This document shows positions 1-64,000 of a stretch of 64,000 nt of DNA, piece after piece; within the stretch, counting starts at the first letter, position 1, and each line of letters opens with the position of its first letter. A program made the position numbers and the translations under genes. Under the pieces are notes generated by a model. That model ran no database searches. It saw only the letters and a list, made by a program, of their open reading frames with translations, and was not told where the DNA came from. The DNA lies in assembly GCF_000772965.1 (NCBI RefSeq), contig NZ_JPVQ01000001.1:124001-188000 (forward strand). Reading direction: 5' to 3'. Source of the stretch: Ureibacillus massiliensis 4400831 = CIP 108448 = CCUG 49529. Lineage in GTDB: Bacteria > Bacillota > Bacilli > Bacillales_A > Planococcaceae.

Positions 1-94
1 ATTTAGCTCATAACAATTACTAACGAATTAAACGAATGTACACCACCCAAGATTTTTGCATACTATAGTGATGAATGAATAGGGGGTGTATGAA

Positions 95-934
95 ATGGGA
101 TTGTTTATAAATAAAAAACAGCACCCAGATGTATTTAAAACAAACGGCGTTCTTATTGAACCTAATCAAGTAGAGTATTGCATAAATGCCTTTACGGAGT
201 TTGTGAAAGAACAGCAAGATTCAAATAAAACACTTCATAAAGCGATTGATGGTGTAAATACTACTCAGGAGAAGATCCAGCTAAATCAAAATAGACAATG
301 GCGTGAAATGGAACAACGCATTCTTGAAATAAAACATCTTCATCAAGCACATGAGAAGATTGAAAAACAAGTAGTTACATGGCTACAAAAACTTGAATCC
401 AAGCAAGAGTCTCTCCAAGAAATTTTGAAATCAGAACAACAAGATAAGCAGCAGATGATGTCTCAAATGCAGCGACTAACATTTACTCAAGATGAAGTAA
501 TGAATCAATTACAGGAATTAGGAGAGGCGAAAGAGCAAGTAAAGGAACGATTGGATTATCTATCAACCTTCAGAGATGAAGTGATGAGCCAATTTGCACA
601 AGTGACCGATTCTAATGACAGAGTAATTCAAAAAATTGATGAGCAAAGTGAAATCTATCAGCAAATTGCAAATAAAATTGATAATATTGAAGATACACAA
701 AAAGAAGTAATGAACCGTGTAGATGGTCAAGAGGGTATTACTCAAAAAATCATACATCAAATTGATAATATTCGTTTCATTTTGTTTGAACGAACAAATT
801 ACTTAGAAGAAAAAATAGAGAAAATGTATCAACAGGCTGTGGATTATTTTCAAAAAGTGAAAACGGGCATAACCCAACCAGCCGATTATGTATTAACAAA
901 AAGAAGTGAAGAACTTGAAGATCGAGATGTCTAG
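95..934 (+). CDS. Coiled-coil protein of unknown function
   Basis: About 279 residues, rich in Gln, Glu, Lys and Ile, with long heptad-like stretches over nearly the whole length and no signal peptide or membrane segment. I do not recognise a named family. The ATG at 95 is chosen because GGGGG at 82-86 lies about 8 nt upstream; an in-frame GTG at 86 overlaps that ribosome binding site and is unlikely. The N-terminal 30 residues are less coiled and may be a short globular head. The gene stands alone, is followed by a terminator, and precedes small DUF2642-like genes on the other strand. Existence is well supported; function is open. Confidence 0.8.
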   Translation: MGLFINKKQHPDVFKTNGVLIEPNQVEYCINAFTEFVKEQQDSNKTLHKAIDGVNTTQEKIQLNQNRQWREMEQRILEIKHLHQAHEKIEKQVVTWLQKLESKQESLQEILKSEQQDKQQMMSQMQRLTFTQDEVMNQLQELGEAKEQVKERLDYLSTFRDEVMSQFAQVTDSNDRVIQKIDEQSEIYQQIANKIDNIEDTQKEVMNRVDGQEGITQKIIHQIDNIRFILFERTNYLEEKIEKMYQQAVDYFQKVKTGITQPADYVLTKRSEELEDRDV

Positions 935-935
935 C

Positions 936-975
936 CCTTTAAACCTATTGTTGGTTTGGAGGGTCTTTTTATTAA
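936..975 (+). terminator. Rho-independent terminator
   Basis: A CCCT..AAACC arm pairs with GGTTT..AGGG around a short loop and is followed by a T-rich tail (ctttttatt). It ends the coiled-coil gene. Confidence 0.7.
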
Positions 976-1040
976 AGTGTAAGTGAGTTGGTCCTGTAGA
1001 AAAAGGGTTTGTCGCATTTCTTAACTAGTCTTAAAATTAC

Positions 1041-1079
1041 ATAAAACCCTTGGCAACTTCACCTGGGACGCCAAGGGTT
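1041..1079 (-). terminator. Terminator of the DUF2642-like pair
   Basis: Perfect 10-bp inverted repeat (AACCCTTGGC at 1045-1054 and GCCAAGGGTT at 1070-1079). Read on the minus strand it is followed by a T-rich run, so it most likely ends the leftward two-gene unit. Confidence 0.65.
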
Positions 1080-1198
1080 GAAAAGACTTTAAGTTCGTTA
1101 TAATAATTTTCGTTATTCATCTTAATTGAATGACCATATGCGTAACAGTATATATGGTGGTATGAAAAATCGGGATTACTCATTCTCTGATTTTAGAT

Positions 1199-1417
1199 TT
1201 AAGATTGGTTTGCTGGTACTCGAATGAAACTAACCTGTGTTAATGGGATTACCACTCTGTTAGTCTCTCTTTCATATTCATCAGTCGAATCAGTTAGCCT
1301 AATAAAAGTACCCACTACTGATGATAGAACTCCTCTATACAATGTTTCGTCAACTGCTACACTTATTTCCTGACCAATATAAAGGTTAAGTTGTTGAGAT
1401 AAAAAAAGCTGGAACAA
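1199..1417 (-). CDS. Small DUF2642-like protein
   Basis: About 72 residues. The pattern YIGQEISV...GVLSSVVGTFIRL...VVIPLTQVSFIRV resembles the short beta-rich, Sm-like DUF2642 proteins (YuzF type) found in spore formers. TTG at 1417 is preferred because GGAGG lies 8 nt upstream; the in-frame GTG at 1426 overlaps that site. It follows the 61-residue paralogue by about 18 nt and shares its terminator. Family assignment rests on pattern only; the function of this family is not well known and a spore-surface role is inference. Confidence 0.65.
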   Translation of the reverse strand: MFQLFLSQQLNLYIGQEISVAVDETLYRGVLSSVVGTFIRLTDSTDEYERETNRVVIPLTQVSFIRVPANQS

Positions 1418-1435
1418 ATTAAACACCTCCTATTT

Positions 1436-1621
1436 TTAGTTAGATAGACTTTTAATACTTTCTATCGGTACAAAAACAAAATCAGTGCCTGATCTGAGAA
1501 CGATATAAGTAGATTGAACTTCTACCAATACTCCACTAACAGTAGAAAATTCGGTTAATATTTCAACATCTGAACCTTCTAATGCTTTAAGAGCTAAACG
1601 AAGTTGCAACATAGTTACCAT
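1436..1621 (-). CDS. Small DUF2642-like protein, first gene of pair
   Basis: 61 residues: a hydrophobic N-terminus followed by the short beta pattern GSDVEILTEFSTVSGVLVEV and FVFVPIESIKSL, typical of DUF2642/Sm-like folds. The ATG at 1621 has AAGGAG 9 nt upstream. Together with the downstream paralogue it forms a leftward operon, divergent from the polysaccharide cluster that begins at 1771. Existence is well supported; the family call is by eye. Confidence 0.65.
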   Translation of the reverse strand: MVTMLQLRLALKALEGSDVEILTEFSTVSGVLVEVQSTYIVLRSGTDFVFVPIESIKSLSN

Positions 1622-1770
1622 TGTTAATCTCCTTTCTTAGTTAAGTCTGTAAGAATTAAGTAAATGTAATAGAATTTTAATATTTCTTATTTTTTTTGAA
1701 AAATGAGTATTTCACACAGCAAATATAATAAAAATTTCATAGATTAACTAAGACTAAGGAGGTGAGAACT

Positions 1771-2466
1771 ATGAAGGAAAGAGTAAAAGGATTAGTAAGT
1801 GTTGTTATTCCTTGTTATAATGCATCGCTTTTTATAGAAGATTGTTTAAACGGATTACTATCCCAAACTTATAAGAATATATAAGTAATCATAGTGAATG
1901 ATGCCTCTACGGATAATACAATGACAGTAGTAGAACAATGGGTAAAAAAATCTAATCCGTCCTTTCCACTCATTTTATGTAATCTTCCTGTGAACGCAGG
2001 GTTTGCTGGGGCAATCACAACTGGATATTATATGAGTTCCGGAGAATATATTGCAGTAAATGATGCAGATGGTATTTCACATCCTTCTCGTTTTGAAAAG
2101 CAAATAGACTTTTTAGAAAAAAATCCTGATTACGATTTAATTGGAACGAATTATCAAGTCTTTAGTGATGTAAATAACAAGAAAGGTCAAGTAGCTAATT
2201 GGCTCCGTTACGGAGATTCTATACGAAAGATTTATGCTGAAGGAGGACACTGTGTTTGTCATGGAACAATATTATTCCGTGGGAAGGCATTTGATTTACT
2301 AGGTGGTCCAACTAGAAGAATTACTGGTGCAGAGGACTATGAATTTATCGTAAAATTCTTGAATGCCAATTTAAAAATTAACAATTTAAGAGATATCTTA
2401 TATTTCTATCGCTCCCATGATAAACAACGTTCTAAACAATTTTATGGAGGTGAAAAAATTGGCTAA
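1771..2466 (+). pseudogene. Family 2 glycosyltransferase, interrupted by TAA
   Basis: The ATG at 1771 has AAGGAGG upstream and opens a GT-A glycosyltransferase (VSVVIPCYNASLFIEDCL). An in-frame TAA at 1882-1884 falls at codon 38, where GT2 enzymes have NIEVIIVNDASTDNT; the flanking frame is otherwise intact, so this is most simply GAA to TAA. The remainder reads on with the nucleotide-binding DDSS/DxD-type region (NDASTDNT, VNDADGI) and an acceptor region to 2466. An internal GTG at 1894 could start a shorter product, but it would lack the first Rossmann strand. Either a true null allele or a base error; re-sequencing decides. It overlaps the next gene by 8 nt. Confidence 0.8.
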
Positions 2467-3597
2467 TGAGAGAGTATTGCTAGTCATCGATGGACTATAC
2501 ATCGGGGGGACTGAAACCCATGTACTGGAATTGGCCAAGGAGTTAATTAAAAACAACGTATTTGTTTCAATCGTAGCTAGGAAGGAAGTTTACTTAGTTA
2601 TTTTAAAGAGTTAAATTGTCCAATTTATCATATTGATTTTCCCCGTACGTTAAAGCTTGAAAATACTCATGAGAATAAGCTGGTGGAGGAAATAGAAAGG
2701 ATTATTGAAACTGAAAAAATAAACCTTGTTCACTTTCACCAGACACCTTCCGGTTACTTATCGGGCATGGCCGCAAAGAATAAAGGGGTTCCAACAATTT
2801 TTACGGTACACGGAACATACTATCCAAACCATGAAATTCAAAGGCTTCTGAAATTATCTGATTTTGTTATTTGCGTTAGTCCTCCGATATGCGATTATAT
2901 AAGTTCATTCGGTGTAGAGGATACCCATCTGATTCCGAATGGTATTAATTTAGAAGATTACCCAACTAATCGAACTTCGGAAGAATTAAAAAAAAATTTG
3001 AAAATACCGGAAGATTCTATTGTAGTAACTTATGCAAGCAGGATAGCTTGGGCAAAGGCTAAAGCTTGCTCAATGTTTCTAAGAGCTTGCAAGGATTTAA
3101 AAATAAACCCTGTTCCCAATCTTCACGTCGTAGTTGTAGGTGGAGGAAATAGGCTCAATGATATTAAAAATTTAGCGCATTATATTGAAAATTTGTGTAA
3201 TCGTTCTTTCATTCATATCGTTGGGGAACAAAAAGATATGCATCCTTATTACTCAATAGCAGATTGTGTGGTAGGAACTGGACGTGTAGCCTTAGAAGCG
3301 ATGGCCTCGGAAAAAACAGTGTTAACTGTGGGGAACCATGGCTTCTTTGGAGTTGTTACCAAAGAGAATATAGGTGAGGCATGGGAACATTATTTCGGAG
3401 ATCACGGATCAAAGTCACCTTGTAGTAGACATGTTTTACGGGACAGTTTAAAGAAGATTTTGTTGGATAAAGAATATCTAAAGTTAAATGGAATTGAATC
3501 AAGAGAAATAGTAGTGGAAAAGTTCAATATCCAGAATATCTCAAAAGAAATATTGAAAATCTACTCTGAAGCAATAAAAGGAGGAAGTAAAGGTTGA
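2459..3597 (+). pseudogene. Family 4 glycosyltransferase, frameshifted
   Basis: Starts at TTG 2459 (GGAGG upstream) with LLVIDGLYIGGTETHVLELAKEL, the N-terminal GT-B signature of GT4 enzymes. Near 2582-2586 one base appears lost: the first frame stops at 2612-2614, while the next frame reads straight on from GGA 2584 (GSLLSYFKELNCPIYHIDFP) through VHFHQTPSGYLSG, VCVSPPICDYI and the C-terminal donor domain (LHVVVVGGGNRL, GTGRVALEAMASEKTVL). Joined, the protein would be about 379 residues, normal for the family. GTG 2683 could start only a C-terminal fragment. Frameshift is seen directly; loss of function is inference. Confidence 0.8.
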
Positions 3598-4658
3598 AAA
3601 AACTCCTATACATTGGTTGGATTGGCTTTAATAACTTAGGAGATGAATTATTGTGGAACATCTTTAAAAATACTTGTAGAAAATATTTTAAAGATGATGA
3701 AATTGAGATTACTCCTTCTGTACCCAGTGTTGATTTAAAAAATCTTGATAAATTTGACATCGTAGTGTTAGGAGGAGGTTCTCTTTTGTTACCGGGGTAT
3801 CTTCAAGTCCTCCAAAATGCCTTGCATAAGGGAAAATCGGTTATCATTTGGGGGACAGGATTAGACTGGATTGGGAAGGAAAATTTGGATTTACTATTAG
3901 AAGATAAATTGCTTTCCTTAGAGCAAAACTTTAAACAAAAGGACATTGAGGTTTTAGAAGAGGTAATTGAAAAAGCATTGTTTATAGGGGTTAGAGGTCC
4001 ATTAACAAAAAAGGCTATTGAAATTATGCTCGGAAATGAAAAATCTAAGAAAGTCCAGTTAATAGGGGATCCTGGTTTATTATTAGAGGGGCATTTTCAA
4101 GGTAGGCGTGGTGAAAAGGAAAAAGTCATTGGCATAAACTGGGGAACTACATTCAATCGCCTATACGGTGGAAATGAAAAGTTAGTGGAGAAACAAATCG
4201 TTAAAACAGCAAAGAAATTAATTGCAAAAGGCTATAAAATCATGATTTATACGGTATGGCCAAGTGATATTCCATCTTGTGAAAGATTATACAAAAGTAT
4301 AAATAATCCTGAAAATGTCGAAATTGATAAAAATCGCTATACAGAACAGGAATTAATAGAAAAATTATCAAAGTGTAGGGCAACAATTAATTTTAAACTT
4401 CACGCAAACTTATTATCTCTAGCAGCTGGTGTACCAGCAATAGCCTTAGGTTATCGCTTTAAAGTATTTGATTATGCTGCATCACTTGGGTTAGAACATT
4501 TAGTCGTTTCTGCGGATTCTTTAAATTTAACACAAGAATTATTAGAGCGTGTAGAGATTATCGAGAATACTGGAGAAACCATTCTCAAACAATACCAATC
4601 CAAAAAAACTAACTATATACCACTTTTAGAATCAATATTTACTAGTGATACTTTATAA
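3594..4658 (+). CDS. Polysaccharide pyruvyl transferase family protein
   Basis: 354 residues. Start TTG 3594 overlaps the stop of the previous gene and has GGAGG upstream. The N-terminus IGWIGFNNLGDELL and the core VVLGGGSLLLPGY...IIWGTGLDWIG, together with GIRGPL-like and FKLHANLLSLAAGVPAIALGYRFK motifs, fit the polysaccharide pyruvyl transferase (CsaB-like) fold, which adds ketal pyruvate to wall-linked glycans. It is the only intact member of the three-gene cluster, so its acceptor glycan may no longer be made as designed. Pyruvylated glycans often anchor SLH proteins, and one SLH protein lies at 46.4 kb; that link is inference. Confidence 0.85.
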   Translation: MKKLLYIGWIGFNNLGDELLWNIFKNTCRKYFKDDEIEITPSVPSVDLKNLDKFDIVVLGGGSLLLPGYLQVLQNALHKGKSVIIWGTGLDWIGKENLDLLLEDKLLSLEQNFKQKDIEVLEEVIEKALFIGVRGPLTKKAIEIMLGNEKSKKVQLIGDPGLLLEGHFQGRRGEKEKVIGINWGTTFNRLYGGNEKLVEKQIVKTAKKLIAKGYKIMIYTVWPSDIPSCERLYKSINNPENVEIDKNRYTEQELIEKLSKCRATINFKLHANLLSLAAGVPAIALGYRFKVFDYAASLGLEHLVVSADSLNLTQELLERVEIIENTGETILKQYQSKKTNYIPLLESIFTSDTL

Positions 4659-4731
4659 GCTTTGCCTTTGAATACCTTTCAAATCCTTTATGAAGTGTGA
4701 GCTTTTATCAAATAAAAATTGATGATATCAA

Positions 4732-4770
4732 TAAAAATCCGTGATCCTAAGAAATTAGGTAACGGATTTT
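4732..4770 (+). terminator. Terminator after the polysaccharide cluster
   Basis: AAAAATCCGT (4732-4741) pairs perfectly with ACGGATTTTT (4761-4770), with an inner CCTAA/TTAGG stem. A- and T-rich flanks make it usable in both directions. Confidence 0.8.
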
Positions 4771-4974
4771 TCATTGCGGGAGCATACGTAATTAATACCA
4801 GCCCCCGCTATTTTGTTAATCATTACACAATGAACTAATAGGGGAACAAAGACAGGTATTATTTTATGGTCTGCTTTACATAAGCTTGCAAGTGATAATA
4901 CAGGCCATAACTTTTAGAATAAGGGAAACAACCAGAAGCTTTAGTTAACTAATCTATAAAAGAAAGGAGATTGT
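4771..4974. other. Intergenic stretch without a gene
   Basis: Between the terminator and the stop codon of the SDR gene I see no reading frame with a ribosome binding site, no repeat and no clear promoter. Confidence 0.5.
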
Positions 4975-5706
4975 CTACATTGATGGTTTAATGATCAGTT
5001 CACTTACATCGACATAATCAGGTTGCTCTAGTGCATAGACGATAGCATTGGCAATAGCTGTTGCTGGCAGAGCGGTACGTCGGTATTCCTTCATTAGTTC
5101 CCTTGCATTGTTGTCGGTAATGCTCTCAGCAAGTTCTGATTCGGTTACTCCTGGGGATACAAGTGTCACACGGATACCTTGCCCTACTGTCTCTTGTCGC
5201 AATCCATCTGTTATTGCACGTACGGCATATTTAGTCGCGCAGTAGACAGCTGCTGTCGGGGATACTTCGTAGGCACCAATGGATGCGATGTTTATGAAAT
5301 GACCGAAACCTTGTTTTTTCATAACCGGCAGACCAGTAGCAATGCCATGAAGGACACCGCGAATATTCACATCAATCATTCGGTTCCATTCTTCAATCTT
5401 CAATGCTTCTAGTGGAGAGAGCGGCATCACCCCAGCATTGTTAATAATAGCGTCCACTTGTCCAAAACGACTTTGGGCTATTTCAATGATTGCTTGCATC
5501 TGTTCTAATTCGGTTACGTCTAGCTGTTGAATGACTACAGAACCACCATCCCCTTGAATGTCGGATGCCAATGCCTCTAGTCTTTCCACACGTCTTGCAC
5601 CGATGACTACATGAGCGCCCATGCTTGCAAGCAGTCGGGCTGTTGTTTCACCAATACCGCTGCTTGCTCCTGTTATCACAACGACTTTTCCATTAAGTGC
5701 TGACAT
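4975..5706 (-). CDS. Short-chain dehydrogenase/reductase (SDR)
   Basis: 243 residues, the usual length of a classical SDR. TGASSGIG at 12-19 is the NADP(H)-binding glycine motif, NNAG is at 89-92, and the catalytic tetrad appears complete as N114, S142, Y155 and K159 (YCATK). GARRVERL after the second strand favours NADP. It starts one base after the stop of the small upstream gene, so the two form an operon, transcribed away from an AraC-type regulator. Substrate is not predictable. Closest by pattern to YdfG/clavaldehyde-type oxidoreductases. Confidence 0.9.
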   Translation of the reverse strand: MSALNGKVVVITGASSGIGETTARLLASMGAHVVIGARRVERLEALASDIQGDGGSVVIQQLDVTELEQMQAIIEIAQSRFGQVDAIINNAGVMPLSPLEALKIEEWNRMIDVNIRGVLHGIATGLPVMKKQGFGHFINIASIGAYEVSPTAAVYCATKYAVRAITDGLRQETVGQGIRVTLVSPGVTESELAESITDNNARELMKEYRRTALPATAIANAIVYALEQPDYVDVSELIIKPSM

Positions 5707-5707
5707 C

Positions 5708-5980
5708 TTATTTTCTCCCTTCGCTGTCTTCTTCTAGATATAGCACCATACCTGCATGGTAAAGTACTCCGTTGATAAAATTACCATCGGCAGTAAATCC
5801 TGTATCATCAACATATTCGATATGGTTGCCATTGATAATATAGTTTCCTTGATAGGCACTTTTGCGGTTACCACGAGCTTCATCATAGCGTCCGTTCGGA
5901 AGTAGTTCGTGTCGTATATAACCATCCGCGGTCACCCAAATACCTATATAAGGATGAGAATTTTCATGTTCTTTTTTCAT
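5708..5980 (-). CDS. Small protein of the Atu4866 type
   Basis: 90 residues starting at ATG 5980 with GGGAG upstream; the longer open frame to 6073 has no ribosome binding site. The sequence YIGIWVTADGYIRHELLPNGRYDEARG...YQGNYIINGNHIEYVDDTGFTADG matches the pattern of the Atu4866 domain, a small lipocalin-like beta barrel often encoded beside SDR enzymes. It is the first gene of the SDR operon and is divergent from the AraC regulator, which suggests regulation by that protein. Biochemical role unknown. Confidence 0.75.
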   Translation of the reverse strand: MKKEHENSHPYIGIWVTADGYIRHELLPNGRYDEARGNRKSAYQGNYIINGNHIEYVDDTGFTADGNFINGVLYHAGMVLYLEEDSEGRK

Positions 5981-6249
5981 TTTATAAACTCCCTTCACAT
6001 TTAAACGATGAATGGCACTCATGTCTTGGTAGGATTTAAATGTAAATACAGTGAACGAAAGACATACATACATAAACTTGATTAATCACTTACCATCCAA
6101 TTGAAGTGTCACATCATAATCTCATTATGAAACTTTGCTCTAAAGAGGGGGTAGTCGAAAGTTATACAATTATTGCCTAATCCTCCAAAAAGTATAGTAT
6201 AGTAAAAAAAGAATTTATTAATGTTTCCGAAGAGATGGAGGATTGGTTT

Positions 6250-7131
6250 ATGGAGGGAATCAAAGAGTTAGCAGAGTTGATTGAGCGAAATGTAAAGATG
6301 GATGGAACGTATGAGACATCTATACCAGGGTTGCAGTTTATTCGTACTTCCCAAATTTCTGAACCTGTTTACTCTGTTTATGAACCTTCCTTATGCGTTG
6401 TGGCTCAAGGTTCAAAATTGGTCATCCTTGGGAAGGAAAGCTATCAGTACGACTCTGCCAGTTATTTAACTGCTTCCGTTCATTTGCCAATCACTGGGCA
6501 GATTTTAAAAGCTTCACCCGAAGAACCTTATTTATGTATAAATTTGCAGCTTGATATGAATCAGATATTCGAAGTCGTTCAATCATCGAATCAAGAAATT
6601 TCTAGTGAATCCCCAGGGCGTGCTCTAGTGGTCAGCCTTATAAATGACTCGCTTCTTGAAGCGGTAATACGTCTTGTAAAGCTATTAGAGACGCCGCAGG
6701 ATATACCAGTCCTTGCAACCAGTATCAAACGTGAGATTATCTACCGGGTTCTACAGAACGATCAGTATGATACATTGAAGCATTTTGCCCTTGTAGGTAG
6801 TCAGGCACAACGGATTGCAAAGGTGATTGGGATGTTGAATCATAAATTCATGGAGCCGTTAAAAGTGGACGAATTGGCGAGAGAAGCCAAAATGAGCTCT
6901 TCATCCTTCTACAATCATTTTAAGGAGGTCACGGGTATGAGCCCAATCCAGTATCAGAAACAGCTTCGCTTACAGGAAGCACGCCGACTTCTTTTAACAG
7001 AAAACTTAGAAGCGGCTGAGGCAGCGTTCCAGGTAGGTTATGAAAGTCCATCGCATTTCAGTCGGGAATACAGCCGTAAGTTTGGCTTGCCTCCAATGAA
7101 AGACATACAACGTTTGCGAGAAATGTTTTAA
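6250..7131 (+). CDS. AraC family transcriptional regulator
   Basis: About 293 residues. ATG 6250 is chosen because GGAGG lies 8 nt upstream; an ATG at 6235 overlaps that site. The N-terminal part (residues ~15-150, YSVYEPSLCVVAQGSKLVILG) looks like the AraC_N cupin domain. The C-terminal ~100 residues hold two helix-turn-helix units (VDELAREAKMSSSSFYNHFK and AAFQVGYESPSHFSREYSRKFG). It sits divergent to the SDR/Atu4866 operon, the usual arrangement for a regulator of those genes. Inducer unknown. Confidence 0.9.
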   Translation: MEGIKELAELIERNVKMDGTYETSIPGLQFIRTSQISEPVYSVYEPSLCVVAQGSKLVILGKESYQYDSASYLTASVHLPITGQILKASPEEPYLCINLQLDMNQIFEVVQSSNQEISSESPGRALVVSLINDSLLEAVIRLVKLLETPQDIPVLATSIKREIIYRVLQNDQYDTLKHFALVGSQAQRIAKVIGMLNHKFMEPLKVDELAREAKMSSSSFYNHFKEVTGMSPIQYQKQLRLQEARRLLLTENLEAAEAAFQVGYESPSHFSREYSRKFGLPPMKDIQRLREMF

Positions 7132-7408
7132 TCAAAGGAAACTTCTGTTTATAAAAGGTAGAGGGGACACAACTCTATTATTTTTTAATATGAGGCCAAA
7201 ACTTATTATTATTAAACAAATTATTAAAGTAGTAAGATAGAAATGATTTTTATGAGAGCTTCAGTTGCAATGTCCTTAACACTCGTACGCGATTTTGTTA
7301 AGCTATCTACTGTAAAACAATTAGAAAATCCTAAGTAGTTTTTAAGGAATGGCATTTTAGGAAGAAACGAATACTAAGCTAAAGAGATTTAAAAAAGGAG
7401 TGCTATTC

Positions 7409-8344
7409 ATGCGTGCAGTTGTTATCAATGAATATGGTAATAAAGATGTGTTAGTAGAGCAGGAGTTACCGAAACCGGAAATAAAAGCAAACCAAGTACT
7501 TGTGGAGGTTTATGCAACATCCATTAACCCAATTGATTGGAAGCTTCGTGCGGGTTATTTGAAAGCGATGCTAGATTGGACATTCCCGATCATCCTTGGT
7601 TGGGATGTTGCTGGGAAGATTGTTGAGGTTGGAGACGAGGTGAAACATTTTCAGGTCGGGGATGAAGTATTTGCACGACCAGATACTACTCCGAATGGAA
7701 CATACGCGGAATTTACAACTGTAGATGAAGATTTACTGGCTAAAAAGCCTAGTAACCTAACATTTGAAGAAGCTGCCTCTATTCCGTTAGCAGGCCTAAC
7801 TGCTTGGCAATGTTTAGTAGATGAGACAAAAGTAAAGCAAGGAGATAAAGTGCTTATCCAAGCTGGAGCTGGTGGTGTCGGAAGTTTGGCCATACAAATG
7901 GCAAAACATTTAGGTGCCTATGTTGCTACAACAGCAAGCGGAAAAAATGAAGGATATGTAAAACAGCTTGGTGCAGACAAATTCATTAATTACCGTGAAC
8001 AACAATTCGAGGAAGAATTAAGTGATTATGATGTGGTCATTGATACAATGGGTGGCGATATTTTAAATAAAAGCTTCCAAATACTAAAACCGGGTGGCAG
8101 ACTAGTAACAATTGCCGGACAACCAGATCCAGCGTTAATAGAAAAGCACCAAGTAACGGCAAGCTCCTATTGGTTAACGCCAAATGGGAAACAGTTAGCT
8201 GAAATAGGTGAACTACTGGAAAAAGGAATCGTTAAGCCACAAGTCGGTAGTGTTTTTGGCTTTTCAGCAGAAGCGTTACAAGAAGCACATGAGCTAAGTG
8301 AAACAAATCATGCTAAAGGGAAAATCGTCATTAAAGTGAAATAA
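7409..8344 (+). CDS. Zinc-independent MDR, quinone oxidoreductase-like
   Basis: 311 residues from ATG 7409, with AAAGGAG upstream; the in-frame GTG at 7400 is too close to it. A GroES-like N-terminal half (SINPIDWKLRAG, GWDVAGKIVEVGDEV) is followed by a Rossmann half with AGAGGVG at 152-158. Cys and His zinc ligands of alcohol dehydrogenases are missing, which points to the NADPH:quinone oxidoreductase/enoyl reductase branch of the MDR superfamily. Stands alone. Substrate unknown; nearby AraC and SDR genes suggest an electrophile or redox stress island, an inference only. Confidence 0.87.
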   Translation: MRAVVINEYGNKDVLVEQELPKPEIKANQVLVEVYATSINPIDWKLRAGYLKAMLDWTFPIILGWDVAGKIVEVGDEVKHFQVGDEVFARPDTTPNGTYAEFTTVDEDLLAKKPSNLTFEEAASIPLAGLTAWQCLVDETKVKQGDKVLIQAGAGGVGSLAIQMAKHLGAYVATTASGKNEGYVKQLGADKFINYREQQFEEELSDYDVVIDTMGGDILNKSFQILKPGGRLVTIAGQPDPALIEKHQVTASSYWLTPNGKQLAEIGELLEKGIVKPQVGSVFGFSAEALQEAHELSETNHAKGKIVIKVK

Positions 8345-8524
8345 TTTGGATAGTCCCCGCGCATTAACTGTTAGAAGGATTCAACCTAGAAAAAAGAGAA
8401 CCTCCTAGCAGTACAAGATACCATTTAAAAAATGAATATTTAATCATTGGGCGCTTTCCATAAGGAAATGCGCTTTTTTCTTATAGATTTAAATTTTAAT
8501 CCAACTTTTTTTCACAGCAACAAT

Positions 8525-8568
8525 AAAAAACTGTTGAAAACTCAAAGATATTCGAGTTTATCAACAGT
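8525..8568 (-). terminator. Terminator of the MATE gene
   Basis: ACTGTTGA (8530-8537) pairs with TCAACAGT (8561-8568), with inner ACTC/GAGT; the A-run at 8525-8530 gives a T-tail on the minus strand. Confidence 0.75.
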
Positions 8569-8597
8569 CAAGTTGTTCATTAGCAAAGTTTATATGA

Positions 8598-9980
8598 TTA
8601 GATTGATTCGACTACTTCCTTTTCTTTCTGCGGTGTTACTAGTGAATAGCGCTCCCATTTTCGGCCTTTCCATCTAAAGAATACGATGATTGCTCGGCAC
8701 CATTCATCTGCGGTAATAGCAAGCCAAACACCAACTAATCCCATATCAAGTACGAAAACGAGCAAATAGCCAAGGGGCAAGCTCATGCAAACCATAGATA
8801 AAAATCCAATTTTTACAGGGAAGCGAGCATCTCCCGTAGCGCGCAATGTATTGATAATTGTTATATTGATCGTTCTACCTGTCTCAAGTAATACACTCAA
8901 CAACAGAACCGATGCACCTAACTGAATAACCTCTGGATTATCTGTAAATACATCCATCAACGTTTCTCGGAAAAATGTCACTACTGCAACCATGACCAAC
9001 GTGAAAATCATAGCGACTTTGACACTAACCCAAAGTTGTTGATAGGCTTCTTCTTGTTTACCTGCCCCAACTAAACGACCGACAATAATAGAGGTCCCCA
9101 TCCCAATGGCTATAGCAAACAAGTAAGTGAACATTGAAATATTCACAGCGTATTGACGAGCAGCCAAAGCTTCAGTACCCAAGTATGTTATATAGTATAA
9201 AAATACAACTTGGCAGACTTGATACATGATTTGTTCAAGGGCACTTGGAACCCCGATTGCTAAAATTTTCTTCACATATTCTTTTGGAAATGTAATGAAG
9301 TTCTTCCATCGTACCTTTATTTCAAGCACCTGATAATATAACCAAATGAAAATAAACACGGCAATTAATCGGCTAAATACAGAAGAAATCGCTGCACCTT
9401 GAACACCTAGTTCTGGAGCACCAAAATGTCCAAAGATTAAAATGTAGTTACCAACAACGTGAATAATATTCATGCCGAGAGAGACATACATCGTCTGCTT
9501 TGTTTGACCATGTACTCGAATAATTGCAGCGAGAGAATTAATAATAGCTTGAAGGAATATTCCGCCTCCGATAATGATTAAATAACCTTGTGCATGGGCT
9601 AGCACATCTCCCTGTAAATTCATCATGATCATTAAATGACTTGAAGAAATGATGAAAATGGCAGACATAATTAAGCCAACGACTAAGTTTAATGATATGG
9701 CTAATGCAGAAATTTTTGTCGCTTCTATTAAACGGCGTGAACCTAAATATTGAGAAACAACAATCGCAGCACCATTACCAACTACTTCTAAAATAAGTAT
9801 CGCAATATGAATATATTGGTTAGCCGTTCCAACGCCCGAAACTGCATCATCTGATACGGCAGCTAACATAAATGTATCTGCGATTCCCATTAACATAAAT
9901 AGGAATATTTCTAAAAAGATAGGCCAAGTTAAATGAATAAGACTTAGCTTCTCTTTTGGTTGTTGTATTGCTTCGGACAT
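8598..9980 (-). CDS. MATE family efflux transporter
   Basis: 460 residues with about twelve hydrophobic segments and the two-fold repeat of MATE antiporters. The N-terminal half carries TWPIFLEIFLFMLMGIADTFMLA and the central region VGNGAAIVVSQYLGSRR; the second half carries the matching GMGTSIIVGRLVGAG. Such proteins exchange organic cations or drugs for Na+ or H+ across the cytoplasmic membrane. Monocistronic, with its own terminator. The substrate cannot be read from sequence. Confidence 0.9.
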   Translation of the reverse strand: MSEAIQQPKEKLSLIHLTWPIFLEIFLFMLMGIADTFMLAAVSDDAVSGVGTANQYIHIAILILEVVGNGAAIVVSQYLGSRRLIEATKISALAISLNLVVGLIMSAIFIISSSHLMIMMNLQGDVLAHAQGYLIIIGGGIFLQAIINSLAAIIRVHGQTKQTMYVSLGMNIIHVVGNYILIFGHFGAPELGVQGAAISSVFSRLIAVFIFIWLYYQVLEIKVRWKNFITFPKEYVKKILAIGVPSALEQIMYQVCQVVFLYYITYLGTEALAARQYAVNISMFTYLFAIAIGMGTSIIVGRLVGAGKQEEAYQQLWVSVKVAMIFTLVMVAVVTFFRETLMDVFTDNPEVIQLGASVLLLSVLLETGRTINITIINTLRATGDARFPVKIGFLSMVCMSLPLGYLLVFVLDMGLVGVWLAITADEWCRAIIVFFRWKGRKWERYSLVTPQKEKEVVESI

Positions 9981-10118
9981 TAAACACCCTGCTTTCTTTA
10001 TGAAGTTTTAAAATTTGATTTACCACAAGTAAAGATATTATCAAAATTCAATGTAAGTTTCTATGAGTATTTTGTATTGAAATATTAATTTTGTTTTTTA
10101 AAGATTGGAAGGCAAAAT

Positions 10119-10158
10119 AAATGTTCCATCGACACATTTAAAGGTCAATGGAACATTT
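10119..10158 (-). terminator. Terminator between MATE and ZIP genes
   Basis: An 11-bp perfect stem, AAATGTTCCAT at 10119-10129 with ATGGAACATTT at 10148-10158, lies just past the ZIP stop codon; A/T-rich on both sides. Confidence 0.75.
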
Positions 10159-10174
10159 AATCAATCTAAATTGT

Positions 10175-10990
10175 TTAACCTAAGGCAACATCTAATATCA
10201 TCATAATCGTAAAGCCAAGCATTAGGCTCACGACAGCTAGGTCCTGATTACCATTTTCCTGAGAACTTGGAATCACTTCTTCTGCAACGACGAAAATCAT
10301 TGCGCCTGCTGCAAAGGCTAATGCAAGCGGTAATAATGGCTCGACATAAGCAACAGCTAAAAATCCAAGCACTGCCGATATCGGTTCAACCATTCCAGAG
10401 AATTGACCAAACATAAAGCTCTTTCTTCGAGACATACCATCTCGCAATAACGGCATTGATACGGCCACACCCTCTGGTATATTTTGAACACCGATCCCGA
10501 TTGCTAATGCTAAAGCTCCGGCAAGGGAAGCAGAAGGGGAGCCAATTGCTACAGCGCCAAATGATACACCAATGGCAAGTCCTTCTGGAATATTATGAAG
10601 AGTGATGGCAAACACAAGCAAGGTACTTCGTTTCCTTTTTTTCGGCAAAATACCTTCAGCACTTTTCATAGGTGCATTTGGATGAAGGTGAGGGAGCAAT
10701 TTATCTACAGAAAAAAGAAACATCCCACCGAGTATAAAGCCGATTGCAACAGGTACCCATGCAGGATATCGGCTTCCTTCAGCCATTTCAAGCGCTGGTG
10801 ATAATAAAGACCAAAAGCTTGCTGCAATCATGACGCCGCCTGCAAAGCCTAGCATAAAATCTAAATATTTTTGACTGAATTTTTTCGTTGTAAAAACTAG
10901 TGCAGCCCCTAATGCTGTCATTCCCCAAGTGAAAATGGTTGCAGCGATTACTTGTTGCAATGGACCTAACTCCATAAAGAAATCTAGCAT
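10175..10990 (-). CDS. ZIP family metal transporter
   Basis: 271 residues with eight predicted membrane segments. HNIPEG at 132-137 and QNIPEG at 169-174 are the paired metal-binding motifs of helices 4 and 5 in ZIP importers (zinc, iron or manganese uptake). A His-containing loop (HLHPN at 101-105) lies before helix 4 as in the family. ATG 10990 has GAGGTG upstream. It stands 350 bp from the copper locus on the opposite strand; there is no sign that CsoR controls it. Confidence 0.9.
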   Translation of the reverse strand: MLDFFMELGPLQQVIAATIFTWGMTALGAALVFTTKKFSQKYLDFMLGFAGGVMIAASFWSLLSPALEMAEGSRYPAWVPVAIGFILGGMFLFSVDKLLPHLHPNAPMKSAEGILPKKRKRSTLLVFAITLHNIPEGLAIGVSFGAVAIGSPSASLAGALALAIGIGVQNIPEGVAVSMPLLRDGMSRRKSFMFGQFSGMVEPISAVLGFLAVAYVEPLLPLALAFAAGAMIFVVAEEVIPSSQENGNQDLAVVSLMLGFTIMMILDVALG

Positions 10991-11276
10991 CTTTCGTCAC
11001 CTCTTTAATTTTTACAAACAATATTGTGACATGTATCTTAAGGAAAAATATTAAGCTTAACTTATACATAAGTCAAAACAATAATCTTTATGAATGTATA
11101 GCTTAAAATGATTTCATAAAGAAATTCTAGACAGACTAGAACAATCATTTTTTCTCACCCGAGCTTGTTTTAAGAAAACTCACTCCCCGATGAAGGCACT
11201 TCTTAAGTTTTTTATTATTTAAATCCAAACATCATCTTTCCCATATTGAAAAAAATACAAACTATATGTGGAATCG
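10991..11276. other. Intergenic stretch upstream of csoR
   Basis: Divergent upstream region of the ZIP transporter and csoR. I see no gene here. The csoR promoter begins at 11277. No clear metal-regulator box for the ZIP gene was found by eye. Confidence 0.4.
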
Positions 11277-11305
11277 TTGACATACCCCATAAGGGTACAT
11301 ATAAT
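11277..11305 (+). promoter_or_regulatory. csoR promoter with embedded CsoR operator
   Basis: A consensus sigma-A promoter: TTGACA at 11277-11282, a 17-bp spacer and TATAAT at 11300-11305. The spacer holds the inverted repeat TACCCCATAAGGGTA (11283-11297), which matches the GC-rich CsoR box known from Cu(I)-responsive copZA promoters. Apo-CsoR bound there would block RNA polymerase, and Cu(I) would release it. Confidence 0.85.
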
Positions 11306-11341
11306 AAGGGTGAGAAATGGAGGTTGATTACACTGGAGAAT

Positions 11342-11656
11342 ATGAACGAACAACATTGTCACTCGGACTCTTCTAACCGAAAAAGTCATCATCCAGAGCA
11401 TATTAAAAAAGATTTAATGAATCGTTTAAACCGTATTGAAGGCCAAGTGCGTGGTATAAAGGGAATGGTTGAACGAGACGTTTATTGCGATGATATAATA
11501 ACCCAACTCTCAGCTACACAATCTGCATTAAACAGTGTTGCAAAAGTTTTATTGCAATGGCATTTAAAAGGTTGTGTCGTAGATAGATTGAATGATGGCG
11601 ATGAAGAGGTTCTAGATGAACTAATCGTAACGATACAAAAAATGATGAAAAAATAG
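11342..11656 (+). CDS. csoR: Copper-sensing transcriptional repressor CsoR
   Basis: About 104 residues from ATG 11342. The start must lie after the promoter at 11277-11305; a GGAGG at 11319-11323 is 18 nt upstream and a GGAG at 11335 very close, so the exact start is uncertain. The core RLNRIEGQVRGIKGMVERD is the CsoR/RcnR fold. The Cu(I) ligands are present as C49 (YCDD), H74 and C78 (HLKGC), the C-H-C set of copper CsoRs. A His-rich N-terminal tail (HHPEH) is present. It heads the operon with two copZ genes and copA and represses it in the absence of copper. Confidence 0.92.
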   Translation: MNEQHCHSDSSNRKSHHPEHIKKDLMNRLNRIEGQVRGIKGMVERDVYCDDIITQLSATQSALNSVAKVLLQWHLKGCVVDRLNDGDEEVLDELIVTIQKMMKK

Positions 11657-11668
11657 GTGGTGATTTAA

Positions 11669-11878
11669 ATGGATCAAATAACACTAAAAGTAAAAGGAAT
11701 GACTTGTGGAGGGTGTAAAAAATCCGTTGAAACAGGAGTTGCTTCACTATCAGGTGTTGAACATGTAAATGTTGAATTAGAAACAGGAAAAGTAGATGTT
11801 TCTTTCAATGAAGGGCAAGTAGATATTGCACAAATTAAATCTGCCATTCAAAAGAAAGGATATTTTGTAGAAGCATAA
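11669..11878 (+). CDS. copZ: Copper chaperone CopZ, first copy
   Basis: 69 residues, one heavy-metal-associated (HMA) domain with MTCGGC (C13, C16). It binds Cu(I) in the cytoplasm and hands it to CopA. Starts 12 nt after csoR with a GGTGG ribosome binding site. Compared with the second copy it has GG rather than GH between the cysteines and a Lys after the second Cys, so the two may differ in copper affinity or partner. Confidence 0.9.
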   Translation: MDQITLKVKGMTCGGCKKSVETGVASLSGVEHVNVELETGKVDVSFNEGQVDIAQIKSAIQKKGYFVEA

Positions 11879-11899
11879 TAAATTTTTTTATTTCAAATA

Positions 11900-11914
11900 T
11901 ACCCCTATATCGTA
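11900..11914 (+). promoter_or_regulatory. CsoR-box-like site before second copZ
   Basis: TACCCCTATATCGTA keeps the left half-site TACCCC and the outer GTA but lacks the GGGG right half, so it is a weaker match than the csoR site. It lies about 25 nt before the second copZ. Confidence 0.45.
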
Positions 11915-11936
11915 TATAAAAGGAGCAAATACTAAA

Positions 11937-12143
11937 ATGGAAAATATAACGTTAAACGTAAAAGGAATGTCTTGTGGCCACTGTGTAAATGCTGTTGAAG
12001 GAAGTGTTGGTGCACTGGATGGTGTATCACAAGTAAATGTAAATCTTGAATCAGGTCAAGTAAGTGTTGCATTTGATAATGAAAAAGTAACAATAGAACA
12101 AATTAAAGAAACAATAGACGATCAAGGCTATGATGTTGAATAA
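11937..12143 (+). CDS. copZ: Copper chaperone CopZ, second copy
   Basis: 68 residues, a single HMA domain with MSCGHC (C13, C16), closer to B. subtilis CopZ, where a His sits next to the second Cys. GGAG ribosome binding site. It is separated from the first copy by a short gap with a possible CsoR box and from copA by a hairpin and another such box, so copper may tune each gene separately. Confidence 0.9.
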   Translation: MENITLNVKGMSCGHCVNAVEGSVGALDGVSQVNVNLESGQVSVAFDNEKVTIEQIKETIDDQGYDVE

Positions 12144-12163
12144 ATAAGTGGACCACCTATGGA

Positions 12164-12185
12164 AGAGTGCTTTCATAAGCACTCT
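12164..12185 (+). terminator. Hairpin between copZ and copA
   Basis: AGAGTGCTT and AAGCACTCT form a perfect 9-bp stem with a 4-nt loop, followed by a weak T tract. A partial terminator or RNA-stability hairpin that would set the copZ to copA ratio. Confidence 0.6.
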
Positions 12186-12203
12186 ATTTCTTCATAAGGA
12201 ATA

Positions 12204-12218
12204 TACCCCCTGGTGGTA
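12204..12218 (+). promoter_or_regulatory. CsoR-box-like site before copA
   Basis: TACCCCCTGGTGGTA is one base from a perfect GC-rich CsoR inverted repeat. It sits about 15 nt upstream of the copA start. Confidence 0.6.
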
Positions 12219-12233
12219 AAAGAGGTGGATAAT

Positions 12234-14456
12234 ATGAGTTCAGAAATCAAAGAGCTTAAAGAAGCAAACTTACAAATTACAGGAATGACTTGTGCCGCTT
12301 GTGCAAATCGTATTGAAAAGGGACTTAATAAGCTAGATGGTATTACTTTAGCAAATGTCAACCTTGCTCTTGAAAATGCTGTTGTCGAATTTAATCCTTC
12401 AGAGGTATCCGTTACTGACATCATTTCACGAGTTGAAAAATTAGGATACGGTGCGCATATTAAAGAAGATAATAATGAAAATGTTGATTATCGTGAACAA
12501 GCAATAAAAAAACAAAAATCAAAATTCATCATCTCAGCAATATTATCAATACCATTGTTATGGACGATGGTAGGTCACTTTTCCTTTACATCGTTTTTAT
12601 ATGTTCCAAATTTTCTTATGAATCCATGGGTGCAAATGATCCTTGCAACACCAGTTCAATTCCTAATTGGATGGCAGTTTTATGTAAGTGCGTATAAAGC
12701 ATTGCGAAACGGTAGTGCGAATATGGATGTACTAGTGGTCATGGGAACCTCAGCGGCTTATTTTTACAGTGTATATCAAGCGATTATTACTTACGGACAT
12801 GAACATCATCCGCAGCTTTATTTTGAAACAAGTGCTGTATTAATTACTTTAATCTTATTAGGTAAATTATTTGAGGCAAAAGCGAAAGGGCGATCTTCTG
12901 AAGCTATAAAAAAACTTATGGGCTTGCAGGCAAAAACAGCTCTAGTTCTCAGAGATGGACTTGAAAAAGAGATTCCTTTAGAAGAAGTAATCATTGGTGA
13001 TGCTATTCTTGTAAAACCCGGTGAGAAAATACCTGTAGATGGTGAAGTAATCGAAGGCAATTCTGCAGTCGATGAATCCATGTTAACAGGTGAAAGCATT
13101 CCTGTTGATAAAAACGTTGGATCACAAATTTATGGGTCAACAATTAATAAAAACGGCTTTATCAAAATGAAAGCAACGAAAATTGGTCGAGACACAGCTT
13201 TAGCTCAAATTATTAAGGTGGTCGAAGATGCACAAGGCTCAAAAGCACCGATTCAGCGATTAGCAGATAAAATTTCAGGTATTTTTGTTCCAATTGTAAT
13301 AGGTATTGCAATCCTTACATTTATCATTTGGATTGTCTTAGTTGCACCGGGAGAATTTACTCCTGCACTAGAAGCACTTATCGCGGTACTTGTGATCGCG
13401 TGTCCATGTGCGCTTGGACTGGCAACACCAACTTCTATAATGGCTGGTTCTGGTCGAGCAGCAGAATTAGGCATTTTATTTAAAGGTGGAGAACACCTTG
13501 AACAGACTCAACATATTAACACAGTTGTTGTGGATAAAACAGGTACTGTGACAAAAGGAACACCTGAATTAACAGATGTTTATGTTGAAGATGGTATTAA
13601 TAAAGAGGAATTCCTATCATTCATTGGAGCAAGTGAAAAACAATCTGAACATCCTCTCGCTCAAGCTATTGTCAAAGGAATTGAAGAACAGGGGATTAAT
13701 ATAAAAACAGTTCAACAATTTGAAGCAATACCTGGATACGGTGTAAGAGCGGTTATCGAGAATAAGGAAATCGTAATCGGTACAAGAAAATTAATGAACC
13801 AATATAAAATAGATATAACACATGTCATGAGTTTGATGGAGGAATTAGAAGAGAGCGGCAAAACGGCTATGCTTGCAAGTATTGATGGGGAATATGCAGG
13901 ACTAGTTGCTGTAGCTGATACAATAAAAGAAACTTCTAAACGAGCAATTCAAAGACTGCAAAAAATGGGTATTGAGGTCATTATGATGACTGGTGATAAT
14001 GTAAGAGCGGCAAAAGCGATTGGTAAAAGCGTTGGTGTAAATGAAGTAATTGCTGAAGTTCTACCTGAAGGAAAAGCGGAAGAAGTGAAAAAACTACAAG
14101 CACAAGGTAAGAAAGTTGCAATGGTAGGTGATGGCATAAATGATGCGCCTGCACTTGCAGTTGCTGATATAGGGATGGCTATAGGTACTGGGACAGATGT
14201 AGCGATGGAAGCAGCAGATATTACTTTAATACGTGGGGATTTAAACAGTATTGCGGATGCAATTATTATGAGCCATAAGACAATGAGAAATATTAAACAA
14301 AACTTATTTTGGGCATTTGGTTACAACACATTAGGCATCCCAATAGCAGCAGCTGGTTTTCTTGCTCCTTGGGTTGCTGGAGCTGCGATGGCCTTTAGCT
14401 CAGTATCTGTTGTATTAAATGCATTAAGATTACAACGAATAAAACTTGAAAAATAA
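12234..14456 (+). CDS. copA: Copper-exporting P1B-type ATPase CopA
   Basis: 740 residues from ATG 12234 (AGGTGG upstream). In order: one N-terminal HMA domain with MTCAAC (C20, C23), paired helices, actuator TGES at 285-288, the CPC ion-binding motif at 390-392 in the sixth membrane helix, DKTGT around the phosphorylated D434, an SEHPLA motif in the nucleotide domain, and GDGIND at 632-637. CPC is the signature of Cu(I)/Ag(I) export. B. subtilis CopA has two HMA domains; here there is one, and two free CopZ proteins are encoded instead. Last gene of the copper locus. Confidence 0.95.
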
Positions 14457-14465
14457 ATATAACGA

Positions 14466-14503
14466 TGGGCTTTTAACAATCTTGTTAAGAGCTCATTTTT
14501 TTA
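14466..14503 (+). terminator. Terminator after copA
   Basis: GGGCTTTTAACA pairs with TGTTAAGAGCTC (G-T pairs allowed), followed by seven T residues. Confidence 0.75.
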
Positions 14504-14623
14504 AATTAAAATTCAATTCCTTAATCATGCATAGAAAGGCATTGAATGTTAAATCCTTTTAATATATAAAAGCTTATTCATGTTCGGTTTGAATTTGTTT
14601 TGAATATTAGGAGGGTGTTAAAA

Positions 14624-15253
14624 ATGAGTAACAAGCGATTATTAGGAGTAGTTTCACTTATTTTCCTATTGATTTTATCAGCTTGTGGAACGAATGATTC
14701 AGAAAGTACAAATGAATCTAACACAAATGGAACTAATAATGCAGTTGAATCTGGAACGGATGTAACAAATGAAGAGAATGAAAATACGGGTGAAGATGTA
14801 AGCAATACGCAAAATCAAAATGGTGAAGAAAATGTTCCTTTAGCTCGTGAAGTACCAAAAAACATGAAGGCCGCTGGAGATGCGAAATTCAATATTGGTG
14901 ATGAAGTGACAATTAATGCAGAGCACGAGGCTGGGATGATGGGAGCACCAGGTACCATTTTAGGAGCATATGAAACCATTGTCTATTCTGTATCTTACCA
15001 ACCAACAAATGACGATTATCCAGAAGAAAACCATAAGTGGGTTGTTCAAGAGGAAATCAAAGGTATCGATGAAGAAATGTTAGTTCCGGGTACTGAAGTT
15101 ATCATCGAAGCAGATTATGAAGAAGGTATGTTTGGTGCTGAAGGTGAAATTGATACAGCTGAAAAAACAACGGTTTACATGGTATCATTTACACTTGATT
15201 CCGGAGTAATGAAGCAAAAATGGTTTAAAGAAAGTGAATTAGAAGCAAGATAA
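14624..15253 (+). CDS. DUF1541 (YdhK-like) lipoprotein
   Basis: About 209 residues. Type II signal peptide with lipobox LSAC, lipid-modified C21, then a 50-residue Asn/Thr/Glu-rich linker, then two copies of a ~60-residue unit (FNIGDEVTINAEHEAGMMGAPG... and LVPGTEVIIEADYEEGMFGAEG...) that fit DUF1541. Start ATG 14624 has GGAGGG upstream. YdhK-type lipoproteins are often encoded next to copper export genes, and this one follows copA; a role in extracytoplasmic metal handling is inference. It has its own terminator. Confidence 0.85.
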   Translation: MSNKRLLGVVSLIFLLILSACGTNDSESTNESNTNGTNNAVESGTDVTNEENENTGEDVSNTQNQNGEENVPLAREVPKNMKAAGDAKFNIGDEVTINAEHEAGMMGAPGTILGAYETIVYSVSYQPTNDDYPEENHKWVVQEEIKGIDEEMLVPGTEVIIEADYEEGMFGAEGEIDTAEKTTVYMVSFTLDSGVMKQKWFKESELEAR

Positions 15254-15257
15254 AACG

Positions 15258-15292
15258 TAAAATGTCCATTAATCTTTGATGGGCATTTTTTA
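15258..15292 (+). terminator. Terminator of the DUF1541 gene
   Basis: AAAATGTCCAT and ATGGGCATTTT pair (one G-T) and run into six T residues. Confidence 0.75.
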
Positions 15293-15502
15293 ATTTCCAA
15301 AATCGAATTGGATTATTTTCCTTAATTATCTAGTTTCATCATATAGTAGGAAATTTGGATTAGAGCTCGTTATCAAAGACAAAAGTTAGAATTTCCTCAT
15401 CATTTCTTCGTTAGAATAAAAGATTTCGAGAATATTTTTTCTTTGTATTAAAGGGAAATCACAGCTTTACAATAAATTAAGAAAACTTGATAAAATAAAA
15501 CT

Positions 15503-15535
15503 TTGAAATTTTTTAAATAGTCTGATAAAATCAGA
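15503..15535 (+). promoter_or_regulatory. Candidate promoter with palindromic operator
   Basis: TTGAAA (15503-15508), 17-bp spacer, TAAAAT (15526-15531). A palindrome TCTGATAAAATCAGA (15521-15535) covers the -10 box, an arrangement typical of repression. No candidate regulator lies nearby. The rest of 15293-15600 shows nothing else. Confidence 0.5.
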
Positions 15536-15599
15536 TAACACTGATTCGGATATATAAAATCCTTTCAGCAACTTTAAGGGCAAAAGAGGGAATTTATCA

Positions 15600-16802
15600 A
15601 TGAAATACGCAGAGAAAATTTTAAACACACCATCTTCATTTACTCGTGATATTTTAAAAGTGGCGGGTCAAGAAGATGTCATTTCATTTGCTGGAGGTTT
15701 ACCTAACCCAATTTCATTTCCAGTTGAAGATCTGCAAAATGCGATTAATCATGCAATTGAAGTTCATGGGCCGAAACTATTCCAATATTCAGCGACGGAA
15801 GGTTATTTGCCATTACGTCAATATGTCGCAGATAAATTAAACAAAGGTCAAGAAGGATTAGATATACAACCAGAAGATATTTTAATAACAACTGGATCCC
15901 AACAGGCTTTAGAAATGATTTCTCAAGTAATGATTGATAAAGGTGATGGGATTGTTATGGAAGAACCAGGTTATCTTGGGGCGATTCAAGCATTCCACTT
16001 AACTGAACCAACATTTCACCCTGTAACTCTAACAGACGAAGGATTAAATGTTGCTGAATTAGAAAATATGCTAAAAAACAATCAAAACATCAAATTTATT
16101 TATACAGTGCCTAATTTCCATAATCCAACTGGTATTACATACACAAAGGAAAATCGTGATGCCATTTATGATGTTGTAAAAAACTATGATGTCATTTTGA
16201 TAGAGGATGACCCATATGGAGATCTGCGTTGGAACGGTGAGAAAATACCTTATATCGGGGCTGGCCGTCTTGAAAATTCGGTCGTTCTTGGATCATTCTC
16301 AAAAATCGTTACTCCGGGTATGCGTTTAGGATATATCGTAACGAAAAATAAGGAATTATTGAATCATGTTATAACGGCGAAACAAGCAGCGGATTTACAC
16401 ACTAATATTTTCTCTCAAATTGTGATTCATGAATATTTAGCGAAAAATGATCTAGAAGCACATGTATCTAAAATTATTGCTCTATATGAATCACAGGCGA
16501 ATGCAATGCTAGAAGCAATGGCTAAGTATTTCCCTTCATCAGTGAAGTTTACAAAGCCTGATGGTGGCATGTTTATTTGGGTTACTTTAGAAGAGGGGGT
16601 ATCATCACTGGATTTATTCTACAAAGCGATGGAAGAAAAAGTAGCATTCGTACCAGGTGACCCATTCTATACTAGTAAAACAAATGTAAATACATTCCGC
16701 TTGAATTATACAAACTCTTCACCAGAAGTAATCGAAGAAGGAATTAAACGTCTCGGAAAGCTTCTGCACGAAGTATCAACAACTGAAAAAGCACTTGTAT
16801 AA
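15600..16802 (+). CDS. PLP-dependent aminotransferase, LysN/AAT-like
   Basis: 400 residues, fold-type I class I/II aminotransferase. SFAGGLPNPISFP near the N-terminus, VPNFHNPTG, IEDDPYGDLRW, and the Schiff-base lysine K235 in GSFSKIVTPGMRLGY are visible; RLNYTNSSPE carries the carboxylate-binding Arg. The pattern is that of 2-aminoadipate/aromatic aminotransferases related to MocR effector domains, but without a DNA-binding domain. Monocistronic, with GAGGG upstream. Physiological substrate uncertain. Confidence 0.85.
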   Translation: MKYAEKILNTPSSFTRDILKVAGQEDVISFAGGLPNPISFPVEDLQNAINHAIEVHGPKLFQYSATEGYLPLRQYVADKLNKGQEGLDIQPEDILITTGSQQALEMISQVMIDKGDGIVMEEPGYLGAIQAFHLTEPTFHPVTLTDEGLNVAELENMLKNNQNIKFIYTVPNFHNPTGITYTKENRDAIYDVVKNYDVILIEDDPYGDLRWNGEKIPYIGAGRLENSVVLGSFSKIVTPGMRLGYIVTKNKELLNHVITAKQAADLHTNIFSQIVIHEYLAKNDLEAHVSKIIALYESQANAMLEAMAKYFPSSVKFTKPDGGMFIWVTLEEGVSSLDLFYKAMEEKVAFVPGDPFYTSKTNVNTFRLNYTNSSPEVIEEGIKRLGKLLHEVSTTEKALV

Positions 16803-16809
16803 ATAATGA

Positions 16810-16849
16810 AAGCTGACTTAACTTTTACAAAAGTAAGTCAGCTTTTTTG
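16810..16849 (+). terminator. Terminator of the aminotransferase gene
   Basis: AAAGCTGACTT (16810-16820) pairs with AAGTCAGCTTT (from 16836), followed by a T-run. Confidence 0.85.
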
Positions 16850-16868
16850 TATGGTGGTAAGAAGCTAA

Positions 16869-17135
16869 CTATTTCTTGATTCTTAAGGATTTAGAATGTA
16901 TTAAATCTTTTACTAAAATTGTTGCACCTGCTACAAGGACTCCTTGAAAGAAAGAATTAATATGAAATCCATAATATAAAAAACATGAAATAACGCTGAT
17001 CACTGTAATAATCCAGACGTGTGTCCATGTTTCAATGCGCGGCGTCTGTCGTAGGAATAATAATATGATATAGAGCACCGGTATGAGTACATATGACTCA
17101 GGATTAATAAGTGTCTCCAATATAATTCCTTCCAA
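16869..17135 (-). CDS. Phage-holin-like small membrane protein
   Basis: 88 residues, TTG start at 17135 with GGAGG 8 nt upstream. Three hydrophobic segments (YVLIPVLYIILLFLR, VWIITVISVISCFLYYGF, FFQGVLVAGATILVKDL) and a Lys/Arg-rich tail, with the TPRIETW-type turn and FxxGVLVAGA helix seen in holin families of Firmicutes phages. No lysin or other phage gene is nearby, so this is an orphan, perhaps domesticated or involved in sporulation or wall turnover. Family call moderate. Confidence 0.6.
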   Translation of the reverse strand: MEGIILETLINPESYVLIPVLYIILLFLRQTPRIETWTHVWIITVISVISCFLYYGFHINSFFQGVLVAGATILVKDLIHSKSLRIKK

Positions 17136-17483
17136 TATTATTACCTCCCTTAATTGTATTCTAAAATTAATCTATTCGAACACTTGGAAAGTAGTTAATC
17201 TATATGCCTCAAAGAATACTAAATTATTCCTCATAAATTACCCAAATAGGGTTGTTTAATATATTTCATAAAGCACAAAAGTTGAAGGGGATTGAATTGG
17301 AAGAAATAAAATATATTGGGTTTTATTTACAAATTTAGTGATTGTTAATATAGGGCTACAAACTTTCTATTAAGTTTCTATAAATCATTGCCTATCTAAA
17401 ATGCCATTTTTATTTCTCGTAAAATGTTAAATCAAGCTCTCTATGCTATAGTAAACACAAGGATTTACGAAAGGGTGTTATAC
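17136..17483. other. Intergenic stretch upstream of topB
   Basis: Divergent upstream region of the holin-like gene and topB. A weak promoter-like TTTACA..TATAGG pair lies near 17327-17356. No gene or repeat seen. Confidence 0.4.
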
Positions 17484-19673
17484 ATGGCTAAAAGTGTCGT
17501 ATTAGCAGAAAAACCTTCAGTTGCGCGAGATATTGCAAATGTACTGAAGTGTCATAAAAAGGGAAATGGCTTTTTAGAGGGAGATAAATATATCGTGACA
17601 TGGGCTTTAGGTCATCTTGTGACATTGGCTGACCCAGAGAGCTATGATGTGAAATATAAAACATGGAATCTAGAAGATTTACCGATGCTGCCTGAACGTT
17701 TAAAACTGACAACGATTAAACAAACAGGGAAGCAGTTTAATGCTGTGAAATCACAGCTGACACGTAGTGACGTTAATGAAATTATCATTGCAACGGATGC
17801 AGGGCGTGAAGGGGAGCTTGTTGCCCGTTGGATTATTGATCGAGTAAAGGTAAATAAACCAGTGAAACGTCTTTGGATTTCGTCAGTTACAGATAAAGCG
17901 ATTAAAGAAGGTTTTCAAAATTTAAAACCAGGAAAAGCTTATGAAAACTTATACTATGCAGCTGTTGCCCGTTCGGAAGCGGATTGGTATATAGGACTTA
18001 ATGCAACACGAGCACTAACGACAAAATACAATGCCCAATTAAATTGTGGCCGGGTTCAAACACCGACACTTGCAATGATTGCTGCTCGTGAGGATGAAAT
18101 TAAAAATTTCATGCCTCAGAGCTATTATGGCATCGAAGCTCAAACCGATTTATTAAAACTAACTTGGCAGGATGCAAATGGTAATTCGCGTAGCTTCAAC
18201 AAAGAAAAGATAGATGCCATTGTGAAGGCATTAGGCAATCAAGATGCCAAAGTAGTTGACATTGACCGCAAAGCAAAGAAATCCTTTGCACCTGGATTGT
18301 ATGATTTAACAGAGCTACAACGTGATGCGAATAAATTGTTTGGCTATTCCGCGAAGGAAACATTGAATATTATGCAAAAACTGTACGAATCATATAAAGT
18401 ATTAACTTACCCTCGTACAGATTCCCGCTTTATATCATCAGATATTGTCAGCACATTACCTGAGCGACTTAAAGCATGTGGAATAGGAGAATATCGCTCA
18501 TTAGCAAATAAAGTTCTCAGCAAGCCAATAAAAACGTCGAAAGCTTTTGTAGATGACAGTAAGGTAAGTGATCATCATGCCATCATTCCAACAGAAGAAT
18601 ATGTAAATATTTCATCCTTCAGTGATAAAGAACGAAAAATTTATGATTTAGTCGTTAAACGTTTCTTAGCGGTGTTATTCCCAGCACATGAATATGAACA
18701 ATTAACTGTTCAAGCAATGATCGGAAATGAAAAATTTATTGCAAAAGGGAAAACCGTTATTTCAGCTGGATGGAAAGAAGTATATTCGAATCATTTTGAT
18801 GATGAGGAACAAGCAGATGATGTGAAAGAACAATTGCTCCCACGTTTAGAAAAAGGGCAAGTATTAAAAACAACATTAATCGCTCAAACATCAGGTCAAA
18901 CAAAACCGCCTGCACGTTTTACGGAAGCGACGCTTTTATCTGCGATGGAAAATCCTACGAAGTATATGGAAACGAAGGATAAAAAGCTTGTGGATACACT
19001 GAAATCAACAGGTGGATTAGGTACAGTGGCGACACGGGCGGATATTATTGAAAAGCTATTCAATTCCTTTATGATTGAAAAACGTGGTGGAAAAGAGATC
19101 TTCATTACATCAAAAGGTCGCCAATTACTTGACCTTGCACCAGAAGAGCTACGTTCTCCAGCAACTACAGCTGAATGGGAGCAAAAGCTTGAGCTTATTG
19201 CAAAAGGTAAATTGAAAAAAGAAGCCTTTATTAATGAAATGAAGCAACATACAAAAGAGATCGTTTCAGAAATTAAATCAAGTGATAAGAAATATAAACA
19301 CGACAATATTTCAACGAAGACTTGTCCAGATTGTGGGAAGCCGATGCTTGAAGTAAATGGTAAGAAAGGCAAAATGCTTGTATGTCAGGATCGTGAATGT
19401 GGTCATCGTAAGAACGTATCAAGAGTGACAAACGCAAGATGCCCTCAATGTAAGAAAAAGCTCGAGCTACGTGGTGAAGGCGAAGGACAAATCTTTGTAT
19501 GTATTTGTGGATATCGTGAAAAATTATCCGCTTTTGAAGCTCGTCATAAAAAAGAAGGCAGCGGTAAAGTAGACAAGCGCGCTGTCCAAAAATATATGAA
19601 ACAACAGAAAACTGAGGATGAACCGATTAATAATGCTCTTGCTGAAGCATTAAAGGGATTAAAGTTAGACTAA
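17484..19673 (+). CDS. topB: DNA topoisomerase III
   Basis: 729 residues from ATG 17484 (GGGTG upstream; the frame stays open to 17424 without a start signal). Type IA topoisomerase: Toprim domain with KSVVLAEKPSVARDIA and TDAGREGE from residue 104, catalytic Tyr309 in TYPRTDSRF, then domain II/III motifs (LYESYKVLTYPRT, GGLGTVATRADIIEKL). The C-terminus carries zinc-ribbon-like Cys pairs (CPDCGKPM, CQDREC, CPQCKKK, CIC). It decatenates and resolves recombination intermediates. Length and motifs are typical of Bacillales TopB. Confidence 0.95.
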   Translation: MAKSVVLAEKPSVARDIANVLKCHKKGNGFLEGDKYIVTWALGHLVTLADPESYDVKYKTWNLEDLPMLPERLKLTTIKQTGKQFNAVKSQLTRSDVNEIIIATDAGREGELVARWIIDRVKVNKPVKRLWISSVTDKAIKEGFQNLKPGKAYENLYYAAVARSEADWYIGLNATRALTTKYNAQLNCGRVQTPTLAMIAAREDEIKNFMPQSYYGIEAQTDLLKLTWQDANGNSRSFNKEKIDAIVKALGNQDAKVVDIDRKAKKSFAPGLYDLTELQRDANKLFGYSAKETLNIMQKLYESYKVLTYPRTDSRFISSDIVSTLPERLKACGIGEYRSLANKVLSKPIKTSKAFVDDSKVSDHHAIIPTEEYVNISSFSDKERKIYDLVVKRFLAVLFPAHEYEQLTVQAMIGNEKFIAKGKTVISAGWKEVYSNHFDDEEQADDVKEQLLPRLEKGQVLKTTLIAQTSGQTKPPARFTEATLLSAMENPTKYMETKDKKLVDTLKSTGGLGTVATRADIIEKLFNSFMIEKRGGKEIFITSKGRQLLDLAPEELRSPATTAEWEQKLELIAKGKLKKEAFINEMKQHTKEIVSEIKSSDKKYKHDNISTKTCPDCGKPMLEVNGKKGKMLVCQDRECGHRKNVSRVTNARCPQCKKKLELRGEGEGQIFVCICGYREKLSAFEARHKKEGSGKVDKRAVQKYMKQQKTEDEPINNALAEALKGLKLD

Positions 19674-19699
19674 AGATCCTTGAAGCTCCACATAAATTA

Positions 19700-19732
19700 A
19701 TGGCCCTTTCCTTTTGGAGAGGGTTTTTTATG
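19700..19732 (+). terminator. Terminator of topB
   Basis: CCCTTTCC pairs with GGAGAGGG around TTTT, followed by six T residues. Confidence 0.75.
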
Positions 19733-19909
19733 GATACTAAAAACATACATAAAAAATTTATTGATATTGCTAATAATTAAGAGAATTTAAAAACAAATCG
19801 GGAATACTTAGAAAGAAGAAAAAGTCAAAGTTAAATATAGGCAAAAGTATTAATTATAAAGGGTTTTTATTATTTCCATATAAAAACAATGAATATTTTA
19901 TTAACCTAT

Positions 19910-19948
19910 TGTAAAGACATTGTAAATTTTATATTTCAAATTTGTAAA
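19910..19948 (-). promoter_or_regulatory. Possible PhoP-box array before Na/Pi cotransporter
   Basis: TTTACA read on the minus strand (TGTAAA on plus) occurs at 19910, 19921 and 19943, that is in phase with an 11-bp period (positions 0, 11 and 33, the 22 position degenerate). PhoP of B. subtilis binds TT(A/T)ACA repeats spaced 11 bp. The following gene is a phosphate transporter. AT-rich DNA makes chance matches likely, so this is tentative. The rest of 19733-20022 shows nothing else. Confidence 0.4.
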
Positions 19949-20022
19949 TTCATTTACATAGATACGCAAATTATGAATAATAGTGAAGTGTTGAAGACTT
20001 TGAAAGGTGGAAACAAAAATTT

Positions 20023-21648
20023 ATGGACTGGCAGACAATGTTGTTCCAATTCCTTGGAGGATTAGGGCTATTTTTATTCGCAATAAAGTTTATGGGAGAC
20101 GGTCTACAAAAAGCAGCGGGAGATCGACTTCGTGAGATTTTAGATAGATTCACAACAAATCCACTAATGGGTGTTTTAGTAGGTATTTTAGTAACGGTAC
20201 TCATTCAATCGAGTTCAGGTACGACAGTTATTACAGTGGGACTTGTTAGTGCTGGCTTTATGAAGCTTCGCCAAGCAATTGGTGTTATTATGGGTGCGAA
20301 TATCGGGACGACGATTACAGCATTCATCATCGGTTTTGATGTTGGTACATATGCATATCCGATTATGGCACTTGGTGCAGTATTGTTATTCTTCTTTAAG
20401 AAGAGCTCTATCCAAAATATTGGACAAGTATTATTTGGTTTTGCTGGGTTGTTCATTGGACTTGAAATGATGGGCGACGGGATGAAACCGTTACGTGACT
20501 GGGAAACATTTATCGACATCACGGTAAGCTTTAGTGATTATCCAATATTAGGTGTAGTTGCTGGTACGCTTTTCACAGTAGTTGTACAATCATCTTCTGC
20601 AACAGTCGGAATTTTACAAGGCCTATATGATGAAGGGTTAATTCCTTTATCTGGTGCTTTACCAGTGTTATTTGGTGATAATATCGGTACAACAATTACT
20701 GCTGTTTTAGCTGCATTAGGGGCTTCTATAGTAGCTCGCCGTGCAGCGGCAGCCCATGTACTGTTTAACATTATAGGAACAGTTATATTTATGTTGATAT
20801 TACCTTTATTTACTCATTATGTAGAGTGGATTTCAGGTGTATTAAATTTAGATCAAAAAATGCAAATTGCCTTTGCTCACGGTACATTTAACGTTGTTAA
20901 TACAATTATCCAATTACCATTTGTAGGAGCGATTGCCTATATAGTAACGAAAATTGTTCCTGGTGAAGATACAACGATCGAATACGGTGCAAAGCATTTA
21001 GATAGAACATTAATTGAGCAATCCCCATCGATAGCACTGGGACAAGCTAAACAAGAGGTTGTCCGCATGGGTGAATTTGCGGTAAGAGGGCTTCAAGAGT
21101 CAATGGATTATTTATTCACAATGGATTCAAAGCATGTGGGTATAACGGAGCAATTAGAAGAAGCCATTAATAATTTGGACCGAGTAACAACAGAATACTT
21201 GGTTGTATTATCAAAGGAATCACTTTCAGGAGCAGACTCTAAGCTACATCATTCGTTGTTTGATAATATTCGTGATATTGAACGAATTGGTGATCATGTT
21301 GAAAACCTAGTGGAGTTAACCCAATACAAAGAAACACATCGTGTGAAATTTAGTGATGAAGCTGAATTAGAGCTGAAAGAAATGTTTAATTTAGTACTTG
21401 ATACAGTAAGTTTAGCTATTATGGCACTGGAAAAACAAAGTAAGGATTTTGCAAATGGTGTCATTCAAAACGAAGATCGAATAGATGAACTTGAGCGTGT
21501 ATTACGTAAACGTCATATTTTACGACTAAATAATGGTGAATGTTCAGGTTCAGCAGGAATCGTATTTGCTGACATTATCAGTAATCTAGAACGAATCGGG
21601 GATCATGCAGTGAATATTGCTGACTCTATTTTAGAAGAAAATAATTAA
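20023..21648 (+). CDS. Na/Pi cotransporter family protein with PhoU-like tail
   Basis: 541 residues. Two inverted-repeat NptA-type halves carry the QSSSGTTV (about residue 65) and QSSSATVG (about residue 185) motifs of sodium-phosphate cotransporters, each followed by GxNIGTT. Residues ~340-540 are two PhoU-like helical units (FDNIRDIERIGDHVENLV and DIISNLERIGDHAVNIADSI). It would import phosphate or regulate its flux at the membrane. Weak GGTGG ribosome binding site, own terminator. Confidence 0.9.
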   Translation: MDWQTMLFQFLGGLGLFLFAIKFMGDGLQKAAGDRLREILDRFTTNPLMGVLVGILVTVLIQSSSGTTVITVGLVSAGFMKLRQAIGVIMGANIGTTITAFIIGFDVGTYAYPIMALGAVLLFFFKKSSIQNIGQVLFGFAGLFIGLEMMGDGMKPLRDWETFIDITVSFSDYPILGVVAGTLFTVVVQSSSATVGILQGLYDEGLIPLSGALPVLFGDNIGTTITAVLAALGASIVARRAAAAHVLFNIIGTVIFMLILPLFTHYVEWISGVLNLDQKMQIAFAHGTFNVVNTIIQLPFVGAIAYIVTKIVPGEDTTIEYGAKHLDRTLIEQSPSIALGQAKQEVVRMGEFAVRGLQESMDYLFTMDSKHVGITEQLEEAINNLDRVTTEYLVVLSKESLSGADSKLHHSLFDNIRDIERIGDHVENLVELTQYKETHRVKFSDEAELELKEMFNLVLDTVSLAIMALEKQSKDFANGVIQNEDRIDELERVLRKRHILRLNNGECSGSAGIVFADIISNLERIGDHAVNIADSILEENN

Positions 21649-21655
21649 AAGTTGT

Positions 21656-21681
21656 AGGCTGTGTAAAATATTACACAGCCT
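21656..21681 (+). terminator. Terminator of the Na/Pi gene
   Basis: Perfect 11-bp stem AGGCTGTGTAA/TTACACAGCCT with a 4-nt loop; T-rich tail follows. Confidence 0.8.
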
Positions 21682-21786
21682 ATTTGTATTAGAAAGAAAT
21701 TTTATGACATACTGTTATATATAGTAAATAACTGAAAATATAACCGATAATAATATAAATAGTAATGGTAAAAGCGTGGTGAGCTT

Positions 21787-22326
21787 ATGGATATTCTAAG
21801 TCTACATGAATCTAATTTCAAAATTAAAAAAAAGAGAAAAGGTAATATACGTCGAGAGTTGGCAAAAGAGGCCTATAAAAAAATCTCGACTTATATAGAT
21901 GTAAATAATAATCCGGTAATCAAAGCAATAGAGAATTTATTACATTCAGAAGACAAGGATTCCATGTCAGCAGCTGATATTGAAGCCGCTATGCAAACAT
22001 TACAAACGGAGAATGAAGTTGCAAGTGCTAGGAGTTTTGAGCCAAACGAATACGACCCTTTTTCAAATGATAGGTTTAATATTTCTTCAAATTCGGATCA
22101 AGAAAGCATAGAGCCTTTTGAATTTAAAGAGCTAAACGTTGAAATACCTGAACCATTTATGCGAAGTTTTAATCGACATGTAATGAATGAAACTGTTTTT
22201 GGAAAAAATCTTGGTAATAAAAGTTATAAACGTGTTTATGAGAGGGCGATTTCTACATACACGTTTCAAATGAAAATGGTGCAAGAAGGCTATCACATGC
22301 AATCGAAATATTCGATTTTTGTATAA
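21787..22326 (+). CDS. Hypothetical acidic protein
   Basis: 179 residues, no family recognised. A basic N-terminus (FKIKKKRKGNIRRELAKEAYKK) is followed by an acidic, Asn/Ser/Glu-rich middle and an aromatic C-terminus (NKSYKRVYERAISTYTFQMKM). No signal peptide or membrane helix, so probably cytoplasmic. GGTGAG ribosome binding site 6 nt before the ATG, own terminator. The clear start signal and terminator support a real gene. Confidence 0.75.
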   Translation: MDILSLHESNFKIKKKRKGNIRRELAKEAYKKISTYIDVNNNPVIKAIENLLHSEDKDSMSAADIEAAMQTLQTENEVASARSFEPNEYDPFSNDRFNISSNSDQESIEPFEFKELNVEIPEPFMRSFNRHVMNETVFGKNLGNKSYKRVYERAISTYTFQMKMVQEGYHMQSKYSIFV

Positions 22327-22335
22327 ATCAATCTG

Positions 22336-22362
22336 ACTCTTAGCATGAGCTAGGAGTTTTCT
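22336..22362 (+). terminator. Terminator of the hypothetical gene
   Basis: ACTCTTAGC pairs with GCTAGGAGT around ATGA, then a T-rich tail. Confidence 0.7.
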
Positions 22363-22437
22363 TTTTACAAAAATTTCTTTCGTAAAATGGAAAATCTGCT
22401 ATTATAAATATACCAATGAAATGTACTAATTTTGTTT

Positions 22438-22941
22438 ATGAATAAGGTTGTGGAAAATTTGGGGAAACAAAAAATTTCAAAAACGAACGCAGTTAGAATA
22501 TTGGATCAACACAAGGTAAGTTATGACTTACTGGAATATGAAGTGGATGATCAAATTGACGGTGTGTCCGTGGCAGAAAAAATTGGGCACCCTGTTTCTC
22601 ATGTATATAAAACGTTATTAACAACTGCTGGAACGGGTAAATATTTTGTTTTTGTTATACCTGTTGCAGAAGAGCTCGATTTAAAAAAATGTGCTCGAGT
22701 TGCGGGAGAGAAGAAAATTGAAATGCTTCATTTGAAGGATTTATTAGCAACAACTGGCTATATTCGTGGAGGTTGTTCACCAATTGGAATGAAAAAGTTG
22801 TTTCCAACATTTCTTCATGAAAGTGCAGAGACTCTTGAATACATAATTGTAAGTGCAGGTAAAAGAGGCATGCAAATTGTAATGGCGCCAATGGATTTAA
22901 TAAAGGTTACAAATGCGAAATTTGGGGATCTAATCAAATAA
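22438..22941 (+). CDS. YbaK/EbsC-family Cys-tRNA(Pro) deacylase
   Basis: Up to 167 residues. The body ([60 protein letters not shown]) is that of the YbaK deacylases that hydrolyse Cys-tRNA(Pro); the conserved Lys of VYKTL and the GGCSPIG loop are present. The start is uncertain: ATG 22438 lacks a ribosome binding site, while TTG 22459 has a weak one (AAGG) and gives a more usual N-terminus. Monocistronic. Confidence 0.85.
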
Positions 22942-23053
22942 ATGTTTATGTAAGATTTCAACAATACTTTCAACTGGACAATTTCCATTAGAATTCTTGA
23001 AACAATACACTATTCAATGTAGCTACATATTAGAAAGAAGGCACTAATAGACA

Positions 23054-23689
23054 ATGCGAAAAGTTTATTCTTGGCGATGGGGATTTTTTGTAATAGGATT
23101 ACTCGTCATGACATTAGGTTTTACAATGGTTATTAAAGGACAGGATGTAGGGACAGGCGCGTGGGATGTTCTCCATATTGCATTGTTTGATCATTTTGGT
23201 CTATCAATCGGGTCATGGAATATTATAACGGGTCTAATTGTAATTGCCTTTACATGTATTATGACTAGAAAAATACCTAAAGTTGGAACTTGGATAAATA
23301 TGGTGATATGCGGATTTTTCGTTGATTTTTATTATTGGATTTTACCAGATGCCACGTCTATGGCAGCTCAGGTTTTTTACTTCCTATCAGGACTAATCAT
23401 TTTAGGATTTGGCTGTGGCATGTACATTGCGCCAAACTTAGGTACTGGGCCACGAGATACATTAATGATGTGGATTGTTGAAAAACTTGGAGGATCTATT
23501 AAAGTTGCTCGTATGAGTATGGAATTAGGAGTAGCACTTCTCGGTTGGTTCCTCGGTGGACCTTTAGGTGTGGGAACAGTTGTTATTGCAATTTGTTCAG
23601 GATATGTTGTTCAATTTTCATTACCATATTGCCGTAAAATGCTGTTAAAGTTCATAGGAAATATGGAAGGAATAAAACCCTTTTTCTAA
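23054..23689 (+). CDS. YczE/YitT-like integral membrane protein
   Basis: 211 residues with about five to six membrane helices and an internal duplication: KGQDVGTGAWDVLH in the first half and APNLGTGPRDTLM in the second, the repeated GTGxxD motif of the YczE/YyaS/YitT family. B. subtilis YczE is needed for surfactin production, but the molecular function of the family is unknown. AAGG ribosome binding site about 15 nt upstream is weak. Own terminator. Confidence 0.8.
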   Translation: MRKVYSWRWGFFVIGLLVMTLGFTMVIKGQDVGTGAWDVLHIALFDHFGLSIGSWNIITGLIVIAFTCIMTRKIPKVGTWINMVICGFFVDFYYWILPDATSMAAQVFYFLSGLIILGFGCGMYIAPNLGTGPRDTLMMWIVEKLGGSIKVARMSMELGVALLGWFLGGPLGVGTVVIAICSGYVVQFSLPYCRKMLLKFIGNMEGIKPFF

Positions 23690-23705
23690 TAAGAGATATA
23701 AAATC

Positions 23706-23744
23706 AAACTCGTCAAAGTATAGGATGCTTTGGCGAGTTTTTTT
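23706..23744 (+). terminator. Terminator of the YczE-like gene
   Basis: AAACTCGTCAAAG pairs with CTTTGGCGAGTTT and runs into seven T residues. Confidence 0.85.
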
Positions 23745-23825
23745 ATTTGGAGATTTCTCAAAGGACTTCTAAATATTGTCTAGGATATAATGTGACAAAA
23801 CAGTTTGAAATGATGGGGTGCATTG

Positions 23826-24890
23826 ATGATGTTTTTCCAGATAGGAGCAATCACATTAAATATACAATGGGGAGCATTTATTTTAGCCACGCTTCTTCTT
23901 ATGCTAATGGAGAAATTTATTTATAAAAAGCCCTCTCTCTTTCAAGACACGTTATTTTATTATGTTTTAGTTTGGAAGTTTAGTTACATAGCCTTGAATT
24001 GGACGATGTTTATTCAAAATCCAATGTCTGCCCTTTATTTTAATGGAGGTGTGTTAGGACATATTTTGGGGATAGTAATAGCCGGATTGCTGCTGCTATT
24101 AAAAACTAAAAAGAATGTTAGAAATCAAGATTGGCAGTATCTATTTGTTTCCTTTTTTGTATTTTATATGCTCTTTCATGGGAGTATCTATTTCCTTTCA
24201 GGAGATTGGGTAGTCGGAATTGCTCTTTTCATAGTTCTACTTATGGTCACATACCGTTCTAATAAAAATCAAATAGAATTGTTAATCTTATTCAATTGTA
24301 TATTTTTAGCCTATGAGAAAAAGATTTTTGAAATTGAGGGTTGGACTTTTCTTATAATTACGTTGATTGCGCTTATTTTTATGATCATGAAGGAAAAACA
24401 GCTTCTAAAAAATGTAATCTCTTGGTGCATTATTGTCATATTAGCATCAACTGCTGCATTAAATTTTGAGAAGACAAAAACGGTTATGACGATGGGAAAG
24501 GCTGCTGACTTAGAATTGCAGACATTATCTGGCGACACGGTTCAGCTTTCAGCATATCAAGGAAAGAAAGTCATTTTGAATTTTTGGGCAACATGGTGTC
24601 CGCCATGCAAAGCAGAAATGCCTCATATGCAAAAATTTTATGAAGAGCATGGAGATGAAGTTGAAGTAATCGCCGTCAATTTAACAAGTCGTGACAATGG
24701 CAAAGAAGCATTAGCATCGTTTATCGAAGAATACGGATTAACCATCCCGATTCCACTCGATGAAGAAGGGGAATATGGCAAAATATATGAGGTCATATCT
24801 ATACCAACTACGTATGTTATTGATGAAAATGGAGACATCCTTCAAAAAATTGTCGGTCCATTAGATCAGTCTACACTAGAAAGTCTCTAA
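23826..24890 (+). CDS. Membrane protein fused to TlpA-like thioredoxin domain
   Basis: 354 residues. Roughly residues 1-215 form seven hydrophobic helices with no recognised enzyme motif. Residues ~225-350 are a TlpA/ResA-like thiol-disulfide oxidoreductase: [19 protein letters not shown] with redox pair C258/C261, and the cis-Pro turn [10 protein letters not shown]. The soluble domain should face outside and reduce or oxidise exported proteins, cytochrome c precursors or similar. The membrane part replaces the single anchor helix of ResA, so it may supply electrons or position the domain. ATG 23826 is preferred over TTG 23823. Confidence 0.82.
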
Positions 24891-24955
24891 TTATTTACTG
24901 GGAAATTTTTGTAATAATAAGGTGTTCGATTGACTTTATAAATAGGAGGTATAGG

Positions 24956-26143
24956 ATGGCAAAGGTTTTAGAATCCTTTTTAGATGAAAATTTAAATTCC
25001 TTACGGGTGCAAGGTCTTTACAATGAAATTGACGTCGTAGAAGGTGCTAATGGGCCAACTATTCAAATCAATGGTAAGGATTTGATTAACCTTTCTTCTA
25101 ATAACTATTTAGGCTTAGCGACTAACAATCTATTAAAACAAGCTGCAAAGAATGCCATTGATAAATATGGTGTTGGTGCTGGAGCAGTTCGTACAATTAA
25201 TGGGACTCTTGATCTTCATATTGCGCTCGAAGAAAAACTTGCAGAATTTAAAGGAACTGAAGCGGCAATATCCTATCAATCTGGTTTTAACTGCAACATG
25301 GCAGCAATATCGGCTGTAATGGACAAAGATGATGCCATTCTCTCAGATCAATTAAATCACGCTTCTATTATTGATGGCTGTCGTTTATCAAAAGCGAAAA
25401 TTATTGCCTATAACCATTCTGATATGGATGATCTTCGGGAAAAAGCAAAGGCTGCAAAAGAATCTGGGTTGTATAAGAAAATGATGGTTATTACCGATGG
25501 CGTATTTTCTATGGATGGGGATATTGCAAAACTCCCTGAAATCGTTCAAATAGCGAAACAATTTGATCTGATTACCTATGTAGATAATGCCCATGGTTCA
25601 GGTGTAACAGGGACGGGGAAAGGGACCGTCAAACAATTTGGTCTTGAAAAAGAAATTGATTTCCAAATTGGAACATTATCAAAAGCTGTTGGGGTAGTAG
25701 GGGGATATGTTGCAGGTAAAAAGAAATTAATTGATTGGCTAAAAGTGCGTTCACGTCCGTTTTTATTTTCGACAGCAGTAACACCAGGGGATGTAGCAGC
25801 TATTACAAAAGCGATTGAAATAATGGAAAGATCCTCTGAATTAGTAGATCAACTATGGGAAAATGGGCGATATTTAAAGGAAGGTCTTAAAAAGCTAGGA
25901 TTCAACATTGGTGCATCTGAAACACCAATTACTCCGTGCATTATTGGAGACGAAAAATTGACACAGCTTTTCTCTAATCGGTTAATTCAAGAAGGTGTTT
26001 ATGCAAAGGGAATAGTATTCCCAACCGTACCTAAAGGAACAGGCCGTATTCGAAATATGCCAACAGCAGCCCATACAAGAGAAATGCTTGATAAAGCAGT
26101 GGGCATTTATAAAAAAGTAGGGGAAGAGTTAGGGGTAATATAA
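24956..26143 (+). CDS. kbl: Glycine C-acetyltransferase (2-amino-3-ketobutyrate CoA ligase)
   Basis: 395 residues of the alpha-oxoamine synthase family. [44 protein letters not shown] and the PLP-lysine motif [16 protein letters not shown] are all present. Kbl cleaves 2-amino-3-oxobutanoate with CoA to glycine and acetyl-CoA, the second step of threonine catabolism. The partner dehydrogenase is usually adjacent; here an SDR-type candidate lies at 54783-55736. GGAGG upstream of ATG 24956. AONS (BioF) activity is a possible alternative, but [12 protein letters not shown] and length favour Kbl. Confidence 0.9.
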
Positions 26144-26321
26144 TAAGGATTAAGTGATTTACTAGATTTTAATTTTAGTATTTGGTAAACCATTATCATT
26201 TTTAAATAATCATTTAATTGTTGCTCACGTTGAAAGTCATTATGGTCAATTGGTGCGTCACATAGAGAAAGTGGAATAATGTAAATCACTACGGTAGGTA
26301 TTTTTCTAAATTTATATTCTG

Positions 26322-26359
26322 AAGTGCTTGTCACAGCTAATGTGGCAGGCACTTTTTTT
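26322..26359 (+). terminator. Strong terminator
   Basis: AAGTGC..TCACA pairs with TGTGG..GCACTT (14 bp with G-T pairs) and is followed by seven T residues. It lies 180 bp after kbl and just before the next gene, insulating the two. The stretch 26144-26321 shows no convincing gene. Confidence 0.85.
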
Positions 26360-26408
26360 AATGAATTCACATAAAAATAAGTTAACAAACCTATGGAAGG
26401 ATGACTTC

Positions 26409-27485
26409 TTGAACGGCACAATTACGCATTTTTACGGTCGCGCACTAACAGGCCAAGGAATGAAAAATGTTTATAAGGAATTAATGAATGAGGCAAATAA
26501 GGTTTATTTATTGAAAGGGGGACATGGATTTAAAATTTCGAAGTTATTAACGGAAATCGGTAGTCAATATCATAATAAAAATGCAAATATAGAATATTTC
26601 CATGATCCACTATTCGAAAATACGGTTGAAGCCATATATGTGAAAGAGCCTTATAATTTGTTGTTCCTTTATGCTGTAGATTCTTCATTAGAAAATGTTT
26701 CAGTCAATTGTGACATGAAAGAGATTTCATTAGATGACTGCTTAGACAGTGAAAAGATGACACGGAACCGTCAGCAATTTGAAAAATTTGCTGAGGAAAA
26801 GCAAAAATGGCATGATAAATGCTTCAAAGCACTTGCTAACGCTCTTACCATTCATGATGATTGGGAAGTTGAAACAAGAAGACATATGGATTGGAACGGA
26901 TTAAACAAGAAAATTGAACAGTTCTTTAAAGATATATTTCAAAACAAACCGTTAAATAGAGAAGGTAGTGAAACGCACAGAATTCTTGGAACTTTAACCC
27001 CTGCAGGTGCAAGAGACACAGTTCCAAGCATTACTCAGTCAATAGAAAAACGCTACTTCATTAAGGGATATCCTGGTACAGGGAAATCCTCCATGATGAA
27101 AAATCTTGCGAAGGAAGCATTAAAAAGTGGCTATGACGTCCAAAAAGTATGGTGTGGCTTAGATGCGAATTCCATTGATATGGTTATTATTCCAGAGCTG
27201 AATTTCTGTATTTTTGATAGTACGGAACCACACGTATATTTCCCAGATACGAATCGAAACGGTGACCAAATTTTTGATATTGCACAATTTTGTCATCCTA
27301 CAGAGGTGGAAGAGGAAAATATAAAGAGCATTGTTTCAAAATATCGAGCTACAATGCACGACGCGGTGGCATATGCAAATTTATATGCTGAAGCAGAAAG
27401 AGGTATCCGAGAAATGATTGATGATGCCATTGATACAGAAAAGTTTAAAACGAAAACGAATTTTTTGATTGAGGGTAAATTGTAA
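26409..27485 (+). CDS. ATPase-like protein with two P-loop halves (PRK06851 type)
   Basis: About 358 residues from TTG 26409, chosen because GGAAGGA lies 8 nt upstream and because it starts past the terminator at 26322-26359; ATG 26361 is possible but has no binding site. Two P-loop domains in tandem: the first is degenerate (KGGHGFKISK, residues 37-46, lacking the GxGKS/T Lys-Ser order), the second is canonical (GYPGTGKSS, 220-228). Both halves share a LKGG/IKGYP entry and a following YFHDP/ HVYFPDT-like segment, a duplication. Function of the family is unknown to me. Confidence 0.8.
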   Translation: MNGTITHFYGRALTGQGMKNVYKELMNEANKVYLLKGGHGFKISKLLTEIGSQYHNKNANIEYFHDPLFENTVEAIYVKEPYNLLFLYAVDSSLENVSVNCDMKEISLDDCLDSEKMTRNRQQFEKFAEEKQKWHDKCFKALANALTIHDDWEVETRRHMDWNGLNKKIEQFFKDIFQNKPLNREGSETHRILGTLTPAGARDTVPSITQSIEKRYFIKGYPGTGKSSMMKNLAKEALKSGYDVQKVWCGLDANSIDMVIIPELNFCIFDSTEPHVYFPDTNRNGDQIFDIAQFCHPTEVEEENIKSIVSKYRATMHDAVAYANLYAEAERGIREMIDDAIDTEKFKTKTNFLIEGKL

Positions 27486-27596
27486 TCGGGAAATGAAACG
27501 AAAATCATATTAAAATAGTAAACTTTTCTATTAAATTATTTAGTAAAATGTGTATGTTGATCCATAAACATGAAATTTATTGCGGGAATGTTAACG

Positions 27597-27637
27597 AATG
27601 GGGCTCTTTTTAGAAGAAGTCCCATCTTTATTTTATA
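27597..27637 (+). terminator. Probable terminator
   Basis: ATGGG..CTTTTT and AGAAG..CCCAT arms pair imperfectly and a T-rich tail follows. Ends the P-loop gene before the met promoter. Confidence 0.5.
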
Positions 27638-27687
27638 AATAATAAAAATAATTCTGTATTTTTAATAAAAAATTATATAACATGTTA

Positions 27688-27716
27688 TTGACAATTCATA
27701 ATTAACCATGTATTCT
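27688..27716 (+). promoter_or_regulatory. metNIQ promoter
   Basis: TTGACA (27688-27693), 17-bp spacer, TATTCT (27711-27716). The leader that follows is only about 60 nt and shows no S-box (SAM riboswitch) pattern. Confidence 0.75.
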
Positions 27717-27780
27717 GATAAATCATACATACTTAGTTGGTATTATCTGAGGGATATGGATAAACAGTAAGGAGACCTGT

Positions 27781-28791
27781 ATGCTTGAATTTCAAAATAT
27801 TACGAAAATCTATAAATCTAAAGGTAAAGAAGTAGTCGGTGTAGATAATGTTTCCTTAAAGGTAAACAAGGGGGATATTTTCGGAATTGTAGGTTATTCC
27901 GGTGCAGGAAAAAGTTCATTGCTTCGCTGTGTAAATCTATTGGAGCGTCCAACAAGTGGAAAAGTACTTGTGAACGGCGTAGATTTAACGGAACTATCGA
28001 GCAAAGATTTGAGAACTGCACGTTTGAAAATCGGTATGATTTTTCAACATTTCTATTTAGTAAGTCAAAAGACAGTTGGTGAGAACATCGCATTCGCATT
28101 ACGTGCTGCCAAACTACCAAAAAACAGAATTGATGCTCGCGTTGATGAGCTATTGGATATGGTAGGCTTAACGGACAAGCGTGATGTGTATCCAGGTCAG
28201 CTAAGTGGGGGACAAAAGCAACGTGTTGGGATTGCAAGAGCCCTTGCTAATAATCCATCCATACTGCTTTGTGATGAAGCAACCTCTGCACTTGATCCTA
28301 AAACGACTCTATCAATCTTGCGCCTTTTAAAGGATATTAATAAAAAGCTAGGCATTACGATTGTTTTAATCACACATGAAATGGATGTTGTGAAAGAGAT
28401 ATGTAATCGTATGGCGATTATGCAGGATGGTCGGGTCATCGAAGAAGGAGAAGTGTATGATATTTTTGCTAGTCCACATGAGCCTTTAACGCAAGAATTC
28501 ATCAGTAGCGTTGTTTCATTTGAAATTCCTCCAGCTATTTTAAAAGATGTCCAAGGAGAAATTATTAAAATACTATTCAAAGGTAGTGTCGCAGGAGAAG
28601 GCGTAATTGCCGATACAATGCAGCGCTTCGATGTGAAGGGGAACTTCCTTCACGGTACCATTGAATATATTCAAGATCGCCCATTAGGAATTTTCTTAAT
28701 GGAGTTACAAGGTGATTCGCAAGCTGTAAAGGATGCGAAGGGCTATATGGAAGAACGTGGCGCAATCGTGGAGGTGATTTCTCATGTTTGA
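27781..28791 (+). CDS. metN: Methionine ABC importer, ATP-binding protein
   Basis: 336 residues. Walker A GYSGAGKSS (38-46), Q-loop, signature LSGGQKQR, Walker B LLCDEATSALDP and H-loop THEMDVV; the last ~90 residues form the NIL regulatory domain that binds methionine and inhibits transport. Powers uptake of L- and D-methionine through MetI. GGAG upstream of ATG 27781; its stop overlaps metI by 8 nt, so the genes are translationally coupled. Confidence 0.93.
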   Translation: MLEFQNITKIYKSKGKEVVGVDNVSLKVNKGDIFGIVGYSGAGKSSLLRCVNLLERPTSGKVLVNGVDLTELSSKDLRTARLKIGMIFQHFYLVSQKTVGENIAFALRAAKLPKNRIDARVDELLDMVGLTDKRDVYPGQLSGGQKQRVGIARALANNPSILLCDEATSALDPKTTLSILRLLKDINKKLGITIVLITHEMDVVKEICNRMAIMQDGRVIEEGEVYDIFASPHEPLTQEFISSVVSFEIPPAILKDVQGEIIKILFKGSVAGEGVIADTMQRFDVKGNFLHGTIEYIQDRPLGIFLMELQGDSQAVKDAKGYMEERGAIVEVISHV

Positions 28792-29452
28792 TTTTCCACA
28801 CTTTATAGAAATGCTACCGGATATTTGGAAAGCATTCCAAGAGACACTAGTCATGCTCGGGATTTCGCTTTCAGTTTCATTAGTAATTGGGTTACCAATA
28901 GGAATCTTACTTTTTGTAACTGACAAGGGATTGTTCTGGGAAAATTGGTTTATAAAAAATGTGTTTGGTTTTGTAGTGAACTTAGTTCGTTCGATTCCAT
29001 TTATCATTTTACTTGTTGCTTTGTTCCCATTAACGGATTTTATCGTTGGTGGAACGATAGGACCTGTTGCAGCCAGTGTGTCATTGTCAGTGGCAGCCAT
29101 TCCGTTTTTTGCTCGTTTAGTAGAAGGGGCTTTACGGGATATTGATAAAGGTGTTATTGAGGCGACCATTGCAGTTGGTGCAACACCTTGGATGATTATT
29201 AAGGATGTTCTCATTCCCGAAGCAAAATCTAGTATCATACGTGGGGTTACTCTAACGGTGATTAGTTTAGTCGCATACTCTGCAATGGCAGGCGTAGTCG
29301 GAGGCGGGGGTATTGGTGACTTAGCAATCCGATTTGGCTATTACCGTTATGACGATACAATTATGATTTCGACTGTCGCAATATTGATCATTATCGTTCA
29401 ATTAATTCAATTTGCAGGCGAATTCATAGCAAAATCAGTTGACAAAAGATAG
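28784..29452 (+). CDS. metI: Methionine ABC importer, permease
   Basis: 222 residues, five predicted membrane helices. The EAA coupling motif with conserved Gly (EATIAVGATPWMIIKDVLIPEAKSS, around residues 122-146) docks onto MetN. AMAGVVGGGGIGDLAIRFGYYRY is a family hallmark. Overlaps metN and is followed 17 nt later by metQ. Confidence 0.93.
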   Translation: MFDFPHFIEMLPDIWKAFQETLVMLGISLSVSLVIGLPIGILLFVTDKGLFWENWFIKNVFGFVVNLVRSIPFIILLVALFPLTDFIVGGTIGPVAASVSLSVAAIPFFARLVEGALRDIDKGVIEATIAVGATPWMIIKDVLIPEAKSSIIRGVTLTVISLVAYSAMAGVVGGGGIGDLAIRFGYYRYDDTIMISTVAILIIIVQLIQFAGEFIAKSVDKR

Positions 29453-29469
29453 AAGAGGAGAAAAAGATA

Positions 29470-30324
29470 ATGAAGAAATATTTATTAACGTTCCTTACTT
29501 TAGCACTAGCAGTAGTGTTAGCGGCTTGTGGAGGATCAAACGAAGAATCAACTTCAACAGATCAAGGAAGTACAGATACTCAAGAAGAGAGCAAAAGCAT
29601 CGAATTAGGTGCAACTGCTGGTCCATATAGTGATATGCTAAGTAAAGCAATTATTCCGCAATTAGAGGAAAAAGGGTATACAGTAAAACTAACTGAATTC
29701 CAAGATTATATTCAACCAAACAAAGCATTAGACAATGGCGAAATTGACGCTAACTTGTTCCAACATACAATTTATCTAGAAACATTTGAACAACAAAATG
29801 ATATGGATTTAGAGGCTTTAATCATCGTTCCAACTGCTCCAATGGGCTTCTTCTCAGAAAAATTCACTTCTGTTGAAGAAATTGCAGACGGTGCAACAGT
29901 AGCACTTCCAAATGACCCATCAAATGCAGCTCGTGCACTTGCGTCTTTACAAGAACAAGGTTTAATCGAAATTGATCCGAATGTAGATACTTTAACGGCA
30001 TCTGAAAAAGATGTTGTGAAAAATGATAAAAACTTAGAATTCTTACCAGTGGAAGCTGCTTCTTTACCACGTCAAATTCAAAGTGTTGACATCGCAGCAG
30101 TTCCAGGTAACTTTGCTTTAGCAGCAGGTTTAGATTTAATGGACGCAATGTTCCTAGAAAATATGCCTGACCAATATCGTAATGTAGTTGCGGTTAAAGC
30201 AGATAACAAAGATTCTCAACTAGCAAAAGATTTAATAGAAATCGTTGAATCAGAAGAATTCGAAGCAGTAATCGATGCGGAATTCCAAGGCTTCGGTAAA
30301 CCTGAATGGATGGTAAACCGTTAA
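29470..30324 (+). CDS. metQ: Methionine-binding lipoprotein
   Basis: 284 residues. Signal peptide ending in lipobox LAAC with lipidated C20, a Ser/Thr/Gln linker, then the NlpA/MetQ fold (LGATAGPYSDML, GEIDANLFQHTIYLETF, PNDPSNAARAL, PGNFALAAGLD). It delivers methionine to MetNI at the outer face of the membrane. GAGGAG upstream. Last gene of the operon. Confidence 0.93.
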   Translation: MKKYLLTFLTLALAVVLAACGGSNEESTSTDQGSTDTQEESKSIELGATAGPYSDMLSKAIIPQLEEKGYTVKLTEFQDYIQPNKALDNGEIDANLFQHTIYLETFEQQNDMDLEALIIVPTAPMGFFSEKFTSVEEIADGATVALPNDPSNAARALASLQEQGLIEIDPNVDTLTASEKDVVKNDKNLEFLPVEAASLPRQIQSVDIAAVPGNFALAAGLDLMDAMFLENMPDQYRNVVAVKADNKDSQLAKDLIEIVESEEFEAVIDAEFQGFGKPEWMVNR

Positions 30325-30343
30325 TTTTATAAGAATTTACTTG

Positions 30344-30380
30344 CTCAAGGTGTTTATAACGAACACCTTGAGTTTTTTTA
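30344..30380 (+). terminator. Terminator of metNIQ
   Basis: CTCAAGGTGTT (30344-30354) pairs with GAACACCTTGAG (30361-30372); seven T residues follow. Confidence 0.9.
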
Positions 30381-30431
30381 TTGACATTAAAGTGATACGC
30401 TGATATGGTTATACACATAAGTATATAACCA
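30381..30431 (+). promoter_or_regulatory. Promoter and palindromic operator of the GntR/ABC operon
   Basis: TTGACA (30381-30386), 17-bp spacer, TATGGT (30404-30409). Overlapping the -10 and start point is the inverted repeat TGGTTATA (30406-30413) and TATAACCA (30424-30431), separated by 10 bp. This fits autoregulation by the YtrA-type repressor encoded first in the operon. Confidence 0.65.
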
Positions 30432-30540
30432 TAAAACTTTGTGGAACGGGAACTGATGAATGATAGTGAGATGTTCGAGATGATATTGTTTAGTCGAAGT
30501 GTAAAAGAAATTTAAGTTAGAAGTGAAAGTGGTGAGAGTA

Positions 30541-30918
30541 TTGAGCGGTTTTTTAGAAGAAGATAAGCCGATCTATGTCCAAATTCGTGAAAAAATTGAA
30601 GATCAAATTGTTGATGAACTTTTAAAGGAAGGGGAGCAAGCACCCTCTACAAATCAGCTTGTCAGCTTTTATAAAATTAATCATGCAACGGTATCGAAGG
30701 GGGTTAACCAACTAGTGGAGGAAGGTATTTTATTCAAAAAGAGAGGAATAGGAATGTTTGTTGCAGATGGTGCGAGAGAAAAGCTCATTCAAAAGAGAAA
30801 GGATGCTTTTTTAGATAATTATGTCGTGGGTCTCGTTCAAGAAGCGAAAAAATTAGGAATTAGCGATCAGGAACTATTCGATTTAATAAAAAAATGCAAA
30901 AGTAGTAAAGGGGAATGA
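30541..30918 (+). CDS. GntR-family regulator, YtrA subfamily
   Basis: About 125 residues from TTG 30541, with GGTGAG a few bases upstream; GTG 30523 is an alternative start. A winged helix-turn-helix (PIYVQIREKIEDQIVDELL, APSTNQLVSFYKINHATVSKG, GIGMFVADGA) is followed by a short helical tail for dimerisation and no ligand-binding domain, the YtrA form. Such repressors control the ABC transporter genes that follow, often in response to wall-active antibiotics. Stop overlaps the ATPase gene region. Confidence 0.85.
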   Translation: MSGFLEEDKPIYVQIREKIEDQIVDELLKEGEQAPSTNQLVSFYKINHATVSKGVNQLVEEGILFKKRGIGMFVADGAREKLIQKRKDAFLDNYVVGLVQEAKKLGISDQELFDLIKKCKSSKGE

Positions 30919-30920
30919 CC

Positions 30921-31787
30921 ATGCAAATAGAAGTGAAAAATCTCTCTTTGAAATTTGGTAAGCACTTTGCTCTTAAGGATATCAGCTTTCAATTAAAGGA
31001 GAATAAAATTTATGGATTAATAGGCAGAAATGGTGCGGGGAAAACATCGTTGCTTTCCTTATTAGCATCCTTCCGTGAAGCGACTGATGGCACATTGAGA
31101 ATTAACGGAGAAGTTCCATTTGAGAACGCAAAAATTATGCAACAGGTAAACTTTGTTTTTAATAAAGACTATAAGGATGAAACGGATAAGTTAAGTGATT
31201 TACTGGAAGATGTACGTCGCTATCGTCCAAATTTCGATTTAGAATATGCAAATTATTTGATACAAAAATTCAAATTGCCAAAGAATAAGCCATTAAAACA
31301 GCTATCAAAAGGAATGCAATCAGCAGTTAGTGTCACCCTCGGATTAGCAAGCCGTACACCCATTACGATATTTGATGAAGCATACAACGGTATGGATGCA
31401 CCAACAAGAGAAATTTTTTATAAAGAATTGTTAGAAGATCAGTCGGAGCATCCACGTATAATGATTCTTTCAACGCATCTTGTATCTGAAATGGATTATT
31501 TATTTGATGAGGTTTTGATTATAGATAAAGGGCAGCTTATTCTCCATGAAGACTATGAGACACTCGTGACAAAGGGTGCATCTATTACTGGGGAAGCTGC
31601 GGCAGTAGATACATTTGCACACTCTAAAAAGATACTAAATACAAAACAATTAGGTAATACAAAGTCCGTTATGATTTATGGTGAACTGAGTGATGATGAC
31701 CGTAAATTAGCTAAAACAAAGAGTCTAGAGATTGGTCCGATATCATTACAGGATCTATTTATTCATCTAACAGAAGGGGAGGATTAA
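30921..31787 (+). CDS. ABC transporter ATP-binding protein
   Basis: About 288 residues (ATG 30921; ATG 30915 also possible). Walker A GRNGAGKTS, signature LSKGMQSA, Walker B ITIFDEAYNGMD and the H-loop STHLVSE. The degenerate signature (LSKGM) and ~80-residue C-terminal extension are typical of antimicrobial-peptide or bacitracin-type exporters such as YtrB. Couples to the next gene, which starts right after its stop. Confidence 0.87.
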   Translation: MQIEVKNLSLKFGKHFALKDISFQLKENKIYGLIGRNGAGKTSLLSLLASFREATDGTLRINGEVPFENAKIMQQVNFVFNKDYKDETDKLSDLLEDVRRYRPNFDLEYANYLIQKFKLPKNKPLKQLSKGMQSAVSVTLGLASRTPITIFDEAYNGMDAPTREIFYKELLEDQSEHPRIMILSTHLVSEMDYLFDEVLIIDKGQLILHEDYETLVTKGASITGEAAAVDTFAHSKKILNTKQLGNTKSVMIYGELSDDDRKLAKTKSLEIGPISLQDLFIHLTEGED

Positions 31788-31788
31788 G

Positions 31789-32559
31789 ATGAATCGAATC
31801 TACTCAAAAGTGGCATTGGATATGTTTATCATGCAGGGAACATGGGCATTTGGCTTTATGACTATTCTATTTTTTATTCAATCCGGAAAAATCGTTTTAT
31901 CGCTGTTTAATGATAAAAGTGTAAATACTTATTTTGACTCATTATTCTTTACATCGAATATCGTTATGCTAGTAGTTGGTATTATTTCAGCTGTTGGTGT
32001 GTTATCCCACTATGTTGGCAACGGTGTTACGAGAAAAGACTTTTTCAAAGGAACAATGATTGGAACAATAGGTCTTTCCATTGTCATGCCAATAGTAGGT
32101 ACTATTGTTTCAAGTTTACTCAACTTCATCGTTAAACTTATAAATATGCAAGTAGAAATAAAGCCTTATGATGGACTGATTAATGAGCCTGATGGAAATA
32201 TCATTTCTGATATTATTTTATCTGTCATTTTTACCCCATATGAAGACCCTATCGGAAATTGGTTATTGGCTATCTTTATTTTAGCAATAAATATGTTCAC
32301 TTATTATGTTGCGGGTTGGTTAATTGGCGCGGCTTTTGGACGATTTGGGATATTCGGTATCCTTTCAATTATATTTGCGTTTATCCTAATATTTATTGAA
32401 GATATTTTAATATCGAAAGGTTTAGGTTTACCAGTTCCAAGTTTCATGCAAAATGTCGAAGTTCCATTTATCCTTTCAGTAATTGGAACGGTAGTATTGC
32501 TTGCAGTATTTTGTTGGATTATACGTCAATTAACGAAAAGAATAATTGTGAAATTGTAG
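31789..32559 (+). CDS. ABC transporter permease
   Basis: 256 residues with six hydrophobic segments and no EAA loop, as in ABC-2-like export permeases. GGGGAGG upstream of ATG 31789, translationally coupled to the ATPase. NGVTRKDFFKGTMIGTIGLS resembles the cytoplasmic loop of YtrC/bacitracin-type permeases. Substrate unknown; the set regulator-ATPase-permease matches Ytr-like stress modules. Confidence 0.8.
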   Translation: MNRIYSKVALDMFIMQGTWAFGFMTILFFIQSGKIVLSLFNDKSVNTYFDSLFFTSNIVMLVVGIISAVGVLSHYVGNGVTRKDFFKGTMIGTIGLSIVMPIVGTIVSSLLNFIVKLINMQVEIKPYDGLINEPDGNIISDIILSVIFTPYEDPIGNWLLAIFILAINMFTYYVAGWLIGAAFGRFGIFGILSIIFAFILIFIEDILISKGLGLPVPSFMQNVEVPFILSVIGTVVLLAVFCWIIRQLTKRIIVKL

Positions 32560-32574
32560 CTAGGAGTAAAGCGT

Positions 32575-32605
32575 CAGGTACTATTCTAATTTTGAATAGT
32601 GCCTG
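32575..32605 (+). terminator. Stem-loop after the ABC operon
   Basis: CAGGTACTATTC pairs with GAATAGTGCCTG (one mismatch) around a T-rich loop. No strong T-tail, so weak as a terminator. Confidence 0.5.
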
Positions 32606-32662
32606 TAAATATTTGGTGGTAAGCTTTTTGTGTGAGGAACAAGCTGTATGTCTTTAAGAGAC

Positions 32663-32701
32663 AAAAAAGCAAGAATGCTTTATAACATCCTTGCTTTATT
32701 T
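32663..32701 (-). terminator. Bidirectional terminator before mtnE
   Basis: AAAGCAAG and CTTGCTTT pair; runs of A on the left and T on the right let it act on both strands. Confidence 0.75.
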
Positions 32702-32704
32702 TGC

Positions 32705-33892
32705 CTATTTAGATGTAACGAATTGGTTATCAAATAGTCCTAGCTTTTCAATGCGGCGAACGGCTTCTCTTAGACGATCTTCGCTTACTAGCAGGCCAAC
32801 TCGAATATAACCTTCACCAAACTCACCAAAGCCGTTTCCTGCTGCAACTGCAACATCTACTTTATCTAATAATAAATCCGCAAATTGCTGACTTGTAAAG
32901 CCTTTTGGAACAGGAAGCCATGCGAAAAATGACCCTTTTGGAGCGGTTACATCCCAGCCAATCCGATGTGCTTCTTCAACTAATGCATTACGGCGGCTTT
33001 CATAAATTGCACGCTGTTCATCAACACATTGTTGGTCACTATTCAATGCTTCAATAGCGGCATACTGTAGAGCGGGGAAGATGCTCACAAATAAATGATC
33101 CTGAATTAAATTAATAGCTTCGATAAACTTAGCATGTCCCACTGCAAAGCCAACACGCCATCCTGCCATGTTGTATGTTTTCGATAATGTATATAACTCT
33201 ACACCTACATCTTTTGCACCTTCAGCTTGTAGGAAGCTGACAGGCTTTTTACCATCGAAACCAAAAGCTCCGTAGGCAAAGTCATGTACAACACCAATGT
33301 CATTTTCTTTCGCGAATTGAACAGTCTCATTATAGAAAGCTAAATCTGCTGTTGCCCCTGTCGGATTGTTTGGATAATTTAAATACATCAGTTTTGCACG
33401 GGACTTTACTTCATCCGATAACTGACTGTAATCTGGTAAAAACCCATTCTCCGCAAGGATCGGCATCGTATCGAATCGTACATCACCAAGTACAACCCCT
33501 GATAAATAATCTGGATATCCCGGGTCGGGTAGAAGCATCGAATCACCAGGATTCAACATAGCCATTGGTAGCTCAACTAAACCAATTTTAGCCCCACCTA
33601 AAATCGCCACTTCAGTTGTTGGATCAATATCCACATCGTATTCTCGTTTATAAAAGTTTGCGATTGCTTCTTTAAATTCCTGTAAACCTGTAAACGGCGA
33701 ATACCTGTGAGTCTGTGGGTTTGTAACAGCCGTTTGAAGTGCTTTTACAATATGGTCAGGTGTAGGGCAATCAGGATTTCCTTGTCCTAGATTAATCACA
33801 TCTCGACCTTCTGCAACGGCAGCACTTACCTTTTGAACAAGTGACGCAAAAAATTGTGTTGGTAGCTTTTTAAGTTTTTCAGATAAGTCCAT
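32705..33892 (-). CDS. mtnE: Glutamine-dependent aminotransferase of methionine salvage
   Basis: About 395 residues from ATG 33892, which has GAGG 9 nt upstream; the frame is open to ATG 33907. Class I aminotransferase: INLGQGNPDCPTP, YLNYPNNPTGA, and the PLP-lysine in YTLSKTYNMAGWRVGFA. LPTQFFASLVQKV near the N-terminus resembles B. subtilis MtnE, which makes methionine from 4-methylthio-2-oxobutanoate using glutamine. Divergent from the nitrilase gene mtnU, which supports the call. No S-box leader is present, unlike many mtn genes. Confidence 0.85.
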   Translation of the reverse strand: MDLSEKLKKLPTQFFASLVQKVSAAVAEGRDVINLGQGNPDCPTPDHIVKALQTAVTNPQTHRYSPFTGLQEFKEAIANFYKREYDVDIDPTTEVAILGGAKIGLVELPMAMLNPGDSMLLPDPGYPDYLSGVVLGDVRFDTMPILAENGFLPDYSQLSDEVKSRAKLMYLNYPNNPTGATADLAFYNETVQFAKENDIGVVHDFAYGAFGFDGKKPVSFLQAEGAKDVGVELYTLSKTYNMAGWRVGFAVGHAKFIEAINLIQDHLFVSIFPALQYAAIEALNSDQQCVDEQRAIYESRRNALVEEAHRIGWDVTAPKGSFFAWLPVPKGFTSQQFADLLLDKVDVAVAAGNGFGEFGEGYIRVGLLVSEDRLREAVRRIEKLGLFDNQFVTSK

Positions 33893-34063
33893 TATTGTCA
33901 TCCTCATTTTCTAAAAGTGTATAATGCATATGAAAATAGTATGTTTTATTCTATAATAATAGCAGGAATTCTATACTTTGCATACTATTCAGAATATAAT
34001 TACAATAAGTATGTAGCAAAAATCATATAACGTTTTAATCAAAATGTCTAGGGGGATGAAAAA

Positions 34064-34855
34064 ATGAAAATCGGGTGTATTCAATTAAATGTTGGATTTG
34101 GAAAAGTGGAAGAAAATTTTGAACGTGCAGAGCAGTTCATTCGCGAAGCTGCAAGTAAAGGGGCAGAGCTGGTAGTACTGCCGGAAATGTGGAATACAGG
34201 CTACGCGCTTGAAAAGTTACCGGAGCTAGCAGATGAAAACGGGGAACGTACAAAAGCCTTTTTACAAAAGCTAGCAAGTGAATTAGCTATACATATCGTG
34301 GGCGGATCTGTTGCAACAAAGCATGACGATAAATTTTATAACACGATGTATATTGTAGATAAAGAGGGCGAGCTCGTAAGCGAGTACAGTAAAGTTCATT
34401 TGTTTAGATTAATGAATGAAGATAAATTTTTAGAATCCGGCGATCAAATGAATCGCTTTACATTAGGGGATATTGAAGCGGGCGGCGTTATTTGCTATGA
34501 CATCCGTTTCCCTGAATGGCTTCGTGCTCATGCATTAGCTGGAGCGAAAGTATTGTTCGTTTCTGCACAATGGCCAACTGAACGTATCGACCATTGGAAA
34601 ACATTATTGCAAGCGCGTGCCATCGAAAATCAATGCTACATCGTTGCAGTAAACCGTATCTCTCACAAGGTGCAAAACTTCAACGGTCAATCTATGGTCA
34701 TTGAACCTTGGGGAGAAATTGTCTGGACAGGTACCGAAGACGAAGAACTTGCGATTGTAGATGTGGATTTCTCAAAAGTCGATGAAGTGCGCGGAAGAAT
34801 TCCAGTTTATGACGATAGAAGACCGGGATTGTATGCAGGAGTTGTAGGGGAATAA
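34064..34855 (+). CDS. mtnU: Carbon-nitrogen hydrolase, omega-amidase MtnU
   Basis: 263 residues of the nitrilase superfamily with catalytic triad E41 (LPEMWNTGY), K110 (YSKVHLF) and C144 (GGVICYDIRFPEW). It would deamidate 2-oxoglutaramate, the by-product of glutamine transaminases such as MtnE encoded divergently next to it. GGGGG upstream of ATG 34064. Alternative: another omega-amidase or YafV-type enzyme. Confidence 0.85.
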   Translation: MKIGCIQLNVGFGKVEENFERAEQFIREAASKGAELVVLPEMWNTGYALEKLPELADENGERTKAFLQKLASELAIHIVGGSVATKHDDKFYNTMYIVDKEGELVSEYSKVHLFRLMNEDKFLESGDQMNRFTLGDIEAGGVICYDIRFPEWLRAHALAGAKVLFVSAQWPTERIDHWKTLLQARAIENQCYIVAVNRISHKVQNFNGQSMVIEPWGEIVWTGTEDEELAIVDVDFSKVDEVRGRIPVYDDRRPGLYAGVVGE

Positions 34856-34975
34856 TTCAGTTTTGGAGTTGCAACCTACGACAGGATTTACAAAACATTA
34901 ACATTTTTTAAATGGAATAAATTAAATATTTCTCATAGACTAAATCAAGACTCTCTGAAGCTGTGATGAACTGAA

Positions 34976-35035
34976 CCTTATTTGTTAGAAAGAAATCTAA
35001 GAAATAGGGTTTAGTTTTGGGCTTGGAGGGTTTTT
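34976..35035 (+). terminator. Probable terminator of mtnU
   Basis: CCTTATTTGTTAGA and TCTAAGAAATAGGG form a long stem with one mismatch and one G-T pair; T tracts follow at 35010-35016 and 35031 on. Confidence 0.5.
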
Positions 35036-35126
35036 TATTTTTGTAAAAATGTTGCGCCTCGATTAATGAAATACATACACGGAATAATGAAATGAAGACT
35101 GACCACAAAGTGCCAGCCTTACGAAT

Positions 35127-35615
35127 TTAAAAATATGGGATGGTTGAAATAACTAAAGCGAAGATGAAAAGATTGATTATCAGCACTACTCCAAAGGCAA
35201 TGGCCATTATAATGAGTGTTGCTCGTGCATAATTCCTCTTAGTTTCCGATGTGTTTCCTGATCCAACTGCCCAAATAATTAAAAATACAATATTAGCAAT
35301 CGGTATCATCAACAACAGTAAGTTTAATACCCAGTGCTTCACAGAAATAGGGTTATCAAAGGATGATACTTGAGGGTTTGCATAATACCCAGCTTGTTGA
35401 TATTGGCTATATGAGGGCTGCTGATAATTTTGCTGATACTGCCCTGGTTGAGTAAACTGATTATTTTGTGGTGGTATTTGCTGGCTTTGATAATGCGCCG
35501 ATGGATCACTTTGATTACCGTAAGTCGATGCCTGCTGATTCGTTTCCTGCCCTTTAGAAGCACACTCCGTACAGGGATTTACACTCGACTCTTTCCCACA
35601 ATTTTCACAATACAT
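35127..35615 (-). CDS. Zinc-ribbon, Gln-rich membrane protein
   Basis: 162 residues. An N-terminal zinc ribbon (C3, C6, C15, C18) is followed by a low-complexity Gln/Pro/Tyr linker (~25-85) and two membrane helices (VLNLLLLMIPIANIVFLIIW, ATLIIMAIAFGVVLIINLFI). Proteins of this build are common in Firmicutes and function is unknown. Weak start context at 35615. The linker is Gln-rich and repetitive (QYQQ, QQPS). Confidence 0.75.
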   Translation of the reverse strand: MYCENCGKESSVNPCTECASKGQETNQQASTYGNQSDPSAHYQSQQIPPQNNQFTQPGQYQQNYQQPSYSQYQQAGYYANPQVSSFDNPISVKHWVLNLLLLMIPIANIVFLIIWAVGSGNTSETKRNYARATLIIMAIAFGVVLIINLFIFALVISTIPYF

Positions 35616-35746
35616 TCGTATTGCCTACTTAAAAATTTAAAGTAATACCACTAACAACCTAAAAATTCTATCAGTTGTAACTATATTTATTTTATTTTTT
35701 ATGATCGAGAGTATTCGGGGGATGGGTGGATTAATGTGATTTTCAG

Positions 35747-35835
35747 TGTGTTATTCCCACATGTTCAGATAAAAAACTTCTTTTTTTGAATATAATAATT
35801 AAATTTTTAAATCCCATGATGTTCAAATAAATGAT
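35747..35835 (-). ncRNA. crRNA-like regulatory RNA (CreR-type) with two degenerate repeats
   Basis: On the minus strand, 35833-35805 matches the array repeat at 22 of 29 positions, keeping TGAAC and the 3' handle TGGGATTTAAA. After a 27-nt spacer (35804-35778), 35777-35748 matches again with small indels (GTTTT, ATCTGAAC, GTGGGA). The spacer starts ATTTAATTATTATATTCAA; its first 19 nt match the cas6 5' region at 18 of 19 positions. A promoter reads into it: -35 TTTACA (35869-35864), 16-bp spacer, -10 TATACT (35847-35842), predicting a start near 35835, at the first degenerate repeat. CreR and CreA RNAs with degenerate repeats are known from other CRISPR loci. Transcription and processing by Cas6 are inference. 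Confidence 0.7.
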
Positions 35836-35841
35836 AGTACT

Positions 35842-35869
35842 AGTATACATATTTAAAATTAATTGTAAA
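35842..35869 (-). promoter_or_regulatory. Promoter of the crRNA-like RNA
   Basis: TTTACA at 35869-35864, 16-bp spacer and TATACT at 35847-35842 on the minus strand, back-to-back with the cas promoter (its -35 begins 18 bp away). Confidence 0.5.
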
Positions 35870-35886
35870 ATACTTCATTTTTATCA

Positions 35887-35915
35887 TTGACATTTATTAG
35901 GTTATTTTGTTATAT
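35887..35915 (+). promoter_or_regulatory. cas operon promoter
   Basis: TTGACA (35887-35892), 17-bp spacer, TTATAT (35910-35915), predicting a start near 35922 and a 5' untranslated region of about 45 nt to the cas6 TTG. Confidence 0.75.
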
Positions 35916-35935
35916 TTTGGTTATAAGTTGATAAA

Positions 35936-35957
35936 TTGAATAAAATAATTAAATAGG
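35936..35957 (+). promoter_or_regulatory. Predicted target of the crRNA-like RNA, next to cas6 RBS
   Basis: TTGAATAAAATAATTAAAT (35936-35954) matches the complement of guide positions 1-19 except position 12, which type I Cascade flips out of the duplex. The next three bases, AGG, are part of the AGGAG ribosome binding site and read 5'-CCT on the strand that carries the protospacer, a PAM-like triplet known for type I-B systems. Binding here would roadblock transcription from the cas promoter. Confidence 0.65.
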
Positions 35958-35967
35958 AGTGTTAAAT

Positions 35968-36699
35968 TTGAGAATTAGAATTCATTTGAAGACAAAAGAA
36001 ATTCCTATTCATTATCGTATGATGGTTCTGTCCTTAATTAAAGAAGCGATACGAACCAGCGATGAGAAATTATATCAAAGACTATATTTGGACAATGCTT
36101 CGAAACCTAAAACATATTCCTTTGCAGTCTATTTATCGAATCTAAATAAAAAAGAGAATGTTTTTGAGGTTGATGGTGCATCAGTTACAATTTCAAGCTC
36201 AAATCCAGAAATTGCAGTTTCATTGATTAATGGTTTTCAACAAATGAAAAAATATAGTTATCAAAAGTGGACACTTCAAATATTGAAAGTTGAATTATTA
36301 AAAGAGAAAACCATAAATAGTTCTGTTGTGAAATTTGTTACAAATAGTCCTTTGTTATTAGAAGACAAGGATAACAAGCCTTTGCTCATAACATCTAAAA
36401 ACTTTGAAGAGGAAGCAAATATTGTTAGTAATAAACAATTTTTATCTTTGTATGGAAGAACTCTTAAGAGACCAATTAAAATAAAAGACTTTAATATGAA
36501 AAAACAAGTTATTCAAGAATCGAATAGCCATGCTAATGGGCAAACATTATTCTACACATGTCAAAAAGGATTTATTACTTTAGAAGGAGATATAGAAGAT
36601 TTAAAACTAATATATCAGGATGGGTACCTTCTGAGAAAGTCCCAAGGGATGGGGCAACTGGAGGTGGTAAAAAGTTATGGTTCAAATTGTAGTGAATGA
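35968..36699 (+). CDS. cas6: CRISPR-associated endoribonuclease Cas6
   Basis: About 243 residues from TTG 35968, with GGAG 8 nt upstream; GTG 35959 overlaps it. Two ferredoxin-like halves and the C-terminal glycine-rich loop GYLLRKSQGMGQLEV identify Cas6. It cuts pre-crRNA within each repeat, leaving an 8-nt 5' handle (ATTTAAAG here). An N-terminal His (IHLKTKEIPIHYR) may be catalytic. First gene of the operon; it overlaps cas8b by 23 nt. The 5' region is the predicted target of the upstream guide RNA. Confidence 0.9.
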   Translation: MRIRIHLKTKEIPIHYRMMVLSLIKEAIRTSDEKLYQRLYLDNASKPKTYSFAVYLSNLNKKENVFEVDGASVTISSSNPEIAVSLINGFQQMKKYSYQKWTLQILKVELLKEKTINSSVVKFVTNSPLLLEDKDNKPLLITSKNFEEEANIVSNKQFLSLYGRTLKRPIKIKDFNMKKQVIQESNSHANGQTLFYTCQKGFITLEGDIEDLKLIYQDGYLLRKSQGMGQLEVVKSYGSNCSE

Positions 36700-38464
36700 T
36701 TGGATGACATCAATGGGAGCAGTTGCATTGTTAAGACTTGATGAGGATAAACAAGAAATTCATGCTAAAGCAAATACTTTAGAGGTACCAATTGAATGGT
36801 TAAAGCATTTGCCAGAGACATTATTCCAATACTTTTTAAAACATTATAGTGTAGCAGATCGTGAGTATCAAGCTCTTCAAAATTTAGTTAACATTTATAT
36901 AAGGAATTTAGAAAAGGAAGAATCAAAATTAAAGGAAAACATTAAATGGATAAATGAACGAGTAAAAAGTACATGTGACAAAGTAAAAAAGTATTTTCCT
37001 GATCTAGATGCTGAGCTTATAAACTGTATGTCAAATATAAAAATAGCTATGGAGTCTAAAGATACAAGGAAATTGGAAGATCAAATTGGACGTCTATATC
37101 AAATTTACAAACAACAAAAAATAGATCAAAAGTTAACATTAAACTGGGTTAAAGCAACTTTACTTTCATCCGCAGCAGGACAAGCTTCATTTTTAAATGT
37201 TGCAAAGAACGCTTTATCTTTTAAAGAACAAAAATCACTTTTTGAAAGAGATTATATATTGCCAGTTTTATGGGAATTGAGATTGAGAGAAAAATTTGAA
37301 AAAGGTGACGAAGAAGAAATAGAAGCATTATTTAAAATAGGAGAGAAACCTGAATATGCTAAATCTTGGGCGAGTGAAAAGAAAAAGTCAAAATTAAGTT
37401 GGTATGAATGGCTAAAAACTGTTCCAGAATGTGGTTTGATTGAAAATCAATGGGGAACTGCATCATTTGAAGAAATGCATTTCGTGCCACTTGGTATGAG
37501 TGTATCGAATGCTTATAACTATGCTTGGGATGGGAACCTTCAAGCGGTGCAATCGATTAGCGCATTAGCTAAATTATTGCTACTCCTTTCCCCATTAGGA
37601 ACGTATCGTTATAGACGCCCTAGTAAGGGTGAACTAGTTAATGTATTTGGCTTTTTACATGCAGAATCAAGCTGTCAAAAAACATTTATGTTAAATAATC
37701 AATTTTCAAATTCAATGAGAACAGATACAAGATTTAGTGAAGCAATCCGTGATTCCTTCGGCAAACTAAAAGAAATAGAAAATCGACGCAATGAAGTGAC
37801 TGTGCTTATTGAATGGGATACAGATTATAAAGCGAAAAAAACATTTCTAGAATATAAAAGTTTAAATCCGAATTTTGTAGATTACATTATTTCTACAAAA
37901 GAAAATGTTATAGAGAAGATATCTCCTTACCAATTTCGTGAAGAAATTATTCGAGCTGCTTTTGATAATTTAGATTGTAAAAATTTAATTATGAAAGAAA
38001 TGCATCGAATAATGAACCTGCCAACAACTAATAGAGACACGTTTTCACTTAAAAATGCACTTATAATGAGAGAACATCTATTGATGTTAAAGGAGGAAAA
38101 AAACTTGCTAACGGAAAAAACTGTAACTGAAAAAATGTACGCATTGGGTTTTCGAATTGCACAAACATTAGGAGGGAAAAAGGAAGAAGCTACAGATACT
38201 CTCTATCAAGCTCCGAATGAGAAAAAACTAACTTCTACAGCTTATCGACTCTTAAATGCTGCTAAAGCGGGAAATAGGGAACTATTTTTTGATACAGTAG
38301 TTCGATTACACTTGGCTGCAAATATGAATGTAGGGAAAAATTTAGTTAAAGCAGTAGATTTAAACACCTCAGATAAGGAATTTACATCTATAGCTTTAGC
38401 ATTCATAGCAGGACTTACTCCGGGAAAAAAACAAATAATAGAAGAAACAGAAGTAAAACTTTAA
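36677..38464 (+). CDS. cas8b: Type I-B large Cascade subunit Cas8b1/Cst1
   Basis: 595 residues, ATG 36677 with GAGGTGG upstream, overlapping cas6. Length, position between cas6 and cas7, and motifs such as NDWMTSMGAVALLRL, WLKHLPETLFQYFLKHY and RYRRPSKGELVNVFG fit the Cas8b1 (Cst1, Tneap) form. It recognises the PAM and recruits Cas3. A middle coiled region (residues ~75-160) is Lys/Glu-rich. The family diverges fast, so the subtype comes mostly from synteny. Confidence 0.85.
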   Translation: MVQIVVNDWMTSMGAVALLRLDEDKQEIHAKANTLEVPIEWLKHLPETLFQYFLKHYSVADREYQALQNLVNIYIRNLEKEESKLKENIKWINERVKSTCDKVKKYFPDLDAELINCMSNIKIAMESKDTRKLEDQIGRLYQIYKQQKIDQKLTLNWVKATLLSSAAGQASFLNVAKNALSFKEQKSLFERDYILPVLWELRLREKFEKGDEEEIEALFKIGEKPEYAKSWASEKKKSKLSWYEWLKTVPECGLIENQWGTASFEEMHFVPLGMSVSNAYNYAWDGNLQAVQSISALAKLLLLLSPLGTYRYRRPSKGELVNVFGFLHAESSCQKTFMLNNQFSNSMRTDTRFSEAIRDSFGKLKEIENRRNEVTVLIEWDTDYKAKKTFLEYKSLNPNFVDYIISTKENVIEKISPYQFREEIIRAAFDNLDCKNLIMKEMHRIMNLPTTNRDTFSLKNALIMREHLLMLKEEKNLLTEKTVTEKMYALGFRIAQTLGGKKEEATDTLYQAPNEKKLTSTAYRLLNAAKAGNRELFFDTVVRLHLAANMNVGKNLVKAVDLNTSDKEFTSIALAFIAGLTPGKKQIIEETEVKL

Positions 38465-38480
38465 AAGGGAGGAATAGGAC

Positions 38481-39386
38481 ATGGGTAAAACATTGACAAT
38501 AACAATCGTATTTGAAGCAGGATCACTTAATTATGGAGAAGGATTTGCGAACATTTCTGAATTGAAAAAATTTAATCGGGCAGACGGAAATATATACTCT
38601 TTCGCATCACGTCAAGCACTAAGATATGACATTGTTCGTTTAGGAAACGAATGGTTTGATTGGAATCTTGATGTAGTATCGAAAGAAAAAGGTACTGTGC
38701 AATTTAAAGACGAAGTGACTATTGAAGATTCCGTTGAGATGGATTTATTTGGTTATTTAAAAACTGGGAAAAAATCATTAAAACGTGCGGCTGTTGTACG
38801 CTTAAGCCATGCCGTTTCATTAGAACCCTATAATGGTGATATGGAGTTTTTAAATAATATGGGTTTAGCTGAAAGGAATAAATTAGATCCTAACTTAGCG
38901 AATATTGAAAATCATATTAGTTTATACACATATACGATTACGATTGATTTGGATAAAATAGGTATCGACTCAAATGATAACGTGACATTGAGTAATGAAC
39001 AGCGTTTTGAACGTGTACAACAATTTTTAGAAATTGTTAAGCTGTTATCACGTCATATTAGAGGTCGACAAGAAAATTTAGCACCTTTATTTATTGTAGG
39101 TGGTGTATATCCATATGCAAATCCTTTATTCCAAGGACGTATTCAACTGAAAAATGGTGAACTACAAGTAAATCCTTTGATTGAAGTAATGGAAACCACT
39201 TTTGCGGGAAGTAGTGTTAAAGGTGATACTTTAATTGGCATAGCATCAGGAAAATTTAGTAATGAACAAGAATTTCGTTCTACTTTTGCTGAAAATATTT
39301 CTACTATTGAAGAAACATTTCAGGTCCTTATAAATCAGGTGGCACAACATTATGGAGTGAAACAAAATGCGACTGTTAAGGCTTAA
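38481..39386 (+). CDS. cas7: Cascade backbone protein Cas7 (Cst2/DevR)
   Basis: 301 residues with GGGAGG upstream. LTITIVFEAGSLNYGEG at the N-terminus, the Arg-rich SRQALRYDIVRLG, KRAAVVRLSHAVSLEPYNGD and YPYANPLFQGRI match the Cst2/DevR branch of Cas7, the RNA-coating filament of type I-B Cascade. Overlaps cas5 by 20 nt. Confidence 0.92.
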   Translation: MGKTLTITIVFEAGSLNYGEGFANISELKKFNRADGNIYSFASRQALRYDIVRLGNEWFDWNLDVVSKEKGTVQFKDEVTIEDSVEMDLFGYLKTGKKSLKRAAVVRLSHAVSLEPYNGDMEFLNNMGLAERNKLDPNLANIENHISLYTYTITIDLDKIGIDSNDNVTLSNEQRFERVQQFLEIVKLLSRHIRGRQENLAPLFIVGGVYPYANPLFQGRIQLKNGELQVNPLIEVMETTFAGSSVKGDTLIGIASGKFSNEQEFRSTFAENISTIEETFQVLINQVAQHYGVKQNATVKA

Positions 39387-40074
39387 AATATTTCAAGAAA
39401 CGGCGTGCTATCAAAAACCGTTTGCCTTTAAGGTAGGAGAAACATATCCGTTAGCCCCATTTTCTACTGTAAAAGGAATGCTTCATTCCATTTTAGAAGC
39501 AACAGAATATATCCCAATGAATTTGTCGATTCAAGGAAAAAGTGAAAGTATTATCATCGACTATTCTAATAAATTTATGTTTAAAAAGGCATCAGTACAA
39601 CTGCCATTAAATATGGATGGGTTAGTATTAGAGATAGAACCTGAAAATGTAACTACTATGCCAATGTATCAGCATCTTTTATACAATATAGAGCATGTAA
39701 TTCATGTTGAGACCGAAGAAAGTGTACTTAAAAGGCTTTATGAAAACCTTACTACTCCTACTAAAACTCTTAGTCTTGGACGCTGGGAAGATCTTGTACG
39801 GATTGATGAAGTATGCTTTGTAGAAGCAGAAGAAACGTATAATAAAGTAAAAACTCAAATGGACCTTTTTGTTCCAAGAGATATTGCAAATCAACGTAAA
39901 GATTTGAGAGGAGACATAGTAAAAACTTATTATCGTCTTACTCGAAAATACGAGATTATTAGAGGGAAAAGGGTTTGGGACTATATCCCAGTTGCTTTTT
40001 TACCATCAGGACAAACGTTTATAAATCCAGTTTTATTTGACTCAAAGTATCCAGTATTTTTAATGAAAGGGTAG
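39367..40074 (+). CDS. cas5: Cascade subunit Cas5 (Cas5t)
   Basis: 235 residues. RLKIFQETACYQKPFAFKVGETYPLAPFSTVKGMLHSIL is the Cas5 N-terminal RAMP with the G-rich/aromatic loop that caps the 5' handle of the crRNA; LGRWEDLVRIDEV is also typical. The ATG lies inside the end of cas7. Confidence 0.92.
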   Translation: MRLLRLKIFQETACYQKPFAFKVGETYPLAPFSTVKGMLHSILEATEYIPMNLSIQGKSESIIIDYSNKFMFKKASVQLPLNMDGLVLEIEPENVTTMPMYQHLLYNIEHVIHVETEESVLKRLYENLTTPTKTLSLGRWEDLVRIDEVCFVEAEETYNKVKTQMDLFVPRDIANQRKDLRGDIVKTYYRLTRKYEIIRGKRVWDYIPVAFLPSGQTFINPVLFDSKYPVFLMKG

Positions 40075-40083
40075 AAGTATAAA

Positions 40084-42393
40084 ATGGTGTTTTATGCGAA
40101 ATCGAAACCAGATATATTAACTATTTCAGAACATACAAGTGATGTACTTGATGGTGTGGAGGTGCTTCGTCGTACATACGGCGAACGCCTTTTTCTTTTA
40201 AATGAAAAAGATTGGGAACTACTAAGATATGCAGCTTTATATCATGATGTAGGAAAGTATAGTGATGGCTTCCAAAACAAAATCCATAGTGCTATTCACA
40301 ACAAAAAAGCTATTCAAATAGAAAACTATCCTCATAACTATTTATCAGTTGCATTAATTCCTTTTTATGAGTTAGAGGATACAACCATTTTTGAATTTGA
40401 AGATTTATATTTATTAGCCTTGATTGTTGGTTACCATCATGAACGGGATCGTTTACCGAATAATAGTGAAATTATAGAGATTTTCAATACACAGCTTCGT
40501 CGATATTTAGAGCAAATTAAAAATGATATAGGTATACCGATAGCTGATGAACCGTACGAACAATATATAAAAATAATAAACAATAGAAGGGACATTTATT
40601 ACTCTGAGACAAAAGCATTACTTAATAGATACATTCTATTAAAAGGTTTACTTCACCGTGCAGACTATGCTGCTTCAGCAAAGAGAAAGCATGAAGCAAT
40701 CGAAAATTATGTTGAGCAAGCGATTAATGAGTCAGTTGGTGAGAAAGTAACAGACTATATGAAAGTAAAAAATTATGACTTTAGAGAACTTCAAGTAATA
40801 GCATCAGAACATCAAGATAAAAATATTTTACTTGTTGCTCAAACAGGTAGTGGAAAAACGGAAGCTTCATTATTATGGATAGGTCAAGAAAAAGGATTTA
40901 TTACATTACCTTTGCGTGTGAGTATTAATGCTATGTACGATAGAATTCGTAATGAAAATAATATAGGGTTTCAATCTACAGGGTTGCTTCATTCGGGAGC
41001 ATTTGATTATTTATTTGTAAGTACTGAGGATTCTGAAGATGAATCTTTTGAGTTAACAACAACTCAACTATTGCAAGCGGAATTACTTGCTTCCAAGCTT
41101 ACGCTATCCACCATCGATCAAATTTTTAAATTTCCTTTATTATATAGAGGTTTTGAAAAAGAATTAGCTACACTTGCATATTCAAAAGTTGTAATAGATG
41201 AGATTCAGTCCTATGACCCTCATATTGTAGCAATATTAATTCAAGGAATTGAAATGATTACAAAATTAGGTGGGAAATGGATGATTATGACAGCTACTTT
41301 GCCAGCTATTTTTGTGGATGAACTAAAAAAACGTAAACTTCTAGAGCCGGATATAACAAAACAATGCAAAGTTATATTACCTAATAATCCAAAAGAAAAT
41401 AAAAATGCAGTTCCAATAAGGCACAAGATTCAGCTATTGAATAAAGGTATTTTAAATTGTGTAGAAGAAGTTATTAGCCTGGCTGAGGACAAGAAAGTTT
41501 TAATTGTTGTCAATACAGTATTGCAAGCGCTAGCTATGTATGATGCTTTAAATAATGAGCCTAATATAAATGTGAATCTTTTACATTCACAATTCACCTC
41601 AAAGGATCGCCAACAAAAAGAAGCAGCAATTAAATCCTTTGGTCAAATCGATAGTAATGAAGCTGGAATTTGGATTACAACTCAAATTGTTGAGGCATCT
41701 ATTGATGTGGATTTCGATTATTTATTTACAGAAGCAGCAACGCCTGACTCCTTATTCCAACGTTTTGGACGATGTAATAGAAAAGGGAAACGTTATCCAA
41801 AAACTATAGTTCCTCTTGAACCAAATGTCTTTATTTGTACACAAGAGGTTTCAGGTTTGGAGTCAATTTATGAAGAGACTATTGTTGAAAATGGTCTGGA
41901 GGCATTGAAAAAATTTGACGGGCAATTAATAGACGAAGAATCAAAAATTAATATTGTTGAATATATTTTTAGTCGAGAAAATTTATCAGGAACAAAGTAT
42001 TTAAAGACATTTGATGAATCTCTTAAAGAGCTAAAAAAATTAACTCCTTTTAATCTAGAAAAATCTGATGCTCAAAAAATATTAAGAGACATCACGAGTT
42101 GTTTAATTATTCCTGGACGTGAGTGTTTTAATGAAGCGATGGAATTAATAGAGGAATATGAAAAATTGGATAAGAAAGATACGATTGGAAGGAAAAAAAT
42201 TATTTATCAATTAAATCAATTAACGATTTCAGTTAATCGGTGGAGGTTAGAGGTTCGTAAAAAAGAAAAAGGATTTAAGTTAAATAGACTTGATCATAAA
42301 GCATTTAGTCATATTTTATATGCGTCAGTAAAATATTCAACTGAGCGAGGTTTAGAATTAGCTTGCGATGATGTATCGAGTAGATTTTTTTAA
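40084..42393 (+). CDS. cas3: CRISPR-associated helicase-nuclease Cas3
   Basis: 769 residues. N-terminal HD nuclease (ISEHTSDVLDG, YHDVGKYSDGFQNK, GYHHERDRLP) fused to a superfamily 2 helicase: Walker A AQTGSGKTEASLLW, DEIQ box VIDEIQSYDP, MTATLP, and motif VI FQRFGRCNRKGKR. It degrades DNA marked by Cascade. Starts 9 nt after cas5. All key motifs appear intact, so interference should be possible. Confidence 0.95.
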   Translation: MVFYAKSKPDILTISEHTSDVLDGVEVLRRTYGERLFLLNEKDWELLRYAALYHDVGKYSDGFQNKIHSAIHNKKAIQIENYPHNYLSVALIPFYELEDTTIFEFEDLYLLALIVGYHHERDRLPNNSEIIEIFNTQLRRYLEQIKNDIGIPIADEPYEQYIKIINNRRDIYYSETKALLNRYILLKGLLHRADYAASAKRKHEAIENYVEQAINESVGEKVTDYMKVKNYDFRELQVIASEHQDKNILLVAQTGSGKTEASLLWIGQEKGFITLPLRVSINAMYDRIRNENNIGFQSTGLLHSGAFDYLFVSTEDSEDESFELTTTQLLQAELLASKLTLSTIDQIFKFPLLYRGFEKELATLAYSKVVIDEIQSYDPHIVAILIQGIEMITKLGGKWMIMTATLPAIFVDELKKRKLLEPDITKQCKVILPNNPKENKNAVPIRHKIQLLNKGILNCVEEVISLAEDKKVLIVVNTVLQALAMYDALNNEPNINVNLLHSQFTSKDRQQKEAAIKSFGQIDSNEAGIWITTQIVEASIDVDFDYLFTEAATPDSLFQRFGRCNRKGKRYPKTIVPLEPNVFICTQEVSGLESIYEETIVENGLEALKKFDGQLIDEESKINIVEYIFSRENLSGTKYLKTFDESLKELKKLTPFNLEKSDAQKILRDITSCLIIPGRECFNEAMELIEEYEKLDKKDTIGRKKIIYQLNQLTISVNRWRLEVRKKEKGFKLNRLDHKAFSHILYASVKYSTERGLELACDDVSSRFF

Positions 42394-42409
42394 ATGAGGA
42401 GATGCTGTA

Positions 42410-42922
42410 ATGTTTGAAGTAGGAGGTTTACACATCCAATATTACGCAATATGCAAACGAAAACTTTGGTTATATAGCCGACAAATTTCATTTGAAACAG
42501 AAAATGATCGTGTAATTGAAGGTACGTTACTTCATGAAAGTTCTTATCAACGAAAAGATAAAGAACTTATGGTTGGATAATCCGCTAAAATTGATGTTAT
42601 TGATTCAGAGTTTGTTCAAGAAACAAAGCTTTCTAGCAAAATGAAAAATGCTGATGAACTTCAGCTTTTATATTATCTTTATATATTGAAAAAACGTGGA
42701 ATTGAAAAGCGGGGTAAAATTGCCTACACCAAGGAGAAAAAAGTTATTGAAATTGAGTTAGATGAAAAAAATGAAGAAAAAATTCGAAAAGTTATAGCAG
42801 AAGTCTATAAAATAGTTGAGAATGAAGCTGCTCCAACATTAAAAAAACTAACATACTGTAAAAGCTGTGCGTATTTTGATTTTTGCTATGCAGAGGAAGG
42901 AGAAGGGGAAAATGCAAAGTGA
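42410..42922 (+). pseudogene. cas4: cas4, interrupted by in-frame TAA
   Basis: ATG 42410 opens GGLHIQYYAICKRKLWLYSRQI, the Cas4 N-terminus with its first iron-sulfur Cys. TAA at 42578-42580 stops it at codon 57. Past the stop the frame continues with the RecB-type metal residues (KIDVID, QETKLS) and the C-terminal cluster CKSCAYFDFC to 42922. Everything but one codon looks functional; a single substitution explains it. Cas4 selects and trims spacers with a correct PAM, so acquisition could be altered. ATG 42641 could start only a C-terminal piece. The end overlaps cas1. Confidence 0.85.
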
Positions 42923-43895
42923 TATTTTTGTGTTTTCAAACGGACGACTTCAACGAAAAGACAATACTCTTTATATTCTTGCAGAGGATGGTCGTAAACG
43001 TCCAGTCCCGATTGAACAGATAGAGAATGTTCACCTATTTGGACAAATAGATTTAAATAGCTCTTTATTAAATTTTGTTGGTCAAAAAGAAGTAATCCTT
43101 CATTTTTATAACTATTATGGTTTTTATACAGGAAGTTTTTACCCAAGGGAGCAAAAGGTGTCAGGAATTGTGACAGTAAAACAAAGCGAGCACTATTTAA
43201 TAAAAGAAAAAAGGCTCTATTTAGCTCAAAATTTTGTGAAATCTGCTGCATTCCATATGATTCGTACCTGTAGAAAGAGAAAAAATATTGATTCAGAATC
43301 TGTAAAAGAAATTATGAAATTAGACAAAGAGATTGATAAAACAAAAAATGTTCAACAAACAATGGGGATAGAGGGGATGATACGTCAACATTATTACAAA
43401 GCCTTAAACGAAATGATTCCTCAAGAATTTATTTTTGAAGAAAGAAGTAAAAGACCTCCAAGAGATCCATTTAATGCGTTAATATCATTCGGAAATACTA
43501 TGATGTACACTGCCGTTTTATCAGAAATATATAAAACACATTTAAACCCTACAATTAGTTATTTACATGAACCCTCACAAAAGCGATTTTCCTTATGTCT
43601 AGATTTGGCAGAAATATTTAAGCCTATGTTGGTAGATCCATTATTGCTAACCCTGGTTAACACGAAGAAAATTCAACTAAAGCATTTTGACGATCATGAA
43701 GGAATGATCCATTTAAACGAAGAGGGTAGAAAAATTTTTATTACGGCATTTGATGAACGTCTACAAAGTACAATTCGTCATAGAAAACTAAATCGAAATG
43801 TATCTTATAGATATTTGATTCGATTAGAATGTTATAAACTAATTAAACATGTTATTGGTGATACAAAGTATATTCCATTGAAAGCATGGTGGTAA
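42912..43895 (+). CDS. cas1: CRISPR integrase Cas1
   Basis: About 327 residues from ATG 42912 (GGAG upstream, overlapping cas4 in another frame). The acidic and His residues of the active site lie in GIEGMIRQHYY (Glu), LHEPSQKRFSLCLDLAEIFKP (His and Asp). FDERLQSTIRHRKLNRNVSYR is a type I-B Cas1 feature. Inserts spacers at the leader end together with Cas2. Intact. Confidence 0.95.
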   Translation: MQSDIFVFSNGRLQRKDNTLYILAEDGRKRPVPIEQIENVHLFGQIDLNSSLLNFVGQKEVILHFYNYYGFYTGSFYPREQKVSGIVTVKQSEHYLIKEKRLYLAQNFVKSAAFHMIRTCRKRKNIDSESVKEIMKLDKEIDKTKNVQQTMGIEGMIRQHYYKALNEMIPQEFIFEERSKRPPRDPFNALISFGNTMMYTAVLSEIYKTHLNPTISYLHEPSQKRFSLCLDLAEIFKPMLVDPLLLTLVNTKKIQLKHFDDHEGMIHLNEEGRKIFITAFDERLQSTIRHRKLNRNVSYRYLIRLECYKLIKHVIGDTKYIPLKAWW

Positions 43896-43896
43896 A

Positions 43897-44160
43897 ATGT
43901 TTGTAATTATTACCTATGATGTAAATGAAAAAAGAGTAGGAAAAGTTTGTAAAAAACTAAGAGAACATTTAACTTGGACTCAAAATTCAGTATTTGAGGG
44001 TGAGATAACAAAAGGACAATTTTTAAAATGCAGGCAACAAGTAGAAAAAATAATAAACCCAGAGGAAGATAGTATTTATTACTATATTGTAGAGAATCCC
44101 AAAAATATTAAGAAGGAATTTAAAGGAACTGAAAAAGGAGATTTTGACATCTTTTTTTAA
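43897..44160 (+). CDS. cas2: CRISPR-associated protein Cas2
   Basis: 87 residues. FVIITYDVNEKRVGKVCKKLREHLTWTQNSVFEGEIT is the Cas2 ferredoxin fold with the conserved Asp after the first strand (YDV). Starts one base after the cas1 stop. Last cas gene; the array leader follows. Confidence 0.95.
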   Translation: MFVIITYDVNEKRVGKVCKKLREHLTWTQNSVFEGEITKGQFLKCRQQVEKIINPEEDSIYYYIVENPKNIKKEFKGTEKGDFDIFF

Positions 44161-44312
44161 TTGGTGCATTTTGGTAATTTGTTTAAAAATCTTTATAAGT
44201 ATTGATATAATTAAGCTTATACAAATTAATTTAATTCCTGTTGAAACATTATTAGTAGTCCACTGCAAATTTATAGTTATAATTGTAGATATACCATAGG
44301 TTTTAAATAGGG
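44161..44312 (+). promoter_or_regulatory. CRISPR leader
   Basis: A 152-bp AT-rich stretch between cas2 and the first repeat. An extended -10 (TGATATAAT, 44203-44211) is the best promoter candidate. New spacers would enter at 44313, since repeats at this end are identical and decay is at the far end. Confidence 0.6.
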
Positions 44313-46226
44313 GTTTTATCTGAACGTAGTGGGATTTAAAGGAATAGTACGTGGGACGACTTCACGTCGCATTGTAAGTTTTATCTGAACGTAGTGGGAT
44401 TTAAAGTTTCAAAAATTTTTATAGTTTAATAGAAGAAAAGAGGGTTTTATCTGAACGTAGTGGGATTTAAAGTAAAAACTATCCGAACTAATGTAATCGG
44501 AGCGGGACGTTTTATCTGAACGTAGTGGGATTTAAAGGGAATTACTCCTAAAATACAAGCGCGTAATCGTCTTGTTTTATCTGAACGTAGTGGGATTTAA
44601 AGTGATTTCGTCTTTTAAATGGACATTTCCGCTACCAGTTTTATCTGAACGTAGTGGGATTTAAAGAAAAATTAAGGGGTGTCGTATTATACCACAAAAA
44701 TGTTTTATCTGAACGTAGTGGGATTTAAAGTGACCCAGTTGTCGGAATCTGATGTTTTAGACTTAAGTTTTATCTGAACGTAGTGGGATTTAAAGCACTC
44801 AGATTTTAAATCTACGGTATCTCAATATACTGTTTTATCTGAACGTAGTGGGATTTAAAGTAGTGTAATAATGTTCTTTCGTGTTAATTGTTTCAGTTTT
44901 ATCTGAACGTAGTGGGATTTAAAGTAGTCATGATACTTCCATCGTTAAATTTCACTAAAGGTTTTATCTGAACGTAGTGGGATTTAAAGACTGCATATAC
45001 TTTTCCGCTATTTTGTCCGATTGCGTAGTTTTATCTGAACGTAGTGGGATTTAAAGGACCCAAATATTTATAAAACTCATACCACTCTGTCCGTTTTATC
45101 TGAACGTAGTGGGATTTAAAGAGTTAAATGTTCATTCAGTCTAGCAATGCCGTTATTGTTTTATCTGAACGTAGTGGGATTTAAAGGGTTCTGAAAAACG
45201 TGTATCAAAGTATTCACCTATAGTTTTATCTGAACGTAGTGGGATTTAAAGTCAGAAGTATTTGATTTGTTCACAATGCATAGACATGGTTTTATCTGAA
45301 CGTAGTGGGATTTAAAGAATGGCCAAAATGTAGAAGTATTAAAACACAGAAAAACGTTTTATCTGAACGTAGTGGGATTTAAAGTTAGAGGATACCGATT
45401 CTTTTAACTTTTCTAACATAGTTTTATCTGAACGTAGTGGGATTTAAAGGACGAACAGATGAAAACTTTTCTACATACCATCCCTGTTTTATCTGAACGT
45501 AGTGGGATTTAAAGGAGTTACCATTAATTTTTTATAATACCAAAGGAAAAGTTTTATCTGAACGTAGTGGGATTTAAAGTGGACTATGGGTGCTTGCTGA
45601 GGGCATTATTTACGTTTTATCTGAACGTAGTGGGATTTAAAGTTTGCTTTTACTCTCGATATAAACATAAAAATACCGTTTTATCTGAACGTAGTGGGAT
45701 TTAAAGGCAGTAATCGAATAATTTCTCTCGCTTCATCTTTAGTTTTATCTGAACGTAGTGGGATTTAAAGAATAATTTAATTAAAATTTTGTATAAAAAA
45801 GAACGGGTTTTATCTGAATGTAGTGGGATTTAAAGAATGGTTTCATCACATTTCTTCCGAGCAACCCCATTGTTTTATCTGAACGTAGTGGGATTTAAAG
45901 AATTATCCTGAAGTTGTAACAATGGACTTCTTAATGTTTTATCTGAACGTAGTGGGATTTAAAGAGCCAACCAAATAAAGCGCCAAATGCGTCACCGATT
46001 GTTTTATCTGAACGTAGTGGGATTTAAAGTAACCAAAACCAATATGTTTTGGAACGGGGTTTTCCTCGTTTTATCTGAACGTAGTGGGATTTAAAGGACG
46101 TTCGTGATTCACTTTATTTTTCTCGAAATAGGCGTTTTATCTGAACATAATGGGATTTAAAGTTGTTCGTTTCAACATACATGTTCCAGGAGAAATTGTT
46201 TTATCTGAACGTAGTGGGATTTAAAG
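44313..46226 (+). CRISPR. Type I-B CRISPR array, 30 repeats and 29 spacers
   Basis: The 29-bp repeat begins GTTTTATCTGAACG and ends GTGGGATTTAAAG. Starts: 44313, 44378, 44444, 44509, 44574, 44638, 44702, 44767, 44832, 44896, 44961, 45028, 45093, 45158, 45223, 45289, 45356, 45421, 45486, 45551, 45614, 45678, 45742, 45807, 45872, 45936, 46001, 46068, 46134, 46198. Spacers are 34-38 nt, mostly 36. Repeat 24 has one change (GAATG for GAACG) and repeat 29 two (AACATAAT for AACGTAGT); the last repeat is perfect. All spacers look different. The orientation, with the leader next to cas2, gives the 5' handle ATTTAAAG. Confidence 0.98.
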
Positions 46227-46415
46227 ATTGGAAGAAAAATACTAACAAGTTAAAAAGGGACAAATCTTGGTTGTTAAAATGGGGTATGGTTAGATATCCA
46301 TACTCACAAAGGAAGGATTATTACTTAAAACCAGTTATTTGTATAATTTGAGCAATCTGTAAAGACTGTTAAAATTTAATTATATAAAAATATTAAAAGG
46401 AAAAGAGGGATTTCT
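46227..46415. other. Trailer region after the CRISPR array
   Basis: A short frame runs to 46351 (DWKKNTNKLKRDKSWLLKWG and on) but has no start outside the array. It could be the 3' remnant of a gene that the array displaced, or chance. The SLH gene ribosome binding site follows. Confidence 0.35.
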
Positions 46416-47561
46416 ATGAAATCAAATAAGTTTGTCTTAGGTGCTTTGACTTTAGCGGTTATGACACCGGCCATTGTGATTCCAATGACACAATATGCTG
46501 AGGTAACACCAGCGTTTGCATCGGAAAAAGTAGCTTTTTCGAAAATCTTTTCTGATGTTTCGAAGAATAGCGATTATTATGAAACGATTCATCAAATGGC
46601 AGAGAAGGGCATTATTAATGGTTACGAAGATGGCACATTCCGTCCATTAGAGAAAATTTCTCGTCAACATGCAGCAGTATTAATTAATAGTGCGACGGAT
46701 TTACCAAAGACACTACCATTCAAAGCCTTTAAAGATGTACCGCAAAGTCACTATTACTACGATCAAATAAAAGCAGTACAAATGGCTGGTATTTTAGAAG
46801 CGGATGGAAAGGGCAACTTCAACGGTGCGAAAGCCATTACTCGTGGAGAAATGGCAAAAGCCTTAGCAATTGCCTTTGATCTTGAAGTAAAGGCGGATTA
46901 TAGCTTTAAAGATGTACCTGACAGCAATGAATACGCAGAATACATTAAAGCGCTCTATTCAAACGGTGTAGCCGCAGGATATGAAGATGGTACGTTCAAA
47001 CCGAATGAATCATTATCTCGCGTACACTACGCATTATTCATGAACAAAGCGATGAATCTTGATCCAAACTTTGTACCTAAGCCAATTGAGGAAGATACGA
47101 CAACTCAACCTCCTAATCCAGTTGGTTCTTTATTAGTAGTACAAATGCCATCTAATGTAGCACCGGGTCAAAGCTATCCATTATATGATAAATTAGTTGA
47201 AATGGACTGGAAAGATAGATTTCCATTACCAGCAGGTTACTCTGATATGAAACCAGCCGAATATGTTGCGATGTTAGATGTAGAACAAGAGAAGTTATTA
47301 GTTGAAAATAAACACCTTACACATCTTACTTTTCATTTAAATAAGGGGTTACTTGAGACATCTAAATCTACTCCAGAAGAAGCTTTAGCAAGAACTGCTG
47401 GATGGATGGGACTTACTGTTGATGAATTGAAATATGCTATTAATGAAGCAACCAGAACAGGTAAAGTAATTGATGGAGGAACGTTTTCATTATATTTTGA
47501 TTTTACAGGATATGCTATTGTAACAACATACAGAGAGCCTGGACTACCACCTGTAGAATAA
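46416..47561 (+). CDS. SLH-domain surface protein
   Basis: 381 residues. Signal peptide (MKSNKFVLGALTLAVMTPAI..., cut near AFA-SEK), then three SLH domains at about 40-95, 100-155 and 160-215 (FSDVSKNSDYYETIHQMAEKG, FKDVPQSHYYYDQIKAV, FKDVPDSNEYAEYIKALYSNG), each with the ITRGE/ISRQ-type turn. The ~150-residue C-terminal part is not recognised. SLH domains bind pyruvylated wall polysaccharide. GAGGG upstream; it probably forms an operon with the next gene, which starts 18 nt after. Confidence 0.92.
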   Translation: MKSNKFVLGALTLAVMTPAIVIPMTQYAEVTPAFASEKVAFSKIFSDVSKNSDYYETIHQMAEKGIINGYEDGTFRPLEKISRQHAAVLINSATDLPKTLPFKAFKDVPQSHYYYDQIKAVQMAGILEADGKGNFNGAKAITRGEMAKALAIAFDLEVKADYSFKDVPDSNEYAEYIKALYSNGVAAGYEDGTFKPNESLSRVHYALFMNKAMNLDPNFVPKPIEEDTTTQPPNPVGSLLVVQMPSNVAPGQSYPLYDKLVEMDWKDRFPLPAGYSDMKPAEYVAMLDVEQEKLLVENKHLTHLTFHLNKGLLETSKSTPEEALARTAGWMGLTVDELKYAINEATRTGKVIDGGTFSLYFDFTGYAIVTTYREPGLPPVE

Positions 47562-47579
47562 AGAAGAGAGGCTGATATA

Positions 47580-49913
47580 ATGAATAAAATAATTCTAGAA
47601 GCAGCTGTATTATCTTCATTTTTTCTTTTAATTATCAGTTTTCATTCTATAGAAGCAAGTGCGGAAAGTGTAACAATAGATGGGATTTTAATGCACGATG
47701 ATGTAAATAAAGACAACCCTGAAGACGAACCTCAATCATATGAAGCTGTTGAGAAATTGTTTAATGAAAGGCCAGAAGATAGAACTGGTTACAGTTTAAC
47801 ATTGTACAGGTGTACTCCAGGATCATCAGATCCTGGAGGATGGTATCCTGAGAATGTATACCAAACAGCTGATGCTTCAGAAAATCCAAAATGGTATGAC
47901 CCTGCTCAATATAAAGATATAATTATTGAGAAAACAGATCAAGAAACCTATGATGCTCTTATAGCTTCTGGTGAAATGTTTAGATACGACGCTGACAACG
48001 GATACAATTCTATAAACGGAACTCCATTTGACACAAGAGTAGAGAGATATCCTTGTCCTTATGAAGGAGCAACAGCATATCATTATAACAATAATGAATT
48101 CTATCTTACAGTAACATTTGAAATGCCTGATGATAATCCAGGAGGTGGAGATGGTGGTAACGGGCCAGCTTGTCATGTTACTACCTCTACTCAGGCTACT
48201 GATACAATTGAAAGTGATTCAAAGGACATGGATACCGATCCAATCGGAGAAATCAATGAAGATGATAGTAGTGGAAGTAACATATTTAACGTGATGGATT
48301 ACTCCATTCCCACCGATGAGTACCTCGACACCTATGGGGAAACCAAGCGGTATTTAATGGATTACAAATTTCAAAAATACGAGGGAACGATTACCTATAC
48401 AGTGGAAGTAGATAGGAATTATAACCTCAAATGGAAAACCTCTTATACTTGTGGTAGTGATGAAAATCCAAGAACATGTTGGGAATCTCATTCAGATAAA
48501 GACCATAAAATGTTATCGTTTAAAGACACCTATAATTATTCGTTCTGGCAAATTGGTCATTTAGTATTTTATGAGTTTGATAACTTTGAATTTGACAATT
48601 ATGCGTTACCAAATCAACATGTAACAGTCATAAACAATGAACATGAAACAGCTATTGATGCCGTTCACTCGGCAATTTGGGAAAAACACGTACAAGTACA
48701 GCCTTGTAACAATGTCACACTATCAACAAAGACGGTAGACCTTGGTAAAAGTAACCGTAAACCAAGTAGTGGAAGTGATTACTTCACATCGAGTGAAAAG
48801 ATAGAATTTGAAGAAGCAGCCGAACGTCACACACGACAACCCGAAGTGACAAATGACTTTGTGGAACTAGAAACAGAATCAGATCGTGATGAAACGCGCG
48901 GTGGCGAAAAAATCAACGACCAAGATATTGATTTAGAAGATTACCGAGAAATACACATGAGCGATGAAGAAGCAGTTTGTAACGGGACAACGAATCTTTT
49001 AGATGATTCCCCAATGGATTGCTTTACGGAAGATGCAACAGAACTTCCAAGCTCTGATATTGTTGATCTTTATCGAAACGGCTATTACATAGATGCTGAA
49101 AAAGTAAATAACTATAAGACACGTAGCGAAATTACAGCAAACTATGAAAGAATTATTAATATCAATAAATCACCATCAAGAACGAAATCGTTTACGAATG
49201 ATTCCGATGGACGAGATATTAATACCGTAACCGTCCATACACCGGTTGTGATGTATTCAAGGTCATCTGACGATAAGGAACATGACCAACGAATTAATCC
49301 ACCGCTGCGTTCCACACCAGCCAATCCTGATATAGATCGACATGCGTATATCCTTGATCGACCGTTTACCGTTTGGTTGCCAACAAATGGACAGCATTTA
49401 GATTATCCAGGATATGGGGAACGAGATTACTTGAAGTATTATAAAAATAAACAAGTAAAATTTCCATTTGATGTGTACTCAGAAACAAAAGCGGCTTTCT
49501 ATCCAGCAAATACATGGATTAACGTACCGCCCGATATGCAACAAGTAACATTTTTCTTACCGGTATGGGTACCAGAAGGAGAATATACGGTAGATTATCG
49601 AGCCTTTGCGATCAATTATCCAGGAGCAACGTATCCATATGAGGTAGCAGAAGGTGGAGAACAGCACGAAAAGAACACAACGATACCAAATAGTGAATAC
49701 AACGTACCGCCTGCAGGAACGCAATCAGCTGCTCATACCGTATATGATTCTATTGAAGTCGATGTGGTGGGAAGATTATATGACTTCCATATTACCGATA
49801 TCATGGATTACAACTGGAAAAACACATTCCGTAATCAAGATGGGTTAACACCGACAGGAAATTCATATTGGGTAGGATTGAATGGAATTGACGGACAATT
49901 CTCTTTAGGATAA
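47580..49913 (+). CDS. Secreted DUF5704-like protein, probably truncated
   Basis: 777 residues with a signal peptide (residues 1-29, ending SAES), a Gly-rich linker (GGGDGGNG, ~197) and an acidic, Asp/Glu/Thr-rich body. The pattern DRPFTVWLPTNGQHLDYPGYGERDY, PVWVPEGEYTVDYRAFAINYPG and VGRLYDFHITDIMDYNWKNTFR fits DUF5704 surface proteins. Those usually continue past the NGIDG motif; here the chain stops eight residues after VGLNGIDG, suggesting C-terminal loss. Cotranscribed with the SLH protein, so it may be part of the same surface structure. Function unknown. Confidence 0.75.
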   Translation: MNKIILEAAVLSSFFLLIISFHSIEASAESVTIDGILMHDDVNKDNPEDEPQSYEAVEKLFNERPEDRTGYSLTLYRCTPGSSDPGGWYPENVYQTADASENPKWYDPAQYKDIIIEKTDQETYDALIASGEMFRYDADNGYNSINGTPFDTRVERYPCPYEGATAYHYNNNEFYLTVTFEMPDDNPGGGDGGNGPACHVTTSTQATDTIESDSKDMDTDPIGEINEDDSSGSNIFNVMDYSIPTDEYLDTYGETKRYLMDYKFQKYEGTITYTVEVDRNYNLKWKTSYTCGSDENPRTCWESHSDKDHKMLSFKDTYNYSFWQIGHLVFYEFDNFEFDNYALPNQHVTVINNEHETAIDAVHSAIWEKHVQVQPCNNVTLSTKTVDLGKSNRKPSSGSDYFTSSEKIEFEEAAERHTRQPEVTNDFVELETESDRDETRGGEKINDQDIDLEDYREIHMSDEEAVCNGTTNLLDDSPMDCFTEDATELPSSDIVDLYRNGYYIDAEKVNNYKTRSEITANYERIININKSPSRTKSFTNDSDGRDINTVTVHTPVVMYSRSSDDKEHDQRINPPLRSTPANPDIDRHAYILDRPFTVWLPTNGQHLDYPGYGERDYLKYYKNKQVKFPFDVYSETKAAFYPANTWINVPPDMQQVTFFLPVWVPEGEYTVDYRAFAINYPGATYPYEVAEGGEQHEKNTTIPNSEYNVPPAGTQSAAHTVYDSIEVDVVGRLYDFHITDIMDYNWKNTFRNQDGLTPTGNSYWVGLNGIDGQFSLG

Positions 49914-50388
49914 GGAAGATAAGGAGCTAGGGTTAGATACATTTATTCGAATAGCAGTGATAAATATCGTTCTAATAGAGTAGCGCCGGGGTGATTCTTT
50001 CTAGAATGTGGTCTATCGAGGTGTGAGTTATACGTGTTTTCTGGCATTGGATGAAATGAAAAAGCTTCTACATAATATATCTGCAATTATTTTAAGAAGA
50101 ATGTTTATTTAATCAAGAACTCATTTAGCTTTTTTCTGGAGAAGGGATGAAGTGTAAGTAAACTTTTTAGTATGTGACGAACTTTTCAATATGTTTTTGA
50201 TATGAACAGGCAAACCATTTGCGTGACAAGACCACTAGTTCAAATGGTTATGATTATTTATTCTTAACCAATCCCATTTCTGGTATTATCTTTATATCCA
50301 TTTCTGACCATTTTATTCCTCGCCAAATCTGCTACAATATGTAAAGTGCGCATTCCCATAGTTAAACGTATAAAAGGAGTTTTAAAAA
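49914..50388. other. Intergenic stretch after the DUF5704 gene
   Basis: 475 bp with no convincing frame and no repeat of the lost C-terminus in any frame that I can see. An extended -10 (TGCTACAAT, 50330-50338) may drive the next gene. Otherwise empty. Confidence 0.45.
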
Positions 50389-51264
50389 ATGAATTTCAAA
50401 CAACTAGGTAAACTTTTCGCCTTAAGTTTTGCCACGGTATCGATTCTCGCGGCGTGTGGTAATAATGAAACGGCGACTGAAAATGAGCAGCCAGAAAAAG
50501 TACAAGAAACACAGGATGTTACAAAAATCAAAGTAGCCTTTGCACAAGCGGCAAAGCCAATTACATATGTAGATGAGAATGGAAATCCTGCGGGATATGA
50601 TGTCGAAGCGATGATGTTAGTGGATGAGGCGTTAGAGGATTACGAATTTGAATTTGTTCCGACAACAGATGAAGACCTATTTATCGGTGTTGAGCAAGGG
50701 AAATATCAAGTGGGTGTGAAAAATGCTTTCTACACAGAAGAACGTGAAGAAAATTTCCTATTCCCAAAAGAGTTTCTTGGTTTAAGCAGTGCTGGGTTGT
50801 TATTACCTGCTGATCAATCCAATATTAAAAACTTAAGTGATTTTGCAACTTCTGAAATGACATTAGCACCGATTGCAGCAAGCAGCGCTCAATATACACT
50901 TGTTGCTGACTATAATGAAGCAAACCCATTTAACGAAGTGGAGCTTGAAGCTGGTGAAGAGTTCAATTTAGACGTTGTGCAATGGGTCAACGAAGGTCGT
51001 GCGGATGGAGCAATCACTATTGAAGCGTTATATACAGCACAAGTTTTAGATGAAAACGGTCCGTACTATGAGTTTAAAGATGACCTTGTTTACAATGAGT
51101 TTGCCGTAATCAAAACTTGGCCTTTATTCAACAAAGAACAAGAACAATTCGCTGCTGCTTATGACGAAGCGATTAAAGAAATCCGTGAATCAGGTGCTCT
51201 AAGTGAACTAATGGAAAAACACTATGGCAAAGATTTATTCCCGTTATTAGAGCAAGTAAATTAA
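50389..51264 (+). CDS. Amino-acid ABC transporter solute-binding lipoprotein
   Basis: 291 residues. Lipobox LAAC with C23, then a type 3 extracellular solute-binding fold (KPITYVDENGNPAGYDVEAM, FEFVPTTDEDLFIGVEQGKYQVGV, and WVNEGRADGAI). Polar amino acids or cystine are the usual ligands. No permease or ATPase gene is adjacent, so it is an orphan that must use a transporter from elsewhere. GGAG upstream of the ATG, own terminator. Confidence 0.87.
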   Translation: MNFKQLGKLFALSFATVSILAACGNNETATENEQPEKVQETQDVTKIKVAFAQAAKPITYVDENGNPAGYDVEAMMLVDEALEDYEFEFVPTTDEDLFIGVEQGKYQVGVKNAFYTEEREENFLFPKEFLGLSSAGLLLPADQSNIKNLSDFATSEMTLAPIAASSAQYTLVADYNEANPFNEVELEAGEEFNLDVVQWVNEGRADGAITIEALYTAQVLDENGPYYEFKDDLVYNEFAVIKTWPLFNKEQEQFAAAYDEAIKEIRESGALSELMEKHYGKDLFPLLEQVN

Positions 51265-51280
51265 ACAAATCTTTACGAAT

Positions 51281-51312
51281 TAGAGTAGAAGGAGTTTTCT
51301 TTCTGCTCTTTT
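51281..51312 (+). terminator. Terminator of the solute-binding gene
   Basis: AGAGTAGAA pairs with TTCTGCTCT (one mismatch), followed by TTTTT. Confidence 0.7.
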
Positions 51313-51464
51313 TATTTAGAAACCTTCAGCTCGTTGTAAACCGAAAAGGCTTCACAGTATATTTAGTTGAAACGAAATAAAAATAGTTAGAGAAGTCCAT
51401 TTGATTTTCCTTAATCATTTTTCGCTTTATAATGGATATATTAGGAATTTGAGGGGGAGAGTGT

Positions 51465-52007
51465 ATGGCGAAAGAAGCTTTGATTATCGTCGATATGAGT
51501 AATGATTTTGTAGCGGATGATGGGAGTTTAACAGCGGGAAAACCTGCTCAAGAGATTGTCCCATATATTATTGAAACGGCAAATGAATTTCTGAGCCGTG
51601 ATCAAGTGGTTGTAGTCGCAATGGATGCCCATCAAGAAAATGACCAACACTTTGAACTTTGGCCAGCGCATAATGTGGTAGGTACTTTCGGCCAACAGCT
51701 TTATGGTGACCTTATGACTTGGTATCAAGAACATGAAGCAAATTCCAACGTTATGATGCAGCCGAAATCGAATTACAATGCGTTCTTTAATACGAACTTA
51801 GCTGAAAAATTGCGTGCACTTGATGTTGAAAAAGTCCATGTTGTGGGTGTTTGCACGGATATTTGCGACTTCTTAACCGTTGCTGGTGCAGATGCAGAAG
51901 GATTTAAAACCGCTATCCACAAAAGAGGAACAGCAACCTTCACAGATTTAGGAGAAACATTTGTCAATCATATGAAAACATGCTTTTTTACTGAGATAGT
52001 AGAGTAA
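51465..52007 (+). CDS. Isochorismatase-family cysteine hydrolase, nicotinamidase-like
   Basis: 180 residues. Catalytic triad D10 (IIVDMSNDF), K101 (QPKSNYNAF) and C134 (VGVCTDICDFL); metal ligands probably D54, H56 and H62 (DAHQENDQHF). The FELWPAHNV and cis-peptide VVGV patterns fit nicotinamidase/PncA-like amidases of Bacillales. It would convert nicotinamide to nicotinate in NAD salvage if the assignment is right. GGGGGAG upstream, own terminator. Confidence 0.87.
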   Translation: MAKEALIIVDMSNDFVADDGSLTAGKPAQEIVPYIIETANEFLSRDQVVVVAMDAHQENDQHFELWPAHNVVGTFGQQLYGDLMTWYQEHEANSNVMMQPKSNYNAFFNTNLAEKLRALDVEKVHVVGVCTDICDFLTVAGADAEGFKTAIHKRGTATFTDLGETFVNHMKTCFFTEIVE

Positions 52008-52011
52008 TTAT

Positions 52012-52053
52012 ATTAGAGTTGAGTCTATAACTTATGGCTCAACTCTATTTTTC
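52012..52053 (+). terminator. Terminator of the hydrolase gene
   Basis: AGAGTTGAG pairs perfectly with CTCAACTCT, then ATTTTTC. Confidence 0.75.
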
Positions 52054-52094
52054 TAATGTAAATAATTGAAACGTACATGGCGTTTAAAAATACT

Positions 52095-52408
52095 TCAGTC
52101 GTGAAAAATATTAAGTTTCTTTAATAAGTTTTCGGATTTTCTTTTTTCATGCTGTAGATTTTTGCCTGATAGATAATCAACAGTTTCTTGTGTTTCAGTT
52201 AGCTCTACACGTAGACCATCCATTTTTTCTCTAGACGGTCAAATCGCTCATTCATCGTGTTTTCAAGTTGGTCAACGCGATTTTCTAATTTCTCCATACG
52301 AGTCTCAAAACTCCCCATTCGATTTTCTAAAGAATCGAATCGTCCATTCATCTCTGTTGAAAAAATTTTCAGTGCATTTAATACTTCTTGTAATTCATGC
52401 TTTTCCAT
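52095..52408 (-). pseudogene. SOS-associated coiled-coil gene with frameshift at an A6 run
   Basis: ATG 52408 (AGGAG upstream) encodes a heptad-rich protein (FDSLENRMGSFETRMEKLENRV...). The first frame ends at 52205, but after the six-A run (six T on plus, 52223-52228) the adjacent frame reads on (MDGLRVELTETQETVDYLSG...) to a stop at 52095-52097, giving about 104 residues. One base lost from the run explains it. A LexA-type box lies 64 bp upstream. Could be slippage on the homopolymer, decay, or a base-call error. Function unknown. Confidence 0.65.
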
Positions 52409-52471
52409 TCAATTATCACTCCTACTTCAAAATTATCATTCATATTTTTGTGTTTTAAGGAATAATATCAA

Positions 52472-52483
52472 GAACGTTTGTTC
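52472..52483 (-). promoter_or_regulatory. LexA-type SOS box, leftward gene
   Basis: GAACGTTTGTTC, close to the Bacillus LexA consensus (GAAC, four bases, GTTC). It lies upstream of the coiled-coil gene on the minus strand. Confidence 0.75.
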
Positions 52484-52610
52484 CTATTGTAAAACGGATT
52501 GAAAAATTTGTAAAGTACGATGTTCCTCTTTAGTTTTCGATTCAACTTTTCTCCAAACCCCAAATAATACCACTTGCCGTCTCAATTATCTCATTTTAAA
52601 ATGAATATAA

Positions 52611-52636
52611 GAACGTTTGTTCGCGTACACTATAAT
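52611..52636 (+). promoter_or_regulatory. SOS box and -10 of the Y-family polymerase gene
   Basis: An identical GAACGTTTGTTC at 52611-52622 directly precedes a TATAAT at 52631-52636, so LexA would cover the promoter. The gene starts at 52660. Confidence 0.82.
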
Positions 52637-52659
52637 GAAATATTTTGGAGGTGTGTTTG

Positions 52660-53973
52660 ATGCATGCAAGTAGTTTGAATGAATATGATACAGATTTTTG
52701 GCAGAAGGATTCTTTCTCTATATATAAAAATGCACCAGATCGACCGATTATTTGTATCGATATGAGGTGTTTTTATGCAAGTTGTATGGCAATGTTGGAA
52801 AATCTTGATCCGATGCAAGTGCCGATAGCCGTTGTCGGAAATTTTCAGCAAAAGGGAAGTGTTGTCCTAGCTGCATCGCCACCAATGAAAAAACGTTTCG
52901 GAATTAAAACGGGATCACGTCTTTATGAAATACCAAAACATCCTGATATTAAATTATTCGAGCCGAAAATGGAGTTTTTTGTTCAAATGTCAATGGCGAT
53001 TACAGATTTAATTAATCAGTATGTGCCAAAAGAGGCTATTCATGTCTACAGTGTAGATGAAAGCTTTATTGATTTATCGGGTACGGAAAAGCTTTGGGGT
53101 CCACCTGAAGAGACAGCAAAACGTATTCAGTATAATATTTTTAATCAATTCCAAATTCAAAGTGCGGTTGGGATGGGGCCGAATATGCTGATGGCAAAGC
53201 TTGCCCTTGATATAGATGCAAAGAAAACAGGTTTTGCGAAATGGACGTACGAGGATGTTCCGAAAAAGCTATGGCCAGTTTCGCCACTTTCTGAAATGTG
53301 GGGAATTGGTAGACGGACAGAGCGCTCCTTAAATAATATGGGCATTTTTAAAGTGGGGGATTTAGCGAACGCAGATTTGAAAATGCTAGAGGATCGTTTC
53401 GGTATTATGGGAAATCAACTGTATTACCATGCATGGGGTATTGATTTATCGCCAATTGGAGCACCGCTTGTACAAGGGCAAATTAGCTTTGGAAAAGGGC
53501 AAATGCTCATGCGTGATTATCGTCATCGTGAAGAAATTTTAACGGTTATTTTAGAAATGTGTGAAGATGTAGCAAGACGTGCAAGGGAAGCATATCAGAT
53601 TGGCAGAACAATTACTCTTGGTGTTACTTATAGTAAAGATACCTTTGGAGGAGGATTCCATCGCGCGCGAACAATCGATGAACCGACAAATGACACGATG
53701 ATAATTTATAAAGTGTGTAAGGAACTGCTCGATGAATTCTACGCAGAAAGACCAGTACGACATATTGATATTAGTCTTTCGAAATTGGAATCAGAACACT
53801 CTATGCAGCTCAGTTTGTTTGATGAAATGAAATGGAAGAAGCGGAAGCTTGGCGCTACGATGGACTCTTTACGTTCAAAGCATGGAGCCACTGCTGTGTT
53901 GCGGGCGGTATCATTTACAGATGCAGGCACTGCTGTAGCGCGTGCTCAATTATTGGGAGGGCATAAGAAATAA
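52660..53973 (+). CDS. Y-family DNA polymerase, UvrX/YqjW type
   Basis: About 437 residues from ATG 52660 (GGAGGTG upstream). Palm motif ICIDMRCFYASCMAML with the first catalytic Asp, then YSVDESFIDLSG with the second acidic pair, a helix-hairpin-helix region (WGIGRRTERSLNNMGIFKVGDLA) and a little-finger domain. QLSLF near the C-terminus is a beta-clamp binding peptide. It performs lesion bypass and is induced by LexA release. Closest to UvrX/YqjW by length and by the following YolD gene. Confidence 0.93.
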   Translation: MHASSLNEYDTDFWQKDSFSIYKNAPDRPIICIDMRCFYASCMAMLENLDPMQVPIAVVGNFQQKGSVVLAASPPMKKRFGIKTGSRLYEIPKHPDIKLFEPKMEFFVQMSMAITDLINQYVPKEAIHVYSVDESFIDLSGTEKLWGPPEETAKRIQYNIFNQFQIQSAVGMGPNMLMAKLALDIDAKKTGFAKWTYEDVPKKLWPVSPLSEMWGIGRRTERSLNNMGIFKVGDLANADLKMLEDRFGIMGNQLYYHAWGIDLSPIGAPLVQGQISFGKGQMLMRDYRHREEILTVILEMCEDVARRAREAYQIGRTITLGVTYSKDTFGGGFHRARTIDEPTNDTMIIYKVCKELLDEFYAERPVRHIDISLSKLESEHSMQLSLFDEMKWKKRKLGATMDSLRSKHGATAVLRAVSFTDAGTAVARAQLLGGHKK

Positions 53974-54024
53974 GGGGGTTTTGCGAAATTCGAGGGGTGC
54001 TTGAATTGAGTTCCTTTTACTGGG

Positions 54025-54255
54025 AATACTCGCGGGTTGATCCAAAATACTCGCGCTTTTCGGAGGAATACTCGCGGGTTGATCCAAAATACTCGCACTT
54101 TTCGGAGGAATACTCGCGGGTTGATCCAAAATACTCGCGGGTTTCGGACAAATACTCGCACTTTTTCCGAAAATACTCGCGTCTCAGACCAAAATACTCG
54201 CACTTTTCGCACAAGATATCATACTTCGCCCGAAAATATTCTCGCACCCAAAACA
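54025..54255. repeat. 21-bp tandem repeat, about 11 units
   Basis: AATACTCGC recurs at 54025, 54046, 54067, 54088, 54109, 54130, 54151, 54172 and 54193, exactly 21 bp apart; two more units (54214, 54235) are decayed. Two unit types, one ending GGTTGATCC and one ending TTTTCGGAGG, alternate at the start, giving a 42-bp higher order. As 21 is a multiple of three, frames stay open on both strands; none has a ribosome binding site, so I do not call a gene. It lies between the polymerase and yolD genes. Confidence 0.95.
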
Positions 54256-54298
54256 TCCACACCTCCCCGCATCCCTAATAAAAAAGAGGTGATGAACA

Positions 54299-54625
54299 AT
54301 GATTCGAGATCGGGGGAATATTAAATGGAATGCCATGATGCTGCCAGAGCATGTGAAGCTGTTACGTGAATGGAAGGCACAGGACGAATACGTAAAAAAG
54401 CCGGAACTTGATGAATGGACGTTACAGGAGCTAAGTGAACAATTGCAAAGAGCTTACACCCAGAAAACTGAAGTAGAGCTAAAGGTTTGGGAAGAAAAGC
54501 AAATTTATAAAACAACAGGTGTCATTCACAAGTTAAATACCCAAAGCGGTAAATTTTATTTAGAAGATGGTCGTTCCTTTTCGTTTCAGTCCATTGTTGA
54601 TATTTCATTAAATTTAATTGAATAA
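54299..54625 (+). CDS. YolD-like family protein
   Basis: 108 residues. IRDRGNIKWNAMMLPEHVKLLREW at the N-terminus and the C-terminal beta pattern (GVIHKLNTQSGKFYLEDGRSFSFQSIVDI) fit the YolD family, small proteins encoded after UvrX-type polymerases in Bacillus (uvrX-yolD, yqjW-yqjX). GAGGTG upstream of ATG 54299. Probably SOS-induced as the second gene, if transcription crosses the 325-bp repeat-bearing gap. Function: thought to be linked to translesion synthesis, unproven. Confidence 0.85.
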   Translation: MIRDRGNIKWNAMMLPEHVKLLREWKAQDEYVKKPELDEWTLQELSEQLQRAYTQKTEVELKVWEEKQIYKTTGVIHKLNTQSGKFYLEDGRSFSFQSIVDISLNLIE

Positions 54626-54782
54626 AGCACCATATGAAGTCAGAGCCTCTTTAAAAAAACATCGTCAACAGTCTCCTTTTTAATTACTTTATATAGGCGT
54701 ATTGCATATGATAGGTTGATTAGTTTTGGACGGAATTTCTCCAATAAGGAAAACATATTCCATCAACCTAGGAGGAGACGAC

Positions 54783-55736
54783 ATGAAAAGAATACTCGTT
54801 ACGGGGGCGCTTGGACAAATTGGCTCTGAATTAGTGGTCAAACTCCGCAAGCTTTATGGAGAAGAAAATGTTTTAGCAACGGATATAAGGGAACCTAAAG
54901 AAAAGGAAGGCCTATTTCAAGTACTTGATGTAACAGAAGGAAAGAGAATGTATGAGCTAGCGAAACAATTCAATGCAGATAGTCTCATCCATATGGCGGC
55001 TCTTCTTTCTGCCACCGCTGAGAAGAAGCCGCTCTATGCTTGGCAATTAAATATGGGTGGTCTTATCAATGCATTGGAGGTATCTCGGGAACTGAATTTA
55101 CAGTTTTTTACCCCAAGTTCAATCGGCGCATTTGGTCCAACAACACCAAAAGAAAATACACCTCAGGACACAATACAAAGACCAACAACAATGTATGGAG
55201 TGAGTAAGGTGGCGGGGGAGCTATTATGCGATTATTACTTCCATCGCTTTGGTGTGGATACTCGAGGTGTTCGATTCCCAGGATTAATTTCTTACACGAC
55301 GCCTCCTGGTGGGGGAACGACAGATTATGCTGTGGAAATTTATTATAAAGCGGTGGAAGAAGGGCGCTACACCTCCTACATTGCAGAAGGTACATACATG
55401 GATATGATGTATATGCCCGATGCGCTACAAGCAATTGTCGACTTAATGGAAGCAGATGGCTCCAAATTAGAGCACCGCAACGCCTTTAATATAACGGCCA
55501 TGAGTATTGAACCAAATCAAATTGCCGAAGAAATTAAAAAGCATATCCCAGCATTTGAAATGGACTATGCTGTGGATCCTGTACGTCAAGGGATTGCAGA
55601 AAGCTGGCCTAACTTTATTGACCCGTCGGCTGCTAAAGAGGAATGGGGCTTTACAGCAGCTTACGATTTGGAAAAAATGACAGCAGATATGATTGAGAAA
55701 TTAAGTAGCAAATTAAATAAAAAGTCATTTTCATAA
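54783..55736 (+). CDS. SDR-type L-threonine 3-dehydrogenase (probable)
   Basis: 317 residues from ATG 54783 with GGAGGAG upstream (frame open to 54726). An extended SDR with [12 protein letters not shown] at 6-17, SS at 112-113, Y138 and K142 (YGVSK), and [24 protein letters not shown], which resembles the epimerase-like NAD threonine dehydrogenases. These oxidise threonine to 2-amino-3-oxobutanoate for Kbl. kbl is at 24956-26143 rather than adjacent, so the role is supported by motif only; a UDP-sugar epimerase is less likely given the [11 protein letters not shown] loop. Confidence 0.82.
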
Positions 55737-55737
55737 A

Positions 55738-55786
55738 AAAGGCTAAGGAAAGGGAAATTAAATATCCCATTTCCTTAGCCTTTATT
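55738..55786. terminator. Bidirectional terminator between tdh-like gene and trpA
   Basis: AAAGGCTAAGGAAA (55738-55751) pairs perfectly with TTTCCTTAGCCTTT (55770-55783), with an inner GGG/CCC. A and T runs on both sides serve both converging units. Confidence 0.9.
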
Positions 55787-55821
55787 TAAGCGCGCACCAA
55801 TCTCAATCTAGGGGCCACCAA

Positions 55822-56604
55822 TTATTTCACGGCAGCCAATTTTGAAGCTTTCACTAATTCTTCAATAGTAGCCCAGTCATCTTTAGCTAAGCTATCCACA
55901 ATCTTACTACCTACGATAACACCATCGCAAACGAGTGCGAAATTCTTCACATGCTCAGGTGTGGAAATTCCAAACCCAGCTAAAATAGGTGTATCGTTAT
56001 AATTTCGAAGCTTTTTGAAATGCTCATCCAGCTCACTGGCAAAGCTTTGTCGTGCCCCAGTAATCCCATTCACAGTGACTGCGTAAATGAAGCCTTCGCT
56101 CATTTTAGTTAAACGTTCAATACGTTCAGGTGTACTTGTTAATGAAACAAGCTGAACTAAATCAATACCAGCCTCCTTTAAGGCAGGATGGACGATTTCA
56201 CATTCCTCTAAAGGCATATCAGGAATAATAACGCCGCGAATTCCAGCTGCATAAGCATCGCGAGCAAATTCCCCAATTCCATAAGCAAGAATAGGATTTA
56301 AATAAGTCATCGCAACAAGTGGAATTGAAATTTCATCTGCAAAGCTAGTTAAAGTTTCAAGTACTTTTCGTAAAGTGGTACCCTCTGCTAATGCCCGTTC
56401 ACCGGCAAGTTCAATGGTTGGACCATCTGCAACAGGATCTGTGAAGGGGATGCCTACTTCAATAGCAGTAACCCCAAGCTCCTGCAGCTTCAAAATGGTC
56501 GGTTGCACTTTATCTAATCCACCATCGCCAGCCATAATATATGGAACAAATGCTTTATCACCTTTTGCGACAGTAGATAAAATAGCTTCTTTTAATTGGC
56601 TCAT
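55822..56604 (-). CDS. trpA: Tryptophan synthase alpha chain
   Basis: 260 residues, TIM barrel. The catalytic pair is E49 and D60 in [16 protein letters not shown], the canonical numbering; PYIMAGDGG and [10 protein letters not shown] are also conserved. Splits indole-3-glycerol phosphate and passes indole to TrpB. Last gene of trpDCFBA; start overlaps the end of trpB. Confidence 0.97.
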
Positions 56605-57791
56605 GCTAAGTCACCTCCAAGGGCAGAAGAAATGGTGTGTACATCTTTATCTCCGCGTCCAGATAAACAAATGACTAAAATATCATCAGAAGACATAGTT
56701 TTCGCAAGATTTGAAGCAAAGTAAACCGCATGGGCACTTTCTAAAGCAGGTAAAATTCCTTCTGTACGGCAGAGTAGTTTTACACCTTCTAATGCTTCTT
56801 CATCCGTCACATTCCCATAGGTTGCGCGGCCGCTTTCATGAAGATGGCAATGCTCTGGACCAACACCAGGATAATCTAATCCAGCAGAAATGGAATGAGC
56901 CTCTTGAACGAATCCATTTTCATCCTGCAATAAGTACATAAATGCTCCATGAAGGACGCCTGTTTTACCGACATGAATGGCAGCGGCGTGTTTATCTGTA
57001 TCGATGCCTTTTCCAGCAGCTTCAACACCGTATAAATCCACCTCCTGATCGTTTACGAAAGGATAAAACATACCAATGGAGTTACTTCCTCCACCAATAC
57101 AAGCAACGACGGCATTTGGTAGACGATTTTCTACTTCTAGAATTTGTTTACGAGTTTCATCGCCGATCACTCGTTGGAAATCACGAACAATTGTAGGGAA
57201 TGGATGAGGGCCCATTGCTGAACCTAAAATATAGTGCGTATCTTCAATGTTTGTAACCCAGTGGCGCAGTGCTTCATTGACCGCATCCTTTAACGTAGCG
57301 GAACCTTTTTCAACACCGACTACCTTTGTTCCAAGAAGCTCCATTCGGAATACGTTCAATGCCTGACGCTTTACATCTTCTGCCCCCATATACACGATAC
57401 ACTCTAATCCAAGTAGGGCACATGCTGTTGCAGTGGCTACACCGTGTTGACCAGCACCAGTTTCGGCAACAATTTTTTTCTTGCCCATACGTTTTGCAAG
57501 AAGCGCCTGGCCGAGGGCGTTGTTAATTTTATGAGCCCCTGTATGGTTTAAATCTTCCCGTTTTAAATAGATTTTGGCACCACCACAATGAGCTGTTAAT
57601 CTTTCAGCGAAATAGAGGGGTGTTTCTCGCCCAACATAATTTTTTAAATAGTAATGAAGCTCCTTTTGGAATTCTTCATCAGCTTTATAGTTGTCATATG
57701 CTTCTTCAAGTTCTTGTAATGCCGTCATTAATGTTTCCGGGACAAATTGCCCTCCAAAACGGCCGAAACGTCCTTTTGTCTCAGTTGCCAT
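56601..57791 (-). CDS. trpB: Tryptophan synthase beta chain
   Basis: 396 residues. PLP-lysine K88 in [13 protein letters not shown], phosphate loop [15 protein letters not shown], and [15 protein letters not shown] at the N-terminus. TrpB1-type length, so it pairs with TrpA. Start abuts the stop of trpF. Confidence 0.97.
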
Positions 57792-58414
57792 TATATATAC
57801 ACTCCTTTTACAGTTGTTGCTGCTTGTATGAATTTTTTAATTAAATCGGCGTCTTTTCTACCATCTCGCTCCACACCACTTGATACATCTACGCCAAATG
57901 GGGAAACTTGCTGGATAGCAGGGCAAACGTTTTTACAATTTAAGCCACCAGCTAAAATTACGCGATCCTTTGAAATCGTAGCTTCTTCAAGTAATGTCCA
58001 ATCAAAAACACGACCACTTCCACCAGCAAAATCAGTTCCTGGTGCATCAAATAAATAGTAATCTACATCATATTGACTAGCTTTTTCGACATCTTCATAT
58101 CCACGAATGGAAAAGGCCTTAATGGAAGGAAATCCTAATTCTTGGATAAAGTCAGCACTTTCATGGCCATGATATTGGACGAAATCAAGACCAACTGTTT
58201 CGACTGCCTCGCAAACTTCTTCTTTTGTTGGATTAACAAACACGCCTACTTTTTTAACATGTGTTGGGACGTGTTTAGCAAGCTCTTTAGCATGATTTAT
58301 CGTGATTTGGCGCTTGCTCGGGGCAAACATGAAGCCTATGAAACTAGCACCAGCATCCACAGCAGCTTTCACATGCTCGACTTCTTTCAATCCGCAAATT
58401 TTAACTTTTGTCAT
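57791..58414 (-). CDS. trpF: Phosphoribosylanthranilate isomerase
   Basis: 207 residues. KICGLK with catalytic C7, FVQYHGHES, and [17 protein letters not shown] with the catalytic Asp; [10 protein letters not shown] is the phosphate site. Starts within the trpC stop (ATGA-type overlap). Confidence 0.96.
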
Positions 58415-59211
58415 GACTTCACGACCTTTTCATTGTCAGAGAGGGGAACCTGTAAAGATTTTAAGGCTCCTTCAACATTCCCACTTCGCATTAAAGATTC
58501 GCCAACGAGTACACCACGAGCGCCTACTTTTGCTACACGCGCAGCATCTTCACTAGTCCATATGCCACTTTCACTAATAAAGGCGATTTCAGGAATCGTA
58601 TTGATTTTCTCTGCTAATTTTTCTGTTTGTGCTAAATCAACATCAAAGGTCTTTAAATTACGATTGTTTACACCGATAATTTTTGGACCAATTGCAATGG
58701 CGCGATCCAGCTCTTCTTCATTGTGTACTTCCACTAAAACATCAAGATCTAAGCTAGATGCATAGTCGTATAATGATTTCAGTTTGTCGTCTGATAAAGC
58801 TGCAACAATCAATAAAATTACTGAAGCACCAGCAGCTTTTGCAACATCAATTTGAACCTCATGTATGATAAAATCTTTATTTAAAATCGGAATGTCCACA
58901 TGATTTGCAATATCAGCTAAATCTTGAAAAGAACCTTTAAAATACTTATCTTCAGTTAATACAGAGATACATATAGCACCAGCAGCTTCATATTTTTTCG
59001 CTTGTGCAACAGGATCTACACCTTCATTTATTAACCCTTTAGAAGGAGATGCTCGTTTCATTTCCGCAATGACTTGAAGCTGCTTCGATTTCCGCAGTAC
59101 ATCATACAGTGAAGGACGCTCCTTTCTCACAACATTAAATTGGGGTTTGTTTGCAATTAATTGAGGTAGTAATGTTTCTTTATAGTCGATAATCGTTTGT
59201 AAAATCGTCAT
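58411..59211 (-). CDS. trpC: Indole-3-glycerol phosphate synthase
   Basis: 266 residues, TIM barrel. VIAEMKRASPSKG carries the catalytic Glu and Lys, with ISVLTEDKYFKGSFQDL and NNRNLKTFDVD downstream. Overlaps trpD and trpF at its ends, so the operon is tightly coupled. Confidence 0.96.
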   Translation of the reverse strand: MTILQTIIDYKETLLPQLIANKPQFNVVRKERPSLYDVLRKSKQLQVIAEMKRASPSKGLINEGVDPVAQAKKYEAAGAICISVLTEDKYFKGSFQDLADIANHVDIPILNKDFIIHEVQIDVAKAAGASVILLIVAALSDDKLKSLYDYASSLDLDVLVEVHNEEELDRAIAIGPKIIGVNNRNLKTFDVDLAQTEKLAEKINTIPEIAFISESGIWTSEDAARVAKVGARGVLVGESLMRSGNVEGALKSLQVPLSDNEKVVKS

Positions 59212-60245
59212 TATATTGCGCGCTCCTTTAAAATTCCTTGGCTAAATTCGATAACTGCCTCAAGCTTTTCGATAGCATGGCCTGACTGGATTGTTTCGAG
59301 AGCTAATTCCACGCCATCTAGAACGGAATCCACCTTGTTTGATGCAAAGAGGCCAAGTGCTGCGTTTAATAAAACGGCATCGAAGTAAGGACTTTGTTTT
59401 CCTTTTAGTAAATCTCTTAAAATATCAGCATTTTCATCTGGTGTTCCACCACGTAATTGGTTCACAGGCACAGAAGAAAGTCCAAGATCTTCTATACGAA
59501 TCTCAATTTGTTTTACTTCACCATTTTCTAAAAGTGCAAATTTGTTTTCATTATCAAGGGAAGCTTCATCCATACCTTTTGTTCCAGAGACAACGACAGC
59601 ACGTTTACGACCTAAAATATTTAACACTTCTGCATATTGAGTTACGAATTCTGGACGATTGATGCCAACAAGCTGAGTTTGTAAGTTTACGGGATTTGTT
59701 AACGGGCCTACCATATTGAAAATAGTTGGTGCGCCAATTGCACGACGTACTTCACCAATACGTTTAAGTTTCGGATGAACGTGTGGTGCAAATAGGAAGG
59801 TGATACCTTCTTGTTTTAGCATTTCAACATGATCCTCAATTGTAAAATCTGTATGGATGCCTAATGCCTGCAATACATCGGCACTACCGGATGCGCTTGA
59901 GATTTTACGATTCCCATGTTTAGCAATAGGGACACCACTTGCAGCAAGAACGAATGCACTTGTTGTACTGATGTTAAAGCTTTTAAGTCCGTCTCCACCA
60001 GTACCGCAGTTATCTAAATACGAACCTTCTGGAACAGGAACTGGTAAGGCATTTGCCTTCATCACCGTTGCGAGTGCTGCAATCTCTTGTACCGTTTCAC
60101 CTTTTGTACTTAAAGCGATAAGAAAATCTGCAATTTCATCCTTTGGTGTTTCTTCATTAAATACGATTTTTACTGCTTCAATCATTTCTTCATATGGTAA
60201 GTTTTCACCTTTGCTCACACGATTTGTGAATTCTAAAATCGTCAT
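59211..60245 (-). CDS. trpD: Anthranilate phosphoribosyltransferase
   Basis: About 344 residues from ATG 60245, 9 nt after AGGAGG; ATG 60254 lies on the binding site itself. DNCGTGGDGLKSFNISTTSAFV is the PRPP-binding signature and HGNRKISSASGSADVLQALG the anthranilate site. It is the first gene after the leader: trpE and trpG, normally first in the Bacillus operon, are absent, so anthranilate synthase must be encoded elsewhere. Confidence 0.96.
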   Translation of the reverse strand: MTILEFTNRVSKGENLPYEEMIEAVKIVFNEETPKDEIADFLIALSTKGETVQEIAALATVMKANALPVPVPEGSYLDNCGTGGDGLKSFNISTTSAFVLAASGVPIAKHGNRKISSASGSADVLQALGIHTDFTIEDHVEMLKQEGITFLFAPHVHPKLKRIGEVRRAIGAPTIFNMVGPLTNPVNLQTQLVGINRPEFVTQYAEVLNILGRKRAVVVSGTKGMDEASLDNENKFALLENGEVKQIEIRIEDLGLSSVPVNQLRGGTPDENADILRDLLKGKQSPYFDAVLLNAALGLFASNKVDSVLDGVELALETIQSGHAIEKLEAVIEFSQGILKERAI

Positions 60246-60291
60246 ATTCTTCATCCTCCTAAATGTAATATTTAAGATTAGATGGAAAATA

Positions 60292-60552
60292 AAAAAGCCC
60301 TCTACAAAAGGAAAATTCCTTTTGTAGAGGACGATTTAAACCGCGTTGCCACCTCTGTTGAAGTAATATAAATTACTTCCACCTTGGCGTGTTTTAGGTA
60401 TCTAGTACTTAAAACACTTCCTTATAACGTAGGAAAAACGTCAGCAGACTAATGCCAGCTGCTCTCATAAGGCCCATTCACGAAAGGCATGCACTAGTTC
60501 ACACCGACCACTAGCTCTCTAAACCATGCGAATTTCGCTACTATTCTTATTC
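60292..60552 (-). ncRNA. Tryptophan-specific T-box leader
   Basis: Stem I runs from about 60552: ATAAG, an AGTAG loop-E strand, CGAAA, GCATG and CTAGT each find their partner on the 3' side, with the distal AGAGAG and GGTGTGAA signals. The specifier after TGAA is TGG (60476-60474), the Trp codon. The T-box AGAGGTGGCAACGCGG is at 60357-60342, followed by a terminator of CCTCTACAAAAGGAA and its complement with a T-run (60331-60292). Uncharged tRNA(Trp) would stabilise the antiterminator and allow trpDCFBA transcription. Confidence 0.95.
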
Positions 60553-60562
60553 ATCAATTTTA

Positions 60563-60601
60563 CTCGGCTATTCTCATCTAAACTAAATCTAAGCTCTTCT
60601 C
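60563..60601 (-). promoter_or_regulatory. Eight regularly spaced (G/T)AG triplets, TRAP-site-like
   Basis: On the minus strand, in order: GAG, GAG, TAG, TAG, TAG, GAG, TAG, GAG, separated by 2, 2, 3, 2, 2, 2 and 2 nt. The TRAP protein (MtrB) of B. subtilis binds GAG/UAG triplets spaced 2-3 nt in trp leaders. The run lies between the transcription start and T-box stem I. No mtrB gene is in the window, so whether TRAP exists here is unknown. Confidence 0.55.
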
Positions 60602-60659
60602 GAAACGGTGGATGCGCTACCGCAACCTTTCTCCGTTACCGAACAATTAGTTAAGTTGA

Positions 60660-60688
60660 ATTGTAGACTTAAAAACGGAATTTGTCAA
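60660..60688 (-). promoter_or_regulatory. trp operon promoter
   Basis: TTGACA (60688-60683), 17-bp spacer, TACAAT (60665-60660) on the minus strand. Start predicted near 60653, giving a ~400-nt leader before trpD. Confidence 0.85.
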
Positions 60689-60779
60689 TGTATTCTGACA
60701 AAATAATAGCTACCACAAAGATATGCTAGTTATATATATTTATGAATGTTAATAAGGAACGGTGCTACATGTAATTTAA

Positions 60780-61046
60780 TTAGAAAAAGAAATTACGTAA
60801 TCTTATTACTTTAGAAAATAACGCCGCGTCTCTAGCCATTTTATCATTACGTCTCATATGAGGAGCTAAGCATCGAAAAAATTGTTCATCACAAAATGGT
60901 GTTCTACCGTATCTTGCATAACACTCATCATGCATTTTACAGCATGCATCAACGGGGTTTGTTGGTAAGCCAGGACCACTACAGCCAGGTCCGCAGTAGC
61001 GATAGCCAGGATAACATAAGCCTAGTCTTAAGCGTCTTCTTCTCAT
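60780..61046 (-). CDS. Small phospholipase A2-like protein
   Basis: 88 residues, very basic N-terminus (MRRRRLRLGL). YCGPGCSGPG (17-26) resembles the calcium loop of secreted phospholipase A2, and DACCKMHDECYAR (33-45) is the active-site helix with catalytic H39-D40 and disulfide cysteines. The same core is found in parvovirus VP1-type PLA2 domains and in some Bacillus proteins. No signal peptide, so it may act inside the cell or spore. Ribosome binding site GAGGT before ATG 61046. Activity inferred from motif only. Confidence 0.8.
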   Translation of the reverse strand: MRRRRLRLGLCYPGYRYCGPGCSGPGLPTNPVDACCKMHDECYARYGRTPFCDEQFFRCLAPHMRRNDKMARDAALFSKVIRLRNFFF

Positions 61047-61158
61047 GATGATTCTACCTCTTTTCTTTTATTTACTAGTAGAAATAGAATATGTTTTTAC
61101 AATAGAAATAGGAACGGCATATAGAGTAGAGTAAATAGACTAGAAAAAAGAATAAAAA

Positions 61159-61208
61159 AGAACAAACGAATTTGCCAATGGTTTTGTGATAGCAAATTGT
61201 TTGTTCTT
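61159..61208 (-). terminator. Terminator of queT
   Basis: A long stem (AGAACAAACGAATTTGC with GCAAATTGTTTGTTCT, one mismatch) is followed on the minus strand by a T-rich run. Confidence 0.75.
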
Positions 61209-61216
61209 AAGTTTTT

Positions 61217-61726
61217 TTATCCGCGATTTTTGATTAAATCTTTAAAATTTAATCGTTTATTTAAAAGGTACATAATCGGTGCCCCAACAGCTAATACAAC
61301 AAACTCACCAACTGCACAAGTAAACCAAGTCCACAAGAACAATCCCCATGGAATATCATAAGCTAAGTGCAAATCTATCGTGATGATGAACATCGTGAAG
61401 GTAAATAAAAATGTATTGATGATAAGGCGTGCCCAGATGTTTTTCACAAATTTACAAATAAAAATAAAGATTGCAAGAGTAATAATCGAATGTCCCACAC
61501 CGAACACTAAATCGTACAAACCTAATGGTGAGAATAAATTCGCAATAAACACACCAATTACAACACCCGTCATATAAAGTGGGTTAAAGGCGACTAAATG
61601 GTTTAATATTTCAGATACACGGAATTGAATTTCACCAAATCCAAAAGGTGCAATTAAAAATGTAATAGCCACATATAGGGCTGCAACTAAACCGATAGTA
61701 GCAATAAATTTCGTTTTCATATTCAC
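61217..61726 (-). CDS. queT: Queuosine precursor transporter QueT
   Basis: 169 residues with five to six membrane helices. FGEIQFRVSEILNHLVAFNP and GVVIGVFIANLFSPLGLYDLVFG are hallmarks of QueT, the substrate-binding S component of an ECF-type importer of queuine precursors such as preQ0 or preQ1. The energising EcfA/T genes are not in the window, as usual for shared-module ECF systems. A preQ1-I riboswitch covers its ribosome binding site. Confidence 0.9.
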   Translation of the reverse strand: MNMKTKFIATIGLVAALYVAITFLIAPFGFGEIQFRVSEILNHLVAFNPLYMTGVVIGVFIANLFSPLGLYDLVFGVGHSIITLAIFIFICKFVKNIWARLIINTFLFTFTMFIITIDLHLAYDIPWGLFLWTWFTCAVGEFVVLAVGAPIMYLLNKRLNFKDLIKNRG

Positions 61727-61728
61727 TT

Positions 61729-61766
61729 CTCCTTAGTTTTTTTTCGTGGGATGGTTACGAACCACG
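61729..61766 (-). ncRNA. preQ1-I riboswitch
   Basis: On the minus strand CGTGG pairs with CCACG around GTTCGTAACCATC, and the tail AAAAAAAACTAAGGAG follows. The compact stem, the ACCATCCC-like 3' loop region and the A-rich tail ending in CTAAGGAG match the preQ1-I class. Because GGAG is the queT ribosome binding site, ligand binding should hide it and stop translation. Confidence 0.88.
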
Positions 61767-62173
61767 GTGTATTAATATCTCATATTGAAAACGGACGATA
61801 AGATAAACACACAATTTAGTATATTAACATAAATGTAAAATTAGGTCAAAATCGTGCGATTAACAATTTGATGTAATTGTAAATTAATTACATTAAATTG
61901 GGAGGAATTGAGTAACTTTTTTTATTATATTTATATAATAATTTCATCGCAAGAAACCCTATATTAATTGGGTAATTTAGCGCTTTAAAGCGATAGATTA
62001 ATATATTTGACTTAATATTTAGAAAATTGTTAAAGTCTGAAGATTCACAATGTTATTGACTATTATAGTTATCGGCTGTAATATAGCGGTAAACTCACAT
62101 AAAGTAGAATACTAGAACGGATATGTGTAACCAAAATCATGTGAGAAAGAAAGACTAATGGGGGAAACAACGT
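61767..62173. other. Divergent intergenic region, queT and ABC operon
   Basis: Contains an imperfect palindrome TGTAATT (61872-61878) and AATTACA (61886-61892), possible operator, and a promoter TTGACT (62056-62061), 17-bp spacer, TAATAT (62079-62084) for the importer operon. I found no T-box or other riboswitch pattern before the ABC gene. Confidence 0.55.
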
Positions 62174-63196
62174 ATGAAAAAGCTATCGTTTTTATTATTT
62201 GGTTTAATTCTATTGCTTGCTGCGTGTGGGAGCGGGGGTAGTAGCGAACCTTCTAATGAACCTGCTGAATCAACTGAAAATACAAATGGTACAGCAGAGG
62301 AAACACCGACAGAAACGAAATCTTATAAAATTGGTATTACTCAAATTGTAGAACATGCATCATTAGATTCTGCGACAGAAGGATTTATTGCTGCTATTGA
62401 GGAATCTGGCTTAGACGTAGAATTTGTGAAAGAGAATGCGCAAAATGATCAAAGTATGAATATAACAATTGCGCAAAAATTAGTGAGTGAAAATGTTGAT
62501 TTAATCTTTGCTAATTCAACACCGTCAGCTCAAGCTGCGAAAAGCGCGACAGGTGATATTCCTATCATATTTACGTCAGTAACTGATCCAATTGGTGCAG
62601 AGTTAGTTGACTCAATGGAAGCGCCAGGTGCAAATGTAACAGGTACAGTTGACTTACATCCAGAAACAATTTCAAATACAGTAGACTTTATTATTGATGA
62701 GCTTGGGATTACAAAAGTAGGTACGATTTACAACACAGGTGAACAAAACTCTGTAGTTCAAGTAAAACAAATGAAAGAATTATTAGAAGCAAAAGGTGCA
62801 ACATTAACTGAAGCTTCAGTTTCAACATCTGCAGAAGTAAAGCAAGCTGCTGAATCTTTACTAGGCCAAGTAGAAGCATACTACATTATTACAGATAACA
62901 CAGTTGTAACAGCACTTTCTACAGTAGTGGATGTAGCGAATACAAATCAATTACCTTTAATCGTTGGTGAATTAGATTCAGTTGCTGGTGGCGGTTTAGC
63001 TGCATACGGTTTCTCATATTATGATATCGGTTATGAAGCAGGAGAAATGGCTGTGAAAATTTTGAAAGGTGAAGCAACACCTTCAGAAATCCCAGCAGCA
63101 TATCCAGCAAACTTAAAGTTAGTAATTAATAAAGCTACTGCTGAAACAATCGGCGTAGAAATTCAAGATTCATGGAACGCGGAAGTAATCGAATAA
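62174..63196 (+). CDS. ABC transporter substrate-binding lipoprotein (TrpX-like family)
   Basis: 340 residues. Lipobox LAACG with C18, a Ser/Glu/Thr linker, then a periplasmic-binding fold (KIGITQIVEHASLDSATEGF, NAQNDQSMNITIAQKLVSENVDLIFANSTPSAQAAK, IPIIFTSVTDPIGA) of the ABC_sub_bind family, some of which import tryptophan or tyrosine. GGGGGAA upstream. The permease gene follows 57 nt later. Ligand not determinable; nearness to trp is suggestive only. Confidence 0.87.
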   Translation: MKKLSFLLFGLILLLAACGSGGSSEPSNEPAESTENTNGTAEETPTETKSYKIGITQIVEHASLDSATEGFIAAIEESGLDVEFVKENAQNDQSMNITIAQKLVSENVDLIFANSTPSAQAAKSATGDIPIIFTSVTDPIGAELVDSMEAPGANVTGTVDLHPETISNTVDFIIDELGITKVGTIYNTGEQNSVVQVKQMKELLEAKGATLTEASVSTSAEVKQAAESLLGQVEAYYIITDNTVVTALSTVVDVANTNQLPLIVGELDSVAGGGLAAYGFSYYDIGYEAGEMAVKILKGEATPSEIPAAYPANLKLVINKATAETIGVEIQDSWNAEVIE

Positions 63197-63253
63197 TTCT
63201 TGTTAGCATGCAAAAAAAATAATTTGATATAACGAGCAAGGAGATGATTCAAA

Positions 63254-64000
63254 ATGATACCATTTACAGCATTGTTCGGTTCAGTAGAACAAGGAATCAT
63301 CTATGCAATTATGGCACTCGGAGTGTATTTAACATTCCGAGTGTTAGATTTTCCAGATTTAACGGTTGACGGAAGCTTTGTAACAGGGGCAGCTACAGCG
63401 GCGATGATGATTGCATTTGGCTACCATCCGATTTTAGCTACATTAACGGCGGTTGTTGCTGGATTTATTGCAGGATGTATGACTGGTTTATTACATACTA
63501 AAGGAAATATCAATCCGCTTTTGTCAGGGATTTTAATGATGATTGCATTGTATTCCATCAATCTACGAATTATGGGCCTTACTTCAGAAGATGCAATTGT
63601 ACGCCCAAGTATTCCGTTGTTAAACGAAGAAACAATTTTTTCACAGTTTCAAAGTTTTTGGAGTAATTTAGGAATTGACGATGCATTAACAAGCTTTGTG
63701 AAAGATACTTTAGGATTTGAGACAGCACCTCAAACATGGGGAACAATTCTAGTTGTTTTAGTAATTACAATTACTATTAAAATGATCGCAGACTGGTTCT
63801 TAAAAACAGAGGTTGGGTTAGCAATCCGTGCAACAGGCGATAACAAAAGAATGATTCGAAGCTTCTCAGCGAACACGGATTCATTGATCGTATTAGGCTT
63901 AGGTCTTTCCAATGCATTAGTTGCATTTTCTGGAGCATTAATCGCTCAATATTCTAAATTCTCAGATGTGAATATGGGGATTGGGATGATTGTCATTGGT
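63254..64000 (+). CDS. ABC transporter permease, partial (runs off the window)
   Basis: At least 249 residues, no stop before the window end. ATG 63254 with AAGGAG upstream. LGVYLTFRVLDFPDLTVDGSFVTGAATAAMM and GLAIRATGDNKRMIRSFSANTD fit the LivH/RbsC-like permeases that partner ABC_sub_bind lipoproteins. About seven membrane helices are visible. The ATPase gene is expected beyond the edge. Confidence 0.9.
   Translation, partial: MIPFTALFGSVEQGIIYAIMALGVYLTFRVLDFPDLTVDGSFVTGAATAAMMIAFGYHPILATLTAVVAGFIAGCMTGLLHTKGNINPLLSGILMMIALYSINLRIMGLTSEDAIVRPSIPLLNEETIFSQFQSFWSNLGIDDALTSFVKDTLGFETAPQTWGTILVVLVITITIKMIADWFLKTEVGLAIRATGDNKRMIRSFSANTDSLIVLGLGLSNALVAFSGALIAQYSKFSDVNMGIGMIVIG

What the first reader, a model, noticed from the sequence alone, without database searches (positions are those of the whole stretch)
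35936..35957. The spacer of that RNA matches the cas6 5' region at 18 of 19 positions, with a PAM-like CCT and a mismatch only at guide position 12
Guide nucleotides 1-19 (ATTTAATTATTATATTCAA) pair with TTGAATAAAATAATTAAAT at 35936-35954. The match begins exactly at the repeat-spacer boundary, the single mismatch is position 12, and type I Cascade flips out every sixth guide base. Positions 20-27 do not match. The bases next to the target, AGG of the AGGAG ribosome binding site, read 5'-CCT on the protospacer strand. The target lies about 14-32 nt past the predicted cas start. Together this suggests Cascade binds without cleaving and represses its own operon, sensing free Cascade or anti-CRISPR proteins. 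An antisense effect on the mRNA is also possible, since the guide is complementary to it. AT-rich DNA lowers the weight of the match, but the coincidence of boundary, PAM and position 12 is hard to explain by chance.
Basis: partly seen in the sequence, partly recalled or inferred. Interest (0 to 1): 0.95.

Follow-up and report, generated by a model that had tools for sequence, protein, structure and literature searches.

The report
Self-silencing guide RNA of a CRISPR operon
A small decayed CRISPR unit beside a bacterial type I-B CRISPR operon very probably makes a guide RNA that sends the CRISPR complex back to switch off its own genes; the principle is already published, and this is a well-supported new example with counterparts in related bacteria.

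Summary
A degenerate two-repeat unit (minus strand, about 35748-35833) carries a guide whose nucleotides 1-19 match the cas6 5' leader (35936-35954) at 18 positions, with the mismatch at 12 and a CCT flank made by the Shine-Dalgarno AGG. None of 20,000 shuffled guides does as well nearby. In the 4.0-Mb assembly the pattern occurs only as guide and target.

Comparison supports the interpretation. Of 30 homologous loci, 14 have such a unit. In 14 of 14 the single best of 1,096 sites lies upstream of cas6 behind CCA or CCT (background 1.8%), although guides differ. Mismatches gather at positions 6 and 12 (18 of 28 cells; 3 of 140 at 1-5 and 7-11). A second sample of 10 loci gave 3 more. The searches found no unit in 16 of 30 and 7 of 10. 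Five of the 14 guides have mRNA sense, so antisense pairing cannot explain the family.

This is a CreR (cas-regulating RNA), a kind published in 2023: a new member. Possibly new is the overlap of PAM and Shine-Dalgarno (11 of 17). No expression or binding was shown.

The parts
35842..35869 (-). Predicted sigma-A promoter of the guide RNA (TTTACA, 16 nt, TATACT), ending just before the first repeat copy
   Evidence: 10 of 12 consensus matches; the scan finds as many sites in shuffles (4 found, mean 4.0), so position is the main argument
35805..35833 (-). First degenerate repeat (psi-R1), 7 of 29 mismatches to the array repeat; 3' end gives the 8-nt handle ATTTAAAA
35776..35804 (-). 29-nt spacer analogue; nucleotides 1-19 are the guide. 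Spacers of the window's array are 34-38 nt
35748..35775 (-). Second degenerate repeat (psi-R2); aligned core 35755-35774; its 3' handle part has decayed
   Evidence: outer edges estimated by eye
35887..35916 (+). Predicted cas operon promoter (TTGACA, 18 nt, TATATT)
   Evidence: 11 of 12 consensus matches; same caution as for the other promoter
35936..35954 (+). Target of the guide in the cas6 5' leader, downstream of the predicted promoter; the guide pairs with this strand
35955..35959 (+). Shine-Dalgarno AGGAG; its first three bases read CCT on the protospacer strand, the presumed PAM
35968..36699 (+). cas6, TTG start, first gene of the operon
   Evidence: start codon chosen by alignment with relatives
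36677..38464 (+). Putative cas8 (large subunit)
   Evidence: Pfam Cas_CXXC_CXXC just above its cut-off (21.7 against 21 bits), no NCBIfam hit; position in operon
38481..39386 (+). cas7 (Cst2/DevR family)
39367..40074 (+). cas5 (type I-B)
40084..42393 (+). cas3 (HD and helicase)
42410..42922 (+). cas4, interrupted by an in-frame TAA at 42578-42580
42867..43895 (+). cas1 (type I-B)
43897..44160 (+). cas2
44313..46226 (+). CRISPR array, 30 repeats (consensus GTTTTATCTGAACGTAGTGGGATTTAAAG) and 29 spacers

Best explanation
The unit at about 35748-35833 is a creR gene. A short minus-strand transcript, starting near 35835, is cut by Cas6 in the first degenerate repeat to give a crRNA-like RNA with handle ATTTAAAA. 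It loads into type I-B Cascade. Cascade recognises the CCT formed by the complement of the cas6 Shine-Dalgarno and pairs with 35936-35954. Position 12 is not read, and the pairing is too short for Cas3. The bound complex blocks transcription of the cas operon just downstream of its promoter. When array crRNAs compete for Cas proteins, or an anti-CRISPR disables Cascade, repression would lift. Shown by sequence: the unit, the match, the flank, the positional mismatch pattern and guide-target co-variation across loci. Inferred: transcription, processing, binding, repression and its relief.
For: Match and chance test. 14 of 30 homologous loci carry such a unit; 14 of 14 have their unique best site, scored without regard to the flank, in the cas6 5' region behind CCA (7) or CCT (7), background 302 of 16,716. 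Native pairs match 13.9 of 15 core positions on average, 182 swapped pairs 6.8. Mismatches at 6 and 12 in 18 of 28 cells against 3 of 140 at 1-5 and 7-11; taking one member per cluster of all 17 pairs, 14 of 28 against 1 of 140. A repeat-anchored scan with CCA/CCT hits 12 of 30 cas6 upstream segments and 2 of 414 control segments; with any flank 13 of 30 and 10 of 414. Second sample: 3 of 10 loci. Three array spacers of related systems that match phages perfectly all have CCA. Published CreA needs nucleotides 1-5 and 7-11, not 6 and 12 (PMC8501985, passages). In Haloarcula I-B, spacers of 24 nt or less repress without interference (PMC10989794, abstract and passages).
Against: No RNA, binding or expression data. 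No such unit was found in 16 of 30 first-sample loci or 7 of 10 second-sample loci, so it is not universal. The window's 29-nt spacer is longer than the 24 nt called safe in Haloarcula, where 28-30 nt still cleaved a little; and there 16- and 20-nt spacers left about two thirds of the mRNA (one mid-gene target), so a 19-nt match might repress only weakly. No convincing protospacer of the window's own array was found, so its PAM is taken from relatives. CCT was not seen among nine phage protospacers, and six imperfect ones show CCA only once. L024 matches only 11 of 15 core positions, which shuffled guides reach; L021, L025, L026 and L059 are also reached by the best of 60 shuffles when the flank is ignored, though not at CCA/CCT sites.
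Confidence: 0.88

Rival explanations
1. Antisense control: the minus-strand RNA pairs with the cas6 mRNA next to the Shine-Dalgarno and blocks translation without Cascade.
For: In the window and 8 other of 14 loci the guide is complementary to the cas coding strand, and the target abuts the Shine-Dalgarno in 8 of 14.
Against: In 5 of 14 loci (L023, L024, L025, L026, L063) the protospacer is on the coding strand, so the guide cannot pair with the mRNA. An antisense RNA would not need a CCA/CCT flank, repeat handles, or free positions 6 and 12.
Confidence: 0.05
2. CreTA-like module: the unit represses a small toxin RNA, and the cas6 leader is hit only because it lies nearby.
For: Same anatomy: two degenerate repeats beside a I-B operon, seed 1-5 and 7-11 (PMC8501985, passages).
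Against: The target lies between the predicted cas promoter and the cas6 start, 13 nt before the start codon, so what follows it is cas6. A toxin gene elsewhere in the region was not searched for.
Confidence: 0.04
3. Ordinary self-targeting spacer or chance match in AT-rich DNA, with a decaying array remnant.
For: The 700 nt upstream are 69% A+T, and no unit was found in 16 of 30 loci. In L088 the guide sits at the end of a true array.
Against: 0 of 20,000 shuffles reach the match; 14 of 14 CCA/CCT flanks; swapped pairs fail; guides of different clusters share on average 7.5 of 16 bases, at most 12.
Confidence: 0.02

Closest known systems
CreR, cas-regulating RNA (Liu et al. 2023, Cell Host Microbe, doi 10.1016/j.chom.2023.08.005; not held, known here from passages of the reviews PMC13131331 and PMC12737573)
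   Same: crRNA-like RNA with partial complementarity to the promoter of its own cas operon; reported for I-B, I-E and V-A; generally no toxin partner
   Different: In the window the target is the leader next to the Shine-Dalgarno, downstream of the predicted promoter; the reviews speak of the promoter. Whether the original covers this could not be read
CreA of CreTA modules (PMC8501985, passages read; also PMC9458426, passages)
   Same: Two divergent degenerate repeats, guide seed 1-5 and 7-11, positions 6 and 12 free, PAM inside the complement of a purine-rich element (there the archaeal BRE)
   Different: Represses an RNA toxin; here the target leads straight into cas6
CRISPR-derived regulatory RNA elements surveyed by Shmakov et al. 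2023 (doi 10.1093/nar/gkad495; not held; title seen in reference lists)
   Same: By its title, a wide survey of such elements in CRISPR-Cas systems
   Different: Content not seen, so overlap with these loci is unknown
Natural single-guide RNA by which Cas9 autoregulates its own expression (Workman 2021, title seen in a reference list; details recalled)
   Same: RNA-guided autorepression of a cas operon, relieved by anti-CRISPRs (PMC13131331, passage)
   Different: Type II, tracrRNA-derived (recalled), not crRNA-like

Membership tests
CreR | Ectopic degenerate repeats flanking a spacer analogue next to the cas operon | tested here: met
CreR | Partial complementarity of the guide 5' part to the cas promoter or leader | tested here: met
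   18 of 19. It is the leader rather than the predicted promoter
CreR | PAM of the resident system beside the target | tested here: inconclusive
   CCT here; CCA/CCT in 14 of 14 homologous pairs and CCA at 3 of 3 perfect phage matches of related arrays, but no protospacer of the window's own array and no CCT among the phage protospacers
CreR | Guide and target co-vary between homologous loci | tested here: met
   swap test; second sample
CreR | The target controls cas genes, not a toxin | tested here: met
   Target lies in the cas6 leader, 13 nt before the start codon
CreR | RNA is expressed and processed by Cas6 | not testable with these tools
   handle sequence retained but no RNA data
CreR | Cascade with this RNA represses cas; crRNAs or Acr relieve it | not testable with these tools
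   needs experiments
CreTA | Guide represses a small toxic RNA gene | tested here: not met
   Target between predicted cas promoter and cas6 start, with no room for another gene

The most novel reading that the evidence does not exclude
In this Bacilli group the ribosome-binding site of the first cas gene doubles as the PAM of the RNA-guided repressor (11 of 17 pairs). The operon then cannot lose the PAM without harming translation of cas6, and Cascade blocks both elongation and the ribosome site: a mutation-resistant form of CreR, often with shortened guides.
Probability: 0.4. Interest if true: 0.55.

Novelty: new member of a known kind. Interest (0 to 1): 0.42.

Why it matters
It shows RNA-guided cas autorepression as the likely rule in part of the type I-B systems of Bacilli (by name Caryophanon, Kurthia, Paenibacillus and two Bacillaceae MAGs), with a natural set of guide-target pairs from which the guide positions that Cascade reads can be seen in sequence alone. 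It also gives a simple way to find such regulators: degenerate repeat, guide, CCA/CCT target close to the cas6 Shine-Dalgarno. L088, where the guide sits at the end of a true array, hints at how such units arise.

Tried and rejected
PAM from the window's own array: no convincing protospacer in phages (best E 2 among the rows listed); the one plasmid record hit is distant (73.5%) and was not examined. Arrays of five related loci were used instead: L051 (one of its two arrays), L052, L056 and L063 gave matches, L060 none. Nine phage protospacers of seven spacers were read: three perfect ones with CCA; six imperfect ones with CCA, TCA, TCA, ACT, TCG and ACA. Other matches listed were not followed.

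Antisense, CreTA and chance were considered and set aside as told under rivals. The 16 first-sample loci without a unit were scanned for any repeat-preceded guide against the cas6 5' region and gave none with CCN or, with a one-base shift allowed, CCA/CCT; so did 7 of 10 second-sample loci. One L067 candidate had no CC flank. The first scan of named genomes found nothing, which left one more scan.

The original CreR paper and the Shmakov survey are not held, so novelty of the Shine-Dalgarno point is open; paper searches made.

Full report
What is there. The window holds a type I-B operon, cas6-cas8-cas7-cas5-cas3-cas4-cas1-cas2 (35968-44160), followed by an array of 30 repeats. Upstream of cas6, on the minus strand, lie two degenerate repeat copies: 35805-35833, 7 mismatches in 29, and a second with aligned core 35755-35774. 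A 29-nt spacer analogue lies between them. Local-alignment scores are 36 and 31 against a maximum of 26 in 100 shuffles; blastn of the own genome with an array probe also finds the unit. Promoter-like sites fit: TTTACA/TATACT on the minus strand just before the unit, and TTGACA/TATATT for the operon, though the scan finds as many sites in shuffles.

The match. Guide nucleotides 1-19 agree with 35936-35954 at all but position 12, behind CCT. Of 20,000 shuffles of the guide none reaches 18 of 19 among 1,092 nearby sites. In the 4.0-Mb assembly the pattern with position 12 free occurs only as guide and target; about 0.006 chance matches are expected.

Comparison. Cas6 relatives were found in 10 of 261 family genomes including the own one and in 20 of 398 class genomes including the own one. 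I took 30 loci from 28 genomes: the window, 9 of the family and 20 of the class. Not taken from the table: G345 (weakest hit, E 2.7e-8); the two G517 pieces count as one locus. Positions are counted from the start of the Cas6 match, which in several loci (for example L023, L056) lies a few codons after the start codon. Fourteen of 30 have a two-copy degenerate unit within 350 nt upstream of cas6, on the minus strand in 9 and the plus strand in 5. The choice of 14 was made by reading the hit table. By repeat score alone some are no better than the best of 100 shuffles: both copies in L019, L021 and L050, and the second copy in L020, L023, L057, L060 and L063; there the guide match carries the case.

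Guide-target pairs. Scoring positions 1-17 equally and ignoring the flank, the named target is the unique best of 1,096 sites in 14 of 14 loci, and all 14 have CCA (7) or CCT (7); the background of these flanks is 302 of 16,716. Native pairs average 13.9 of 15 core matches, 182 swapped pairs 6.8; the high swaps are the sister loci L019/L020 (13 both ways) and two at 11. Per-position mismatches in 14 pairs: position 6, ten; position 12, eight; positions 1-5 together one; 7-11 together two. Because the same targets win when 6 and 12 are counted, the pattern is not made by leaving them out. With one member per cluster of all 17 pairs, 14 of 28 against 1 of 140. This is the CreA rule of nucleotides 1-5 and 7-11 (PMC8501985, passages). 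L024 is weak: 11 of 15, within reach of 60 shuffles even at CCA/CCT sites; L021, L025, L026 and L059 are reached by the best shuffle when the flank is ignored.

Controls. The repeat-anchored scan with CCA/CCT finds 12 of 30 cas6 upstream segments and 2 of 414 segments elsewhere in the same loci; with any flank 13 and 10 (Fisher p 7e-14 for the first). At its thresholds it misses L019 and L024.

Second sample. A scan of named genomes gave 15 loci. Of the 10 new ones (L082 and L083 from one species) three carry a pair. L088 (CCA, 16 of 17) and L090 (CCT, 15 of 17) win without conditioning on the flank. L084 has its best site in the right place (14 of 17) but with flank CTA; a one-base shift of the guide start gives CCT and a lone seed mismatch at 6 (a scan that required CCA/CCT and looked only at -170..+20). 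Unshifted, another CCT site at -373 scores 13 of 17, so L084 is the least certain. Seven of 10 show none.

PAM. Array spacers of related systems that match phages perfectly (L052, 35 of 35; L051, 39 of 39 and 36 of 36) have CCA. Six imperfect matches have CCA, TCA, TCA, ACT, TCG and ACA; two of these are a second phage's versions of protospacers already counted. Clostridioides difficile I-B has consensus CCA (PMC10732046, passage). CCT is supported by the regulator pairs alone.

Mechanism. In 5 of 14 loci the guide has the sense of the cas mRNA, so DNA binding by Cascade, not antisense pairing, explains the family. The spacer analogue is 29 nt in the window and 15 to 42 nt over the 14 loci; window array spacers are 34-38 nt. 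In Haloarcula I-B, spacers of 24 nt or less repress without interference, 28-30 nt still cleave a little, and 16- or 20-nt spacers against one mid-gene site left about two thirds of the mRNA (PMC10989794, abstract and passages). With 19 matched nucleotides, repression without cleavage is expected but its strength is open. Relief by competing crRNAs or anti-CRISPRs is taken from reviews (PMC12737573, passages and its section 3.2; PMC13131331, passages).

Shine-Dalgarno as PAM. In the window and 7 other of 14 loci the flank is the complement of AGG or TGG of the cas6 Shine-Dalgarno stretch; by eye the same holds for L084, L088 and L090 (sequences): 11 of 17. [quoted passage not shown]

Verdict. 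The finding is real and its main reading is well supported. The kind is known (CreR, 2023), so this is a new member. The Shine-Dalgarno coupling may be a new detail; I could not read the two papers that would settle it.

Noticed in passing
window 42410-42922: cas4 is interrupted by an in-frame TAA at 42578-42580; its second part still matches Cas4. Spacer acquisition may be affected.
   Followed up: partly
L088:9727-9779: In Paenibacillus sediminis the regulating guide follows the last repeat of a true array, whose final base differs from the other repeats; this suggests that such units can arise from array ends.
   Followed up: partly
L024, L025, L026, about 116-154 nt upstream of cas6: In a second I-B group the spacer analogues are 40-42 nt and the targets lie farther upstream and on the other strand than in the window's group.
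   Followed up: partly
L021, L023: Spacer analogues of only 18 and 15 nt by repeat alignment, much shorter than array spacers.
   Followed up: no
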